A DNA stretch of 64,000 nucleotides from Aldrovandia affinis. Lineage: Eukaryota > Chordata > Actinopteri > Notacanthiformes > Halosauridae. Both the position numbers and the translations under genes were made by a program. Where the stretch lies: NCBI GenBank assembly GCA_029706075.1, contig JAINUG010000072.1, forward strand, positions 2,855,367-2,919,366, in the 5' to 3' direction. Each line of letters begins with the position of its first letter. The stretch's first letter is position 1. Positions 1 to 64,000 of this stretch are shown piece after piece. The notes under the pieces were generated by a model. The model searched no databases, had not been told where the DNA came from, and was given only the letters and a program-made list of their open reading frames with translations.

Positions 1-598
1 AGGTGCCATGGTCACCAGCAGCTGGTAGATCATATTCAGACTCTACAAGAACATGTATTGCTTCGCAAAACCCTGGGACAACATTCAGGTCACAAAATAA
101 ACACATATTGCTGGTCAATCTAAAAAGATTATGATGTTGATAGTCTGGAAAATGTAACATAGGTGACTTTTACTTTTACTAAGACCTACTGCAGAAAAAC
201 AATAATGATATCTAATGTAAAGGATCACATATGCAAACAAGAAAAGGTCTATATCAGTGAACTTGACTTCTCAATGTTTAATTAAATGTCTGGTTACAGG
301 CCACCAGTTATTATAAGTGAAGTGTTTGTATAATAAGTTAAATTAGTCAGAGGAAGTAGTGAAATTAATGAGCTTTTAGGTATTTAATCTTGAATTATGA
401 AACTATTAAATGTGCTCTACACAGCTCTTCTCAAATGTATCAATGGTGGGATTTTATTCTACCACCTGTGCAGAATAGAACTCTATAATAATCTTCAATT
501 TAAATGTATTTTAATTTGGCATGCATTTTTACAACCGGTAGCCTTTTATCCGACTCACATGGAGTGGTATCTGAATCAAGATATACTAGTTGATTCAT
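1..598. other. Unannotated AT-rich sequence
   Basis: Single-copy-looking AT-rich sequence. I find no credible gene, repeat or RNA; the short open frames have no recognisable similarity. Confidence 0.5.
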
Positions 599-835
599 GA
601 GGTGCACGGTGGAGCAGTGGATAGCACTGTTGCCGCACAGTAAGAAGGTCCCGGGGTCGAATCCCGGCTGGGGTTTTTCTATGTGGAGTTTGCATGTTCT
701 CCTGTGAACTCTCTGTGTGGGTTTCCTCCAGGTACTCCGGTTTCCTCCCACAGACCAAAGACATGCACATTAGGCTAATTGGAGAGTCTAGGTATGAGTG
801 AGTGAGTGAATGGTGTATGTGCTCTAATAGTATAT
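599..835 (+). repeat. tRNA-headed fish SINE-like repeat (5' part)
   Basis: A tRNA-like head opens the repeat, with an A-box-like stretch (ggagcagtggatagcactg) and a slightly damaged B box (ggtcgaatccc). It is followed by the widespread fish strings 'gtttcctccaggtactccgg' and 'agaccaaagacatgcac'. The copy breaks off in a 'gagtgagtgagtgaatgg' tract. The 3' part of the same repeat appears separately at 51001-51180. The family is recognised from memory, and calling it a SINE rests on the Pol III-like head. It is not a functional tRNA because no cloverleaf can be completed. Confidence 0.7.
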
Positions 836-1476
836 GAGCATTACAAAACAAACAAAAAAGAACTGGGATAAAAAGATACTGGTCTCTCTTTGAAACTAAT
901 GTCATTGGTATTTTAAATGTGCCCTTCAAACTCAAAGTTGTTAACAATGCAGGTCAGGGAGAATGATATCAGTGCCTATTTCAGATATGTATGTCATCTT
1001 TAAATGCAAGAACCGATCAATAGCATCAAATTCTTTCGCGAGACCCAAGGCTCATTGCATTCAGTGTGGATCATTTCCTCCTCAAGGTAGAGAAAAGGCC
1101 CTATCCTTTGAGGAATGAACAAGCTATTTTTGTACATCTGTAATATCCATATCAACCTCTAAAAAGTGTTCCATTGTGGGATATTAAACTGCTTATTCCC
1201 CCCCGGAGAATTTAAAGAAGCTGAGTGACATGTAAGCACAGAGGCAAACTCTCGCCGTGTGGCTTGTATAGTGCAAATTAGCCGGTGACTCATGGGTAAG
1301 TGTACCGCAGGGGTGTGAGGGGAGGGTGGTAAAGCTGTGAGTTGAGGACAATGTACATCTGCTGATGTCAAATGTGATCGAAAAATAATCCTAAAATGTT
1401 TGTGGCTCCATACTTTCTGATTAATTCAACTTGAAAAAAGAAACAGCATTGAAAATAAATTCATACATTCAAATGT
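836..1476. other. Unannotated sequence
   Basis: No recognisable gene or repeat. Minus-strand open frames here run into the preceding repeat and look like chance ORFs. Confidence 0.4.
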
Positions 1477-1498
1477 GTATATATATATATATATATAC
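1477..1498. repeat. (TA)n microsatellite
   Basis: About ten TA dinucleotides lie immediately beside the left end of the Tc1-like element. Tc1 elements insert at TA, so the target site probably lay in this tract. Confidence 0.9.
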
Positions 1499-1502
1499 AT
1501 AC

Positions 1503-2441
1503 AATGGGGGAAATAAGTATTGAACATTTTTGTCCAGTAAATGTATTTCCAATGAGCCTATTCAAGTGAAATTTGCACCAGAGTTTGGTATTAACTCAAA
1601 AAATCCAGACAAAAAATCTAAACATTAAAGTCAATATGTAAATAAAGTTATGTGTAATAAAGTGGAATTAAACAGGAAAAAATAAAATATTTTTCCTGAT
1701 TCTCTTAGAGTCCTTTAAGTGCCATTTGGCAAACTCCAGGTGGGCTGTCATATGCCTTTCACTCAGGAGTAGCTTCCGTCTAGCCACTACCAAAAAGGCC
1801 TGATTGATGGAGTGCTGCAGAGATGTTTGTCCTTCTGCCAGGTTCTCCCATCGCTGCAGAGGAACTCTGAAGCTCTCTTAGAGTGGCCATTGGGTTCTTG
1901 GTCACCTCCCTGACCATGGCCCTTCTTGCCGGGTTACTGAGTTTGGCCAGACGGCCAGCTCTAAGAAGAGTTGTGGTGCTTCCAAACTTCTTCCATTTCA
2001 CAATGATGGAGCCCACTGTTCTCCTGGGTACTTTCAATGCTTTAGCAATGTTTTTATACCCTTCCCCAGATCTATGCCTCAACACAATTCTATCTCGGAG
2101 GTCTATGGAGAGTTCCTAGGACTTCATGGCTTGGTTTTTACTGTGACATGCACTGTCAACTGTGGGACCTTATATAGACAGGTGTGTGCCTTTCCAAATC
2201 ATGCCCAATCAATTGAATTTACCACAGGTGGACTAGAATCAAGTTGTAGAAACATCTCAAGCAGTATCTAATGTCTAATATAGCAAATGTCTAAAAACCT
2301 GTTTTCACTTTGTTATTATGGGCTATTTTGTGTAGAATTTTGAGACAAAAAATGAAAAATGAATCTATTGTAGAATAAGTCTGTAATGCAATGAAACGTG
2401 GAGAGGGTGAAAGGGGTGTGCAGACTTTCCGGCTTGACTGT
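1503..2441 (-). mobile_element. Decayed, apparently composite Tc1-like transposon
   Basis: Read on the minus strand, the element begins at 2441 with the common fish Tc1 terminus 'cagtcaagccggaaagtctg'. It continues through a Tc1 5' leader and the helix-turn-helix half of the transposase. The opposite end reads 'caatgggggaaataagtatt', a terminus I associate with a different fish Tc1 family. The two ends are therefore not inverted repeats of each other. The catalytic half of the transposase is missing. Either an internal recombination joined two elements, or one Tc1 inserted into another followed by deletion. Confidence 0.75.
1690..2127 (-). pseudogene. Tc1 transposase N-terminal fragment
   Basis: This is the DNA-binding half of a fish Tc1 transposase. 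From the ATG at 2127 the frame shows an early TAG at codon 4. It then shows the family strings 'LRHRSGEGYKNIAKALKVP', 'WKKFGSTTTL', 'GRLAKLSNPARRA' and 'REVTKNPMATL', which form the paired helix-turn-helix (PAIRED-like) domain and linker. Near 1783-1790 a one-base loss shifts the frame; afterwards 'ARRKLLLSERHMTAHLEF' and 'AKWHLKDS' continue in another frame. The three DDE catalytic residues are absent. It is a dead relic with no functional product expected. Confidence 0.85.
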
Positions 2442-5325
2442 ATATAATAAAATTACAGTATGACAGATTTATTCACTTTAAAAAGACATGTATATATGTA
2501 TTTAAAAAAATATATAAATATATATATAATATGATATGTTTTACTGGATAATTTACACCACTCTTAGTTCAATTATCTGTCTTTCCTCTTGGGTATTCAC
2601 AGTCTAGACAATCATTTCGTATGAGGACATACATATACCGCACTGGAAGTTTAGGGTGTGGAAAATCATTAAGTGGGATTGAATTACATGGCTGAAACAG
2701 GCCCGATTGAACCCCTGTTCTTGTAAATGCCATGACCTCAGATGTAATATCCTGCAAGACTTCCCGTCAAAGGTCTGTTTTTTAAGTTTCAAGCTGGCGG
2801 TTCTTCTTGTCTAGAAAACAGCTACTTGTCAGATCTGAAGGCTTTCAGTGCGAGGGGGTGCTGTCTAATGGAGAGACACACAATGGAGAGATCCATGCAA
2901 TACTCCCACATGGCTTTTTCTCATACACGCTGGTTATACTATGCCACTGGTTGGATACAAGCATCACAGGTAACAGGAAAATAATTAAGGTGTTGAGCTA
3001 GGTTGCTGAATCGCCCTGTTTTCCAGGAGTCTAATTACACAGTCTTCAGTGGAGGAAAAAACACATTGAATTCATTCCAATCCTCGCTTCCCCTCTTTGT
3101 ATGCAAAACAATTGCATTTCAGTTACTTATTTATTTTCCTTCCTGTTTCTACAAAAACCCTGTATGCACTCTGCTTAACGGAGTTATTTCCAGTCACTGA
3201 TTGAGTGCTTCATTTTTAGCACTCAATGGACTGAAACACTTTTTTAAAAAAAGAATAATTACAAAAAATAACTACAACAAAAAAGACAGTGTAGCTACTG
3301 TATCATTTGACAAATATATAATTGCCAATTATGTGACAGTTTTCAGGCCAAACAAGCATTTTACAACCAAACATGTTCTTATGCAAAGTGTATTCCCAAC
3401 AAAACGCACAGGAGTTGGCCTAAATTAGCTTCAGTGGCAGTTCCCCAGTTCACTGACCAATACATGCAGTCATGTGTTAACTATCAAAAATGACAGTAAT
3501 AAGAGTTTCCCATATCAATGCATTCAAAGTCACGGTGTGACATCTAGAAAACAGTGCCTAAAATGAAATAATCTAAGACAATGTATATTTTTAAGGACCA
3601 TGGGTATTAAAGAAATGAGTACTCTGTCTCAACAAAGCAGCTCTACAAAGCATAGATGTCCATGGAAATCTATACAAAAGGATGCACAGAAAGTTGTGGT
3701 AAATCATGAATCAACAAAACATATCCCTCAATTAAAGCACAATATCTGTGACATAATAATCTACATGACTGATACAATATGTAAGATTATACTCAGCGGG
3801 TATAGACTCTATCCTTAACATATATTCAATATTTGCATGCTGCAAATATTATATTCAAGCATGCTAGACACAAAAGCTGTACCTGGGCTAAATTATGATA
3901 AATTAAATGTACAGTATGAACTCAGTTCTGTTCCATGCTTCCTCTACTATAAAATGATGCTTCTCAGAAACAAAATAGAAAAAATGTCCAATAAAGAGGG
4001 TTAGACGAGATGGACATGTTTCTATTGATATCAACGCAGATGAGACAATTGTTAATGAGTGCAATGAGCACAGCGCAAAAAGACAGATCAAGGGGAAAAA
4101 CTCTGAGACATTAGGTGTTGTGACACAACATTGACTATTATATTATCTTTCTTTTACTATAATAACACCATTATTGTTATTATAATATTAACAACAATAA
4201 TACATTATTATTGAAGACATTATGGACAACAGCAAGCTTTCAAACGGTTGCATCTTAGTCGCACGTTGTGTTGCTACTTGATGTTTGGAAAGCTCAAAGT
4301 ACAGGAGTTTTAATTCAATAAAAAGCACAGCCATTTACAAAGGTTCACCATTCATATAGTAATTTGGCTTAGCAAACACTGCAATGGTGGCAAATATATG
4401 CAATAACACATCAATGAACAACCCTAATCTGTAAATACAAAGGTATGATCAGAATCAATTGAAAGGCCATGATAATACCCTGCAAATGTAAACAATGGAC
4501 AGTCCTGTGTGAGCAAATGAGGAATGCATGGCATAATCGCTCATGCATTGAAAAAATATATTTAGGAAAAGTTATTTTCATTTTAAAATAACCAACGGCT
4601 GAAATATGTCATGGCACTCCTGGTGTTAATGAGAATGTGGGAAAGTGTCCTGATTGGCCAGTTCACAGTCAAGCATTCGCCACACCTTCCGCTCATTGCC
4701 CTGTTGCACTTTGCACTACCTGCATCAGCACTTTTAAAATGATTAACGAGGTTCCGATATTAGCCTGTGGGCTGAAGATACCATTCAGCTGGACATTTGA
4801 GGGGAAACTGTGAAACCTGGACCTTTTTCCCTGAAGTGTGGTTGTGTGAGTTCCATCGATCATACTACTGTTGCTGGTAACATTTCCTGAGGAAAATACT
4901 GTATTACTTTAGGCAGGAAGTGAATTTATTTCTGTCAACACTGTGTGACTGACACACAGCTGTGACAAGTGCAGTTTGTTCAGTATTACACCCCAAAGTG
5001 TGTACAGCACCAGTGGTCATAAGTATAGTTTTATGGAACAATATACATGTAATATAATACATATATATAATATATGTAACATATAACAAACCCTGTTACA
5101 TGGTTTCTAGAAAATCACTGAGGTTTTCTGTCTTTGTTCAACATCACAAATCCATAAACCATTTACTGGCTTGGCCATTATTTTTCTGAGATTCAGCGGG
5201 GGATGCCTCTTTTAGTCCTAATTCTGATTTATAATGTTCACAAATGTCTATAAATTATTGAGCGGTATAAAATATTGAGAGCTCTTGATTGAAGATGGAC
5301 TGGCTTACCTCAAGGTTCTCTTTTT
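2442..5325. other. Long AT-rich stretch without recognisable genes
   Basis: No supported gene is visible. The region contains an AT-rich tract at 2490-2530 and a small inverted repeat around 3827-3850 (aatatttgca/tgcaaatatt). A GC-richer block at 4640-4880 could be conserved non-coding DNA, but nothing in the sequence proves it. Confidence 0.4.
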
Positions 5326-5775
5326 CAAGCAAATGAATAATGCGGTGTACAACAATTGAACAAGCAGACATTCTTTACATCGTCCAAGCTCTGTGATTTG
5401 GGAAATTCAATCGTTAGTGAGACACACACAAGTGTATCTCACCAAGATCAAAGCAAATATGATCACTACACTCTTTAGCACGGTGTAAATGTTTCATTGT
5501 GGTGCTTTAAGCCTAAATCTCGAACAAATGAATAATGCAGCGTACAACAAATTAACATGCAGTCATTTTGTATGGGACCGAATATATAATCGATGTTGTT
5601 TCAGGACAAAACTAAATAAAAGCAAAAATAGTCCAAGCTCTGTGATCAGGCCAATTAAATTGTTAGTGAAACGCAAGATCAGAGCAAACACAATCACTAC
5701 ATATGATGGAACAACTAAACTTAGCAAATTTAGCATAGTGCAAATGTTTCAATATGGTGCATTCCCTGTAATGAT
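5326..5775. repeat. Imperfect two-copy tandem duplication
   Basis: Unit 1 (about 5326-5510) and unit 2 (about 5521-5775) share ordered blocks: 'aaatgaataatgc', 'gtccaagctctgtgat', 'gttagtga', 'agatca' followed by 'agcaaa', and 'aaatgtttca' followed by 'ggtgc'. The offset between units grows from 195 to about 256 bp because unit 2 carries an extra 54 bp or so before the second block. It matches no transposon I know, so it looks like an old local duplication. Confidence 0.8.
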
Positions 5776-6589
5776 AAATAGGGCAAAATTTAAATATCGA
5801 AGACAGTGTTCCTGCATTTTGAACAGATGAAAACAGTTGCAGTAATGCTTACAAATGCAAGCTGTCACAAATGAAAACCTTGTTGCTTTACAAGAAAACC
5901 ATTTTCTCTTGCCCTTCACTATAATTAAGGGGATTGCATCTTTATAACACCTCATTTTATTAGCATTATAGATGGCTTGTTTTCATGCCTCCCTTTTAAA
6001 CTCCATTGCACCTCTCCATTTCCCAGAGATAATACAAATGTATTTTTGCTTGCTGAGCTAAGTTATTATCACATCTATCAATGACAGCAGGTGAATGTTG
6101 TGGCGGGTGCAGCTACTTTTGACACAGATGCACACATCTGAGGAAAAGCATGCACAAGTGCCATTTGTCCCATCCACCTTTGGCTGTTTGAAGGAACAAT
6201 GGTATTGTGGGAAAAATAACTCAATGGAATGAGAGGTTCGGTTTGTAAGAGACCAACATGGATGGATGAGCCCCATGTTCTGGTATCTAATTGATGTGGC
6301 AAGACAGAGCAAGAGAAGAAGAAAAAAGACATCAGAGGCAGAAAAAGACCACTCATCAAGAAAACCCAATAATCAATCAAGATTAACCACAGGAGAATAA
6401 AACAACACAGGGAAGATCAGAGTCCAAACACATGACTGATGATCAACACATTCTCACAAAAACTTTGCCCTAACATTGTTTCAATTCTGCATACACTCTT
6501 GCACTATATGAAGTCACTAGGTAGACTTCTGCAGGCAGAGGTAATGCTAGTACAAGCTCAAGAATAAAAGATTCTGAACCTGTGCTGGC
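5776..6589. other. Unannotated sequence
   Basis: No recognisable gene or repeat. Overlapping minus-strand frames around 6058-6380 show no family similarity. Confidence 0.4.
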
Positions 6590-6995
6590 CTAGAGTGTTG
6601 CGTCACTTTGGACTCCTGGGAGATTTCCACCACAGAATCCAGACCATGCCAGTGCCGACTGTTGCCATGGCGATGCATAATTGACAGTAGCATCACCCAG
6701 GGAGGGAGGGATTTGGTCGGCTGGGTGGTTGTGTCTCGTCACACACCAGCGACTCCCACTGGTAAATCAGGTGGCCAGAGTCTGCCTGTATAAAGGTGTA
6801 CATGACGTGTCTTCCTCTGACTCATGTCAGTGCGAGCTTAACTTGTGAACTGTGGTGTGAAAAGAAGTGGCGGCTGACATTCAGGTGTTTTGGTGGAGAG
6901 CACGTGCTTGTCGACGCTCTCCCGAATTGGCAGCGGAGGTCGCGGCTTAAGAATAGGATTGGGCCTTCCAAATTGGGAGAAAGGCATTTAAAAAC
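6590..6995 (+). repeat. GC-rich probable dispersed repeat, class unknown
   Basis: The block is clearly GC-richer than its surroundings and contains phrases that recur in fish genomes as I remember them: 'caccagcgactcccactggt', 'gtggcggctgacattc', 'gctctcccgaattggcagcg' and the closing 'aaattgggagaaa'. It contains no TIRs, tRNA head or coding frame that I can identify. Assignment as a repeat rests on memory of similar teleost sequences. Confidence 0.35.
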
Positions 6996-6999
6996 ATGA

Positions 7000-8770
7000 A
7001 GCAGATGTGGAGTCAATCTCCACAGAAATGATGGACTGATCAAAGGACAAATGTTCTGGAATTCAGAAAATGTAGCCTGGTTTCTACAAAAGGAGTACTC
7101 TCCATCTTATGGAAATGTATGGCATTCCAGATTCCAGCTCTTATGACATTCTAGCTCATTAAAACCCTATGCTGCATTGGCAAAACTTTATAATACACAT
7201 AAAACATGTTAACAGTGCATAACTTGACTGACTGGACTTTCCATGAATTATTTTCCATGGTTATATGTGATAAATGACCTTATTGTCATAATTCCCTTAT
7301 TGTTTCAAAGTAGGAGTGTTCACCTTGAGGAACACCTTAGTAATTTTGTAAATGCTTGAATAGATAGCTGGCCTATTTTATGAGTTTTATTCCAAAATTG
7401 TGTCATATCGTCCACGCAGATCCTTTTGGCTACACAAACAAAAATGACCTTTATAGTCTATCCATCTCTCTCTGTCTCTCTCTCTGTCTCTGATGACGTG
7501 TCTTTCATTTTTTGTTTTGTTTTGTTCCTGTGCATTCTTATCTTAAAATCCTTATTTATTTTATATTCTTCTTTCAAATACAATGTCCTCTTTTTCTGTT
7601 TACGGCTTTGCGGACTGGTGGGAATACAGGGATTTAAAAGTCAGTCTCTCTCTCTGCATTTAACTTTTAACACATTTGCATCCTGCACTATTGATGTACT
7701 GTATGCAGCACTGTGGCCAGTAACCTATGAAATCTGCAGAAGATAACAGTGCATTGTGTGCAAAGTGCTGACGAGCAATGGCCCGAAATGCAGGCAACAG
7801 CACAGTGAGACAGAATAAACATGGCAGGTTATATTTATAGAAAGCAAATTATAATTCCTATCAAGCCCCAAATCAACTTCTGTCCTACATTCCACAAACA
7901 GGTTTTTTGTACATTACTTCATCCACAGGGAGTGCAGGGCAGAAATGTAGACCAAAGTTTTAGTTAATGAAGGAAGAAAATAACAGCAAGTGCAGGTCCC
8001 ATTATTGCTTTGATCTATAAAACATGAAGAGTTAAATCATCTTGTCTCCATCCATTCACAATGGGAAAATGAATAAACATGCAACTGCATTAATAAAACA
8101 TGCACTGACAAAATGAAACGTGAAGCGAAAGGAAGCATATCACTACATATGGAATGGTTTTGATGCCTAGCTAGCGCTAAACATTTCATGAACGTTGGCG
8201 AACATTCTGGTTAGATTCACATTTGGTTGCGACTCTGATAATGTAAAGATGAGGATGTACCTCAAACTTACACTTACATTGTTCTTAACGAGTTCTGTCA
8301 ATTACAGAGAAAAAACATGTCCCAGGCATGTCCAGCCAAACATGCTGGTAACATCCCTTCATGGTTAGAATTTAGTCATGAAATACCATCATGGAGGATA
8401 TGTGTCAATAACATTTTAAGCATGCTCCAAATGTAAGAGTTGTAATGCCAGATTGATTGAACGTCACTCTCTGATATAACTAACGTGAATGACCGTCTAC
8501 AATACAAAAACTGGTTTAACTGGAATTACAAAACTTATGTTCCAGGACAATTCTCCTTGTTCCTTGTGACTTGCAAAATGTTTATTAATGCAATTGCTAA
8601 GGAAATCTATCACTCATCCTGATTATGCCACCATATAATTACTAAATATACAATTACAACTAAATCAAGGGAGCGAACTCAAAGAAGGCAAAAAAGGGGA
8701 AAAGAAGAGGAAAGGAGACAGTGTTATAGTGGATGCCACGTAAGGGTATGTGAAATGCTGGTTTACTTAA
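7000..8770. other. Unannotated sequence with a short (TC)n tract
   Basis: A TC-rich simple repeat lies at about 7461-7492. Otherwise there is no supported gene or repeat. Confidence 0.4.
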
Positions 8771-8775
8771 CGGGG

Positions 8776-8988
8776 TTAAAAGGTGGGATCCTGGCAGAGT
8801 TTTTCCTCAAGTACTTCCAGTGGCAGGGAAAAATTGTCCTTATTCTTCAAGTCAGATGCGTTTGGGGAAATCCCCTGGAACACGCGGAAGCAGTCTGACC
8901 AAAGTGATGGGCCGAGACTCTGAGATTTGACAACTTGAGGAAGCAGCGACTGGCAGTTCATATCCGAATCGATAATTAGAACAGTCAT
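8776..8988 (-). CDS. 70-codon ORF downstream of a promoter-like CpG patch (hypothetical)
   Basis: The ATG at 8988 has a reasonable context (actaaaATGa) and opens a 70-codon frame ending in TAA. The peptide is rich in Leu, Ser and Asp, with an acidic C-terminal half (PLEVLEEKLCQDPTF). There is no signal peptide or membrane helix. I do not recognise it. It is listed because a CpG-rich block with a CCAAT box lies just upstream on the same strand. It may equally be a chance ORF, or part of a first exon read in the wrong frame, because no convincing splice donor or poly(A) signal was identified. Confidence 0.2.
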   Translation of the reverse strand: MTVLIIDSDMNCQSLLPQVVKSQSLGPSLWSDCFRVFQGISPNASDLKNKDNFSLPLEVLEEKLCQDPTF

Positions 8989-9029
8989 TTTAGTCCTGGT
9001 ACTTTTTAAGCCACAACTTCAAAGTTGCC

Positions 9030-9190
9030 GCTACCCCACGTGTGTCTCGCTCCATCACTGATCGGCTCTCCGGTATCCCATGGCGACCACCGGTGATTGG
9101 CCATGCCGTTGAGGGGCGTGTCCTATTGTCAAAGGCCTCCTTCCCGATGTGGCCGACAGCGGCAGCTTGCAGAGGTGGCACCATTGTGAC
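9030..9190 (-). promoter_or_regulatory. Possible minus-strand promoter/CpG patch
   Basis: CpG dinucleotides are dense here compared with the flanks. On the minus strand there is a CCAAT box (complement of attgg at 9096-9100) and a GC-box-like 'cacgcccc'. The ORF start at 8988 lies about 110 bp downstream. This fits a small TATA-less promoter, but conserved enhancers look similar. Confidence 0.3.
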
Positions 9191-10246
9191 ACACCCTTGC
9201 GCATCCAGTATTGTTCAACCATTCTTGATTAAAACGCCAGATCATGCTCTAGATTTAAATTTGCATTCGCCTGTTTGGCCTTGCACCTCAAACAAATGCA
9301 CAGAAATCATAATCCAGGAGAATGCACAAAGTCACCCTTTGTTGATGTCTTTCCCTCAGAGTTCCATGCTGACATCACCTTAGACACTGTTCCACCTCAT
9401 TGAAACTATTGAAATCAAAATTAAAGCAAACAATTAAAACGTGCCCCAACAATCACCAATGACTTTCAAAGTCACTGAGGCCTTGTCTTCTAGCCATGAT
9501 AGCCATATTTATAGTGAACCAAGCCTGACCGGTATTTTTTTGAATGGCCCTGAGCATACTGGGAACGTAATGAATTAATTATCAACTTAATTAATTTACT
9601 TAATTAATTAATTAAGAACAACACCTAGTGGAAGCACCTGCTGCCAATACACTTAGTGTACATTATACATTATACATTATTATTATGACATTATTATTAC
9701 ATTAAATTACATATATACATTATTATACATTTGCCCAAGTGTTTCCACTTTTTTTCCCGCTACCTGTGTGAATGTGTGAATCAGCTGAGAATCATAAAGA
9801 ATGTGAAGACTGATACACTGTGTGGTGTTTTTTGTAGCAAGTGTGAACTATAAAACACAATTGTGTCACAAAAAAAAGAGAAAAAAAGTGAGCTTCCCTG
9901 CCAAAGAATCCAGGTCACAGGAAGGTGAGAGGACTCGTACATAAATTCATACAGAGGCAATGCCATCATATCCTGCACAGACACCCAGAGGCAGGCGTAG
10001 TCACCAGTGTAGTTGTATTCTTGGGTCAGTCCCCTGAAGCGTGGGTTATTAATAACATCTAGCTTATAACAGGAGCTCCTGAACACAGGGGACTCAAAAC
10101 ACTTCAATACCAATCCATTCACATAGGGGAATCATTCGGTCTCATTTTGTACAGGCATTTATGTAGGCCAAAATGTTATGCCAAGAAATATCTCTCATTA
10201 ACCGCCTGTTCTCTCTTTTGTTCTCTTTCTTTCATTCTCTTGATTT
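9191..10246. other. Unannotated sequence with AT palindromic tract
   Basis: A cluster of overlapping TTAATTAA palindromes lies at 9575-9616, followed by short 'tacattat' repeats to about 9730. No supported gene. Confidence 0.45.
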
Positions 10247-10320
10247 CTTTGTAGCATTCTTTCTTTTTTTTCTTTCTAGCTTTCTTTCTTTTTCTTTCTT
10301 TCTTTCTTTCTTTCTTTCTA
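10247..10320. repeat. (CTTT)n microsatellite
   Basis: Interrupted tetranucleotide run of ctttctttc, purest from about 10288 to 10319. Confidence 0.9.
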
Positions 10321-11059
10321 AACATGTTTGTTTTGCAGAGCCAACATAACTTAATTACTTAACTGATTCTAGAGTACAACTTTTGCTACTTATATCATAT
10401 GGAATATGTTCCTCCATATCTTATTCCCCATTTAGTTATATAAGTCTCCAGAAGCACAGCAGTGCATGTGCTCAGATTGTCATCAGCAGTGAGAAGCTCC
10501 ATTCATTTAGTATAATGCTCTGAGCCGCAGCCGTAAACACGCACACCAACATCTACATTATAAACACTGCATTGTAAACAACTTCAAACGGCTTATTTGC
10601 AGACTAAGCCAAGTGTGTTTCATGCTTCAATATGTACTCAGATGAAAACTTTTATGAGCCAGGAAATGACTTACCCTTAGCTGGATAAGCAGAAGAGAAA
10701 GGCAAATGCATTTTAATATACAGCCATAATGCTCCCATTTTCACAAACATTAAAAGCACCGCAAGACTCATTTGTTCTAATTTGTTGTTGTTTTTTCCCC
10801 AGATAAAATGTATAAGGCCATCTACTACATCATAAATATACTAGTTAGATTTGAATTAGATTATGAGTATGCTTTGGGAGAACATATTAGAAGTAGGCAG
10901 AATACACAAACACATAATATGAATTGCATATTGTGATGCTGGAAGGGGTGTAGGGAGGAGTAGAGAGGACTACTGTCAAGTGCTCCTGTTCCCTCCCACA
11001 GCCTGGAGAGTACTACAGGGCCTTGGGCAGCAGCGGTCTCACGTACAGGCAGGCTTACC

Positions 11060-11240
11060 TGGGGCTAATGAGCAATAAACTCAGTTGTTAGCCATTGCCT
11101 TTTGTTAAGCCTTTATAAAGTCTCAGCCTTCCATGCATGAAGGAGACCCTTTCGTGGACCCCAAAGTAATTGTAATTATGCAGCAATGGAAACTTAGGCC
11201 TTTAACCCACCACTGGGCCGTTTACATCACATTCTACGTT
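11060..11240. promoter_or_regulatory. Candidate conserved non-coding element
   Basis: A balanced-composition block with homeodomain-type cores (gctaatgagcaat, gtaattgtaattat), no frame and no repeat similarity. It resembles vertebrate conserved non-coding DNA by eye only. Confidence 0.2.
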
Positions 11241-11510
11241 GTACTTTAAATATCATGGTTAAATGTACCGAAAATATGGACATGTGTTATATGCACAGAC
11301 CGGGTGGAGCCTCGTCTTTTCAACAATGCATACCAATTCATGTCAACTGCGATGTCATTTTTAAAAAATCCTCTCCCGATTCAAGGCAATTCAATACTCT
11401 AGGGGAATAACTGCTCCTTACCATTGGTGAAGCCTAGAAGTCCCAAAATATGACAGATCATTGATGCTGTGGGCCTCATGATCACCGTAAGGGTCTAACG
11501 AACAAAAGTA

Positions 11511-11951
11511 GTGATCCTGTTTTGTCACAAGAGCAAGCCAAATCGAGAGTTCCAATGTCTTCTATGCACTTATTGCCAACAACAGCAAAGATGTAATTCT
11601 GCTGGGTCTACGAGATATGAGTATGTTTCACATAGGAAAGTTTTGTATCCTCACAATGGCAAATCTTTGCTACAAAATAAGCCCACACCCATGGAAAACT
11701 CTTTATACTTTTCTCTTAATTTATTTGGAATTATTACTTGGTTTTACAATACCAAAAGCCCCAAAGAAGACCCGTTTCAATGGCCAGGGTCCCATTTACG
11801 ACCAGTGAGTAGCTACCGATCAGCTAGTAGGCAGAAGTGCCGGCTCTGCCACCAAAAGACACCTATGAAGTTCATGTCCTGTGACGGAGACTGCTTCAAT
11901 GACCTGTGTTTTGAAGACTACAATGTAAATCAAGCTTGCTATTTTTTCTAA
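11511..11951 (+). CDS. 146-codon ORF with Cys-rich C-terminus, perhaps a transposase relic
   Basis: The distinctive part is residues 108-139, a C-x2-C-x9-C-x3-C pattern followed by 'LCFEDYN'. That layout resembles the C-terminal zinc-binding tail of piggyBac-type transposases, which typically ends in C..C, LC, CF..Y. A basic/Ser segment 'SSYRSASRQK' precedes it. The first 90 residues match nothing I know. No catalytic DDD core is visible upstream, and there are no TTAA-flanked ends. It is probably a decayed fragment or a chance ORF; the piggyBac link is only a pattern match. Confidence 0.25.
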   Translation: MILFCHKSKPNREFQCLLCTYCQQQQRCNSAGSTRYEYVSHRKVLYPHNGKSLLQNKPTPMENSLYFSLNLFGIITWFYNTKSPKEDPFQWPGSHLRPVSSYRSASRQKCRLCHQKTPMKFMSCDGDCFNDLCFEDYNVNQACYFF

Positions 11952-11957
11952 ACCAAC

Positions 11958-11998
11958 TTGGCTATGGCTAACTTGATTTGCAAGTTAGCCATAGCCAA
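11958..11998. repeat. Perfect 18-bp inverted repeat (hairpin)
   Basis: Arms ttggctatggctaacttg (11958-11975) and its exact complement (11981-11998) flank a 5-nt loop (atttg). The hairpin starts 7 bp after the stop codon of the Cys-rich ORF. Confidence 0.95.
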
Positions 11999-12059
11999 AT
12001 CATTTAGCAACTTAGTCAAATCATAAAGCACATGCACTGTAGCCTGCAATATAAAGGTT

Positions 12060-12900
12060 AACATTGTAAAATTGTTGTCACGGTTCCATGTTATTCATGC
12101 CACGTTTTATGTGTTATTTATGTCATGTTTCATTTCATGTCATGTCTTGATTCGGTTTTCATGGTACGTTTCTGTTCATGTTTAAAGCATACACTTTTTC
12201 ATGTATTTTCCGCAAATGTTGCGTTCATGCTTTCTCTCTCTCGCTGTCACTCACGCTTCCTCATTGTTTCTAACCCCTCCTTGTCTAATTTACTCATTTA
12301 CTAATGTACTAACAATTATTTATAGGTTTATTGTTTCTGCTAGCACGATTGGCAATTTAGTAACTCTAAATCTCTGCTGGAGATTTACTATTACTAACTC
12401 GCTAACCATGTGTATTCATGTTTCCTTTCCTTTCTAGTTCATGTTTGATTTACTAATCTACTAACGCTAGGTCAGGATAGGATAATTACTAACAAAGACT
12501 AATTATCTTGTTACCTTGTCACGCTCTCCTCAGCTGTTTTCTGTTTCGCTCTGTTCTCAAGCTAAGTGTCTGCACCTGTCTACACCTATATAAGCTGATC
12601 CTTGCTATGCACTTTTGAGCATTTTCCAAGTCTGATTTCATTGTTAAAAGCCTGTTTTCTGACCATTATACCATGGTTTTGTAAAAAACTCTTGCATATA
12701 ACCTCTGCCCCACTGACAGCTGGTTTGTTTTGGATTCATGTTTATTTGTTTATCTACTGTAATATTGGCTTGATTTTTTGGTTATCGGACTTTGCTTTTG
12801 TTTTGAAACATTCCTCTAATATAGCCCTTTTCTTTATTTTACGGTTTCTGAGTCATCTTTTCTCAATTGTATTCTAAAATGTGATATTATACATGATGTA
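12060..12900. repeat. TCATGTT-rich tract, probable unclassified dispersed repeat
   Basis: From about 12070 to 12215 the motif (t)catgttt recurs many times. The following sequence ('cctccttgtctaattt', 'acaccta tataagctgatcc', 'cactgacagctggtttg') resembles a repeat I have seen in teleost DNA but cannot name. No TIR, LTR or coding frame was identified. Confidence 0.3.
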
Positions 12901-13559
12901 AACTGACCTAACACCAAGCCTGAATATCCTGCACAAATGCTTATGAATTATTTATATTGATGCTATGTTGTGGTAATAAAGGTGTTATACATGCTAAAAC
13001 ATTAATTTGTTTATCTAAATATATTTTGACCAAATATCTTTTTATGATCTTTTCCAAGAAGCTATTGATTAAAATATACAATGTTAATGCTAAAACATGA
13101 CAAACTAAAAGAGCTTTATTTCACATGACAATAAACTTTATCACTAGGATTTTAAAGCTCACCCAACATAGGCTATCCAATTATATCTCAGACTAGGACT
13201 TGTATTTCCCTTTTATTATGAATTTCCTTAACCTAAAAAATGAACAAAGCAATATGAACACATGGGAAAATGCCATCATTCTTTCTGCAAATGAATTTTG
13301 TGCAAACCACTATCAACCAAAAAAAGAGGTCTCAAATAAAAACTGCATCCTCAATTTTCCTTCCTGTGTGGGTGAAAGACTACCATTATCACATCTAATG
13401 AGACAGATGTGGAGCCAGGAAGGCATGCTTTATTTTTCATCTAGCTTACCATGAACACAATATCGTATCCGTACTAGATGGCGAGAGAGACCTGATTACT
13501 GCAGTATTCTCAATTTGGACTCTCAAGTGTTAATCACTGTAACCTGTTACATCTTACAT

Positions 13560-13870
13560 TTGACATTTGATATTTTAAGCATGTAGCAGATGCTCTTATC
13601 CAGAGCTCTTACAATATTTTTCTTTTGAGAAAGTTTTAAGCAAGGACACATATTACGAGAAGCAGTGTTGAACATGTAAGCAGTGGTGATAACAATTGGT
13701 TAGATGTACAGAATTCAGTGGTAGTGGAGTCTGAAAAGGTGGGTTTTGAGTCTCTTGCAGAAGATGGCAAGTGATTCTCTCATTCCTGAACGAGTGCGGA
13801 AGATCATTCCACCACCGGACAGAGGAGAGGCGAGACCGTGAGGAGTGGCTGCCAGGCACCCAGAGGGAAG
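13560..13870 (-). mobile_element. L2-clade LINE 3' fragment
   Basis: The minus strand encodes the end of an L2-type ORF2, with 'PGSHSSRSRLSSVRWWNDLP' in frame. It is followed by the 3' tail whose plus-strand complement is 'gcagatgctcttatccagag'. The copy is truncated at its 5' side and has several indels. A second copy at 60990-61513 shares 'ttagatg' followed by 'cagaattcagtggtagtgg'-like sequence and 'gaggcgagaccg', which confirms a dispersed family. Confidence 0.85.
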
Positions 13871-15160
13871 GGACAGTCAGTTGTCTTTTTCAGATGTGGG
13901 GAGAAAATGGAAAACATAGGCCCAGCCCTCCCCTTTCCAACAAAGCGCCCACCCTTGGACTGTCTTAGCTTGGGCCTTGGAGGTTTTAGTGACCCCCCCA
14001 ACCCCAGGTTACAAATGTGTTTCTTTTATTTTGATTTTGGCAGTTACCTGTGAAGGAGGGCAGGCCCAGATTTCTGCCCCAGCTCAAATGGCACTCTAGG
14101 CAATTGCCAAGAATTGCCTAATGAGCAGGCTGACTCCGGATATGGTATAAAGCATTGAGCAACTGAATGTACTATATGTGAACACGAGTTTGTCCTTTGC
14201 AGCCCCTTGATACAAACTTCCTACAAACAAGCATGAAGATTAGTTGTGAAAGCCTGAAAGCATTTACATATACACTCCACAAGTGGAATTTGCACACAGA
14301 AACTACAATACTAATGGTCATTAAAAATATAGGGGAAAAAAATGATAAAAGCAGCTTACACTGAATGGGGTTGAAACAATTTGGTGAAAATGACAGTCTA
14401 CTCAGAGCTAGAGGAGCACTCACTGTGTGTAATCATTTTGAAGCCCAGCCAAACCAGTGAGACATTATCAAATGCATTTTGTTAGAATGCAAGCTCCTAC
14501 CTGCTTTAATTACCTAAATATGAGGTCAGACTAATTGCTTAGTCTGTTAAAAACACCTTTCCATTTTAAGCAATGATAATACAACATTAATAATAGAGAA
14601 GCTTTGAATAGGTGTTACTGTAATTGATGTCATGCAGTTCAGGAATTGCTGTCTCAATGCGCATTAAGGGAAGAGACAAATCTTATACCAGAATAGGTGT
14701 GCATCAATACCTGGATATATCAAACACATGAATAAGCTAATGAAAACCAGCACCTTTACAGTGTCCAAAGGCCACCTGCAGCACTGGCCTAAGCTCCTGC
14801 CTAAAATCATTCCCAGTGATTTGACTAATCTGCCATCATAGTAGTTCTCCAGTGAGGTATCGAATGACAAATTGTGTGTTCTGTGTTGTGAGCTGAAGAG
14901 TCCTGAACTGCTTTTAGCGGTTGAATTAGGACAGTTGTTTCTATAATCCATTTTAAGTCTCTCTTGTTCTGCCATATGAATCAGTCTGATGTCGCTCAGC
15001 AGCTCAGTTATGTCTCAGGAGGGTCAACAATGACATTGGAGGCAAACTCCATAACGGTAATATTAAACCACAATGCACCGGGCCACCTCTTGTTGAACTG
15101 GCATTGCACAATCATTGCTTTTATATCTGACAGTGCTGGTATGTTAGATACACAATATAA
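13871..15160. other. Unannotated sequence
   Basis: No supported gene or repeat. The open frames between 13804 and 14053 are continuations of the LINE fragment into flanking sequence. Confidence 0.4.
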
Positions 15161-15262
15161 AGGTAACTGCCAAAATAAAGGAAACACTTGTGTAAATGAA
15201 GGATTCTGGCCTCTCTGTTATGGTGTGGGGTGCGATTTTCCTGGACATATGTATCAGTAATA
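15161..15262 (+). mobile_element. Tc1-family remnant (left TIR plus transposase scrap)
   Basis: Starts with the terminus 'aggtaactgccaaaataaag', then 'gaaacactt'. It jumps directly to a short transposase piece reading 'VMVWGA' before losing similarity. The same family recurs at 35603-35706 and 56992-57543. The right end is missing. Confidence 0.75.
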
Positions 15263-15564
15263 TCAAGTTTTCTTTTGTTCCTTTATTTAGAAAATTTGAA
15301 AAACACTATTTTTGCATTGAGATTTAGTATGTTTTCCACAAATTGGAAGGCTCAATTGCAACTACAGGCCCTACCCATAAAATCTCATCTGTCATTTCAG
15401 CCTCTGGAAGACATGCTGCTAGTTGATTGGTTATTTTCTGCTCTGCAGTCCACAGGTGGAGCTGCCGCAGTAAACTGTGCTGGAATACTGCGTGGCTGAC
15501 TGAACTGGAGTAAGCAGACTTCAGGTGTCAACTAGAGGAATCACTGGTAAACCAGTATTATGAA

Positions 15565-15705
15565 CAGTTATGCAGTGCCCCATGGGACTCCTAGCCACAG
15601 TCGGCCCAACTGGCATGTTCAAGATCAGATCTGGTCCAAAGGGCTGACCAGCTAATTTTGTACAGATGCCTCAGCCGTGTAGTCCACTCAGGAGCCCTAA
15701 GCTTG
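15565..15705 (-). repeat. Degraded tRNA-derived SINE
   Basis: On the minus strand it opens with 'gggctcctgagtgg' and closes near 'ctaggagtcccatggggcac', the start and body of a SINE common in teleosts. The B box is badly mutated. It lies 29 bp outside the 4.5-kb element that follows. Confidence 0.5.
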
Positions 15706-15959
15706 AACTCTTTGATGAGTTTTTTCAGAGTTCTACACTCTAAAAAATAAAGTAAGGGGGTAGTAAATTCAACTTAAATAAATATGCAATTTCAATACAA
15801 ACATTTAAGTTTGCAGCATATATTTGTTTAACTAAGTAACCAACTTTATTCATCTAGTTAAACCAAGTTGAAAATAAAAAAATGATCCATACTCATTTTC
15901 ATGTGTAATTTGATTGCATAACGGTGTATCAGCCCAACAAGACACAAATATCAAGTTGA

Positions 15960-16250
15960 CATTACGCACGCTTTTATACTGAAATTCATAAGATGCGTGG
16001 GCGTGGACTCTCAAGCACCAGACGAGAGGCTCCAGGTGCAGCCGTTTTGGAAAGCCGAGACACGCTGTCTGCTTGCAGAGAACCGCTGCAGTCTGCTTTT
16101 CAATTTCACGTTTTTAGTCTGTGAGAGACTGTGAGAGAGAAGAGTTCGGGACTGCGTATCATTGTTCACCCGGATTGCTGCGCTGCCAACGTCAGGTCCT
16201 CTGCCGGGGACGCCAGGCATTAACACGTGGCTGCTGATGCCGCTTGAAAG
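15960..16250 (+). promoter_or_regulatory. Promoter and non-coding first exon of the element's gene
   Basis: A GC/CpG-rich block contains a TATA-like 'cttttatactg' at about 15970 and a GC/KLF-box 'gggcgtgg' at about 15999. The likely exon ends at 16250 in an excellent donor (cttgaaag|gtgagc). A matching acceptor, 'gttgtgttatctag', ends at 16748, just before the first coding exon. Transcription in the plus direction is inferred; no transcript evidence is available. Confidence 0.45.
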
Positions 16251-16770
16251 GTGAGCACTGGACCGCCATTTTAGCATTTCGTTAGAGACACCAGCTAAGT
16301 TTTTCACCGAATCTGGATTATAGCCTACATTTTCACAATGAATTGGTGCTGTAAAATTTGCAAATATGAAACTCCCAGATTTCAAAACGGGTCTAAAAAC
16401 TACACGCCTATAACAAAGTGTGCAGAGTACATCTGGGGCACATTTAAAGTAATGGCTAACTTTACAATAAGACTCAGTGATTATTCGCCCACTCAGATAA
16501 GTCCAGTGTAATTTTTCAATCCACTGGCTCAATAATCAAAAAATCAAATTTCAAAAAAGAAATAAACTGCTCAATCACTTTTACCTTTGGCCACCATAGC
16601 ACTTCAGTTGTTTGGAAAAACTGCTACACTAACTACTAACTGTTTTGTGGATTAAAACACTATTACCTTATTTCATGCAAGTTTATTTCTGGTTCAGATT
16701 CACATTGTTGTCAGGATGCTTTTCTCACACTGTCGTTGTGTTATCTAGTGATAGCAAAACAAGATGGCCG

Positions 16771-18745
16771 ATGTCACCGCAAACAACAAGCGATCTTGAG
16801 ACAGAGGAGAACATGGTACGAACTCTCATTGTGCTCAATGGCATACAGTTAACCAATGGACTGCAAATTTTTATTCGAAAACATCCTTGCCTGAAAGAAC
16901 CAGGGTCCTACAATGGATGTTACGGATGGCAACAAAGACTGAAATTTAAAATGGGCAATTACAGATCGAAACTTAGGGGTCTTGGGTGCCCTGAGCTTGA
17001 TGTTAACTCCTCCAAAAAAGCGAGCCAATGAGAAGACGCCTGCAAAGAACGTGAAGAAAGCTCGGAAGGGTGAGGCAAACTACCTGCCACCTCCTCCTCA
17101 AGGAGAAACAGAAGAAAGCCTTGAACAAGAAAGACTGGAGCTTCTAAGTGAGGTAAAGAAGAGAAATAATTCCCAGATCATCAATGACAAAATGGAAAAG
17201 ACCTTTTCCATTCGGAGACAAGAAGTTGTCACCCTGGCCCCACCTGTCAGTGACTTGAAGGAACGATGGCCTGCTCTATTTCTTCCAGCACAGGTTAATG
17301 CTGTTTTTTTATTTTGTTGTTGTATTTGGAATAGGCAATTAAGCAGGAGTATGGTTTCAACTGAGTGATAGTTTAATTCTGATATCTCGTATACCATGTT
17401 GCTTTCTTTTGTGTCACACAGATCAAGGAAGAATATAAAAGAATCACCACAGCAAATCTGGAGTCAACTTTCATGGCAAATCTGGACCAGTGCATACCAA
17501 GTTTGATGCCGTTGGTGATGTCAAGAGGAGGGGCTGCCAAATATAAGATCCAGAAAATCATGGAACTTCTGAAGGTGCATGGTTTGACATTTACAATAGG
17601 AGAAACTAAGCTAACCACTGTCTAAAAAAAGTATCTATTTGACCTTTTTTCTTTTTTGAATTCTCTATCAGAACAACACAGTTGAAATTCGCAGAGAGGT
17701 TGCCATTCGCTGCTTGGTGGTCTACCTTGGGGAAAACGAGGATCATCTTTTTGAATATGTGGTAGGTAAAACCGAATCCCCCTGCAACACCTTTCCCATT
17801 GACACACAGCACAGCTCATTGACATGCTTGAATTGTCTGATAAATTGGTTGTTAGACATTTCTATCTAGGAGTGAAATTTAAGTTATGAAATTGAAGCAA
17901 AATTGAACTTTCCTTTCATGCTGTCTTTGTTAATCATTCACCAGTATCTGCCTCTCCCTTCCCTCTCCTTGTTTCTTTTTTGCTGCTGCCTGTTGCTCTG
18001 CACTCGGTGATTCACAGGAACTAAGTAACTTCTTTTCTTTTACTTAAGCACATGTCCTGAATGGAAATGCGGTAAAAGCATTTTTTTCTTGACTCCAGAG
18101 CACTGTTATAGCATTTGCCTTCCACTATGATAAAAAAAAAGCAAACATAGGTAGCTAGGGGTTGAGTGTGCCAGCTTAATGACAATGAATACTGATATTT
18201 GTTTCTGATATGCTTGCATTCAGGATTCTGAGGGCCAAATTGGAGATCTTGAGAGTCGGGTGATGAAGATCCTAGTCACCAAAAGCGGCACAGCATCTGA
18301 TCCAGCCAGTGCGACCGTCATGATAGAGGGCACAGAAGTCCTGCAGGGGTTGGATGTACCAAGGGCCTGTGCTTTGCTGATGGGCCTCATCTATGCCCTC
18401 AATCTGAGCTACCCACGAGAGCTGAAGTACACATGTGAGGTATTTCAGAAGGTATTCCTGAAATTAGATGGTCAGAAAAGCAGCCCAAAAGTCACATCTC
18501 TAAAGCAAAAGCTGCTAGGAAAGCCTTTGAACCTCATCGCTGAAAATCAAACATGGACACCTCTCATTTGTGCTGTGATGGACTTGCTGTTCCAGTTGTT
18601 CTTCCTAGATTACGTGGTTAAATGTCATCAGCTCGCATCTGAGATGGTTGCTGCTCGTGTTATTCCAGTCTTTGAAGTTGATTGTCATGTCTGGAGAGCT
18701 GGAATATTGCGGAGTGTATTCTTTTCAGCTGACCCAGAATGTTAA
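16771..18745 (+). CDS. SAMD3-like fish multicopy protein, four exons, one frameshift
   Basis: Coding exons are 16771-17293, 17422-17574, 17672-17761 and 18224-18745. All introns are phase 0 with GT-AG borders, giving about 428 residues. Family landmarks in order are 'HPCLKEPGSYNGCYGWQQ', 'MGNYRSKLRGLGCPELDVN', 'KKARKGEANYLPPPPQGET', 'SIRRQEVVTLAPPVSDLKER', 'RREVAIRCLVVYLGENEDHL', 'MKILVTKSGTASDPA', 'VMIEGTEVLQGLD' and 'MGLIYALNLSYPRELKYT'. These match the repetitive teleost proteins annotated as SAM-domain protein 3-like; the SAM domain itself is not visible. The biochemical role is unknown. The in-frame ATG is at 16771; an earlier out-of-frame ATG with better context sits at 16764. Near 17005-17020, beside a run of six A, one extra base moves the frame by +1, so this copy may be inactive. 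The open frame also runs about 70 codons past the usual family end. Intron retention shows the gene was not copied through mRNA. Confidence 0.7.
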
Positions 18746-18751
18746 CCGTTT

Positions 18752-19735
18752 TTGATAGTGCTTGTTAGCGATATTTGCACTTAATTTGGATCCACAACCA
18801 TAAAGGCATAGTTCATGAGTTTGCCAAAATGTTGAACCGTCCTTCTACCTCTGTGAGGTTCACAGTGGTTTGAAGTCACTGACTCAACTCGCTACTAATA
18901 GTTCTCTGAATCTAGATCTGTTTAACCCGTTTAATCCCAGAGTAAGTGCATGCATGTTACTCCTAGACCTCCCTAACATATAAACTGTATGTTTTTTTTT
19001 TTCATTTAATGATGGTTAAGTTAATGAAAATTTAAGTTTTATCCTTGGTCACAATTGTGACCGGTGGGAAACAGCATAGTCAAACTTTAGAGGAATTCTG
19101 CAATTTGACCCATTTACCCATCAGAAAACACACCACACACACACTAGCACACCATACACACTTAACACACTAACGCACTACACACACTACATGTACAAAC
19201 ACTATACACACTAATACACTAACACACAAGCACTACTCACACACTACACACACATTAACACACTACACACACACATTAACACACACTAACACACCACACA
19301 CGCATTAACACACCATACACACTACACACACTAACACTACAGACACACATTAGCACGCTACACGTACTAACACTACACATACTAATACACTACACACACC
19401 ATAACACGCTACATACACACTACACACACTAACACTACATACACACACACTAACACACTACTGACCAAAACTGACCAAAATGGCAGCATCAAGATCATAA
19501 AAAATGAAAATTGATGTTAAACAGCTCTTGATTCAGAGAACTATGAGTAGCAAGTTTTGATAATGCTGTCAGCAATATTTGCACTTATATTGGATCCACA
19601 ACCAGGCATAGTTCATAAGTTTGCCAAAATGTAGAACTGTCCTTTTACCTCCGAGGGTCACAGTGGTTTGACGTCACTCACTACTGTTGGGTCTCTGAAT
19701 CAAGAGAGATGAATGATGTCAAAATTCAAGTTTAA
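18752..19735. repeat. Direct repeat pair flanking a CACTA-rich tract
   Basis: About 18760-18925 and 19551-19715 are diverged direct copies sharing 'atatttgcactta', 'ttggatccacaacca', 'ggcatagttcat' and 'agtttgccaaaatgt'. A short inverted copy of 'tagttctctgaatc' is found at about 18898-18915 and 19532-19548, on the inner edges. All of it lies in the 3' untranslated region of the element's gene. Confidence 0.8.
19118..19470. repeat. ACAC/CTAACAC low-complexity minisatellite
   Basis: About 350 bp of irregular repeats of cacactacac, ctaacac and cattaacac, with no fixed unit length. It lies between the two direct repeats and inside the putative 3' UTR. Confidence 0.9.
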
Positions 19736-19748
19736 AGGATGTTTACGA

Positions 19749-19754
19749 AATAAA
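19749..19754 (+). terminator. Likely poly(A) signal of the element's gene
   Basis: AATAAA is followed within 30 bp by a GT-rich stretch (gtgaattgtggttcttg). It is about 1 kb after the stop codon and before the right subterminal repeats, consistent with the 3' end of the SAMD3-like transcript. Confidence 0.5.
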
Positions 19755-20260
19755 CTGTTTGAATTGTGAATTGTGGTTCTTGTTTATTATTTCCCCCAAC
19801 TTGAGTAAAATGAGTTGCATATACTATAATAAGTATGTTTACTTTTGCATGGACATTTCTGAGTAGAAAACATTCACTAAATAAAGTTAGAACAACTTAA
19901 ATTTGAATGATGAGATAACAACCTTTTTAAGGAATGTTCATTAATTTTAAGTAAGCACTACTTGATTTAGCTCTTGGATATATATAAAAATCATGGTCAT
20001 TGTACTTGATTTTTTGTTGTACTTAAAACGTATATCAAGTACAACCAATGTGAAAATTCAATAGTATATACAGAAAATCAATTAGATTCAACTTAATACA
20101 GCTTTCTATTTGTGTGGCTATTTAAGTTGGCTTTGTAATGCTGGACTAGTACTGACTACTAAATTAACACTGAAGTTAGGACAACTTAAAAAGATCTATG
20201 CAAAAAGTAAACATACCTTATTGAGTAAACTCAGTACATTTTTTTTTAGAGTGTAGTTCT

Positions 20261-21480
20261 AATTCTCTATTCTCTAAGTGTCCTATTCTGGAATTGTACA
20301 GTTCTTTGTGGATTAGTAGTTCATTGAGGATGATATTAGCAGCCCATTATGATGTAATCAATTAGAATCAACTAGAATGTTAGAATGTTACAGCATGTTC
20401 TAAAATAAACATCACACTGTGACAGTACTCCTCAAAGGGTTAGCTCTTGAGTTTATTTTCCCCATATTTACAGCAAATGAATATTGGCTTTGACTCCACA
20501 CAAAGACAAGCTTTTCTTCTTAAAAATATCCTATTGATCCCCCTGTTAAAAACAGGACATAACAGAAAAAGTCACATAAACAGTGCAGGATGGGGCTAGA
20601 AACCCAGAGGGGCTTATATGGTGCCTCTCCCTCGTCAATTAAAACAAAGCAAACAGGTAAACAAAACAAAAAAGCAAAGCCTTTGACAACCCAAGATCAA
20701 GTCAAGGCATAAAGGCAAAAAGTGAGGCAAAAAAACACCATTCAATGGTAATCCAGCTCCGAACTAAAGGCCTTCCACTAGCAGGCCTCTTTTGTCACGT
20801 CACAAGTACAATTTCCTGCAGAACACTGAATAAAAGTGCCATCCAATATATTGATCATGAATATGTAATCACAGCCTATGTTGTCTTCACTGTACATGTC
20901 ACCTAGAATACAAAACACTGATGTGGGACACTGATAGGGCCAGATGTAGTAAATGTTGAGATGAATATTGCATTAAAGCATAGCTGGAGGCCAAAGCTAT
21001 TTTTTTCTCCAAGAAGATGATATCTGTAGACTACTATGCTGAAGTTAAATACAGGCTCCGACACATAACGCTGTCAGAGGTCTTCCTCCCACCTGAATTG
21101 ACAAGAGCCATAATGGGCTCGTTATGCAGGAAAGGACCATGTTACATAATTCACATATGCTTTTTCCAAAACGTAAGCTATTTTTTCCCCGCACTCTTAA
21201 TGTTCCGCAATTGACCTTTACAGCTGTTGATGAGATCATGTTTTACTAAAGCGGGAAAAGTGCAATCTCAGTCCATCTCGATAAGTTTTAATTTCCCATG
21301 AACTTTGAGAGACTCCCTTTCCATAACATATACAGTATAGAAACACAGCAATCTATTTTTGTCCCCTTTAACCGAGTTTGATAGGATGTACTTCAGCACT
21401 GGAATGATTTCCTCTGTGACCTGAATAGCAATTATGAGCAGCTTTTCACATTATCATTCAGCTTGGGTGCCAGTGTAATG
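20261..21480. other. Unannotated sequence
   Basis: No supported gene. A lysine/glutamine-type A-rich block at 20640-20740 is probably repeat-derived, but I cannot classify it. Confidence 0.35.
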
Positions 21481-21499
21481 GCGCCACCTCTTTAGTACT

Positions 21500-22150
21500 T
21501 ATCTTCCCTTAATGGCTTTTGCCGCGCAGTAACTCTGAAGGCGTATTCTTCAAGACTGTATTCGTCTTTTTGTTCTGTTTTAAAAAAAATGTTTTTGATT
21601 GTCTATTTAGAAGTGTGCTGGGGGGATTCCTGAGAGTTTATGATTATCACCTGCCCTTGCGTATACACGCGTGGCTTTCCCTCCTCGCCCCTTCCGACTT
21701 GACACCCCACTGTTTCCTACTGCTCGCCGTTGCAATTTGACTTGACTCCGGTGGCACCGATTCCAGCGAGCCATCAAAGTGGATTTTCACAAGGCGGAAC
21801 GTAACCGTGACCGTAACACCCCCCACCCCGGTGGAGAAGAGCCGGTTGATGACATTGGCACTCTGCCTGACCCGGAGTGCCGAGCCCACGCCGAGAGGCG
21901 TGAGCCGTGGGCTTTTCTCCTTAATCCCCTTCATTCAGATCCCGGATGTTTTAACATCTGCAGCCAAGGGAAACTGAGGGAAGTAAGGTAACGGTGCCCA
22001 GGCGCACCTGCCTAATCTCAGCAGACGTGGGGCCTCGCGCTTCCAGTTCTGGCGGGGAACGTGCACAGCGCGTGCCTGTCCCATCACCGATACCGTTGTG
22101 CTTATTCGGTTACCCTGCAGCCGTAAGGCGTCAATGCTATAAAAACGATT
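21500..22150. promoter_or_regulatory. CpG-richer block, possible regulatory DNA or CpG island
   Basis: CpGs are frequent around 21660-21920 and 22020-22120 against a CpG-poor background. There is no credible frame: the two opposing open frames at 21647-21991 overlap and match nothing. Could be a conserved element or an unseen promoter. Confidence 0.25.
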
Positions 22151-22499
22151 GTTTATTTTTCCTTTATTAAGCTAATGTAGACACGGTGCGGAAGTTCCCT
22201 TTGCCAGGGAATAGGATTTGGAGCGGCTGCAAAGCCACAACACGGTGTGGACAAACTGCTCATTCAGTAGCACAGAGATAAATTTGCTCAGCTTCCCCAA
22301 CACCCACTAATTATCAAATATTAAAGCCCTCTGAATGGGTTACGATATTACTCACATTCAGTCTACTGTGAGCATCAGAGAGGAAAAATGAGAGAGACAG
22401 AGAAAGAGAGAGAAAAGTTAGCATGCCCATGCACCCCATTTACACTAATGATGCAAGTATGTGAAACAAAACGAGCGTTTGCCAGCTGTGGAACGCACG

Positions 22500-22810
22500 T
22501 GAATACACCAGCAGGTGATCACAGCGATCTCTCTGAAGATCTCCGAGGCTCAGAAGGCCCGGGGGCCTTCGCACGACCTGGGGAAGGAGAATGCAATCAC
22601 TTCATCTGGCAGGTCCCTTTAAGTGTAGAAGTTCCTCGCGGATTCCGGCTCACCCCAAACTCCCCTACCCCCCGGAGACCTGCTGCTCACAAAGGAGACA
22701 CCCACATTAGTATGCTTGTGTTAAGGAGAACCCGCATGGAGGCTGCCTCAGTTCTCCCGGCGGAATGCGCTCGCGACGAAGCCGGTGAAGAGCCGGGAAC
22801 CTGACGCATC
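22500..22810. other. Second CpG/GC-rich block
   Basis: GC-rich with an open frame of 138 codons (22388-22804) that has no recognisable domain and begins in a (GA)n tract. Composition alone explains the lack of stops. Regulatory use is possible but not shown. Confidence 0.2.
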
Positions 22811-25225
22811 CCCTCTGGGCTACAGTGCATTTGCCTCATTTATTTTTTAGTCAAATGACAGAACACAGGCATCTTCTTATCTTCCAAGGCTATCCATACC
22901 TGATGCCCTTCAGTGATGACCTCTGTTAGTTCCTATGTCGTTATCTGCCTTCCATATCCCCTGAGCATCTGTGTGCACATGCGTGTATGTGTGTGTGTAT
23001 GTGTGTTATTATTACATACTACATACATTAGCTTTTGGAGATACGGTTAAAAAGGGAATTATGGGATAATGGACATTACATCTTTAAAGCTCTATGGTTA
23101 ACCCTTTGAAACTCAGTAAGGTTTTATGATTCAATCTTCTCTTCAATCCCAATCATTTTCAAGGGTGATAGATATTCTACCAATATGTGTGTATTTGGTT
23201 ATTGATTAACTAGCAAACATCTCAAACACAGAATAATGTGAATATTGACAACATTTACTAAAAACAATTAAAAAAAATCCCCAGCATGACATCAAGTTTA
23301 TATATCTACCACTATAACATGCTCAATATGTAATAAGAAAGAAGGCAATGAATTGTATTCATATAACACAGAGCCAGCTACTTTGAGAGCTGGCGTAACT
23401 ATCAATAAAAGTTTCTGCTTCAGTCAACTTCATTCATTATTTATATTTACATATTACATATTGATTATTCAACAACAATGTGAAACCTGTTTTGTAAAGA
23501 GGCATGTTGCTTTCTAGCTTCCTTCATCATTATCAAAAATGGAAATGGCTAGCTAGCTTGCTGTTAGATAGCGATGGAAATCAAATAACTATTTCCCTTA
23601 TGTCTCCCTCGCAAAGATATGAAGCACATTTTTACCTGGCTCTGGTGTAGAGTTTCTCTAAGGCGAACACCCCCTCTCACACTGACATCCTTGAAAGCCC
23701 ACTATTTCTGAAATGGTAGCATAGGCCATTGTTGTTATACAGAACACTGTGTTTATCTGGATACTTGTACTTCTACGATAAAAATACGTGAAAAGTGGCA
23801 ATTATGGGATACTTTGAGGGGTATGTTGACAGCCCAAATGTAAGTCTTCTCTTAGGAGGAAAAGTAAAAGTGACACACTCGTGTTCTCCTGAACCAGAAA
23901 GTGTGGAAATATACCCAAGACTGCTGTGAAAAAAACATTTGACTCTTTTACCGAAAAGTATAAAAAGGCACCAACTGGCCACCATTATCCCACGCATTAG
24001 CAAAGTGTGAACATTCTACTATAATCACACAATGTACGGGCAAGCGATTCCCCCACAATTCTCATAATGTCAGTACAAGCAACAATGTTGGCAGGTGTCA
24101 AAACAAATGAGCAGGCCAATCTGTAAGGCGACAAAAAAAGGAAACACTATTGTAATGCGAATAAATGCATATGAATAAATATGAGGGGACAGAAAAAATC
24201 AACACTGAAACACAGTAGAGTGCTCTATCAGCACAAAGCAGAGCAAAATATGATTTTACAACCTTTGCAAAACACTGTGTTATGATTGTGCCCCCCCTTC
24301 TGTAGGGGCTGTTATTTTATTCATTGTTTGCAGATTTATTTTTGTCTCTCTCCCTGATGTTTACGCAGCCAGTTTGTGGAATGAGGCCAGATCTTGCATT
24401 TTGAAATAAATACAGTGGGAACAGCTATTTATAACCCTCTATGGTTACAGTTCTAACATATTACATTTTAATAATTAAACCGTATGAATTATTGCTGTCT
24501 GCTGATGAATGGCGAACATGCTGCCATAGAAATACTATTTTAATGTGAATTCCTCACATATTGTAGACTTCTCTTATAGAGATGCTAGCGAATGTGTCCT
24601 CCATCATATTTAGTTATTTGGATATTAATTCACATTATGACAGTACTGTATTTCATGTAAATTACAAAGGCGAAAAAAAGTCATCTTGAATACAGATATC
24701 GCTATGATTTTTTTAATGCCTAGTATGTATATATTTAGCTTATCTTCTCTTGCATTTGTTTACAATGATTCAGTGCAAGCTATGTTTCGATACTGGTGAT
24801 AATTAGGGATTAAGCCAATGAGAAAGCACATCTCTGAAATATGATAATGTGGATGTCAAACAAACAAACGAGCACAAAAAAACCTCAAGAGATGTCCATT
24901 TGTAATTCCACGCCTCAGCGTTTTCATTGTGGCACCAGCAGATAATGTATTTAAATTCTCATTGTCAAACAAAAAATCTGATGAATAGTTATTGAGGCTG
25001 CTGCAGTCCATCCTTTGGGATGGGAGGATGGGGTGCGGTTGGGGGGGGCTAGGGTAGGATAACAAATCCTCATCTCTAAGCCATGTAGGCAGAGCCAGAT
25101 GGCAGGATAGACATGTTTGTGGCTCTGTCAGGTGGCAGAGAAAAATGCATACTGGCCTCACAGCCGCCAATTGGCTGTCTGTCAGCAGGCAGCATGTGGC
25201 CTGGAGGAGGACAGCTTGCAGAAAC
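22811..25225. other. Long stretch without recognisable genes
   Basis: It contains a short (TG)n tract at 22985-23006 and is otherwise AT-rich single-copy-looking DNA. The minus frame at 24856-25479 has no gene-like start and takes its apparent repeats from the minisatellite next to it. Confidence 0.4.
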
Positions 25226-25432
25226 CCGCCAATGGCAGGGCAAGCAGGCAGGTAACCTACCAATGGTAGTGCGAGCAAGCAGGTAAACCTACCAATAGCA
25301 GTGCGAGCAGGAAGGTGACCCACCAATGGCAAGACAGGCAGGAAGGTAATCTGACAATGACTGGGCAAGCAGGCAGGTAACCCATCAATGGCAGGGTGAT
25401 CAGGCAAGTAACCCACCAATAGTGAGCAGGCA
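25226..25432. repeat. 31-bp minisatellite, about 6.7 copies
   Basis: Tandem units of 31-32 bp, for example ccaccaatggcagggcaagc followed by aggcaggtaac. Individual units differ by several substitutions, so the array is old. In one minus frame it encodes an apparent 'LPVLPLVGHLPA' repeat peptide, which is a by-product. Confidence 0.9.
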
Positions 25433-26430
25433 GGGTGTGAGCAGTAATCAGTCATGTTCTGCTCAGTATAAAGGGGCAATTATAGGTGGAATGGAACATT
25501 GTGAAACAAACAAACAAAAAATATATTTAATAATATTTAAAAAACAATCACACACCATGCAATTTCTGCAACAACAACACAACACGCATGCAATTCCAAT
25601 GTGGATGAATGAAAAGTGGTCTTGACTATCGACCAGGGAGTTAGAATCATCTTCTCTTATGGTGTTACTGAATTGCCCATTAGCACTGAACTTTGGGCTG
25701 CCATGGGAGCATATTCCATGTGAGACACCTTGTAAAGCTGAGGAAAGTGCTTTACCTCAATGAAGTACCTCATTCCGTTGAAAATATGCAGCAAATAACC
25801 CAGCTCTGTACATTGGCTATAGGGTGTTTGAGGTATAACATTATAAGCTAGGATAAGTCTCCGTTTGTAGAGATGTTTCAGTGGCAAATAAGCCATACCA
25901 ACAGAAATGTATTGGATTCAATCAACATTTGTCCCAAGAACATTAACTCCTTGAATTAAAGTGAATTGTTTATTTTTCTTCACATACACAATCCGGCAAA
26001 TTTTTGAGATTGACGAACTTTCACAAACCTGTGTTTAAAAAGAATAAATAAATAAAGAGGGCTAAAAAACTTTTATTTATTGAGTTAAATTTAAGGACAT
26101 ATGTTGACTGACTCCAAGCCTCCCCTTACAGGTTCAGTGACTAGATTTAATGCAAACCACACGAATGTCAGTATGGTGCTTCCCAGACATGAAAAGACAG
26201 TAGCCCAAAGATCTGGAGGACATCCATTTGGCCTGATTGTACATCCCGTATCCTGAGAACGGTACAATGAACCAGACTCTCACAGATTGAAAATGCTAAA
26301 AACCCAGCTGCGGTCCATATGGGAGACACCTTCCTAAAGCTCCTCCAGAGGTCTAATAGCATGTCACCCAGAAGAGGCGCATATGGTGGCGGGAAAAGCA
26401 GCAATTGTTACTAAATGCAAATGATAGTAA
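25433..26430. other. Unannotated sequence
   Basis: No supported gene or repeat apart from short A-rich runs. Confidence 0.4.
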
Positions 26431-27290
26431 AATGTAAAAGATGATGATGGTGCCCTGCGATCTAGAAAGAAAAAAAAGCTTGGTTTCTTCCCTTGTTTTT
26501 CTTTATTCCCGGATAACCTCTACCGCCTGCCTTTTGCCTTCGGAAGCAATCAAACTAATACCGCCTTTCTTCTCCCTTCTTAAAAGAGAGGCGATTTACA
26601 ATCACGACGCATCTTGGCCTGACCCTTCCTCCTTCCTCACAAATTGCAGAGGGCCTTTTATGCCTCAAGTCTAGCATCCTTATTTTAAGTGTGAGAGAAG
26701 TTTAGATTAGACCTTCGCCGTGCTGGAATTCTGTGGGGACCCCTCAGATCACAATCATTAACTTTAAAGAGCCAAAAATATAGAGAAAAGAGGGCCAAAG
26801 AGGCACTTTAATGCAGACAAATGGGACTTGGTCGCTGCTGCCAATCCGTCAAACAAAGAGCTCGCAACATTCTTGAAAATCAATAGATAAATGAGACCAC
26901 TGCAGGTCCACAGAAGAGTGCTGGGCTCAAAATAGGTACAATATTATCAGTCACAGAATATACAACCCCTTCTGAAGATAGCGTTGAACGTGAGTAAAAT
27001 GTCCTTCTGCCCCATTTGCTAATGGACAGGAGAAGGAGGGGAAATTGTATGCGCTCTTTTTGGGGGGCCTGTTGCTCCACATTTGGATAGTCTGCAATTC
27101 CTGGGTGATTTGTGGCAGCGTTTGCCAGCGATGACAGGTTAGCCTGAATACAAAGAGGCGCGGTCGCTGCTGTGGTTGGCAGAACTCAAAGAGGGTCATG
27201 GGTGGCTCGCTCGTCTTACGCAATTAACCTACTTTCTCCGCACTGCAATCTGTGGGGAAGCAATTAAAGCACGAGCACTTCCTGCCGTGA
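26430..27290. promoter_or_regulatory. Candidate cluster of conserved non-coding elements
   Basis: An 860-bp block with balanced composition and no coding frame. It contains MEIS/TGIF-like 'gatgacaggtt' (27129) and homeodomain cores 'acgcaattaacc' and 'gcaattaaagc' (27220-27270). Nothing here resembles a transposon. Conservation is guessed from texture only. Confidence 0.25.
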
Positions 27291-27299
27291 GTCAACTTC

Positions 27300-27420
27300 A
27301 CAGTGCTGAAACCTCGAACCCGGCACCTGCTGCTGCATAAACCGCTTATGCGCTAGGGCTGAACCACTTGCCGGATGCCTGACGTCACACTGCCTGAGGA
27401 GTTTTGCTTGCCCACTGAAG
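27300..27420 (-). repeat. Possible tRNA-like SINE head
   Basis: On the minus strand, 'agtggttcagccctagcgc' resembles an A box and 'gccgggttcgaggtttc' a B box, at roughly tRNA spacing. The acceptor and anticodon stems do not close, so it is not a tRNA gene. It could be a worn SINE head. Confidence 0.3.
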
Positions 27421-27461
27421 TGGGCAGTTTTTTGGACTCGTCAGGAGTACCTTGGCTAGAG

Positions 27462-27982
27462 CAGCGGTTCTTCCTGGGGCCCACTGTGTATGCTGGTTTT
27501 TGTTCCAACCATAATTGCAACCTCTGAAATGTAGCGAGCTGTTAAGTGTCCTTGATTAGACTCTTCACGTATATCAAAGGATGATTTACCCTCATAAGAC
27601 CATATTACAGTATGTCAGAAATAGCCATACTTGCCATGAAGGATAAATCAGTCCAATCAACTAATGCCTTAATTTCCTGTAATGTGCTATAAGCTAAATG
27701 ATTCCAATAAAAAGAGGTTATTGAGGTAAAATCATTATTGTATTTGATTCAAACATGGACAAGCAGGTATAATCAGGTCCTAATTGCTGAAAGTGTGGAC
27801 ACCTGATCACTGACACTAAACCGTTTCAAAGACAAAGACAATTGGCAATGGGCTAAACCTGCATTGTGTTAAAATAATTTAAAGAAAGAAAATGATGGTA
27901 GAAAAAACACATGCTTTCAAAAGCCTTAACACTTCAAGGGGGAATCCATGGGGGTCCACGGGACCGAGTTTGGGAACCCCTG
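27462..27982. mobile_element. hAT-like MITE with 8-bp target duplication
   Basis: The left end cagcggttc and right end gaacccctg form short TIRs that continue into related sequence (gggcccactg / gggggtccacgg, as complements). The flanking 8 bp are ggctagag (27454-27461) and ggctggag (27983-27990), 7 of 8 identical, the hallmark length for hAT. There is no transposase frame in 521 bp, so it is non-autonomous. Confidence 0.8.
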
Positions 27983-28330
27983 GGCTGGAGGACCATGCAC
28001 ATGCATATTCACATCCACGTTTATGTTCTGCTGCCGTCATTTTGGTGAATTCATACAAGGAGGAAGGCATCGCCAGTGGAAGAAAGAGCTTTCAGTCTCA
28101 CGTCCAGCTCAGTCTGTGCAACAATACCAAGGTCACGACCAGCCAGTGGGAGGTATTTATAGTTGGTTCATGTTGTTTCCTTTAACTTACTGTGCTTGAA
28201 AATGCTTGGGAAGCATTGAGAAGTTACCAGTTTTAATAGTACATGGCAAAAATGGCAAACTTGTGCAAAATCCATTACAATAGACCAATAAAAGACCGGA
28301 GTAATGTAACGGTGGGGTCTCATTACACAC

Positions 28331-28736
28331 ATAAGAACATAAGAACACATAATGACGAGAATGGGCCATTCAGCCCATCTAGGCTTGTCATGTCTAAAGA
28401 GAATCTAGTACTGCGTCTAGCCTAGACTTGAATAGCCCAAGTGTTTCTGCCTCTACTACGCGACCTGGCAAGCTGTTCCAGGCATTTACAACTCTCTGTG
28501 TAAAGAAAAACGTCCTAATATCTGTGCAGAATTTGCCTTTAACTCATTTCCACCTGTGGCCTCTTGTTCTGCTGACCCCACTTATCTTAAAAAATCTTTG
28601 GTAGTTCACTTTGTTAATCCCTTTTAGGAATTTAAAAACCTCAATCAAATCCCCCCTAAGTCTCCGTTTGCTAAGCTTAAATAGATTGAGTGCCTTAAGT
28701 CTATCCTCATAACTTTTACCTTTCATACCAGGTATC
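28331..28736 (-). mobile_element. CR1/Rex-like LINE 3' end, 5'-truncated
   Basis: The minus strand encodes the end of a CR1-type ORF2 ('KGKSYEDRLKALNLFKLSKR', 'GDLIEVFKFLKGINKV'). It runs to 'RFFKISGVSRTRGH', the usual end region, and then a 3' UTR closing in tandem 'taagaaca' repeats. The copy at 60741-62860 is clearly the same family. This one lacks everything upstream of the RT C-terminus. Confidence 0.9.
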
Positions 28737-29712
28737 AACACACCCCTGACCATTCCATTTTGGCAGGAATTATCAGCAAGTGAATACATTTTCTATGTTT
28801 TTGAAAATGTGTGAACATATGAACTAATGTGCCTTGCAACAGACAGAAACAATGAAAAAAGCCCCATTGTGTTTTCTGTGTACTCACCTCCCTACGGGCT
28901 ACAGACAATCAGAGGTTCCTCTCTTCCTCTTCTTGCTGATAGATGTGCAAGGTCACTTCTCTTCCTGTCAGGTGATCTGTCAGTATTCCACCTCATTGGG
29001 TCACTCTTTCACCTGCAGAACAAACACCAGCACAAAATATGAATATAATCATATTGGGATCCTCACCTACATCAAATGGGTTTTTTTTTCCCTTCTTTTC
29101 CACATGGCTATTCAAATACAAACAGCAAGATGAAGAATTATTTCTACAGGTAGCCAGCATGGTTGGCAACTTATGTGTTTCTATGACTCTGTTGTCATGT
29201 GTGGGAACTTGACTGCCAATCGAACAATTAGTCAGAATGAGAGCCTGTGCATAAATTATGCAACCACTGAGCTGAATAAAGGACTACTGTGACAGTGTTC
29301 TAAGTTATGAAGTACTCACACGGTTCGTTTCCAACAGACATTCATTATGTAGATTCGCTACCATTCAGGAATCTCAAAAGTAATCACTCTCCATCCTGGG
29401 AAATGATTTTATCCCATGTCTTATGCTATGTCTGTCTGAAGACGTGAAGACGTGGATTTCTATTTTTTTCTCATTTTCATATGTTCTGATGCTTTGGATC
29501 CACCATACACTGTTGAGCCCAACAACCACCCTTCTCCCCTCCTCACTGTCCCCATCCCAGCACATTTTGCATTGTATTGTAAACTCAGCCATTACTGTCC
29601 CTCTCTCTTCTGCTCCTTCCCCATCTCTCTATTCAATGTGCAAATCTGTATTATTTTCACAACACAGAAGGCTCAGAAAATTGATAACAAACAAATCGCT
29701 CCCACACACAAA
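28737..29712. other. Unannotated sequence
   Basis: No supported gene. Overlapping open frames on both strands have no family similarity. Confidence 0.4.
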
Positions 29713-29765
29713 CAAACAGACACACACACACACACACACACACACATAGGCGAACAAACACACAT
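29713..29765. repeat. (CA)n microsatellite
   Basis: A run of about 15 CA units (29719-29747) with flanking CA-rich DNA. Confidence 0.9.
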
Positions 29766-31098
29766 AAGCCAAAAAACAAAAACAAAAAATGCATTTACTC
29801 TCAAAGTTAAGGACACATTTTTATTGAATCCTGGCCAAGCAGAAATAATTAATAAGCGATGGATGTATCTGCCTTTCCTGCAAATTCCTCTGTAGGTGAA
29901 CAGACTATTGAACAAACAGCTCTAACAAATTACCCATCACCAGCTGGTTCCCAAGAAAATGCAATGAAAACAATTCTCAGAATTGACTCGATACCCTTGC
30001 TTTGTCTGCATTGTTTCTCAGAACTAGCAATTTATCGATGGAGAGGAATAGTGTTTTGAGGCCAATGAAAAACATTTGATGTCACCTACATATTTTGAAA
30101 TAATTATTTGCCTTTTGCTGTCCATTCAACCGAAAAAAGGAGGGTGAAGCCAGGACATAGGGGGAGTTTCTATGTACTGTTACATGCTCTTTTTGGGTTT
30201 TTGAAATTGCTGAAATATGTAAGACAGCAGGCGAGAAAAAAATAAAATCCTGAAACAGCATTACGAAGGCCGCAAGAGCTGCAGGGATTTTGAAAAAAAG
30301 AAGAAATAAAATAAAAATAGTAATTAAAAAATACACTGACTTCAGCTCACCTTATAAAACTCAATTTATTCAAGTGAGATTCGCAGCTCTGGAAAGTTCA
30401 GAGAAAAAGGGAAAAAAGATAACAATTGAAAACGGTGAGTGTTTTATCACAGCGTAGATACGGATCAAACCCAAACCCTCTCGTGATGTCTGTGTATAAA
30501 AGAGAGGAGGAATGGAATCAGTGTTAAAGAGAGGCGGCGGAGCCGGAGAGGGCCAAAAAAGGAGTGACGGAAAAATAAACATATCTATTGCAAATTAGCC
30601 AGCTCTGAGCTGTGGCGACATTCTTGTTTCAAAGATTAGCTTCCACGCATCCATTGCAGCCTGTCCGACATAGCTTAGCAACATAATTCTACTGAATACA
30701 AATCCATCAAATCCAGCTCTGCGCTGTATGATCCGTTCAATTTGTGATAATGATGACAGTTTTATATTTGTTTAATATGTACTATGTAGGCTTATGTGTA
30801 TTCAATGGGCCTATCACGTACATGGAATGCATACAGTACTGCCCACATATATGTTATTACTATTCCACAGATTACTAAAGGCATATCATGTTGTCATTAC
30901 TTATTCATTATTACTCTCATTATTTCAAACATATTGTCGAAGACATTCCTTTATCCCAAATGTTGACTCTTTATAATTGCATTGGCTTATGGGTGCCAGA
31001 GCGTTACGCACCTGACACAATCTGAGTTTGCTCACAAACTGAGGAAGTAAATTGGGTGGGATGAAATACGGAAAACAAGGCTGACTCTGCGCATATGT
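29766..31098. other. Unannotated sequence, perhaps part regulatory
   Basis: 30360-30680 has balanced composition and long conserved-looking words (for example caaattagccagctctgagc) but no frame. No gene is visible. Confidence 0.3.
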
Positions 31099-31290
31099 AC
31101 ACACCAGTTACCATTTCTGCCTTAACGGATACTATCGTGTGCACAACTGATACTATCACATACACACCAGATACCATTCCTGCCTTAATGGATACTATCA
31201 TGTGCACAACTGATACTATCACATACACACCAGATACCATTCCTGCCTTAACGGATACTATCATGTGCACAACTGATAGCATTTAATGTG
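31099..31290. repeat. 63-bp tandem repeat, three copies
   Basis: Units start at 31099, 31162 and 31225 and are nearly identical (gccttaa[c/t]ggatactatc core). Each unit itself contains two gatactatc half-units, pointing to an older shorter period. Copies two and three differ at very few positions, so the last duplication is recent. Confidence 0.95.
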
Positions 31291-31505
31291 CACAAGATAC
31301 TTTTGCATGCTCCCCCGATACTATCTGGTGCATAGTATACAACAGTATCTGGTGCACACATGATAATATCTGGTGTGTAAACAATAGTATCTGGTATTCA
31401 CAATATATTATCCGGTGTGCAAACAATAGTATATTGTATGCACAAGAGAGTAAGTATATGGTGTGAAAACATTAGTATCTTGTATGCACAAGAGAGTATC
31501 AAGCA
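31291..31505. repeat. Degenerate extension of the gatactatc repeat
   Basis: Irregular repeats of 'agtatctggtg', 'caatagtat' and 'tgtatgcacaagagagta'. These look like diverged relatives of the 63-bp array. Confidence 0.65.
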
Positions 31506-33756
31506 CAAGGCAGCATGTCCTTTCCCTTTAGGGATTGTGTACGCTTGTGCTGTTGAAAAGTTCTTAAATTAAAAAATGAATTCAAATTCTGGAGCTAAGC
31601 TTAGAGATGAATCTGATGAATAATCAATAAAATAAGTAAAACTATTTAAATGAATGCTCTATTCTCGCCCCTGCACTGTATATTCCAGTGACAAAGGATT
31701 AAGATAAATAGATAGATAGATTTAAATCTGACACCTGTTTATGTATGCACATAGCTAATCATTTATGACATAATTACAAATATAAAGGTGCATAAAACAT
31801 TACAAGTCTGAGTGACTCACATTATGCAATTAGGCAATGTAAAATGCATTAAGGATTTCCATAAAATACCTTCAATGGAAGCAACTATTCCTAGAAAACT
31901 GTAAAACGGCGAATGAATTTTATCAAATTAGTCATGCAATTTATCCATTATTCAATTATATATTCCACATATTTTCTTTCTGGACATGAAATAATGCAAG
32001 AGCCGTTATTCCCAAGGATTCAGTCATCCAAAGACATGTTTATCATATACCTTTATCTCTTTGTCAAGGTCAACACACCTTTAAATTTTGAAAAGCACCA
32101 ATAGACTAAAAGGCCTTTGTGGTCTTGTGTGGCCTTTTGTGGCCTAATGCATTTATATAACTACAGAATGGCAAGACCTCTACAACGTTGAATGGCGCAG
32201 TGCACATGGAAAGCGTCTTCAGTATCTTTACTTTCCACAGGCATGGGAAACACTGAGCCCTGTCTTCTCCACACAAATTGATTGTAAGGTCATGCTAAAC
32301 CGGTCCTGTGAATTGAATAAGCACACATATATGCACTGACCTTGAATATATGGAGCTAAAAAATATTTTCCTGTTTAGTTTTATGGGCCATATATAATCT
32401 GAGATGTCTGCCTTTCTCAGCCGTTTTCACTCGTAGTCCATGCATTAAGACTCCATTGTGAGCACGGCAGTGGATTCTGCATGGCTGTCCTGAAGCTAAG
32501 GGCAGTTACATCTACAAGGTTCCCCTTCCTGTGCGCGGTCAAATTTCCGCGGGCGTTATTCCCGCCGTGAAATGGAATCAATCAGCCAAACAAAAAAGCA
32601 TCACCGCCCCCCCCCCGCTGTGGCTCCCTGGGCGAGTTGGTAGGTAGGAAATAGCATAGCAGCCACCCCAGAGTGTGTCACACTCACAGTGTTCTACATA
32701 TGGAGCATACATTTAAAAGCACCCTACAGTATGACTCTCTCTGTTGTCCTAAAAGCGGGATATGATATATGATTACCACCTATAGATGTGATACTGAAAG
32801 ACATCTTAATGTCCTTCAAATGAACCCCCACTCATAGCAGACCCAGTAGTAGCCTTAGTGGCTTTTTTGTTTTAAATAAAATAGATGGATTGTGGCACAG
32901 AGCCAATAAACTGTTTTTATTTGCATTTGTATTTTTTTTCTAGAAAAAATAAATAAATAGGTGAAGTCATTCCGATATGGTGTTGGAACATTTATTTGTT
33001 GCTGTTGCAAAAATGCAACGCTGCCTTCGGGTGATACAAAATACAAGTTGTGTTAATGATGAGGTCAGAGAAAGACGTCATTGGATGTCGAAATTTACAC
33101 CTGGTCCTGGGTAGATTTTATTCTTGTTCAGGTGAAATATAGCATGAGGGAAATAAATTAATTGTATTTGTTTTTTATCCTTTCCAGAAATCTCTTATTT
33201 TCTACAAAGCCTGCAGGTCCCAGTGTCAAAGATGTCAGTCAAAGCAATCCTGTCATTTGAAGTTGTCGCCATTTTGCAGTCATGGACATCTGACATGCAA
33301 AACCAACACCCTTCCTCTCCCAGATAAGCATGGTGATTTCTGAAAAATAGGTGACCAGAGAGAAGCCTCAGCCAATATGATATGAAGTCTGCCACCATAA
33401 ATGGCAGATCAATGCAATGTGTCATCCTCACTGGCACCCGTATTAATGAAATCCAACAAGGGGTTGAACAGGCTAAATGCAAAATCAATTAATAAACTGA
33501 TAAATTCATTCATTCATGAATACATGAATTTTCAAACAGCGCTCTCAGTTCTGTGTCATTGCTGTTAGCGTGAGCCTCCCCAAAAAGCTTGTACATTTAC
33601 ATCTTTAATTCAAAGATGCTCTTGAACTCATTTAACTCAATACATATTTCCAGGACAACAGCAGCAAAGATAGTGTCCTAAACCAGCGCTAATTGTGCAG
33701 CTCGACACATTAATTAACACAATAATTCTCTGTAAGATAAAATAAAATAAATAAAT
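31506..33756. other. Long stretch without recognisable genes
   Basis: 32520-32640 is a GC-richer patch ending in a C run (32607-32617). No gene or transposon is recognised. Composition elsewhere is ordinary AT-rich intergenic DNA. Confidence 0.4.
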
Positions 33757-33975
33757 AAAACTTTAAAAAGGGCCTCTTTCCTACCTGCCAGAGAGAGAGA
33801 GAGAGAGAGAGGGGGAGAGGGAGAGAGAAAGGCAGAGTAAGATAGGGGAATAAACAGATGGAAAGTGGCAGAGCGATTGTCCACCCCTCACTCCCCCTGC
33901 CGTATGTAGGTCAGTAAGTAAAACACGTGAATAGATTTAAGAAGGGCCTCTTTCCTTCCTACCAGTGTCCCTGTA
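33757..33975. repeat. Short diverged duplication around a (GA)n tract
   Basis: 'agggcctctttcctacctgc' at 33769-33788 and 'agggcctctttccttcctac' at 33943-33962 are near-copies in the same orientation. They are separated by (GA)n and G-rich DNA at 33790-33830. Probably an old local duplication. Confidence 0.6.
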
Positions 33976-34019
33976 AGGACATCTTCTCATTCCATTCATG
34001 TCCATCAGAGAAGTGTGAA

Positions 34020-34330
34020 ATAATGTTCAAAATAAACACAGGCGACCTTCTCCTCTCCCGCGCTGGAAGTTAATGGTTGCTCTGACCTCTCGTCCCATGG
34101 GCAGTGTGCTCTTTTACTAGACGTTACAGCGTGCTCATCGGGAGCAGACCCCCAGGCCTGGCTCCAGCTCGGAGCAGATCGCCCATCTCACAGGGGATTG
34201 CGGAGAATAACCAGCACGCGGATATATCCAGCCGCTTATGTACTTACGCTGCACATTTCTTTCATTAGCGCTGTTTTGGCTGACAGGTATTTCATGTTGG
34301 AGGATACAAGCTTAAGCCAAAGTGTTCGCA
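34020..34330. promoter_or_regulatory. Candidate conserved non-coding element
   Basis: GC-balanced block with CpGs and the motif 'tggctgacaggtatttcatg' at 34276 (MEIS-like core TGACAG). No frame or repeat similarity. Inference from texture only. Confidence 0.2.
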
Positions 34331-34798
34331 ACTCTCTTCTAGTTATAAGCTCCCCCCACCGTTTCTGAACAACTTGCAGATGAAGCAAGCTGTAATGCGA
34401 TCTGGTTATGCAACTTTTCTTCCCCGACTGTTAAATCTCTGCCCTTTTTCAATTTTATTTTATTTTTGCTTTTGCAACTAAACCAGGATTTGGAGGATTC
34501 TGTTCAAGTTGCACAATCGCTGTGCGGAAACAGTCGCTGAAGATAAGGAAGCCAGCCAGAGCCAGAGAGATAACGGACATCTGTTGGTGGTCGCAAGCAA
34601 TCTTATATTTTTGAAATCCTGAATAAGAGGGACCCAATCAGTCAAGTAAAGGCCCTCATCACAAGTGCAGGGTGGTCCTCTATTATCACAGCTTTGAGCC
34701 CTGGCTATCTCCCCAAAGCATTGCTTCCTCCCAAAAATATGCTTGGCTTCCCACAGGCTACCAGTTGTCACCAATGAGCAATATGCTTCTCCCCCAAT

Positions 34799-35022
34799 GG
34801 CAGTATAGTATAACGCTTAGGGAGCTTGTAACGCAAGATTGCAGGTTCGCTTCCCAGCCGGGGCACTGCCGTTGTACCCTTGAGCAATGTACTTAACCTG
34901 AATTTCTTCAGTGTCCAGCTGTGTAAATCCAAATAGCCAGATGTGTATAAATAGATTGTATGTAAAGAAATGTGAACTGTGTATGTTACTCTGGATAAGA
35001 GCATCTGCTAAATGCCTGTAAT
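34799..35022 (+). repeat. tRNA-derived SINE with L2-type tail, copy A
   Basis: It has a tRNA-like head (B box gcaggttcgcttccc), body 'gccgttgtacccttgagc', then 'cttaacctgaatttcttcag' and the 3' tail 'ctctggataagagcatctgc'. The tail is the complement of the 3' end of the L2 LINEs in this window, so an L2 element is the likely mobiliser. It has a few indels relative to copy B, including an extra segment near 34925. Confidence 0.9.
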
Positions 35023-35602
35023 ATATGTACTAGCTCAGTGGTTGTGCTGTGTTGCCTGTAGGGCATGTAACAGTGACCAGCTCACAGCCGACTGCATCAG
35101 AGGAGTGCATATGCTTCAGCTGCAATGATACTTGTGTGGGTGCAGGTGGTACATAGTGGTAATCTGAGAGGTTGGCGATTCCATATTATTTGGAAAATAT
35201 GGGTAAAATATATATTTTTCTTAAAATCACAATCCCGAATAAAGTGCAATTTCTCTGAATGTGGTATGGGTCTCTTTACAGGAATTACAGCATCATACCT
35301 GTACTGCGCATTGTATATGCTGTTAGGAACAGGTTATAGTCACACATACTCTTTCTTTTTTTGGTATATTTTCTTTGCTTAGTGCTATACGCATGCCCAT
35401 GGCGTAGGAGGGTGGAGAGTGGCACACTTATTTGGAGGACGGTGATTAAAATATAAAGCTGGACACTGGCAGATATTTTTTTCTGACAAGTTTGTTGTTA
35501 TTGTTTGGACAAATAACTTGCTTGTTGAGTTCTTGGGGAATGCCATTTTTAGAAGGCAGGGTTTCAAAAGAGGTTTCCTCACCCCGCTATTATGTTTGGG
35601 TA
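35023..35602. other. Unannotated sequence
   Basis: No supported gene or repeat. Confidence 0.4.
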
Positions 35603-35706
35603 GACAAGTAGCTGCCAAAATGAAGGAAACACCAACACAAAGTGTCTTAATGGGGTTAATAGGGTAATAGGCTTAATAGTTTCCTTTATTTTGGAAGTTA
35701 CCTGCA
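35603..35706. mobile_element. Tc1-family MITE, about 100 bp
   Basis: Left arm 'gtagctgccaaaatgaagga' and right arm whose complement is 'aggtaacttccaaaataaag' are inverted repeats about 26 bp long, flanked by TA. The middle is only about 50 bp. The termini match the elements at 15161 and 56992. Confidence 0.85.
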
Positions 35707-36952
35707 TACTACTTTATTTTTGATTTGCGGTTGTCACTCAGGGAGAACTGTGGACATGAACCCATGAATCAACATGAACAACATGAATCCAACATCTGTT
35801 GTTTCAAATAGATAATGAAACAACTGAAAGGTTTCAGATCCGACTTTTGCTGGGCCTGAAGACCGGGCAAGCTATGAAAGGAGGCATGTGGTGAGTGAGT
35901 CGCCTACCCCTTTTATGCATTTTGGGGGGTTTGGCACTGCCTCACCGCAAGTGTCTGAGGGTTTTTTTGTTTTCTTTTTGTTTACACGCACACACATAAA
36001 TGTACATAATTTACAGGTTTAGGGGTTGAGCTGTAACAGAGTGGCCCAAACAGAGGATTGGATCCCCACAATCCATGGCAAACTACACCCATAATATCCC
36101 AAACCCTGACACCACTCAAACTAAGCAAGGGAGGAAGCGTTCCAATACCCAGCATGCCTGGCAAGTAGCAATTTCAGGGCAGGGGGCAGAGCAGATGGTA
36201 CTCCCCTGTTAGGCAAAGCCAAAAAAGCAGGTGGAGATTGGTGAAAGATGGAATTCTAAACTCACCAGTAATGTATTTTACCATGGGTGGCAGAAGCTCA
36301 AATAGACCACCATATGCACATTTGAAGAAGTCAATACTTAATCTCCTCTACCTCCAATAATCTAATTTTACCAGAGAGTTATTGTGTTTACCGATGCCCA
36401 GCCTCAGAGAAGTCCTGCCTCTTGAGCTACAGTAGCTTCGCTCCATTCGTTATCACAGAATGTATTTCAGAGGTGAGCAAGGCAATACAAGGGGGGACAA
36501 ACTAAGGAAGCATCCCTGGCAAACTAAACAGACACTATGGCCCAGATTTGCTAAATCATTGTTGGTAGGTGGTTGGAGAGGAGTGACAAAACCCGATCAT
36601 ATCTACCAAACGGCTGTACTGACACATATTATACGTATGAAAAGCAGATGCCAGTGTTTTTGGTGGGCCAGTTTGAATAAATATTGTAGTTCTGGTGTGA
36701 GGGTGCACAAAACAGGGAGGAGAGTACAGAATGCTGACAAATGTATGAGAAAAGCCTAATGCAATTCATCACGGCTGGCAGCACATGCACGGGAGAGGTT
36801 AGTGCATGTGTATTTTAACACCTGCGGGACACACCAGCACGTTCATGAAACACTGCATGGGTCACATGCTCCCTTCATCTCTTCATCTACCCCATCCCTC
36901 GATAGGCTGAAACCAAACGTATTCCCACTTTATGAACATGTAGGTTGTGTGT

Positions 36953-36954
<2 letters not shown>
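35707..36954. other. Unannotated sequence
   Basis: No supported gene. A phrase 'ggcccagatttgctaaat' at 36540 resembles the start of a MITE also hinted at 58430, but no second end was found. Confidence 0.35.

Positions 36955-37015
<61 letters not shown>
36955..37015. repeat. (TA)n microsatellite
   Basis: About 29 uninterrupted TA units, likely polymorphic. They create the apparent 'YIYIYI' open frames on both strands. Confidence 0.97.
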
Positions 37016-37018
<3 letters not shown>

Positions 37019-38739
37019 TATATATAGATATCAAGGTGAGGTACCCAAGGAGCATACAGAACTCTCATCTCCAGAAACGTGTTTATTACAGAAGACAAGA
37101 GATCAGAGCTGTGGAGAAGGCAAGCTGTTAGGTAAGGGTCGGAATGAAAAACAATCCACAACAGTCATTACGGTTGTACAATGTTCAATTGGGTTGAACT
37201 TGTGTAGCTATTCTTGCTGCTTCAAGAGAAAACCATGTTAACATTGCACATACTTATGTTGCTCATTTTGTTAAAGGTGATGCCTAGCCGTGGGAAATGT
37301 TGATAATTTTATAGTTTGTGGTCATCTTTTAAAAAAACAATTTTAAATGCCAACTATGCAAATCATCCAGGACTCGTAAATATTGGCTATAAAACCCAGA
37401 ACTACCTATTCTATTCTATATTCTAAATACCGATAGTGAAATGTCCATCATGGCAGAATAACATTGTGACCTCCACCATGACAGCTACTTGGCAGGTAGT
37501 GCACATGCAGCCAATCACACAGTGTGACACACTGTCACAACAAAGACAACATCAACATCTGCTGTCACGTCTCAATTGCATTGAGGGGCGAAGGCAAACA
37601 AAGCAAAACAGTGAGTGGCAATGCTTATGCATATATAGTGGAGGAACAAAGAAAGCATTAAAAAACCACCCAGTGCATTTTAACAGGGTCACGTGATATA
37701 CAAGATGACTTTTTTCCACACATAAAAGCCATAATCCTTCCCATATCACTAACAAGGGGTTTATTCACTGCAACATGATCATAGGGCACTGCAACCTCCC
37801 CATCTCTGCATTGCACAAATCTCTGCATCTCCCCATCTCTGCATTTGAATGCACAAATGTTGATACTGTATGTGTTCACCAAACAGAAAATTCATACTTA
37901 CATAAGTAAATTGGCTGAACTGCTTAGAAATGATACACAGTAGTCTACGAAAGTGCTTTTATATGTCTAAGTTCCATGTGTCTAAGTTCCATTATATGAC
38001 AGTATTTACATATACATTTGATTCTAATCAAACACATGATGTATAGTTCACAGTCACAAATGCTTCCTCTTTTAGCAAATACGTAGTGATCTCATCAAAC
38101 TATTCACAAGACATTGCATTACTTTTTCTCTCAAAAAAACAAGAAATGTGTGCAAGCAATTCAAAGTTAATTTCCAGGAATAAATTAAATTGTATTTCTG
38201 TCAATACAATATATTAGTGTGTGTACTGTGTAGTGATATGTTCATTTTAATGTAATTAGCCTTTACCAACTGTATCATTGTCCAGAGTCCAAACAATATA
38301 CAGTTTAAACTGTATATATATATATAATTACAAAAACTGTGTTTGTATTTAAAATAAAGTAACAAATGCTTTTATTTGTGATGACATTCAATTTGTGTGA
38401 TAGAATTCAGGGGTTAATGTTATTCTGTGGAAATAATTGTTATGGAAAATTGTTCTTATACTACATCAGTCAGAAATAGCATGTCTCCAACAGGTGACAT
38501 TCCCCCACAATGAAGTGTCACATATTACTGCAAACAAATGCAGCTATTAATTATGTCTAATGATGGTTTTACAGCTACTGTCTATCATTTAAGATTTGCA
38601 CAGCTGAGTCTCCATCTGCTCACACTGCAATGTAAATTTATCTGATTTATCACATCCATAAACAATTAATATACCAAACCACATCCAGCAGATATGGATA
38701 AGATTAATCACTGAGAAATCAGATAAGGGACGACACATA
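37016..38739. other. Unannotated sequence with small local duplications
   Basis: 'ctccccatctctgcatt' followed by 'gcacaaat' occurs twice at 37795-37860. 'gtctaagttccat' occurs twice near 37965-37993. No gene is visible. Confidence 0.45.
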
Positions 38740-39073
38740 CAATGCCCTCCAGAATTATTGGCGCCCTTGGTGAAGATGAGCAAAAAAGGCTATGAGAAAA
38801 TGTCAGGAAGTGACCTAATGATATATATATATATATATATATGGGAATATATTTAATTTAGATTTTGTTCATAAGAATTTCTATGGGTGCCAATAATTGT
38901 GACACGTGTTTTTGAGAATGTTTTTTATTTTCTTTGAATAATTTTACTTCAATTAAAGGTTAGATTTCGCTAAAATTTCGAGTGTAAAATCAAGCTGATG
39001 AACATCAAAGACATTTTTCATAGCCTTTTTTGCTCATCTTTACCAAGGGTGCAAATAATTCTGGAGGGCACTG
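38740..39073. mobile_element. Tc1/mariner-type MITE with ~58-bp TIRs
   Basis: The left arm starts 'caatgccctccagaattatt' and the right arm complement starts 'cagtgccctccagaattatt'. The match continues through 'gatgagcaaaaaaggctatg'. Both ends are flanked by TA (38738-38739 and 39074-39075). The interior is AT-rich with a (TA)n run at 38820-38842 and has no transposase frame. Confidence 0.92.
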
Positions 39074-39075
39074 TA

Positions 39076-39605
39076 TACACATTCACACTCACACAGACAC
39101 ACACACACACATACACACGCAAATAGAATCACAATTGTATCATTGTGATATAGTGCAGTGAATTGCACACGTTCACTACATTATTGAGGATTATGCCACA
39201 TTGGTATACAAGGATAACATTGTAAATACCCAGCTCTTACGCTGTGGAATAAATACCTATTTTTAAACAGACAGGCACTCAAATTGAGCATTATAAGAAA
39301 CTAACTTTTGGAGGCTACCTTGCCATTTACCTGAACTTGCCCACAATCATATTTATCACACATTCACAAATGAATGCCTGCACATACAAACCCACACATA
39401 CAGACCCAGACACACATTTTAACACTGTTCCATTGCCCCGAACACATGGATTAAAATCTGTCCACATTGAGTAGGCACACACACCACAAACACCACACAA
39501 TCAGACCACACATGCACGCACAGAAGCAGACCCACATATAAACGCACGCACATCCATCCTCACACACACACACACACATACACACACACACACATGCACA
39601 CAATT
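39076..39605. repeat. CA-rich low-complexity DNA
   Basis: Interrupted (CA)n at 39088-39118, 39365-39420 and 39475-39603, with ordinary sequence between. Confidence 0.85.
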
Positions 39606-40500
39606 TTCTGGGTGTAGCCTGAGCTCCTAGGGCCTGTGGAGGAGTTCCTGCACTCCTCTACCTTTTCCTCCCCTCCCTTTCACTCCAAGCAGAGTACAGA
39701 GGGGAAGTGGGAGGAGACAGCCATGGGGAGACTCTGAAATGGCCTCCCTCTCTCTGCCATGTGAGTGTCAAGCCAGGTGCTCCAGCGCTCTAATTAATCT
39801 AATTCAGGGCTCTGCTGCCAGGGCCACACGGTCCTCACTTCCTCAAGGAGGTGTGGCTTCATCAGTGATGTCACAATCTACCAGCCCGCCCCCCACTGAC
39901 TCAATCCCCATGTACCCCGACCCCTTCCTTACCATCAGCCATCAGACAGTATACGCCAGGCGTATGACTCGAGACCAAAGCACATTCTCCACTCCGGGTT
40001 CTCAATCAGCTTGGGTTCACCGCGGGCGCCCGTGTCATTGAGATGTCTAATCTGCTCTCAGAAAACTGACTGCCTTGTTTACAACACAACCTTTCCCCCA
40101 CATTATTGGCAGCGCAGATGTATCTATTTATTTTCCCCTTGATTCACCGGTACATTCCGATTGGCCTTGTCCAAATCAAGCTGAGCTGCATAGCAGCAAC
40201 AGGAGGGGCACTTTGTTAAAGGACTGCCGAGTGCTCTTATAATGCTTCATTAAATTACCCCTATTCACCAGCTGCAGTAAGGAACCAAAGCCTCTTACAC
40301 TGGCAGGAGGATTCTGCAGAGCCGGCTCCAGCCAATCACAATCTGATATTCCCCTCCCTTATCGGGAAGAATTAAGAGACAAACATGCAAGGCTTTCTGT
40401 AATAAATCTATTAAGACCTGGGCTGCTTCAGTCAATGCTGTGTCAGTCAAAGTTCTAGTCATCAGATAGCCTGTGCTGTGGCATATCACTTCCCTGACCT
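39606..40500. promoter_or_regulatory. GC-balanced block, possible regulatory DNA
   Basis: It contrasts with the CA-rich flank. No exon-like frame with splice sites is convincing; the 100-codon frame at 39739-40041 has no known domain. Possibly conserved non-coding DNA at 40070-40330. Confidence 0.2.
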
Positions 40501-40934
40501 ATGTTCTTCAAGTGCCTTCGGAAAGCAGAATGTGTAAATGACACATACAAATAACCTGGGAGATTGGATTTGTGGCAGGTATAATAAATAGTCTAATCGT
40601 GAACACCTTTATCCAACTGTAACTGCATGTTTTTCATATATACCATGAACAGGAACCATATATAGTATATTGGTTATCTATGGATATTATTGTGATTTAA
40701 TGCAGTGAATTGCACATGGCCCTTCCATTATCCAGCATTACACGGTCCCTGTACAGGCATTTGTAAAAGGATAACACCAGGTGAATACCCAGTACTCATA
40801 CTGGTTAATAAATAGCTATATCAGAGCAGGGGAGTATCTGTTTAGCATAATGTGCAGGAATTAGTTGGAGGCTATCTACTCCTCCGTTCCCTTGGATTCA
40901 TAAAAAACCTGCCACAATCATTCTGTGCTCACAC

Positions 40935-41110
40935 TAACATACGAGACACACATGCACACTCGTACACACACAAGTACACTCTCTTGCACATGTACAGGCA
41001 CACACACAAACAAACGTGTGTGTATGTGTGTCTGGACACACACACAAGCGCATGGTCACACACACAGATGGACACAAGCACAAACACACACACAAACACA
41101 CACACCAGTA
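40935..41110. repeat. (CA)n/(TG)n-rich tract
   Basis: Long CA-rich stretch with a TG-rich inversion at 41016-41032. It gives rise to His/Thr-rich and Cys/Val-rich chance frames. Confidence 0.9.
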
Positions 41111-41224
41111 ATCCCGTGACCTTGCTGGTGTATCCACACAGGATCCACGCTGACTATCACATTACATTTGAAAAGGATTAGGAAGACCTGGTGACACCCT
41201 TTCGGCCTCACAGACACGCTGTAC

Positions 41225-41285
41225 TTAAGAACATAAGAACATAAGGAAGATTACAATGAACAGGTGGGTGTTGGGCTTGTTGCAT
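41225..41285 (-). mobile_element. Very short CR1 3'-end fragment
   Basis: 'taagaacataagaacataag' followed by a diverged 'gaagattacaatgaacaggt' is the extreme 3' end of the CR1/Rex-like family seen at 28331 and 60741, in the same orientation. It is severely 5'-truncated. Confidence 0.65.
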
Positions 41286-43139
41286 CCATCTTTGATGGAA
41301 CACCCCCTCCACTTTGCAACAAAGACTGTTGCAATGCCCAGATTGCTCAAGAATAGCACATTGTCAGTACTGGAATCCAGTCCTATGTTACTGTAATAGC
41401 TATTCCTACATACCATAATGAGGTCCTTTATTACAAGTACAATTTCATACCACTTCATTCCACAAGAATGCAAACTCACACTGTTCCTTGGTACACTACC
41501 GCTGTAAACCTTACAAAAGTACTCATTTACAGCAGCAGTGTGGCTACTTCCCAAAACACCGCCAGAGGGTTTGGACTGCCAACGTATTTATTAATCTGTT
41601 CACAGGTTTGCATGAATCAATTCACCCAAAAACCGTGACCACAGTAAGGTATACAGATACAAATCACTACTTCTGAGTAATGCAGGACGAATAACCCCAT
41701 TCGCCTGCCCTTTCTTTATGTGGAATAATCATAATATTCTGAAAATGAGATAACCATATACAGTACATGGCTTAGCCGGAATGTGATATTTGGAATATGG
41801 TAATGTTCCCCCAACAAAAACATTTAAATTGCATGTTCAATATGCTGCTCAAATTGCAAATAAGAAAGGAACACTAAGTCGTAGAGATGCCTTATGCAGA
41901 ATATGGATCTTATTTTTCAATAGGGATCTTATTATTGCACTTACTATCGCACTGTGTGGATGCATAGGCGTTTGTAAAATTCAAAACAGTAATATCTGTC
42001 CCCCCAATAATTTGTAGCTATAAAACATTCCCTTCCATTATGTTCCCCACCCAATATTTAATATGTGGTTATGCCCATTTGTGGATGACATCTGCCATCA
42101 AAAAATAACCTATGCTCCAATAACACATTTTAATAGATGAATTAATATTGTGTGCATGTTCTGCACACAGGCATATTCTGAATATTATCTAGTAATAATA
42201 AATAATGGGTTGTTCAGGATACTTAGAATGTTTATGTGTGTATAAACATTTCATATGTAAATGCTACATGAAATAAATGCTGAATGATTTTAAAACCGCT
42301 GATTGAATTTCACCTCTGTGAACTAAATTCAGCTATGTATTAATTTACCTCCAGGCCATATTTTAAATATTTAGAGGCTGCCTTTTATAACAGCTTTTGA
42401 AATCCTGCAAAATGTTTTATGTTGTTAAACCCACGATAACAAGCACACGTATGAGGGACCCGATGCTAGCTGCAGACATTGTGGCGATATCAGTTTCTGT
42501 GGTTAAGGCCAATCAATCGCAGTTTAGCTCTTAACAGAAACAGTAGACACCTAATGGGTTTGTGTCAAAATACTAAATCTTTTAAACATTATTATATAAT
42601 TATGTTTAACAGTACAGCAAGTTGCTAATCTCTGCAAATTGAAAATGTCAGGATCTTCTAACAATACATTATACTTGTTTCAAGAGCTTCTACTTGAATT
42701 CGGTAATAATTCATGATAATATAAAAGGATTTTTTTAATCATTATTATTCGTTAAGGAGCATGTGGATACTAATTCAAGTAATTGATTAGACATCTCACA
42801 ATAGAGTATTTTAATGAAAGAACATTCGATCTCAGCCCTGGTTTACAGCAATATCAGTTTTTTTTTATTGGCCCAATCTATCAATGGTCAAATTAACACA
42901 CAGCCAAGCAGCAGGGATAAAACCAGAATGTTACAGAACAATAAGAAACATGCGTGAACATAAAACGTGCATGTAGCCAATAATACATCGGGCTGGGGAG
43001 CCTTTCTCTGAGAATATATGTTTTCATAATGCGTGACAAAAATACATTGTGTAAAATTATGGAATATGTTGCTGGAAAATGATGAGATGTGTGGCATAAG
43101 TAGGTTATTCAAAGGTGTGCTTCATAAGCCATCACATCA
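41286..43139. other. Long stretch without recognisable genes
   Basis: AT-rich; no transposon or exon is recognised. Confidence 0.4.
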
Positions 43140-43388
43140 ATTCCAAGGTCATTATTTTCTCAGGATGGCTAGGTTGGCATGTTGTTCTGAAAACAAATGG
43201 TGTCTAATGATTAGGTGAAAAGCTATTAACATAAACTATTGTTAAATTGCAGAAAATTCATGTCTGTCTTAAACATTTACAAATTTATCAAAGAACTGTT
43301 CTCTTCCTCTCCTGTCCCATGAAATGTTTATCATTTACCTGTATATAAATAGTACTTTCAAGTAATACACAATTTGCGCTCATATCTG
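43140..43388 (+). repeat. Duplicated 250-bp block, copy A
   Basis: Partner of 47415-47664 in the same orientation, 4275 bp away. The first 61 bases after 'attccaagg' onset are identical in both copies (through 'ctgaaaacaaatgg'). Beyond that, identity drops with indels, then returns in 'gaaatgtttatcatttacct' and 'ctcatatctg'. It matches no transposon family I know. Confidence 0.9.
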
Positions 43389-45011
43389 ATTTGCACTCAG
43401 ATACGTAAACGTGCTGTATGGTCGGTTGGAAGAATTGCACTACACATTTTCAGGCAGTGATAATGTGGCATGGTTTGCGGTAGGGACTTGTTTGTGGCCA
43501 ATGACCAAATGAAACAATGTACTACAGAGATAAATTGTAGATGCAGCAGATGGAACGGCTGCACTAAGGTAGTAGATTGCAAAAACAGGGTAAAGGAAAA
43601 TACTATTCACAGAGTTCAATAAAAAAATTATAACAAATCACAGACCAAGAGTGCATTGATTTTTTCCCAGGTCATCACGGCACAGATGTGAAAACTATTC
43701 CCTGTAAGAGAGGAGTGGGATATTTATTTCTCTTTTTTCCATTAGAAGCATTCATGACTTAATTCAATCTTTCTCTAAAAAAAAAAAAGTTAAATCAGGT
43801 TGCTATGTGGGCAGGGTACTGACCCCTCACCGCTCACCCACAGAACTGACCAATCAAAGCAGGGCTCTCAACCCTCAGAGGGTGCTCAGCAGGGATACTG
43901 CTGCAAAGCACTGTACGCTCCTCGCTTCTGAAGCACCTGTTCCATTGTGGACCCCTCAGGTGTTCTGAGTCACAACTAGAGGCTGCTTCAGAGAACATTG
44001 CAGCAATTTCTGGTAATATAAATATCCTGGGAAATCAGGCAAAGCACATTTTCCAATTTTCAAACAAAAAAAAAAAAAAAAAACCCATTGATAATGGTTT
44101 CCTTATCTGAGGTTGCCTGGATATTTTCCTTTAATACGCTTTCAGTCTACGGCTATGCATTAACAGTTCTGGTCTACGGGTATATGCTAAATCTGTCACA
44201 GGTTTTCTACTGCAGCCGGATAAAAGCGACACACTCAAAATTAAATAGAAATATGCAACAGATTAATGACATGTATGATTTACTACCTCTGTCTGACCAA
44301 CACTCCGTAGTTCGAGTCCGCATTAATGTCAGTTGCAAAAATACATTTGAAAATAGCACTACGGTCGACACAATGGCACGTCTTGTGGAGCCCTATTACA
44401 GGGAGCAGGGAACATACACCCTCAATATCTGAAGCCTTTCATTCCACCCAGGCACTTAACCATCTGATTAAACCAATCATTGCTTTGATGAAGCCATTGA
44501 GCTTCCTTCGCCAGTTCTATGTGTGTGCTAATGGTCTAAAGAGAGAGAAAAACTGCCGGATTATAACCCTTCAGGGCTAGAGTTGAGTGGCCCTGATTTA
44601 GAAGGACTTAGACAATTAACAGCCATGTGGCACTCCAGGAAAATGTTGCTTGCACTCTCCCATATTGATTAAATGTTATTAGTGGCACAGGTATCCATCT
44701 TGATTTGGGTGCTGTGTTGAGCAATATTTAACTCTGATTCATTGACTAGTCACAGTGCATTGAGTGAAAGCATTGACCTTCAGCGTTAATGCAATTTCCA
44801 TCTATTCATTGGTCACAACTGTTGATTTGTAACTTGATAAAAGAAGTTAAAGTCAATGGGACTTCACTATGAGATAGTGGAGGGTCTTTAGAAATTGAAC
44901 AATTTGCAATATACTACATTTTTATTATTTTCATTCCTTTTAGCTGTTTTTATTGTCATTTTGAAAGAAACACTAAATTGACTTCCCTTATGCTACCAAA
45001 ATATATATATA
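43389..45011. other. Unannotated sequence with two poly(A) runs
   Basis: A runs lie at 43777-43788 and 44067-44083. The latter could be the tail of an unrecognised retrocopy, but no parent sequence is recognised upstream. No supported gene. Confidence 0.4.
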
Positions 45012-45566
45012 CAGTGCCCCTTTACAGTCTACACCCCATCTGAAAAAAGTCACCTTTTGTTGCCTTACAGCCTGAAATTAAAGCATTAAATCAGACTTTC
45101 TACATCTTTATTTACACACTCTACCATACAACTTACAAGTGAAAAACAAAAGTCTGAACAGTCTACACCATCATACCAATAGTAAACCAGCTCAGGGGTA
45201 ACCAATCACCTTCCAGATCACACACCAAGATAATTGGCCTCCACCCTATATTCAATTGTAGTGATTTTGATTATTTCAAAATATAATCAGCTGTTCCTAA
45301 AGGATTCCACTGCTGGGTAGTGCATTTCAGAGTAAAGAAACCACCATGAGCAACAAGGAGCTTTGAAAAGAACTCCGGGATAAAGTCATATATCACATAT
45401 CAGGAAATGGGCATAGGCCTTAAATATCCCTTGGAGCACAGTCAAGACCATAAGAAGTGGAAGATGCATGGCACCACCAGAACGTTGCCTAGTGCAAGTT
45501 GGATGATTTAGCAAGGAGACTGATCAGAGAGGTGACCAGAGAGGTGTAGACTTTAAAGGTGCACTG
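45012..45566 (+). mobile_element. Internally deleted Tc1/mariner element
   Basis: Left end 'cagtgcccctttacagtcta' and the complement of the right end 'cagtgcacctttaaagtcta' are TIRs about 26 bp long. It is inserted in a TA tract. The interior keeps only the 5' leader and part of the DNA-binding region of a transposase; the catalytic part is deleted. Confidence 0.88.
45342..45545 (+). pseudogene. Tc1 transposase N-terminal relic
   Basis: From the ATG at about 45347, 'MSNKEL' is followed by a stop and then 'KELRDKV', matching the Tc1 start region. 'HKKWKMHGTTRTLPSA' and 'RLIREVT' follow in shifted frames. These correspond to the second helix-turn-helix and the linker. Multiple stops and frameshifts; no DDE residues. 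Confidence 0.7.
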
Positions 45567-45568
45567 TG

Positions 45569-45630
<62 letters not shown>

Positions 45631-45705
45631 CATGTGCCGACAGCAGGAGGCAAGCTACCATTATGTGTGTGTGTGCCGACAGCAGGAGGCAACCTACCAT
45701 TATGG
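45567..45705. repeat. (TA)n(TG)n microsatellite plus 38-bp duplication
   Basis: (TA)n and then (TG)n run from 45570 to 45632. A unit containing 'gccgacagcaggaggcaa' follows twice, starting at 45636 and 45674, with one substitution in the core. Confidence 0.92.
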
Positions 45706-45749
45706 CCCACCTACAGGCCTGCCAAGAGATGAGCCAGGGGAGATGCCAT

Positions 45750-46320
45750 AAAGAGCATATAGCTGATCTGGGGAAACAATGCTGAATGCACCAGGGTCCA
45801 TCAACCATGGGACACACGCCTCACCTCTACATGTTTATTCGGAAGCAGGGGGCATCCATGAGAGGACAGTGACTAAGGGAGACTCACGTGGGCTAGCAGC
45901 AACTTTGAAGTTTTGGCTTAAAAGGTAACCCAAAATATAAGAACACTGAACAGAGGGTTACATTACCAACAACAATGCGCAAATCGATAAGTAACAGGGC
46001 TTTGTTCAAATTTTCCATTCGGATTCGGAATGCTTGTAGCCACTTGTCACTGAGTCTCGGCGCAGCTCTGTGGACTGACTGTCTCCTGCATGTTCTGGTG
46101 AGGTCTCTCGTTGCTGCCCATGTCACTGCAGAAGACCCCTGGGCTGCCGCAGCACCCAAGGTTTATTCGCGTGTTCCGAGTGGTCGTTTCTCGTGCATTA
46201 TTGGCACAAGTGGATTTAGACAATTTCCGTGTTATCTCTGCCGCTGAAATTACTACAGGAACAACTCCGCCAGCCAGCTGCCCCGGGGACTGCCCACCTG
46301 TCGGACCCCGTTAAGTAAAC
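45750..46320. other. GC-richer block of unknown nature
   Basis: Several overlapping open frames on both strands (45893-46314) but no recognisable domain. 'gttctggtgaggtctctcg' offers a donor-like GTGAGG at 46098, so an exon cannot be excluded. No family similarity found. Confidence 0.25.
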
Positions 46321-46633
46321 CATTTATCCTCATGAGGCATCTGCTGTAACACATATTCAAAACGTAATGTTTGGATGATGTTTTGCTATTCTCCTTTCAA
46401 CCATTTAGATCTTGTTTGCTAAACAGCTTACATATATGTAACAGTCATTATCTACTGCTGTATCTTTAATGTGATTATTTCTTTCCCCTTTTTGCCTTCT
46501 TTGAGTTTGTTCCATTGAGGTAGTTATCATTGTGTGTTTTAGTAATCATATGGGGCCATAATCAGAACTAATTCATTGATAGATTTCCCTAGTGATTGTA
46601 TTAATTATTAATAAACATTCAGATTTATATATA

Positions 46634-46855
46634 AGGCGGCAGTGTAGTGTAATTATTTAGGGAACTGGGCTTGTAACGCAAAGGTTACAGGTTCGATCCC
46701 AGGTGGGACACTGCCGTTGTACCCTTGAGCAAGGTACTTAACCTGAATTGCTTCAGTAAAAATATCCAGCTGTATAAATGGATTGTATGTAAAGAAATGT
46801 AAACTGTAAGTTGCTCTGGATAAGAGTGTCTGCTAAAATGTAATGTAAATGTAAA
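46634..46855 (+). repeat. tRNA-derived SINE with L2-type tail, copy B
   Basis: This is the best-preserved copy in the window: head 'ggcggcagtgtagtgtaat', perfect B box ggttcgatccc (46690-46700), body 'gccgttgtacccttgagc' and tail 'ctctggataagagtgtctgc'. A possible short target duplication 'atataa' flanks it. Confidence 0.93.
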
Positions 46856-47007
46856 ATATAAGTTTGTTTCCCTGTATTTTGTTTTGTACAAAGTGGTTCT
46901 ACTGGCTGCCATCCCCACTAAATAAATATTGAATACGTCTATATTGATGTGACACAAGCTAACATCATTATACATGTATATATTGGATGTGTGCCATGAG
47001 ACAAGTA

Positions 47008-47008
<1 letters not shown>

Positions 47009-47072
<64 letters not shown>
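47009..47072. repeat. (ATT)n microsatellite
   Basis: About 21 uninterrupted units. The complement encodes the poly-Asn stretch of a chance minus-strand frame. Confidence 0.97.
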
Positions 47073-47073
<1 letters not shown>

Positions 47074-47414
47074 TGTTATAGTGGGATACAATAAAATGTG
47101 TATTATATTTAGAAAATATTACTGAATGAGAAATACAACACATATACACATCTGAATATACAATTGAAATCAGTTTTTTACCATTCATGTTGAGATGCAC
47201 ACACGAATCCAGCAACCATTTCACAATGTGAATCACCAGTTTTTAGTCTTATTTGCTATTTGATTATTTGAGTTTATATCCTCATTGTGCTTTTGCAATC
47301 TCGGTAAAGAGGATCTCTCACCAATTGTCACAGTTCCCACAAAACAAAAAATAAGAGCTGCCATACTCTACTGATAAATCCAGCATCCCTCGCTTCCCAC
47401 GGCCATTCGCATCG

Positions 47415-47664
47415 ATTCCAAGGTCATTATTTTCTCAGGATGGCTAGGTTGGCATGTTGTTCTGAAAACAAATGGTTTCTAATGATTAGCATGGGTGAAA
47501 ATCTATTAACATAAATTATCGTTAAGTTGCAGAAAAGCCTTACACATTTAAAAATTGATTTACTTCAAAGTACTTTGCTCTCCCTCTTCTGTTTCACGAA
47601 ATGTTTATCATTTACCTGTGTATCAATGGTACTTTCATGTAATAAACTTCTGGACTCATATCTG
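47415..47664 (+). repeat. Duplicated 250-bp block, copy B
   Basis: Partner of 43140-43388. The highly identical core is 47415-47490; the 3' half is more diverged and contains small indels. It lies upstream of a further conserved-looking block at 47790-48560. Confidence 0.9.
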
Positions 47665-47789
47665 TGAAATAAGTAGCTTTGAAACTCCCTTGAAACTGCC
47701 TATGAAAGCCCTCTATAGGGGAAATGCATTCCTCTGGGACTGCGCTAATAACAATATACTTTAACTTCCAGTGGTCTCTCTTTTTTTCA

Positions 47790-48560
47790 TTTTACATAAA
47801 TGTATGCTCCAAAGTGTGATGCATTGAAAATGCCGCTGATTTTTCTCTCAAGCGGCAGTCGGGTTTCTTTTTTCATTTTTCCCCCTTGCAAACCCTGATG
47901 AATGCAGCCTTGGTATTTGTGCGAACTGAAGATTAAATTCAGGAAAGTTGGCCTTAATTTCGTGTCCAATAAATCTTATGAAATATTGCATCTGCTGTAT
48001 TTACAGAGCCGAAGCTGCCATACATCATAAGTATACATGCTTTGTGTTTGTGGTGTCGGGGAGCCTTCAGTTAAAGATTGCATTACTCTCCGGAGACTCG
48101 GAGGTGAGCTTGCCTGAGAGCTTAAACTGATCAGAGCGAGAATGTGTTCGGTCCCGTTCCATCATTGGCAGGTCCGTCTTTTCATTACCAGCTTAAAGAA
48201 GACCTTCTTCACGTGTTTCATGTTTCCAACAGTGGGCCCTTGGCTGACAGGTGGATGTGTGTCTTCTGGCCTCCTATACGGTAATATAATATACTGTATA
48301 TCCATGTTTCTTTCCCCCTCTCTAGTCTATTCTGTCATCTTCTTGTGGATCTGTTGGCATTTTTGCCATCCGTCTTGGGCTGAACCGTGTCAGCTGTCAG
48401 CCCCGGAATGCAAAGTGCAGGCGTGAGACATGCCCCTCTGAATTGCTTCCTCGGGTTCGAATGAGATATCCAAAGCGCCTGCTCTTTCATGCCGTGACAA
48501 AACATTTGAACCGCCGCTGGATTTCCAGCGGAGGCTGACATTCTTTGAGCGATGCCACAG
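47790..48560. promoter_or_regulatory. Candidate conserved non-coding block
   Basis: Balanced composition with homeobox/MEIS-like words ('ccttggctgacaggtggatg' at 48238) and CpGs, in otherwise AT-rich DNA. No exon or transposon similarity. Guess from texture. Confidence 0.25.
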
Positions 48561-50875
48561 GTTCAGCCTCCTGCGACACCTTAAGAAAGCTTTGTGCTCA
48601 CCTTCTCACAAATCCCAAAACATTTATACAGCTAGCTCGACAGAAAACCCATAAAACCACACAAAACGCTCTATCTGTGGGAGTCAGTGTAGGATTCTTG
48701 CACAAAACGCTCTATGGTGGAAGCGTCATCCTTAATATATTGAACGTATTGCTGTTTTTCCCCCTTCAGTATAATTGCATTTAATTGTAACAGTGTAATT
48801 AGTATAATATCAAAAAGAATCATCAAACATATTTTAACTCACACATATCACATGCTGACCTTTTCTATCAATTTCTTCCATTATTATGTTTTTATATTGA
48901 CAAAATTAATATAACATTAATTTACAACAAGTATAATTAATTGACATTTAATTACATAATTAATTTTATTTACAAGTAAAATGATCAGTTGTATGACATC
49001 TGGTATTTCAGTTTTCAGTTTCAGACATTGAATGTACTGCTTCTCAGATTTACATTTTATTGTTTTAGTACATAATCCAGGGCTTACCTAAATTTCATAA
49101 GGCATCATATGGCTGATACAATCAAATAAAGTTAATTAACAAAAAGAGAATTAGAAGGCATCCCGAAGCATCTAATTTCTGCAATTTTCTTTTGGCCATG
49201 TAAAATGTTGTCATTTCCATCTCAAAAAGGATCCATTCACTATACATTTATGATGTAGTGTTATAAGCCGCAAATAGAATTGTGTTGCATATCTTCAATG
49301 TCCACTGTGAAGTCCGTTGATGATGATGAATGTTCCTTTATATGCTTTTTCAGGCTTGCTGTTTGGCTCATCCAGTGAAGGCACTGTTCCAGTGTATGAA
49401 TGCACCCAACAGCCTGGTATTGGATCCAGACTGTGCCAGTGCACACTGTGGTCATCAGCCCTAAAGGCTGGCACATAATTGGCCGGTGCATTGAAGAGAG
49501 AGGATGGGTTATGGTCAGCGGGTTTGTCTGTGTGCCATCACGCACCTCCTCAGATCTCAGACCTCAGATATTCAAAAATGTTCTTTTACTTCACCAAAGC
49601 TGAACATCTGCAAAAGTGTCAAATATATTCTAATGCATTTCTGAACTAGTTTTTTTATTTCCCTGGGGCAACATTTATTCATCCATTATTCATACATCTT
49701 CAGTTAAACCCTAAATTAGCTGGAGATTTCCAAAAGGTGAATTAACCTACTGTGTGAGTGCTGAACAGCCAGGGTATGGTGACAATAACAGAGTGTATGC
49801 TTCCTTATCTTTAACTACTGCCATATCTCATGATATAGGCATATTTATCTTAAAGTATATTAAACTGAAGTGAAAAAAAATAATGTTGTATTTAAGGTGC
49901 GGCAGCTCTGAATTCTATGGTTTACTATTCATTGTTAATTATTCCCTTATAACAGGTTACTCCTCTGAAAGATAATAAGGAATAGAAGACTCCTAAATGC
50001 TGTACATTTTTAATTTAAATGATGAACTATTACTTAGGATAATCATTCTAATTCAAAGCTCTGTTTATAGATTAATTAAACAATGAACTGGTGGAATCTA
50101 CACACGAGTCATAACTAATGTTCTGGTAACTAAGACATGGTAATGATAAACAAAATTATAAATCATACACATACCTATGAGTGTAAGATCCCTACTTATA
50201 ATTAACAAAAAATATATTAGACATTACATTGAAAGTTACCGGCACAGATATGGAGATCAATGAATCAGATCTTATCAGAGAATTTCCAGCTTTAGCGCAA
50301 AGGAACAAATGAAAGGCTATAAAAAGCTAAGATGGAATGACACAAAACAACTTATTGAACTCTCCTTTCTGCTCCTCTCCGCTCCTCTCCACTCCTCTCC
50401 TCGGCACTCATATAAATACTTCACACAGTAGGGATTGTAGACGCTGACCCTGATTTGGTGATGCAGAGTTATAGCACTGAGAGGGCCAGGTGTATTTATG
50501 CCAAGGACTGGCTTATCTAAGGTCTGACAAAGTTCATTTTTCTAAAAAGCAGGAAAACAGGGCTAAGCACCACGACAGTATGACTAAGGGCATGCGTGTT
50601 TCTCTCAAGAAGCTGTAGGCACTCTATTATCTGTAATTAGTGGCAATTTCTCAAATGAACATGACCAATTATACAATTACATGCCAATCTGAATGTTGCT
50701 ACAAATTGACGTTATTTCAGAGAGGAGAGTTTCCTCTTATGGACAAGTTTTTACACCTCTACGACAAGTCATGAAAGAGGAAACAACAAATTATATGACA
50801 ATGATTAAATTCAACACCAAAATATAAAGTATTGCGCTCCCTTAACTGGCTTTTAAAAATCAAGGCATCCCATCA
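48561..50875. other. Long stretch without recognisable genes
   Basis: It includes AT-rich DNA at 48780-49000 and a short 'gctcctctcc' tandem at 50370-50402. No supported gene. Confidence 0.4.
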
Positions 50876-51003
50876 ATAATAATTTTGTTCTTTATCATTT
50901 TATTTTGCCTTTTGTCAAAAATATTTTCAAGTTTTTATATGTTTGTGCATTTAAAAACCCATTTCAACAATAATTTGGATGTTCTTTATCATTTTATTTT
51001 GTT
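50876..51003. repeat. Short direct duplication
   Basis: 'gttctttatcattttatttt' preceded by 'caataat'-like sequence occurs twice, about 94 bp apart. A (TTTTTAT)-rich spacer separates them. Confidence 0.75.
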
Positions 51004-51180
51004 CTCCCCGTTTAGGGTTTCTCCGTCAAAAAGACATGCATTTTTGGAGAGTCTAAATTGCTTTTGAGTTTCAATTGTTTTGGATTGGCGATATGTTTCC
51101 TGCCTCTCGCCCAGAACGCATTGGGAAGGCTCCAGCACCCCCCCGCGACCCTGACCATTTCAATGGATGGATGGATGGAT
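51001..51180 (+). repeat. 3' part of the fish tRNA-headed repeat
   Basis: 'gttctccccgt', 'aaaagacatgcat', 'gagtctaaattgc', then 'cctctcgcccagaacgcatt' and 'cccccccgcgaccctgac', ending in (ggat)n. This is the known continuation of the repeat whose head is at 599-835. Copies are truncated at opposite ends. Confidence 0.8.
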
Positions 51181-51998
51181 TTCTTTGCTTCAGGATGGGC
51201 ATGATATTTCCTACAGGAGTTTCAACAGGCATACAATATGACATTTGTTTATATGTATAATATATAATCACACTAATATCAAAACATACTGTTCCTCTAT
51301 GATTTGTCATAATTTAAAAACTAGGTATCCGAAAATATGACATTATTTATATAATATCAATGAGGAAGCGCATCAAACTGCAAGTGTATCACAGATGGCA
51401 GTGTCAAGCTGGTGCCTAGTTGTTGTGATTGTTTTTCAGAAGCTGAGTATGTTTGATGCACCTACCATGGATGTTTTAGTCGATATGCACATTTACAAAG
51501 GCTTGCATTTATTTTCAACTTATTTCAACTTCCAACGTAGTCAATCTCTAGGGTGTCAGGAAAGGAATATTTTAGTCTGAGACTAACTTCCTGGAATCTG
51601 TTTGGTTCTAGTAAGTTTCAGCCAACATTATGTTACAGGTCAGTGATTCAGTTGGCTTGAATCGCCAACCCACCTACGTAAGTTCATGATTCATCAGAAA
51701 AAATATGGAACTATCTATTGGTTTATTTGCAAAGCAGATCAATGGACGTGGGACAGACTTGATCTCACTATCGATGTATTAACCTGCTAGCTGTGACCGC
51801 TAGCATCAATGTGCAGCACCTGCATATGTGATACACAGCAGACATTTAGCACTAGAACGCTCCCACATGTCAGCTAAGGTGGACATGGAGGAATCATTTA
51901 AGACAATTAAACAGGGGCAAGGTTAAATGGAAACCAAAAGAGACAGTTTTGGAATTTGCCTGGGACACTAGGGAACCCTCTACTCTGAAATAAGTTAA
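51181..51998. other. Unannotated sequence
   Basis: No supported gene or repeat. Confidence 0.4.
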
Positions 51999-52440
51999 TG
52001 TGCTGGTCTGAGAGACCCCTCAGGTTTGCCCCTAGACCCAGAGATGAGAAGGCAGCCGCAGTTTCAAACACAGACGTTTATTTAACCAATGTGTACACAT
52101 AGACAGAGCCGTCCAAGGTCAAACCACAAACGTTCTGAAGACATCGTATCTTCGCACTCATTATAATAGAAACATTGGGGAATCTTCCCCCACCCCTTCC
52201 TTGTATGCCCTCCCACCTGTGTGTGGCATCATGAATACATTTGCATACATTTTATTCATCTGCTCATGGTCACCTCCGACTCTGGGCTGGGACCATCTCA
52301 GTTCGACCAATGTGGTACACTCAGGCCAGAAAAACCCCGCCCTTAAGGGTTAGAGGAAACCTGGGACAGGACATTCCCGAGATGATGACTGACCTGTCTT
52401 CAACCCCCAGGGTGAAAGTGACCCGGAGCACCCCAACACA
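51999..52440 (-). mobile_element. Possible solo LTR of an endogenous retroelement
   Basis: Bounded by TGTGCTGG and CCAACACA, an imperfect 8-bp TG...CA inverted pair. Read on the minus strand it has a GC-rich U3-like part and an AATAAA in 'ggttaaataaacgtc' (about 52080). A U5-like segment of roughly 80 bp ends in CA. No internal region, PBS or coding sequence flanks it. The flanking 4-6 bp do not form a clean target duplication, which weakens the call. Confidence 0.4.
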
Positions 52441-52574
52441 TAGATTATATTTAACATCCGTGTTCATTTGTCTTTATAATACACATAACAAAGATAATGA
52501 CTAGGCCCATGCCACCCTCCCTGGCGCCTCTTGAGGCTTGCGACCTAATCATACTGCAGAGAAGACAGAGTGTG

Positions 52575-52620
52575 ATATTATGTGTGTGCTCTAATATGTG
52601 TGTGCATGTGTGTGATTAGT
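52575..52620. repeat. Short TG-rich tract
   Basis: Interrupted (TG)n. Confidence 0.7.
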
Positions 52621-53495
52621 TTGGAATGGGCTAGTGTGCAGGACACATATACAGTAAGTGTAAAGATCAGTGGAAACAAACAGAACAGAACAAAGACAAA
52701 AATCTACTTTTGGTGTCCCATAATATATATATATATTTGTGGCCTTCAATTTCACCACTTCAAAGTGCCTTGGGATCTTTAATGACCATAGTGGATCTGG
52801 ACGTCTGTTTAGCATCTCATCTGAAAGAATGCTTTTTTCTGATAGTTTTGCCATTGTACACAAGTGTATCAACAGTGCCAAACCATCTTAAGGGAAAAAG
52901 AAAATTAAGTATATGAATTTGCAGATTTGCAGAATTGCAGAATATTTGCCTGCATTTCATGTTTCTTGAAGTCAGTTTACAAAAACAGCAGTACTCACCA
53001 CAATCTTTAGCAATAATAACCACGGCCAACAGCAACTAACAACAGCAAGATCAACCAAGGCAAGCGGCAACAACAACCTATCCATGTCTATAAATATCAA
53101 AATATCGGACTGTGGACCTAAAATTTGAAAGAATGAAAGCAGACTGCTCTAGTGCTCATTAACATGAAAGGATTCTGGTTCTGTGCTCGGCAGCCACCAT
53201 AGACAGTGTTTACCATAGTTCACTGGAAGTTCCACAAGGGATACTTCCAGGTCATCTCATCATCTGGATTCTTTCAGAAGGAAATAAGCGCAGCCACACG
53301 TCCAAAATGTTACCCATGCTCTCTCCATTCATCTGTTTATACCCAGCTCCTCCCCAGGCCGGTTTAAAGTTATTTATTTTCTACATGGATATTTATGTTT
53401 AACTTGTGCAGCGAATCACAGCGATTCTTCAGCCTGGCAGGAGGGCTCACTGAACTGAATATAGGCAGTAACTAGCTAGCTAGTGTTCACGGATA

Positions 53496-53558
53496 TTGCT
53501 TGCTAATTCAAGGCCTGGTAAGTGATTATCACTTACTAAGCCTTGTGTTAGCAAGCAA
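53496..53558. repeat. 63-bp near-perfect palindrome
   Basis: Arms 53496-53526 and 53528-53558 are complementary at 27 of 31 positions with a one-base centre (arms begin ttgcttgctaattcaaggcc). The flanks keep partial symmetry (ctagctagtg and actagcaac; ggatat and gatatc). Confidence 0.93.
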
Positions 53559-53847
53559 CTAGCAACAACCGATATCGATACCCAATGTCCGGTTCTCGCT
53601 GTTGTGTCTATGTGCCGCAATCTGCGAATTTGCTTGACTGCCGCTTTCCCCATTTGGAACTTCTGAAATATTTTTGAATATCGGTGCATGACGTGTTTGT
53701 TACGATGTGAGTGTAAAACAGAAATAGTTCCAGTTAGCTAATAATATATATTTTTTAATCCTAAATTCAGCAGGACGATCACTTGGAAATCAAAGGTAGT
53801 CCTTCTTAATTTTTAATCGTCTGAGATGATAGGACAACTGCTAATTT

Positions 53848-53999
53848 GGCCCCTGGTTAAAGCGTCTCAGAATAGGAGTGCTGAACTAGGATACGTTTTA
53901 CCCTGTTCATAGCCTAACCTTATCCATTATGAGCAAAAAGGGAAAACTGATCCTGGATCAGCACTCCTACTCTAAGATGCTTTATGAATACCGGCCCTG
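53848..53999. mobile_element. About 150-bp MITE with long imperfect TIRs
   Basis: The left arm includes 'agcgtctcagaataggagtg' and the right arm complement includes 'agcatcttagagtaggagtg'. Both are preceded by ggccc/gggcc-type ends. I recall the 'aggagtgctgatc' core as a common teleost MITE; the superfamily is not clear. Confidence 0.8.
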
Positions 54000-56991
54000 G
54001 ACCCACCTCTGGAGGGTGGCAACCCATGCCTTTACCCTGCTACAACCAGGGAGACAGTGTAAGACGTATTTTCCTTTACTTTTTGGGGCGGGGGGTTAAA
54101 TAATTGCAGGGAAGAACCTCCCTGGATGCAGGATCCTCACCAAAACCTTTTCATTGTACATGTGGTCTCATTAGGTAAGCAACTTGGCCTGTTTTAATTA
54201 TTATTTTTTATATGTCTCCTATTAAACCACACATCCTCATATTTTTTATGGATATTGCATCAGCCAGGCATAGTCCCAACACATCTTCCTGATGGTTGCA
54301 GTGGGCCGATGACTGGCAGAGGCCTGTGGTCTCTTTATTAATTAATGCAAGCATGCAAGACAGTTTGTAGTGCATATAACAGATAGGATATGACATCCAT
54401 TTGTACAATTCCCAACATCCCGCTCAACAGACCATCAGACACTCTTGCACACTCTTTCTCACATGCGTAGTCCATGCCACACATGTTCATATTTCATGTT
54501 TAGAAAGGGACATTATTTATATTTTTACCCTCCAAGCCACTTTCTACTTACATATTTGTGATTTTATTTGTTTGTTTACTTCACTTAATTTGTATTGCTG
54601 TGACACCGTCTGGTTCAAAAATCACTCACTCTCAATCCAGATAGCAAGACAAACATCACCTTTATAGCTTGAATGAGCATCCTTCAGGACAGCCAATCTA
54701 ATCTGCAAGTGATTCCCACACTATACTATATAAACAGAGAATATGCATGCTAAACAATAAAAAGCCATCAAAAAAATAGGAGAGAATGCAGCACACAGTA
54801 GGAGGGACTGGAAGTTTCAGAGAGAGCTCTTTAGATAAACAACAGTGAAAATAACCGAATACATAACGAAGAGCAGGCTGCATGTCTGTGGCCTGGATTC
54901 GGCCTTAACTTGCATTCACAATTAAAAGGAAGTTTTTTTCCCCCTTCATGAACAAAACAGAGTCTGAGGGTCGGCACTCCAGAATAGCTTTTTAATTTAT
55001 TTTAATGTATAATTTATTTATTTGCATGGCAACAAACAAGACACGTTTCAGCACTGCCAGGCCTTCATTAGGTTTTTTTACATTCCTCACAAATGAAATG
55101 AATGTGTTTGTAAAGAAAAACACTTATATTTCATTGCGAATCGAATTTAGGGGGGAATTTTGATCCACAGGCCTGTGTGATTCCGCCAGTCATGTTCCGT
55201 TACACGGACATGCGTTGTCCACAGGGCATCTGCCTCCCCTCGCCGCACGTCTTGCCGTGGGTCAACAGAAACAACAGCTGCTGTTTATGTTCCACTGTAC
55301 GGCAGGCCTCCAAAGAAGTGCAGATCACAGTGCTGCCCGGAGGTGCACTAGCAAGATTCACAGGTAGCGTCTCGGAGCCCACTGTCGAGCAAAGTGCAAA
55401 AGAATGACATGCTGGAAACATCCAGAGCTCTTTATATACAGGGAGATGAGTACCATAGTCTTACAGAATAATCAGCTTTAACTGTGACTCTTGTCACACC
55501 CATCAATATTTAAAATAAGACATTAAACAGCACATGGATGTGTATTGGGGCAATAGTTGAAAAATATTGAAACCAAAAAGAGAAAAAAATCCTACTGACT
55601 AAAAAACTGGTTAGCTCGATGCTAATAAATTATAGAGGGATATGTTTACACAGTCATTGCATTAGTCCGGCTTGTGCCTGCATTTAAACTGTGAAAAAGT
55701 CTACCTCGGTTGCCTGAGCAATCTGCACCCACTCTGAAAACATCTTGCTTGATCTGGGGAGATTGCAGGAGGCAGATGAGGCTAAGCCCCAGCAGGCCTT
55801 GGATTACACCCTCCAGAGGTAAAAAAAACCCTTAAATTGTTAACGGGTTGGAAATGAAAAAGGCTCAAAAGCTCCAGTCCGTAACTGTCTGCTTAGTTAC
55901 AGTCAAAGAGGAGCGCAGTGGTGGAGAAAGCTCGAGACAAACAATGGGAAGAAAAAACATGGCCTACTCTAATTAATAAAGGTTTCCCTGATGGCCAGTC
56001 CCTTTTTTACCTCCCAGTTAGGGCGCGGCTACTGAGACAGAGCCGCACACGCTTCGATTCCCCCTAATCGCTATATAGGGCGGGGTGAATTCCTCACTCT
56101 GCACATTATTTCACTTCAAAGATTTTTGGTTTTTTGCAGGAGGGTCTCTTAGGCTCCCTCCTCCTCTCCACAGAGTTTGCCTCGCATTGACAACTGCTGA
56201 TTACACATCCAGGTTTGCGTGAAAATTGCCATTAATAACCGATCCAGCTTACTCAACCTGCCATGTCTCTGGACAAAGGTGGTGGTACTGAAACCAATGT
56301 GCAGGACAGATAGGAACAGATGGTGACTATTATTGATAGCTGGTTAACATTCTTTCTTACTTTTTCCTTTTACTTGTGTCCTTGTGTGATTTGGTGGTGA
56401 CATAATATAATATTGAATGGTTTTTCATAAGAATATGTCTGTTATATGTAGTTCTTCTGACCTAATTAAAACTGCCGAATGAACTCTGTAGGAGCCTCTT
56501 CATTGGCCTCTTTCATCTGTATGGGCCACAGCCAAAATGACTACATTTTCCCACAAAAAGCATGGATTCCAGACAATGCAGTTTTCAGATCACTGTGTCC
56601 CCTCACAGCATAATGAACACATTGTTGACATGAAGGTAGAACCCAAAAGGTTGCTGTAACAGATTTGAATTAGTCATTCCCTGGTCCTGCATACTTTCTG
56701 TGTAATAGCATATACAGGCTCCTGTAATATCTAGATCAGACAACCAGAGATGAGTTATCAGTGCTTCATTGCCAATTAACTTCTGCTGATAATGATTCAC
56801 AATATTTCCATAATCCTGGCTGTTCTAAAATTTGGTGGACAGTGTATTGTAAAGATTAACGTGATGTACAGTGCATCTATGGCCAAATCAATTTGAAGAT
56901 TCTAAAATGACCATAGATATGTAGTATGAGCACCACCTGTACACATATAATTTCTACATTCTCTTGCTTGCATTTATGCATCCTATGCACA
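54000..56991. other. Long stretch, partly GC-balanced
   Basis: 55140-55420 and 55930-56300 are CpG-richer and may be conserved non-coding DNA. The frames there have no known domain. The rest is AT-rich without features. Confidence 0.35.
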
Positions 56992-57543
56992 GGAAACTGC
57001 AAAAATAATAGGAATAAAGGAAAACACGAGTAAATAAATGGTTCTGGCAGCTGTTATGGTGTGGAATGCATTTTCCTGGCATGGTTTAGGTCCACTCAAC
57101 CCCTTATAGGGCAAGGTACATACCAATAAATACAAAGCCATTCTGAGTGATCACTCTCATCCTATGGTGAAGCATTCTATCTTGATGGGAGTGGTCGCTT
57201 CCAGGATATCATTGCTCCATCCACAGGGCACAAGTGGTCACTGAATGGTTTGATGAGCATGAAAACAATATAAACCACATGCCATGGCTGTCTCAGTCAC
57301 CAGATCTCAACCCAATTGAACACTTATGGGAGATTCTGGAGTGGTGCCTGAGAGAGCGTTTTCCACCACCATCAACAAAACACCAAATGGTGGAATTTAT
57401 TGTGGAAGAATGGTGTTGCATCCCCCCAGAGTACCAGACACTTGTATCATCTATGCCAAAGCATATTAAAGCTGTTCTGGTGGCTTATAGTGGCCGAATG
57501 CCCTAATAACATCCTGGTCCTTATTTTGGCATTTACCTGTACA
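56992..57543 (+). mobile_element. Truncated Tc1-like transposon
   Basis: The left end 'aaactgcaaaaataatagga' and the right end 'tattttggcatttacctgta' are degenerate inverted repeats of the family seen at 15161 and 35603. Between them only the C-terminal half of the transposase remains. Confidence 0.85.
57045..57506 (+). pseudogene. Tc1 transposase C-terminal pseudogene
   Basis: Covers the catalytic half. 'VMVWNAFSWHGLGPL' is followed by a stop, then 'YKAILSDH', a frameshift, 'GSGRFQDIIAPSTGH', another frameshift, and finally a 90-codon open stretch with 'WLSQSPDLNPIEHLWEIL'. The second catalytic Asp site, normally QDDNAP, reads QDIIAP, so it is mutated. The final Glu in NPIEHLWE is kept. One stop and two frameshifts make it inactive. 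Confidence 0.88.
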
Positions 57544-57589
57544 TTTGTCTATACTAAATATGCATGGCACAGACATTTATATTTTACAA

Positions 57590-57803
57590 TTACATTTTAG
57601 GCAATCCTAATCCCAATCCTCCAGGGCAATTTACAGTTTAAATTTATTTACATACAATCCTGCATATTGTATTTTAAATCAATTAAATCAATTCAGGTTA
57701 AGTACATTGTTCCAGGGTACAACAGGCAGTGCCCCAGCAGGGACAGTGCAGTAAATGCAACCTCTCAAGAGTCAAGGTCCCTAACCATTACACTGCCATT
57801 TAA
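57590..57803 (-). repeat. tRNA-derived SINE with L2-type tail, copy C
   Basis: Minus-strand copy of the SINE at 34799 and 46634: 'ggcagtgtaatggttaggga' at its head, 'ggggcactgcctgttgtacc' in the body, and a badly decayed tail. It lies within 50 bp of the Tc1 relic. Confidence 0.8.
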
Positions 57804-58424
57804 ATTTCCCTCAAGTGTCCTCAACTTGTTATTTCTGTGTACATGCACTATGTAAGTTCATTGAGCTCAGCCTTATAAGGGAGTGGGGGGGAGCTTACCC
57901 CTGTTCTAGACGGTCGAAAATTTGATCTGATGCAACATTCAAAAAACTAACTGGCTTTGAAAGGGCTTTCAGAGGGGGCTGGCAGTATTCAGGTGGGCCC
58001 AAAAAATTGGACTAGCCTTGTTATTCAAGGAAAAATCAATGTTCCCTTGTTCAGGAGAACAAGCCATTTTATAATACATACACGTTGCCTGCTACTTTCA
58101 GAAATCGTGAGAATCAGCTGACAGTTGCAACTTAAGCTCCATCCTAACAAAGTTTAGAGACAACTGCGAGTAATCAGAAATAAATCTTGCTGCTGGTGTG
58201 AATTTCTCTCTGTGAACACCCAGCATGTTAGATATGAGAGAAGTATTAACTCTATAGCACAAGACACCTTTATGTGCCTAATTATTCACATCCTGCTATC
58301 TCTACCCCACTTAGCATTGTGCTAATTATTTAATATTCTTAATATATCGTACACTGCATGTGTATGTGCCAGCTGACTATGAATTATTCCATTGGGAACT
58401 TTGTGGACGTTAGGCTCAGACTGA

Positions 58425-58530
58425 GGGCCAGATTTACTAAAGTATTGCGACTGCTTTTCCAATACAAAAGCAGTCATTACAAGGTCGCAATATCTACGTC
58501 GGATTTACTAAACCGCCACAATGAGTCAAA
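58425..58530. repeat. Possible fragment of a MITE
   Basis: 'gggccagatttactaaag' and an internal echo 'cggatttactaaaccgc' suggest one end of a repeat with related words at 36540. No matching opposite end was found. Confidence 0.25.
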
Positions 58531-60740
58531 TTGCTATTAGAATGTAATTTGTGGGAGTTAAGTCACTTTGCCACTTTCCTTTAGATGAATAGTTAAATCT
58601 GTTCATGCATATGTATACCTGGGGTGAACATGGTAAAACAGCGTACTAGTGTATTTTATGAGTGCAGATTATCACCTAGGCATTTCACAATTCCCTTTTT
58701 GTATTGTACTTTCCGAGATGCTAGTCACTGTCCTAGTGATGCAAAACAAATAATCATAAATGTTGTTGCAAAGTAGGCTACCCGTGTTCACATCATGACA
58801 GCTTTATTTTCAGTAATACCTGTATGTACAGACAGTCAGAATTTTTTATACATATTGTATATAGGATACATATTTTTATTTGAGTCTTCTGTATGTGACT
58901 CTGTGTAGTCTACATGAGTATAAATGGAGTGGGCAGGGTAAAAGTCCTAAAATTACGTCAAATTTTGTCCTCAACTTCGACTTTGATAATTAATTGCATG
59001 TGATATTTTTTCTTTGTTTTTATGTCTTACTAGTGAGTTCAGCAATCACTTCAAAAGAACTTCTGAAAAATGTTTGTGGAAAAACTACTACAATTTTAAA
59101 GGTAATATTAAGCACCAAGGCATAACAGATGCAGCACATAATATCACAGCTGCAGCTCCAGCAGAGTCACAAGTGTTGTGGACACGTACATCGGCACCGT
59201 ACGTCTCAGCTGGCAGCCTTCTCAGGCATGCCCACATCCAGGCACCCCTGCCAGGTCCCCAGGTGTCAGGTGTTCCTACGCAATGAAGCAGCCGCTCAGA
59301 TGTGCAGGTGTTTGCAAGACACTCCGGGCCAAGGGGTCTCACCCACTCTTTGTGTTTGCGTGCTCTGAAATGTAGTGCCATTGTTCTTTCTCCCTTTCTG
59401 AGAATAATGATAATGTGATTATAGCAATTCATATGAAAGACAGCCCCTCGACACCATTAATTTCCATTCAACTTAATTTCATTTCGTCGTGCTTCTGTTC
59501 AGGCAGCAACCTTCATAATCATGTTTAAATAAAACGTTTCAGAACACCCACGCACCGATTAACAAAAAATTACAACCTGTGAACTCATTCTCGACCAGCT
59601 TATTTTCTGAGCTCCAAATTAAGAATTAATAACACCCTGTTCGGTTTCTTGAGTTTGTTGGTGACTCCATGAAAGATGTTGCATAATTAACTGACCACTG
59701 GGAAATTAGGTGTGGCCTTAAGAAAATGGTCATTGTGATCCACTTCAGCCAATTGTTGAGATGGTGTTTTTTATTTAGTTTTTAGCAGTGGTCAGTGGTC
59801 AGTGGGCAAGACGTTTCCTTCAACATAGCATTATCTGAGTTCAAGGCCGTGTACCACTTCATCATGTAAAAAAATCCCTTTTGTTAGAGAATCTGTCTAA
59901 TTAATGTTCTTTAGTATGAAAAGGACTATTGTGGTAAAAACTCATTTTCTACACGACAATGGGATCAATGTCTTCAATTCATATCAAAGATAAAGCAAAC
60001 AAATAGAATACAATCTGACATAATGAAATTGAAATTAAATCAATCATGGGGATAAAGCTCCTCTTTAATCATCAAAAATAAATGTAAAGGCAATTCAAAT
60101 GGCATATCATTACAATTACATTACACAGTATTGGCCTCCTGTGGAGTCACGCTCCTTGGAGTATCTAAGTGGTTAAATGACAGTTATCCATTTCCAGTGC
60201 TTTCACATCGACTTCCCTTTCATTGAACAATCCAAATAAATCAACTGACAAGCCTGGAAATAAGGTTATATGTGGGGTCGGTGCCAGGCTGGTGCTGAAG
60301 CATCCCCAAGAATTGGCATAGCACCCCCATAGCACCTCTATGAATTTCATTGTTTTTCCATTTTCAGTTAGTTTGCTCTGGCAAACTAGAATGTGTCACA
60401 CATTTAAGATGGATTTGAGCTGACTTTCATGGTAAATATGTTTTTAAATCCCCCCCCCCACCTGCCATTCATCTGCAAGCACCTGCATGCAATGATAAAG
60501 CATCCCCACTCTAAAATCTCTGAAGTCGCCCCTGGTTATGCAAAGCAGTTACTTTGGGTAATCGCCATATAGTATATGGAGCCAATGCATGACTGATATG
60601 AACAAATAACTTTTCTCTTTAGCACTAAAACTCCTTGGTAGGTTAGGACCTATGGGTTGTTGAAGACATTAGAGCTGCCCACTTTAAGTGGTTCAGAAAG
60701 TCTCCTTACCCCACCCACTTCATGGTCCCAGCCTCTGATT
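58531..60740. other. Long stretch without recognisable genes
   Basis: No supported gene. Overlapping frames near 59014-59432 lie in a GC-richer patch and have no known domain. A C run sits at 60452-60461. Confidence 0.4.
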
Positions 60741-60989
60741 TAAGAACATAAGAACATAAGAATACACAATGACAAGAACGAGCCGTTCGGCCCATCTAGG
60801 CTCGTCATGTCCTGATCTAAAGAGTATCTAGTACTACATCTAGCCTGGACTTGAATAGCCCAAGTGTTTCTGCCTCTACTACCCAACCTGGCAAGCTGTT
60901 CCAGACATTGACAACTCTCTGTGTAAAGAAAAACTTCCAAAAATCTGTGCGAAATTTGCCTTTAACTAATTTCCACCTGTGGCCTCTTG

Positions 60990-61513
60990 CATTTACATTT
61001 TACAGCATTTAGCAGACGCTCTTATCCAGAGCAACTTACAAGATGTGCATAAATACATGGTAGGAACAATCATAGTTAGCGCAAGAGATCAGTAATACAG
61101 CGATAGACATCATCGCAGGCATCTGCGTACCATACCTGTAGCACTAGGAAGGAAAAGGTTAGGATTTATTTTTTATTTTTTTATTTTTATAAATTGAGTA
61201 AGGAGGGGTATAAAGTGTTGAACAAGTAGGCAGTGGTGATGACAATTAGTTAGATGGACAGAGTTCAGTGGTAGTGGGTTGTTCCACCAGCGAGGGGTCA
61301 GGACAGAGAAGAGGCGAGACCGCGAGGAGCGGCTGCCAGGCACCCAGAAAGATGGGGCAGACAGTTTGCCAGAGGAGGCGGAGCGGAGGGGTCTGGCTGG
61401 GGTGTAGGGAGTGATGAGTGACTGGAGGTAAGGGGGAGCACTACCTCTAGCCGCTTGAGGTTAGAGGTACAAAAACTTGTATCTCTAAGAGGTACAAAAA
61501 CTTGTACCTCTAA
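60990..61513 (-). mobile_element. L2 LINE 3' fragment nested in the CR1 element
   Basis: Inserted between duplicated CCTCTTG sequences (60983-60989 and 61514-61520), which restores a continuous CR1 sequence if removed. The minus strand encodes the L2 ORF2 C-terminus ('PGSRSSRSRLFSVLTPRWWN') and ends in the tail complementary to 'gcagacgctcttatccagag'. The 5' end (61462-61513) is a duplicated and inverted 'gaggtac' / 'gtacctc' segment. Confidence 0.9.
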
Positions 61514-61535
61514 CCTCTTGTTCTGCTGACCCCAC

Positions 61536-62606
61536 TTATCTTAAAAATCTTTGGTATTTCACTTTGTTAATCCCTTTTAGGAATTTAAAAACCTCAATCA
61601 AATCCTCCCCAAGTCTCCGTTTGCTAAACTTAAATAGATTGAGTGCCTTAAGTCTATCATCATAACTTTTACCTTTCAAACCAGGTATCCGTTTAGTTGC
61701 CCTTCTTTGGACTTTTTCAAGAGCTTCTATATCTTTCTTGTAGTGTGGTGCCCAGAACTGCACACAGAATTCTAAGTGAGGTCTGACAAAGGCATTATAT
61801 AACATTAATATAACCTCTTTTGATTTATACTCAATACTTTTTGCTACGTATCCCAGCATCCTGTTGGCTTTTTTCACTGCTGTAGCACACTGCTTTGATG
61901 CAGATAGGCTTTGATCAACTACAATTCCTAAGTCTTTTTCAAATTGAACACCTACTAACTTTTCTCCTCCCATAAAATACTCCTGTCTAATGTTTTTATT
62001 TCCCACATGCATAACTTTACATTTAGCAATATTGAATGTCATCTGCCATGTATCTGCCCATTTTTGGATTTTGTTTAAATCATCTTGGATTACTCTAGTC
62101 GATTCCAAACTGTTTGCCAAACCCCCAAGTTTAGTATCATCTGCAAATTTAACTATTTTGCTACTAACGTCCATATCAATATCATTTATGTAAATAAGGA
62201 AGAGCAGAGGTCCCAGCACCGATCCCTGCAGGACACCACTGCCCACAGCACCGAGGTCAGATATGGTCCCACCTACTGTTACTCTTTGTATTTGCCCTTG
62301 CAGCCAATTATGAACCCACTCTGAAACTACTCCTGCAATTCCTACTGAATTCATTTTAGCAATGAGCCTCTCATGTGGTACCTTGTCAAATGCTTTCTGA
62401 AAGTCCAAATATATAATATCATAAGCCTGGTTCAGGTCAACACACTTTGTAGCCTCTTCAAAAAGGTCCAGGAGGTTTGTTAGGCATGACCTCCCTTTGA
62501 GGAAACCATGTTGGCTCTCCCTTAAAATACTATTATTTTTCAAGAATGATAGTTCCAGTGCCCCATAAACCTGTACCCCTCTTTCCTCCACCAGGTTTGT
62601 AGCCAC
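61536..62606 (-). pseudogene. CR1-type reverse transcriptase fragment
   Basis: A 356-codon open frame, still largely intact. RT palm motifs in order: 'YLDFQKAFDKVPHERL' (residues 66-81, motif A Asp), 'GVLQGSVLGPLLFLIYINDI' (124-143, motif B) and 'FADDTKLGG' (154-162, catalytic DD). A C-terminal thumb/connection follows with 'EALEKVQRRATK' and 'KGKSYDDRLKALNLF'. The first 24 residues are probably not RT but read across the deletion junction. The frame ends early because one T is missing in a T run compared with the copy at 28331, where the frame continues as 'RFFKISGVS'. No endonuclease domain. It would act in target-primed reverse transcription if intact; here it is a non-autonomous relic. 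Confidence 0.9.
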
Positions 62607-62860
62607 GTGTTAAATCTCCATATAAAATTCTGCTTGCCTTTGCTAGCACGTGGTACTGGCAGAATTCCAGAGAAGACCACCGTGGAGGTTCTGCCCCTTA
62701 ACTTTGATCCTAATTCTATAAATTTGTCCTGCAGAACCTCAAACCTACCCTTACCTATGTCATTGGATCCAACATGGACCATGACCACTGGATCCACCCC
62801 AGCTCTGGCCAGGAGCTTGTCCGCGTGTTCCAGGAGGTCTCCAACCTGAACACCAGGCAG
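62540..62860 (-). pseudogene. CR1 ORF1 SGNH-esterase-like fragment
   Basis: 'LLEHADKLLARAGVDPVV' is followed by 'MVHVGSNDIGKG', whose GSND matches the G-x-N-D block of SGNH/GDSL esterases carried by ORF1 of CR1-clade LINEs. 'LGSKLRGRTSTVVFSGILP' and 'LQTWWRKEGYRFM' come next, and the frame then stops just inside the RT junction. The catalytic Ser block lies upstream of the truncation and is absent. Confidence 0.8.
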
Positions 62861-62888
62861 TCAACAACATTTACATTGTACATTAAGG

Positions 62889-63095
62889 CAGGGGTTCTCA
62901 ATCCTGGTCCTTGAGGGCCGCAGGGTATGCTGCTTTTGCGTTGTTTCTCAGCACGTAATTGATCAATTACAAAAGTTGATTACACTGTTTACTCGCCTCA
63001 CCTGGTTTCCTGTATCTAAATTGGTGGTTGATTTTTAGGTGAAAACAAAACCAGCACACCCTACTGTCCTCCAGGACCAGGAGTGAGAACCCCTG
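62889..63095. mobile_element. hAT-like MITE, 207 bp
   Basis: Ends caggggttctcaatcctggt and the complement of ccaggaccaggagtgagaac followed by ccctg, giving TIRs of about 25 bp. The flanks cattaagg and ggttaagg agree at 6 of 8 positions, consistent with an aged 8-bp target duplication. No coding frame. Confidence 0.85.
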
Positions 63096-64000
63096 GGTTA
63101 AGGCATGGTATTATTTTAGTGAGGATGAAAAAGGTTCACCACGAGGCTTTGATATGACACAGAGGTGAATCTGGGGACCAACTGTGGGGAAATTAATAAC
63201 ACCAAGCATGTCTCTAATTGGCTGGGCCGGCAGGAGCATGGTGCTGAGCCAGAAATGACACACAAGTGTCTCTTTGATGACTAACTTAATTATCCCTTTA
63301 TGAAACGTGTGTCACCTCCAGCTTTCTTTCATTTTGTTTTTAATCTGCAAACTGTAATTCACACCCATTGAAGGGGTATCACTTCTAGGTTTTTTTTTCT
63401 AAAGTGAATTTAATAACATGGTTGATTCATAGCTGAAAGTAAGGCTTTATTCTTCACATTTTGCGTCCATAACATTTTTTAACCCGCCCTTGAATGTTTG
63501 GACCAATTAAGAGAATGAGGCACAAATCTCTTTCGCAGTCCTGCTCACAGGCCTGGAGGGTGTGCTCATGAATGAAGGGAGCCATTGAGCCCACTGAAGG
63601 CTGGCCATCTCTGCAAAATGAATCTTTAGAAAAGTACACAAAAGCCAAATGGAGAAGCTATAAATGTGTAGCTAAGTAAAGAGCACTTTGTTTCTCAGAG
63701 TGGCAGGGCTGGCACAATAGTCTTTATCTGTTTGAAACAGTTCTCCCTCTATCTCTCTCTCTCTCTCTCTCTCTCGATACTGTAGATGAGCATTCACTCG
63801 CAATCTCCCAATAAATATAAACCTAGCTAAAAGGAAACTCTTGCATAGTTTATATTCTTCACAAAGGCACAACCATTCTTGCATGTCACAATTACATCTA
63901 CAGTATGCATCCTTCACAGCTATTCATTTGATTAATGTGCCACGTGAGTGCATTTAAATGATAGATAGACAATCAGTATTCATCTTTTAGTGGTGTAAAG
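63096..64000. other. Unannotated sequence with (CT)n
   Basis: (CT)n microsatellite at 63749-63776. 63130-63290 has conserved-looking texture ('ctaattggctgggccggcag'). No gene. Confidence 0.4.

Follow-up and report, generated by a model that had tools for sequence, protein, structure and literature searches.

A stretch of 64,000 nucleotides from Aldrovandia affinis (assembly GCA_029706075.1, contig JAINUG010000072.1, positions 2,855,367 to 2,919,366 of the forward strand; hereafter the window) contains a unit of about 4.5 kb with matching inverted ends, in which a sequence-only reading recognized a single gene, named SAMD3-like. The locus raises the question whether a mobile element has picked up a host gene as cargo, or whether the SAMD3-like product itself belongs to the machinery of a transposon, possibly of an undescribed group. 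We conclude that the unit is very likely a young copy of a cut-and-paste CACTA/EnSpm (CMC) element which deletions have made non-autonomous; the full form of this element comprises a transposase and a downstream SAMD3-like open reading frame (ORF2), a putative accessory gene.

Extent and target site of the element

The inverted ends could be validated, with ACACTCTAAAAAA and TTTTTTAGAGTGT at 15735 and 20254, and the hexamer AGTTCT is indeed present on both sides when the flanks are read. The element previously placed at 15729..20260 was located correctly, but its edges had to be moved inwards:

15734..15735, no strand: left TA target-site duplication (flank reading; unoccupied repeat copies have the junction without a second TA)
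15736..20253, + strand: probable non-autonomous EnSpm/CACTA-type element of 4,518 bp, derived from an 8.3-kb element by internal deletion (ends and flanks read, aligned to longer copies)
15736..15747, + strand: left terminal inverted repeat (TIR) CACTCTAAAAAA (end reading, inverted-repeat pairing, alignment to longer copies)
20242..20253, - strand: right TIR TTTTTTAGAGTG (same evidence as for the left TIR)
20254..20255, no strand: right TA target-site duplication (same evidence as for the left duplication)

The terminal 13-mer on its own is not rare in the genome (139 sites, compared to 245 for the reversed control); the unit is nevertheless real, because complete left and right ends are found jointly, in 11 paired copies. 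These copies, referred to as family A, emerged from the search of the source genome with both termini that had been proposed; they are paired end to end and span 3.1-8.7 kb. At an identity of at least 99%, the search revealed 13 right ends, all of them full, and 13 left ends, one of which is truncated where its contig stops. Over the 55 pairs among the 11 paired copies, substitutions amount to 0.1-0.7% mismatches (gaps not counted). The full 8.3-kb element has the ends CACTCT...AGAGTG; CACTCT was found at the left of 13/13 paired copies and AGAGTG at the right of 12/13, with TGAGTG in C1912b. The subterminal aacttaaa/ttaagtt arrays described before are a generous term for a modest enrichment of the 7-mers AACTTAA/TTAAGTT at both ends (left 2, 0.11 expected; right 4, 0.40 expected; interior 3, 1.08 expected). 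The 6-mers ACTTAA/TTAAGT are enriched at the right end, where the six occurrences were reached in 2 of 500 resamples, but not clearly at the left end, where the two occurrences were reached in 41 of 500.

The 6-bp target duplication AGTTCT turned out to be an artefact, because AGTTC-TA-GTTCT pre-existed in the target repeat; only 2 bp were truly duplicated. Where the flanking repeat lacks the insertion, it already reads AGTTCTAGTTCT; 14 of 20 such copies lie within one mismatch of AGTTCTAGTTCTAATTC, five of them matching exactly, and for the unoccupied copies this form is a better fit than one with a single AGTTCT in 16 of 20 cases (three ties, one worse). A 2-bp flank repeat is present in 12 of 13 paired copies (11 of family A and two of a second family), whereas a 6-bp repeat was found in 0 of the 12 paired copies other than the window copy. 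In family A, the duplication is TA in 9/11 copies and TG in one (C713), and one copy shows no match (C1958); both copies of the second family have TA. For the C713 site, 14 exact unoccupied copies carry one TG and none carries two (reversed control 0), which supports 2 bp there as well. An undescribed superfamily with 6-bp duplications, to which the two AGTTCT hexamers had pointed, is therefore an explanation that we practically dismiss, the more so as the transposase of longer copies fits the signature of the CACTA/EnSpm clade (see below). IS3EU, a known group with 6-bp duplications, was ruled out on the same grounds, the duplication at the window site being 2 bp and not 6 bp.

Internal deletions and the genes of the full element

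Aligned to the longer copies, the window copy corresponds to the full element minus about positions 645-3440 and 3933-4906. The missing segments, which are present in the longer copies, encode an upstream transposase and a PB1-like N-terminus of ORF2. The following features remain in the window; for the exons, coordinates are alignment edges:

16338..16380, + strand: transposase gene remnant, first residues of a C2H2-like N-terminus, ended by deletion 1 (protein alignment)
16379..16380, no strand: deletion junction 1 (full-length positions about 645 and 3440; ~2.8 kb lost including the transposase)
16807..17296, + strand: truncated SAMD3-like ORF2, main exon (protein alignment; frameshift near 17015)
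16870..16873, no strand: deletion junction 2 (joining full-length positions ~3933 and ~4906; ~1 kb lost including the PB1-like N-terminus of the SAMD3-like ORF)
17401..17574, + strand: SAMD3-like ORF2, second listed exon (protein alignment)
17663..17761, + strand: SAMD3-like ORF2, third listed exon (protein alignment)
18188..18523, + strand: SAMD3-like ORF2, C-terminal exon (protein alignment)

The SAMD3-like gene is consequently not the only one visible, since a trace of the transposase N-terminus starts at 16338 (residues 1-22 match 16338-16403 with 73% identity). Its coding region is multi-exonic, as had been reported, but not complete: the N-terminal part is deleted, and a frameshift near 17,015 results in a stop after 72 codons. 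Junction 1 is common to the window copy, C1976, C1912b, C2500, C2097 and C713, and junction 2 to all of these except C713, so that five copies including the window copy carry both junctions and a sixth carries the first alone. From the occurrence of the same two junctions at five places we conclude that the SAMD3-only 4.5-kb unit has multiplied. The transposase gene is interrupted in all four longer family-A copies read, and a live transposase source was not seen among them.

We propose that the full element carries a transposase, with a C2H2-like N-terminus and a DDE core, and downstream of it on the same strand the multi-exon ORF2, which joins a PB1-like N-terminus to a SAMD3-like region. 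Two internal deletions have cost the unit its transposase and the start of ORF2, and at the window site the 4.5-kb unit inserted with a 2-bp TA duplication, presumably mobilised in trans by transposase from longer copies. Intact ORF2 could have an accessory function, as TnpA has in plant En/Spm, and it might self-associate via its PB1-like domain and thereby aid the assembly of transposon ends.

Transposase class and its downstream partner

Residues invariant in four transposases, from the longer copies and their relatives, include D70, D162, C182-x2-C185, H392-x3-H396 and E416; the assignment of catalytic residues is our own, following the published description, and other acidic residues are invariant too. 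As described in PMC12730594, transposases of the CACTA/EnSpm (CMC) clade share the signature DDE, C(2)C, H(3)H, to which the predicted transposase conforms. In profile comparisons, the family A transposase matched Pfam tnp2 (Transposase_21) with 20.2 bits (4e-4; cut-off 28.6) and Plavaka with 22.1 bits (1e-4), likewise under the curated cut-off. Pieces from family B matched tnp2 weakly (12.7-13.0 bits) and Plavaka not at all, and no tnp2 match was obtained in C1624 (family C) or C1951. The TIRs of CACTA/EnSpm elements typically start with CACTA or CACTG; those described here share the 5'-CAC, with C as the fifth base, neither A nor G. The 2-bp duplication agrees with the 2-3 bp expected of CACTA/EnSpm (CMC) elements.

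The slightly better Plavaka score of family A could place the transposase in a CMC-like lineage apart from EnSpm proper, for example Plavaka or ESTA, which are known from fungi and have duplications of 2-3 bp or TA, the TA duplication being the name-giving trait of ESTA (PMC12730594). We consider such a placement unlikely, given the opposite profile result for family B, termini of the EnSpm form CAC..GTG instead of the TGT..ACA or CATCA..TGATG described for Plavaka in the same text, and the classification as CMC-EnSpm of an element from fish that has the terminus of family B (PMC11202377). The latter source already reports CMC-EnSpm elements of fish that have "two full proteins", among them one with a CACTCAAAAAAAT TIR. 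The zebrafish element, found by pantera, is likewise large, encodes two proteins and comes from fish, and its 13-bp TIR CACTCAAAAAAAT is identical to the right terminus of C202, a family-B copy. However, the ends of family A are CACTCT, the window copy is devoid of the transposase, and the likeness concerns the number of proteins and the terminus.

Sixteen transposase/ORF2 pairs were detected, and ORF2 lies downstream on the same strand in 16/16. Among transposase loci of at least 45% identity, 14 of 18 have a downstream ORF2, compared to a chance expectation of 0.15 for the whole comparison, although the 14 pairs are not independent and at least five represent near-identical copies of one family. 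ORF2 was not seen nearby at 4/18 of these close loci and at 47/49 of the more distant transposase loci listed. Families B and C show the same two-gene layout as family A, with a protein identity between families of about 41-56%; a TIR match was missing at the left end of family B, and no element ends were found for family C. In both genes, non-synonymous differences per site between families reach about half the level of synonymous differences, which are saturated; one transposase stretch within family C has two synonymous and six non-synonymous changes, a ratio (0.92) that gives no sign of recent selection. At the level of sequence, the SAMD3-like ORF is conserved across three divergent families. 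The earlier suggestion that its product takes part in mobilisation gains support insofar as the ORF regularly follows the transposase, and is conserved, across three or more divergent families; its product may thus act in movement. Plant En/Spm (TnpD transposase and TnpA) and the animal CACTA element SmTRC1 resemble the present element in a second tandem ORF, for SmTRC1 in 2-bp direct repeats, present beside 7/14 copies (PMC1636069), and probably in a CACTA-superfamily Transposase_21 protein. The likeness of TnpA and the second SmTRC1 ORF to the SAMD3-like ORF concerns role and layout only.

Origin of the SAMD3-like gene

The name "SAMD3-like" derives from the sequence-only reading, and ORF2 may resemble the non-SAM part of vertebrate SAMD3. 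In contrast to vertebrate SAMD3, a profile scan of ORF2 pieces found no SAM domain. Of 87 SAM_1 matches, none is situated within 270 kb of any of the 69 SAMD3-like loci listed, the nearest being about 276 kb away; both lists are lower bounds, and contig C2256 was compared by eye. A PB1 profile matched the N-terminal region of ORF2 with at best 21.3 bits, which is under the curated Pfam cut-off. PDB sequence searches with ORF2 and both alignments gave no credible match, and none of 128 matches of two short ORF2 patterns in viral contigs was confirmed. The SAMD3-like copies on C791 were examined as a candidate host gene; over the 8.5 kb read there are two repeat units with SAMD3-like exons and without a transposase match.

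These observations bear on the simpler alternative put forward earlier, that a non-autonomous, MITE-like element captured a host SAMD3 gene and carries it as cargo. The window copy alone displays little beyond the SAMD3-like gene and TIRs, and 53 of 69 SAMD3-like loci are without a listed transposase within 20 kb, where both the transposase and the SAMD3-like lists are lower bounds. Yet capture does not fit the window copy: the ORF was in place before internal deletions reduced the element to 4.5 kb. Longer copies with the same ends have the upstream transposase and a fuller ORF2, the pairing recurs in families as divergent as stated above, and SAM_1 matches are absent from the surroundings of the listed SAMD3-like loci. 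We therefore judge this explanation very unlikely, while its variant, an ancient capture prior to the family split, is still compatible with the data. More tentatively, and on balance doubtfully, the SAMD3-like domain could itself have arisen as ORF2 of an EnSpm-type element, vertebrate SAMD3 being a domesticated copy that acquired a SAM domain, and the 4.5-kb derivatives bearing ORF2 might regulate or parasitise the full element. A link between SAMD3 and transposons was not encountered in the literature searched (titles and abstract openings, covering few subscription papers).

If SAMD3-like genes of fish are listed as ordinary genes of oddly high copy number, many of those in this genome would instead be ORF2 of a lineage of transposons that includes one recently active family, and counting them as gene family expansions would mislead; a transposon origin may account for many of the apparent copies in fish. 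The two-gene system and its natural derivatives without the transposase or part of ORF2 would provide a test bed for an animal CACTA accessory protein, and the origin of vertebrate SAMD3 becomes a testable question.

Ends, copies and target site

The inverted ends described in the sequence-only reading are present and enclose the SAMD3-like coding exons, and as whole ends they recur in pairs in the source genome. The features of the window considered here are the following.

15735: left inverted end, ACACTCTAAAAAA
15736-20253: the window copy of the element, 4,518 bp, flanked on each side by AGTTCT
from 16338: remaining start of the transposase gene
19127-19461: imperfect tandem array of the ACACACTA type inside the element, with direct repeats about 800 bp apart to either side of it, and with an inverted repeat pair
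20254: right inverted end, TTTTTTAGAGTGT
31098-31488: two adjoining tandem arrays with units including GATACTATC and AATAGTATC, which are perhaps inverted with respect to one another

The terminal 13-mer by itself proves nothing, since it is rarer in the 1.22-Gb source genome (139 sites) than its reversed control (245). The 266-bp left end gave 15 matches, 13 at ≥99% (one of these, on contig C1619, cut by the contig end) and two distant ones (75% and 65%), and the 365-bp right end gave 14, of which 13 are full-length at ≥99% and one is partial. Pairing of left and right ends yielded 11 copies of one family (family A) of 3.1-8.7 kb; unpaired ends on C1619, C2209, C281 and C1113 were excluded from the copy counts, and two more paired copies, C224 and C1778, with similar ends and SAMD3-like remnants, represent another family. 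Mismatches across the 55 pairs among the 11 family-A copies amount to 0.1-0.7% (gaps not counted), from which we conclude that the family moved recently. The family-A copy at C2056:1621400-1631000 (L013) contains an internal inversion of 1.1 kb together with roughly 0.4 kb of additional sequence.

The AGTTCT on both sides had been read as a 6-bp target duplication, but this interpretation is rejected. The window copy sits in an old repeat, and its joined flanks have 41 matches in the genome, two of which are the window locus itself; 20 of the 23 other matches spanning the insertion junction were fetched, and all 20 have sequence to the left and to the right of it (L075 and L076 are gapped just left of it). 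AGTTCTAGTTCTAATTC occurs within one mismatch in 14 of these 20 unoccupied repeats (5 exact) and fits better than a form with a single AGTTCT in 16, equally well in three and worse in one. AGTTCT thus existed twice before the insertion and TA alone was duplicated; the target-site duplication is 2 bp. TA stands on either side of CACTCT...GAGTG in 9 of the 11 family-A copies and also flanks C224 and C1778, whereas C713 is flanked by TG and the flanks of C1958 share no 2-bp repeat. For C713, which lies in a different, presumably tRNA-derived repeat, exact matching located the unoccupied site AGCATGGTGCTGTCAAC 14 times in the genome (none for the reversed control) and never a version with a second TG.

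Loss of coding sequence in the window copy

The window copy arose from a longer element by deletion: it lacks about positions 645-3440 and 3933-4906 of the 8,298-bp copies C1958 and C1869. Both deletion junctions are common to the window copy, C1976, C1912b, C2500 and C2097, while C713 has the same first junction and a different second one, which implies a two-step origin of the transposase-less form, followed by its multiplication. Of the two missing segments, the first codes for the C2H2-like N-terminus and the DDE-type core of the transposase, whose start remains in the window (22-residue match, 73%). The second codes for the N-terminal part of ORF2, the SAMD3-like gene downstream of the transposase, where the PB1 match is weak. 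Since the leftover ORF2 frame also breaks after 72 codons, the gene previously taken to be complete is neither complete nor intact; the same exon is open for 174-177 codons in C1976, C2500 and C2097 and breaks after 80 in C1912b. The transposase is interrupted in all four of the longer family-A copies that were read (C1869, C1958, C2056 and C1974; the C1113 copy lies outside this set). C1869 retains an open core of 631 residues behind a broken N-terminal part; in C1958 the N-terminal part is open and a frameshift comes after it.

Association of ORF2 with the transposase

Genome searches returned 126 rows for ORF2 and 82 for the transposase, which collapse to at least 69 and at least 67 loci, both lower bounds, the scored candidates being 104 of 256 for ORF2 and 73 of 416 for the transposase. 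Among the loci listed, a SAMD3-like match lies within 20 kb of 14 of the 18 transposase loci at ≥45% identity and of 2 of the 49 below 45%. ORF2 is located downstream of the transposase on the same strand, at 0.4-3.3 kb, in all 16 pairs, against 0.15 pairs expected by chance among these loci. At least 5 of the 14 close pairs are near-identical family-A copies, so that the pairs are not independent, and 53 of the 69 SAMD3-like loci have no listed transposase within 20 kb, which counts against reading ORF2 as the second gene of the transposon.

At C791:1719500-1728000 (L061), two repeat units each carry SAMD3-like exons (38-41% identity in the ORF2 search), with no transposase match found in the 8.5 kb read; four SAMD3-like loci with such exons lie within about 41 kb on this contig. 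The label SAMD3-like goes back to the sequence-only reading and is kept as an assumed name. Scans of the ORF2 pieces detected no SAM domain, and each of the 87 SAM_1 matches in the genome is more than 270 kb away from any listed SAMD3-like locus.

Two divergent families, B (C1812, C202) and C (C2289, C1624), likewise encode a transposase followed by an ORF2 with a PB1-like start; in C1624 the transposase is uninterrupted (889 residues) and ORF2 holds an insertion of about 2 kb. Between families A, B and C, non-synonymous differences per site (0.30-0.38 in the transposase, 0.33-0.43 in ORF2) are below the saturated synonymous ones (about 0.72-0.85), which indicates long-term purifying selection on both predicted genes, the ratio itself being untrustworthy under saturation. 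Family C has too few internal changes to say anything on recent selection: one transposase stretch differs by 2 synonymous and 2 non-synonymous changes, the other by 2 synonymous against 6 non-synonymous ones (ratio 0.92), and ORF2 by one of each kind.

Classification and proposed mobilization

Invariant positions in the transposases of families A, B and C and of the contig C1951 include D70, D162, C182-x2-C185, H392-x3-H396 and E416, a set that fits the DDE, C(2)C and H(3)H signature described for the CACTA/EnSpm (CMC) clade (PMC12730594). Pfam tnp2 and Plavaka matches are all below the cut-offs, with none in C1624 and C1951; CACTA/EnSpm is the probable placement on the basis of the motifs, the ends and the length of the duplication. 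In C202 of family B, the right end ATTTTTTTGAGTG, adjoining TA, is identical to the published 13-bp TIR of a CMC-EnSpm element from zebrafish, described as having 'two full proteins' (PMC11202377). We take the lineage to be already known in outline. The C1951 transposase is more distant (39% identical, 885 residues, open) and has no SAMD3-like match nearby among the loci listed; the convergent open frame of 152 residues downstream of it (L058 4564-5019, strand -), which has no Pfam match, is perhaps a different second gene of a sister lineage.

The data show the deletion, the multiplication, the 2-bp duplication and the two-gene layout. A transposase supplied in trans would cut at the element ends and insert, mostly at TA. 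TnpA of En/Spm is an accessory factor, and by analogy ORF2 may act in end binding or assembly, a role that its PB1-like (self-association) domain and conserved middle region could serve. Since copies that have lost the PB1-like part have nonetheless spread, an element does not need a whole ORF2 in cis. Even with the non-independent pairs and the uninformative within-family ratio counted against it, the best explanation is very probably that the window copy is a young non-autonomous CACTA/EnSpm deletion derivative and ORF2 the second, putatively accessory gene of the full element.
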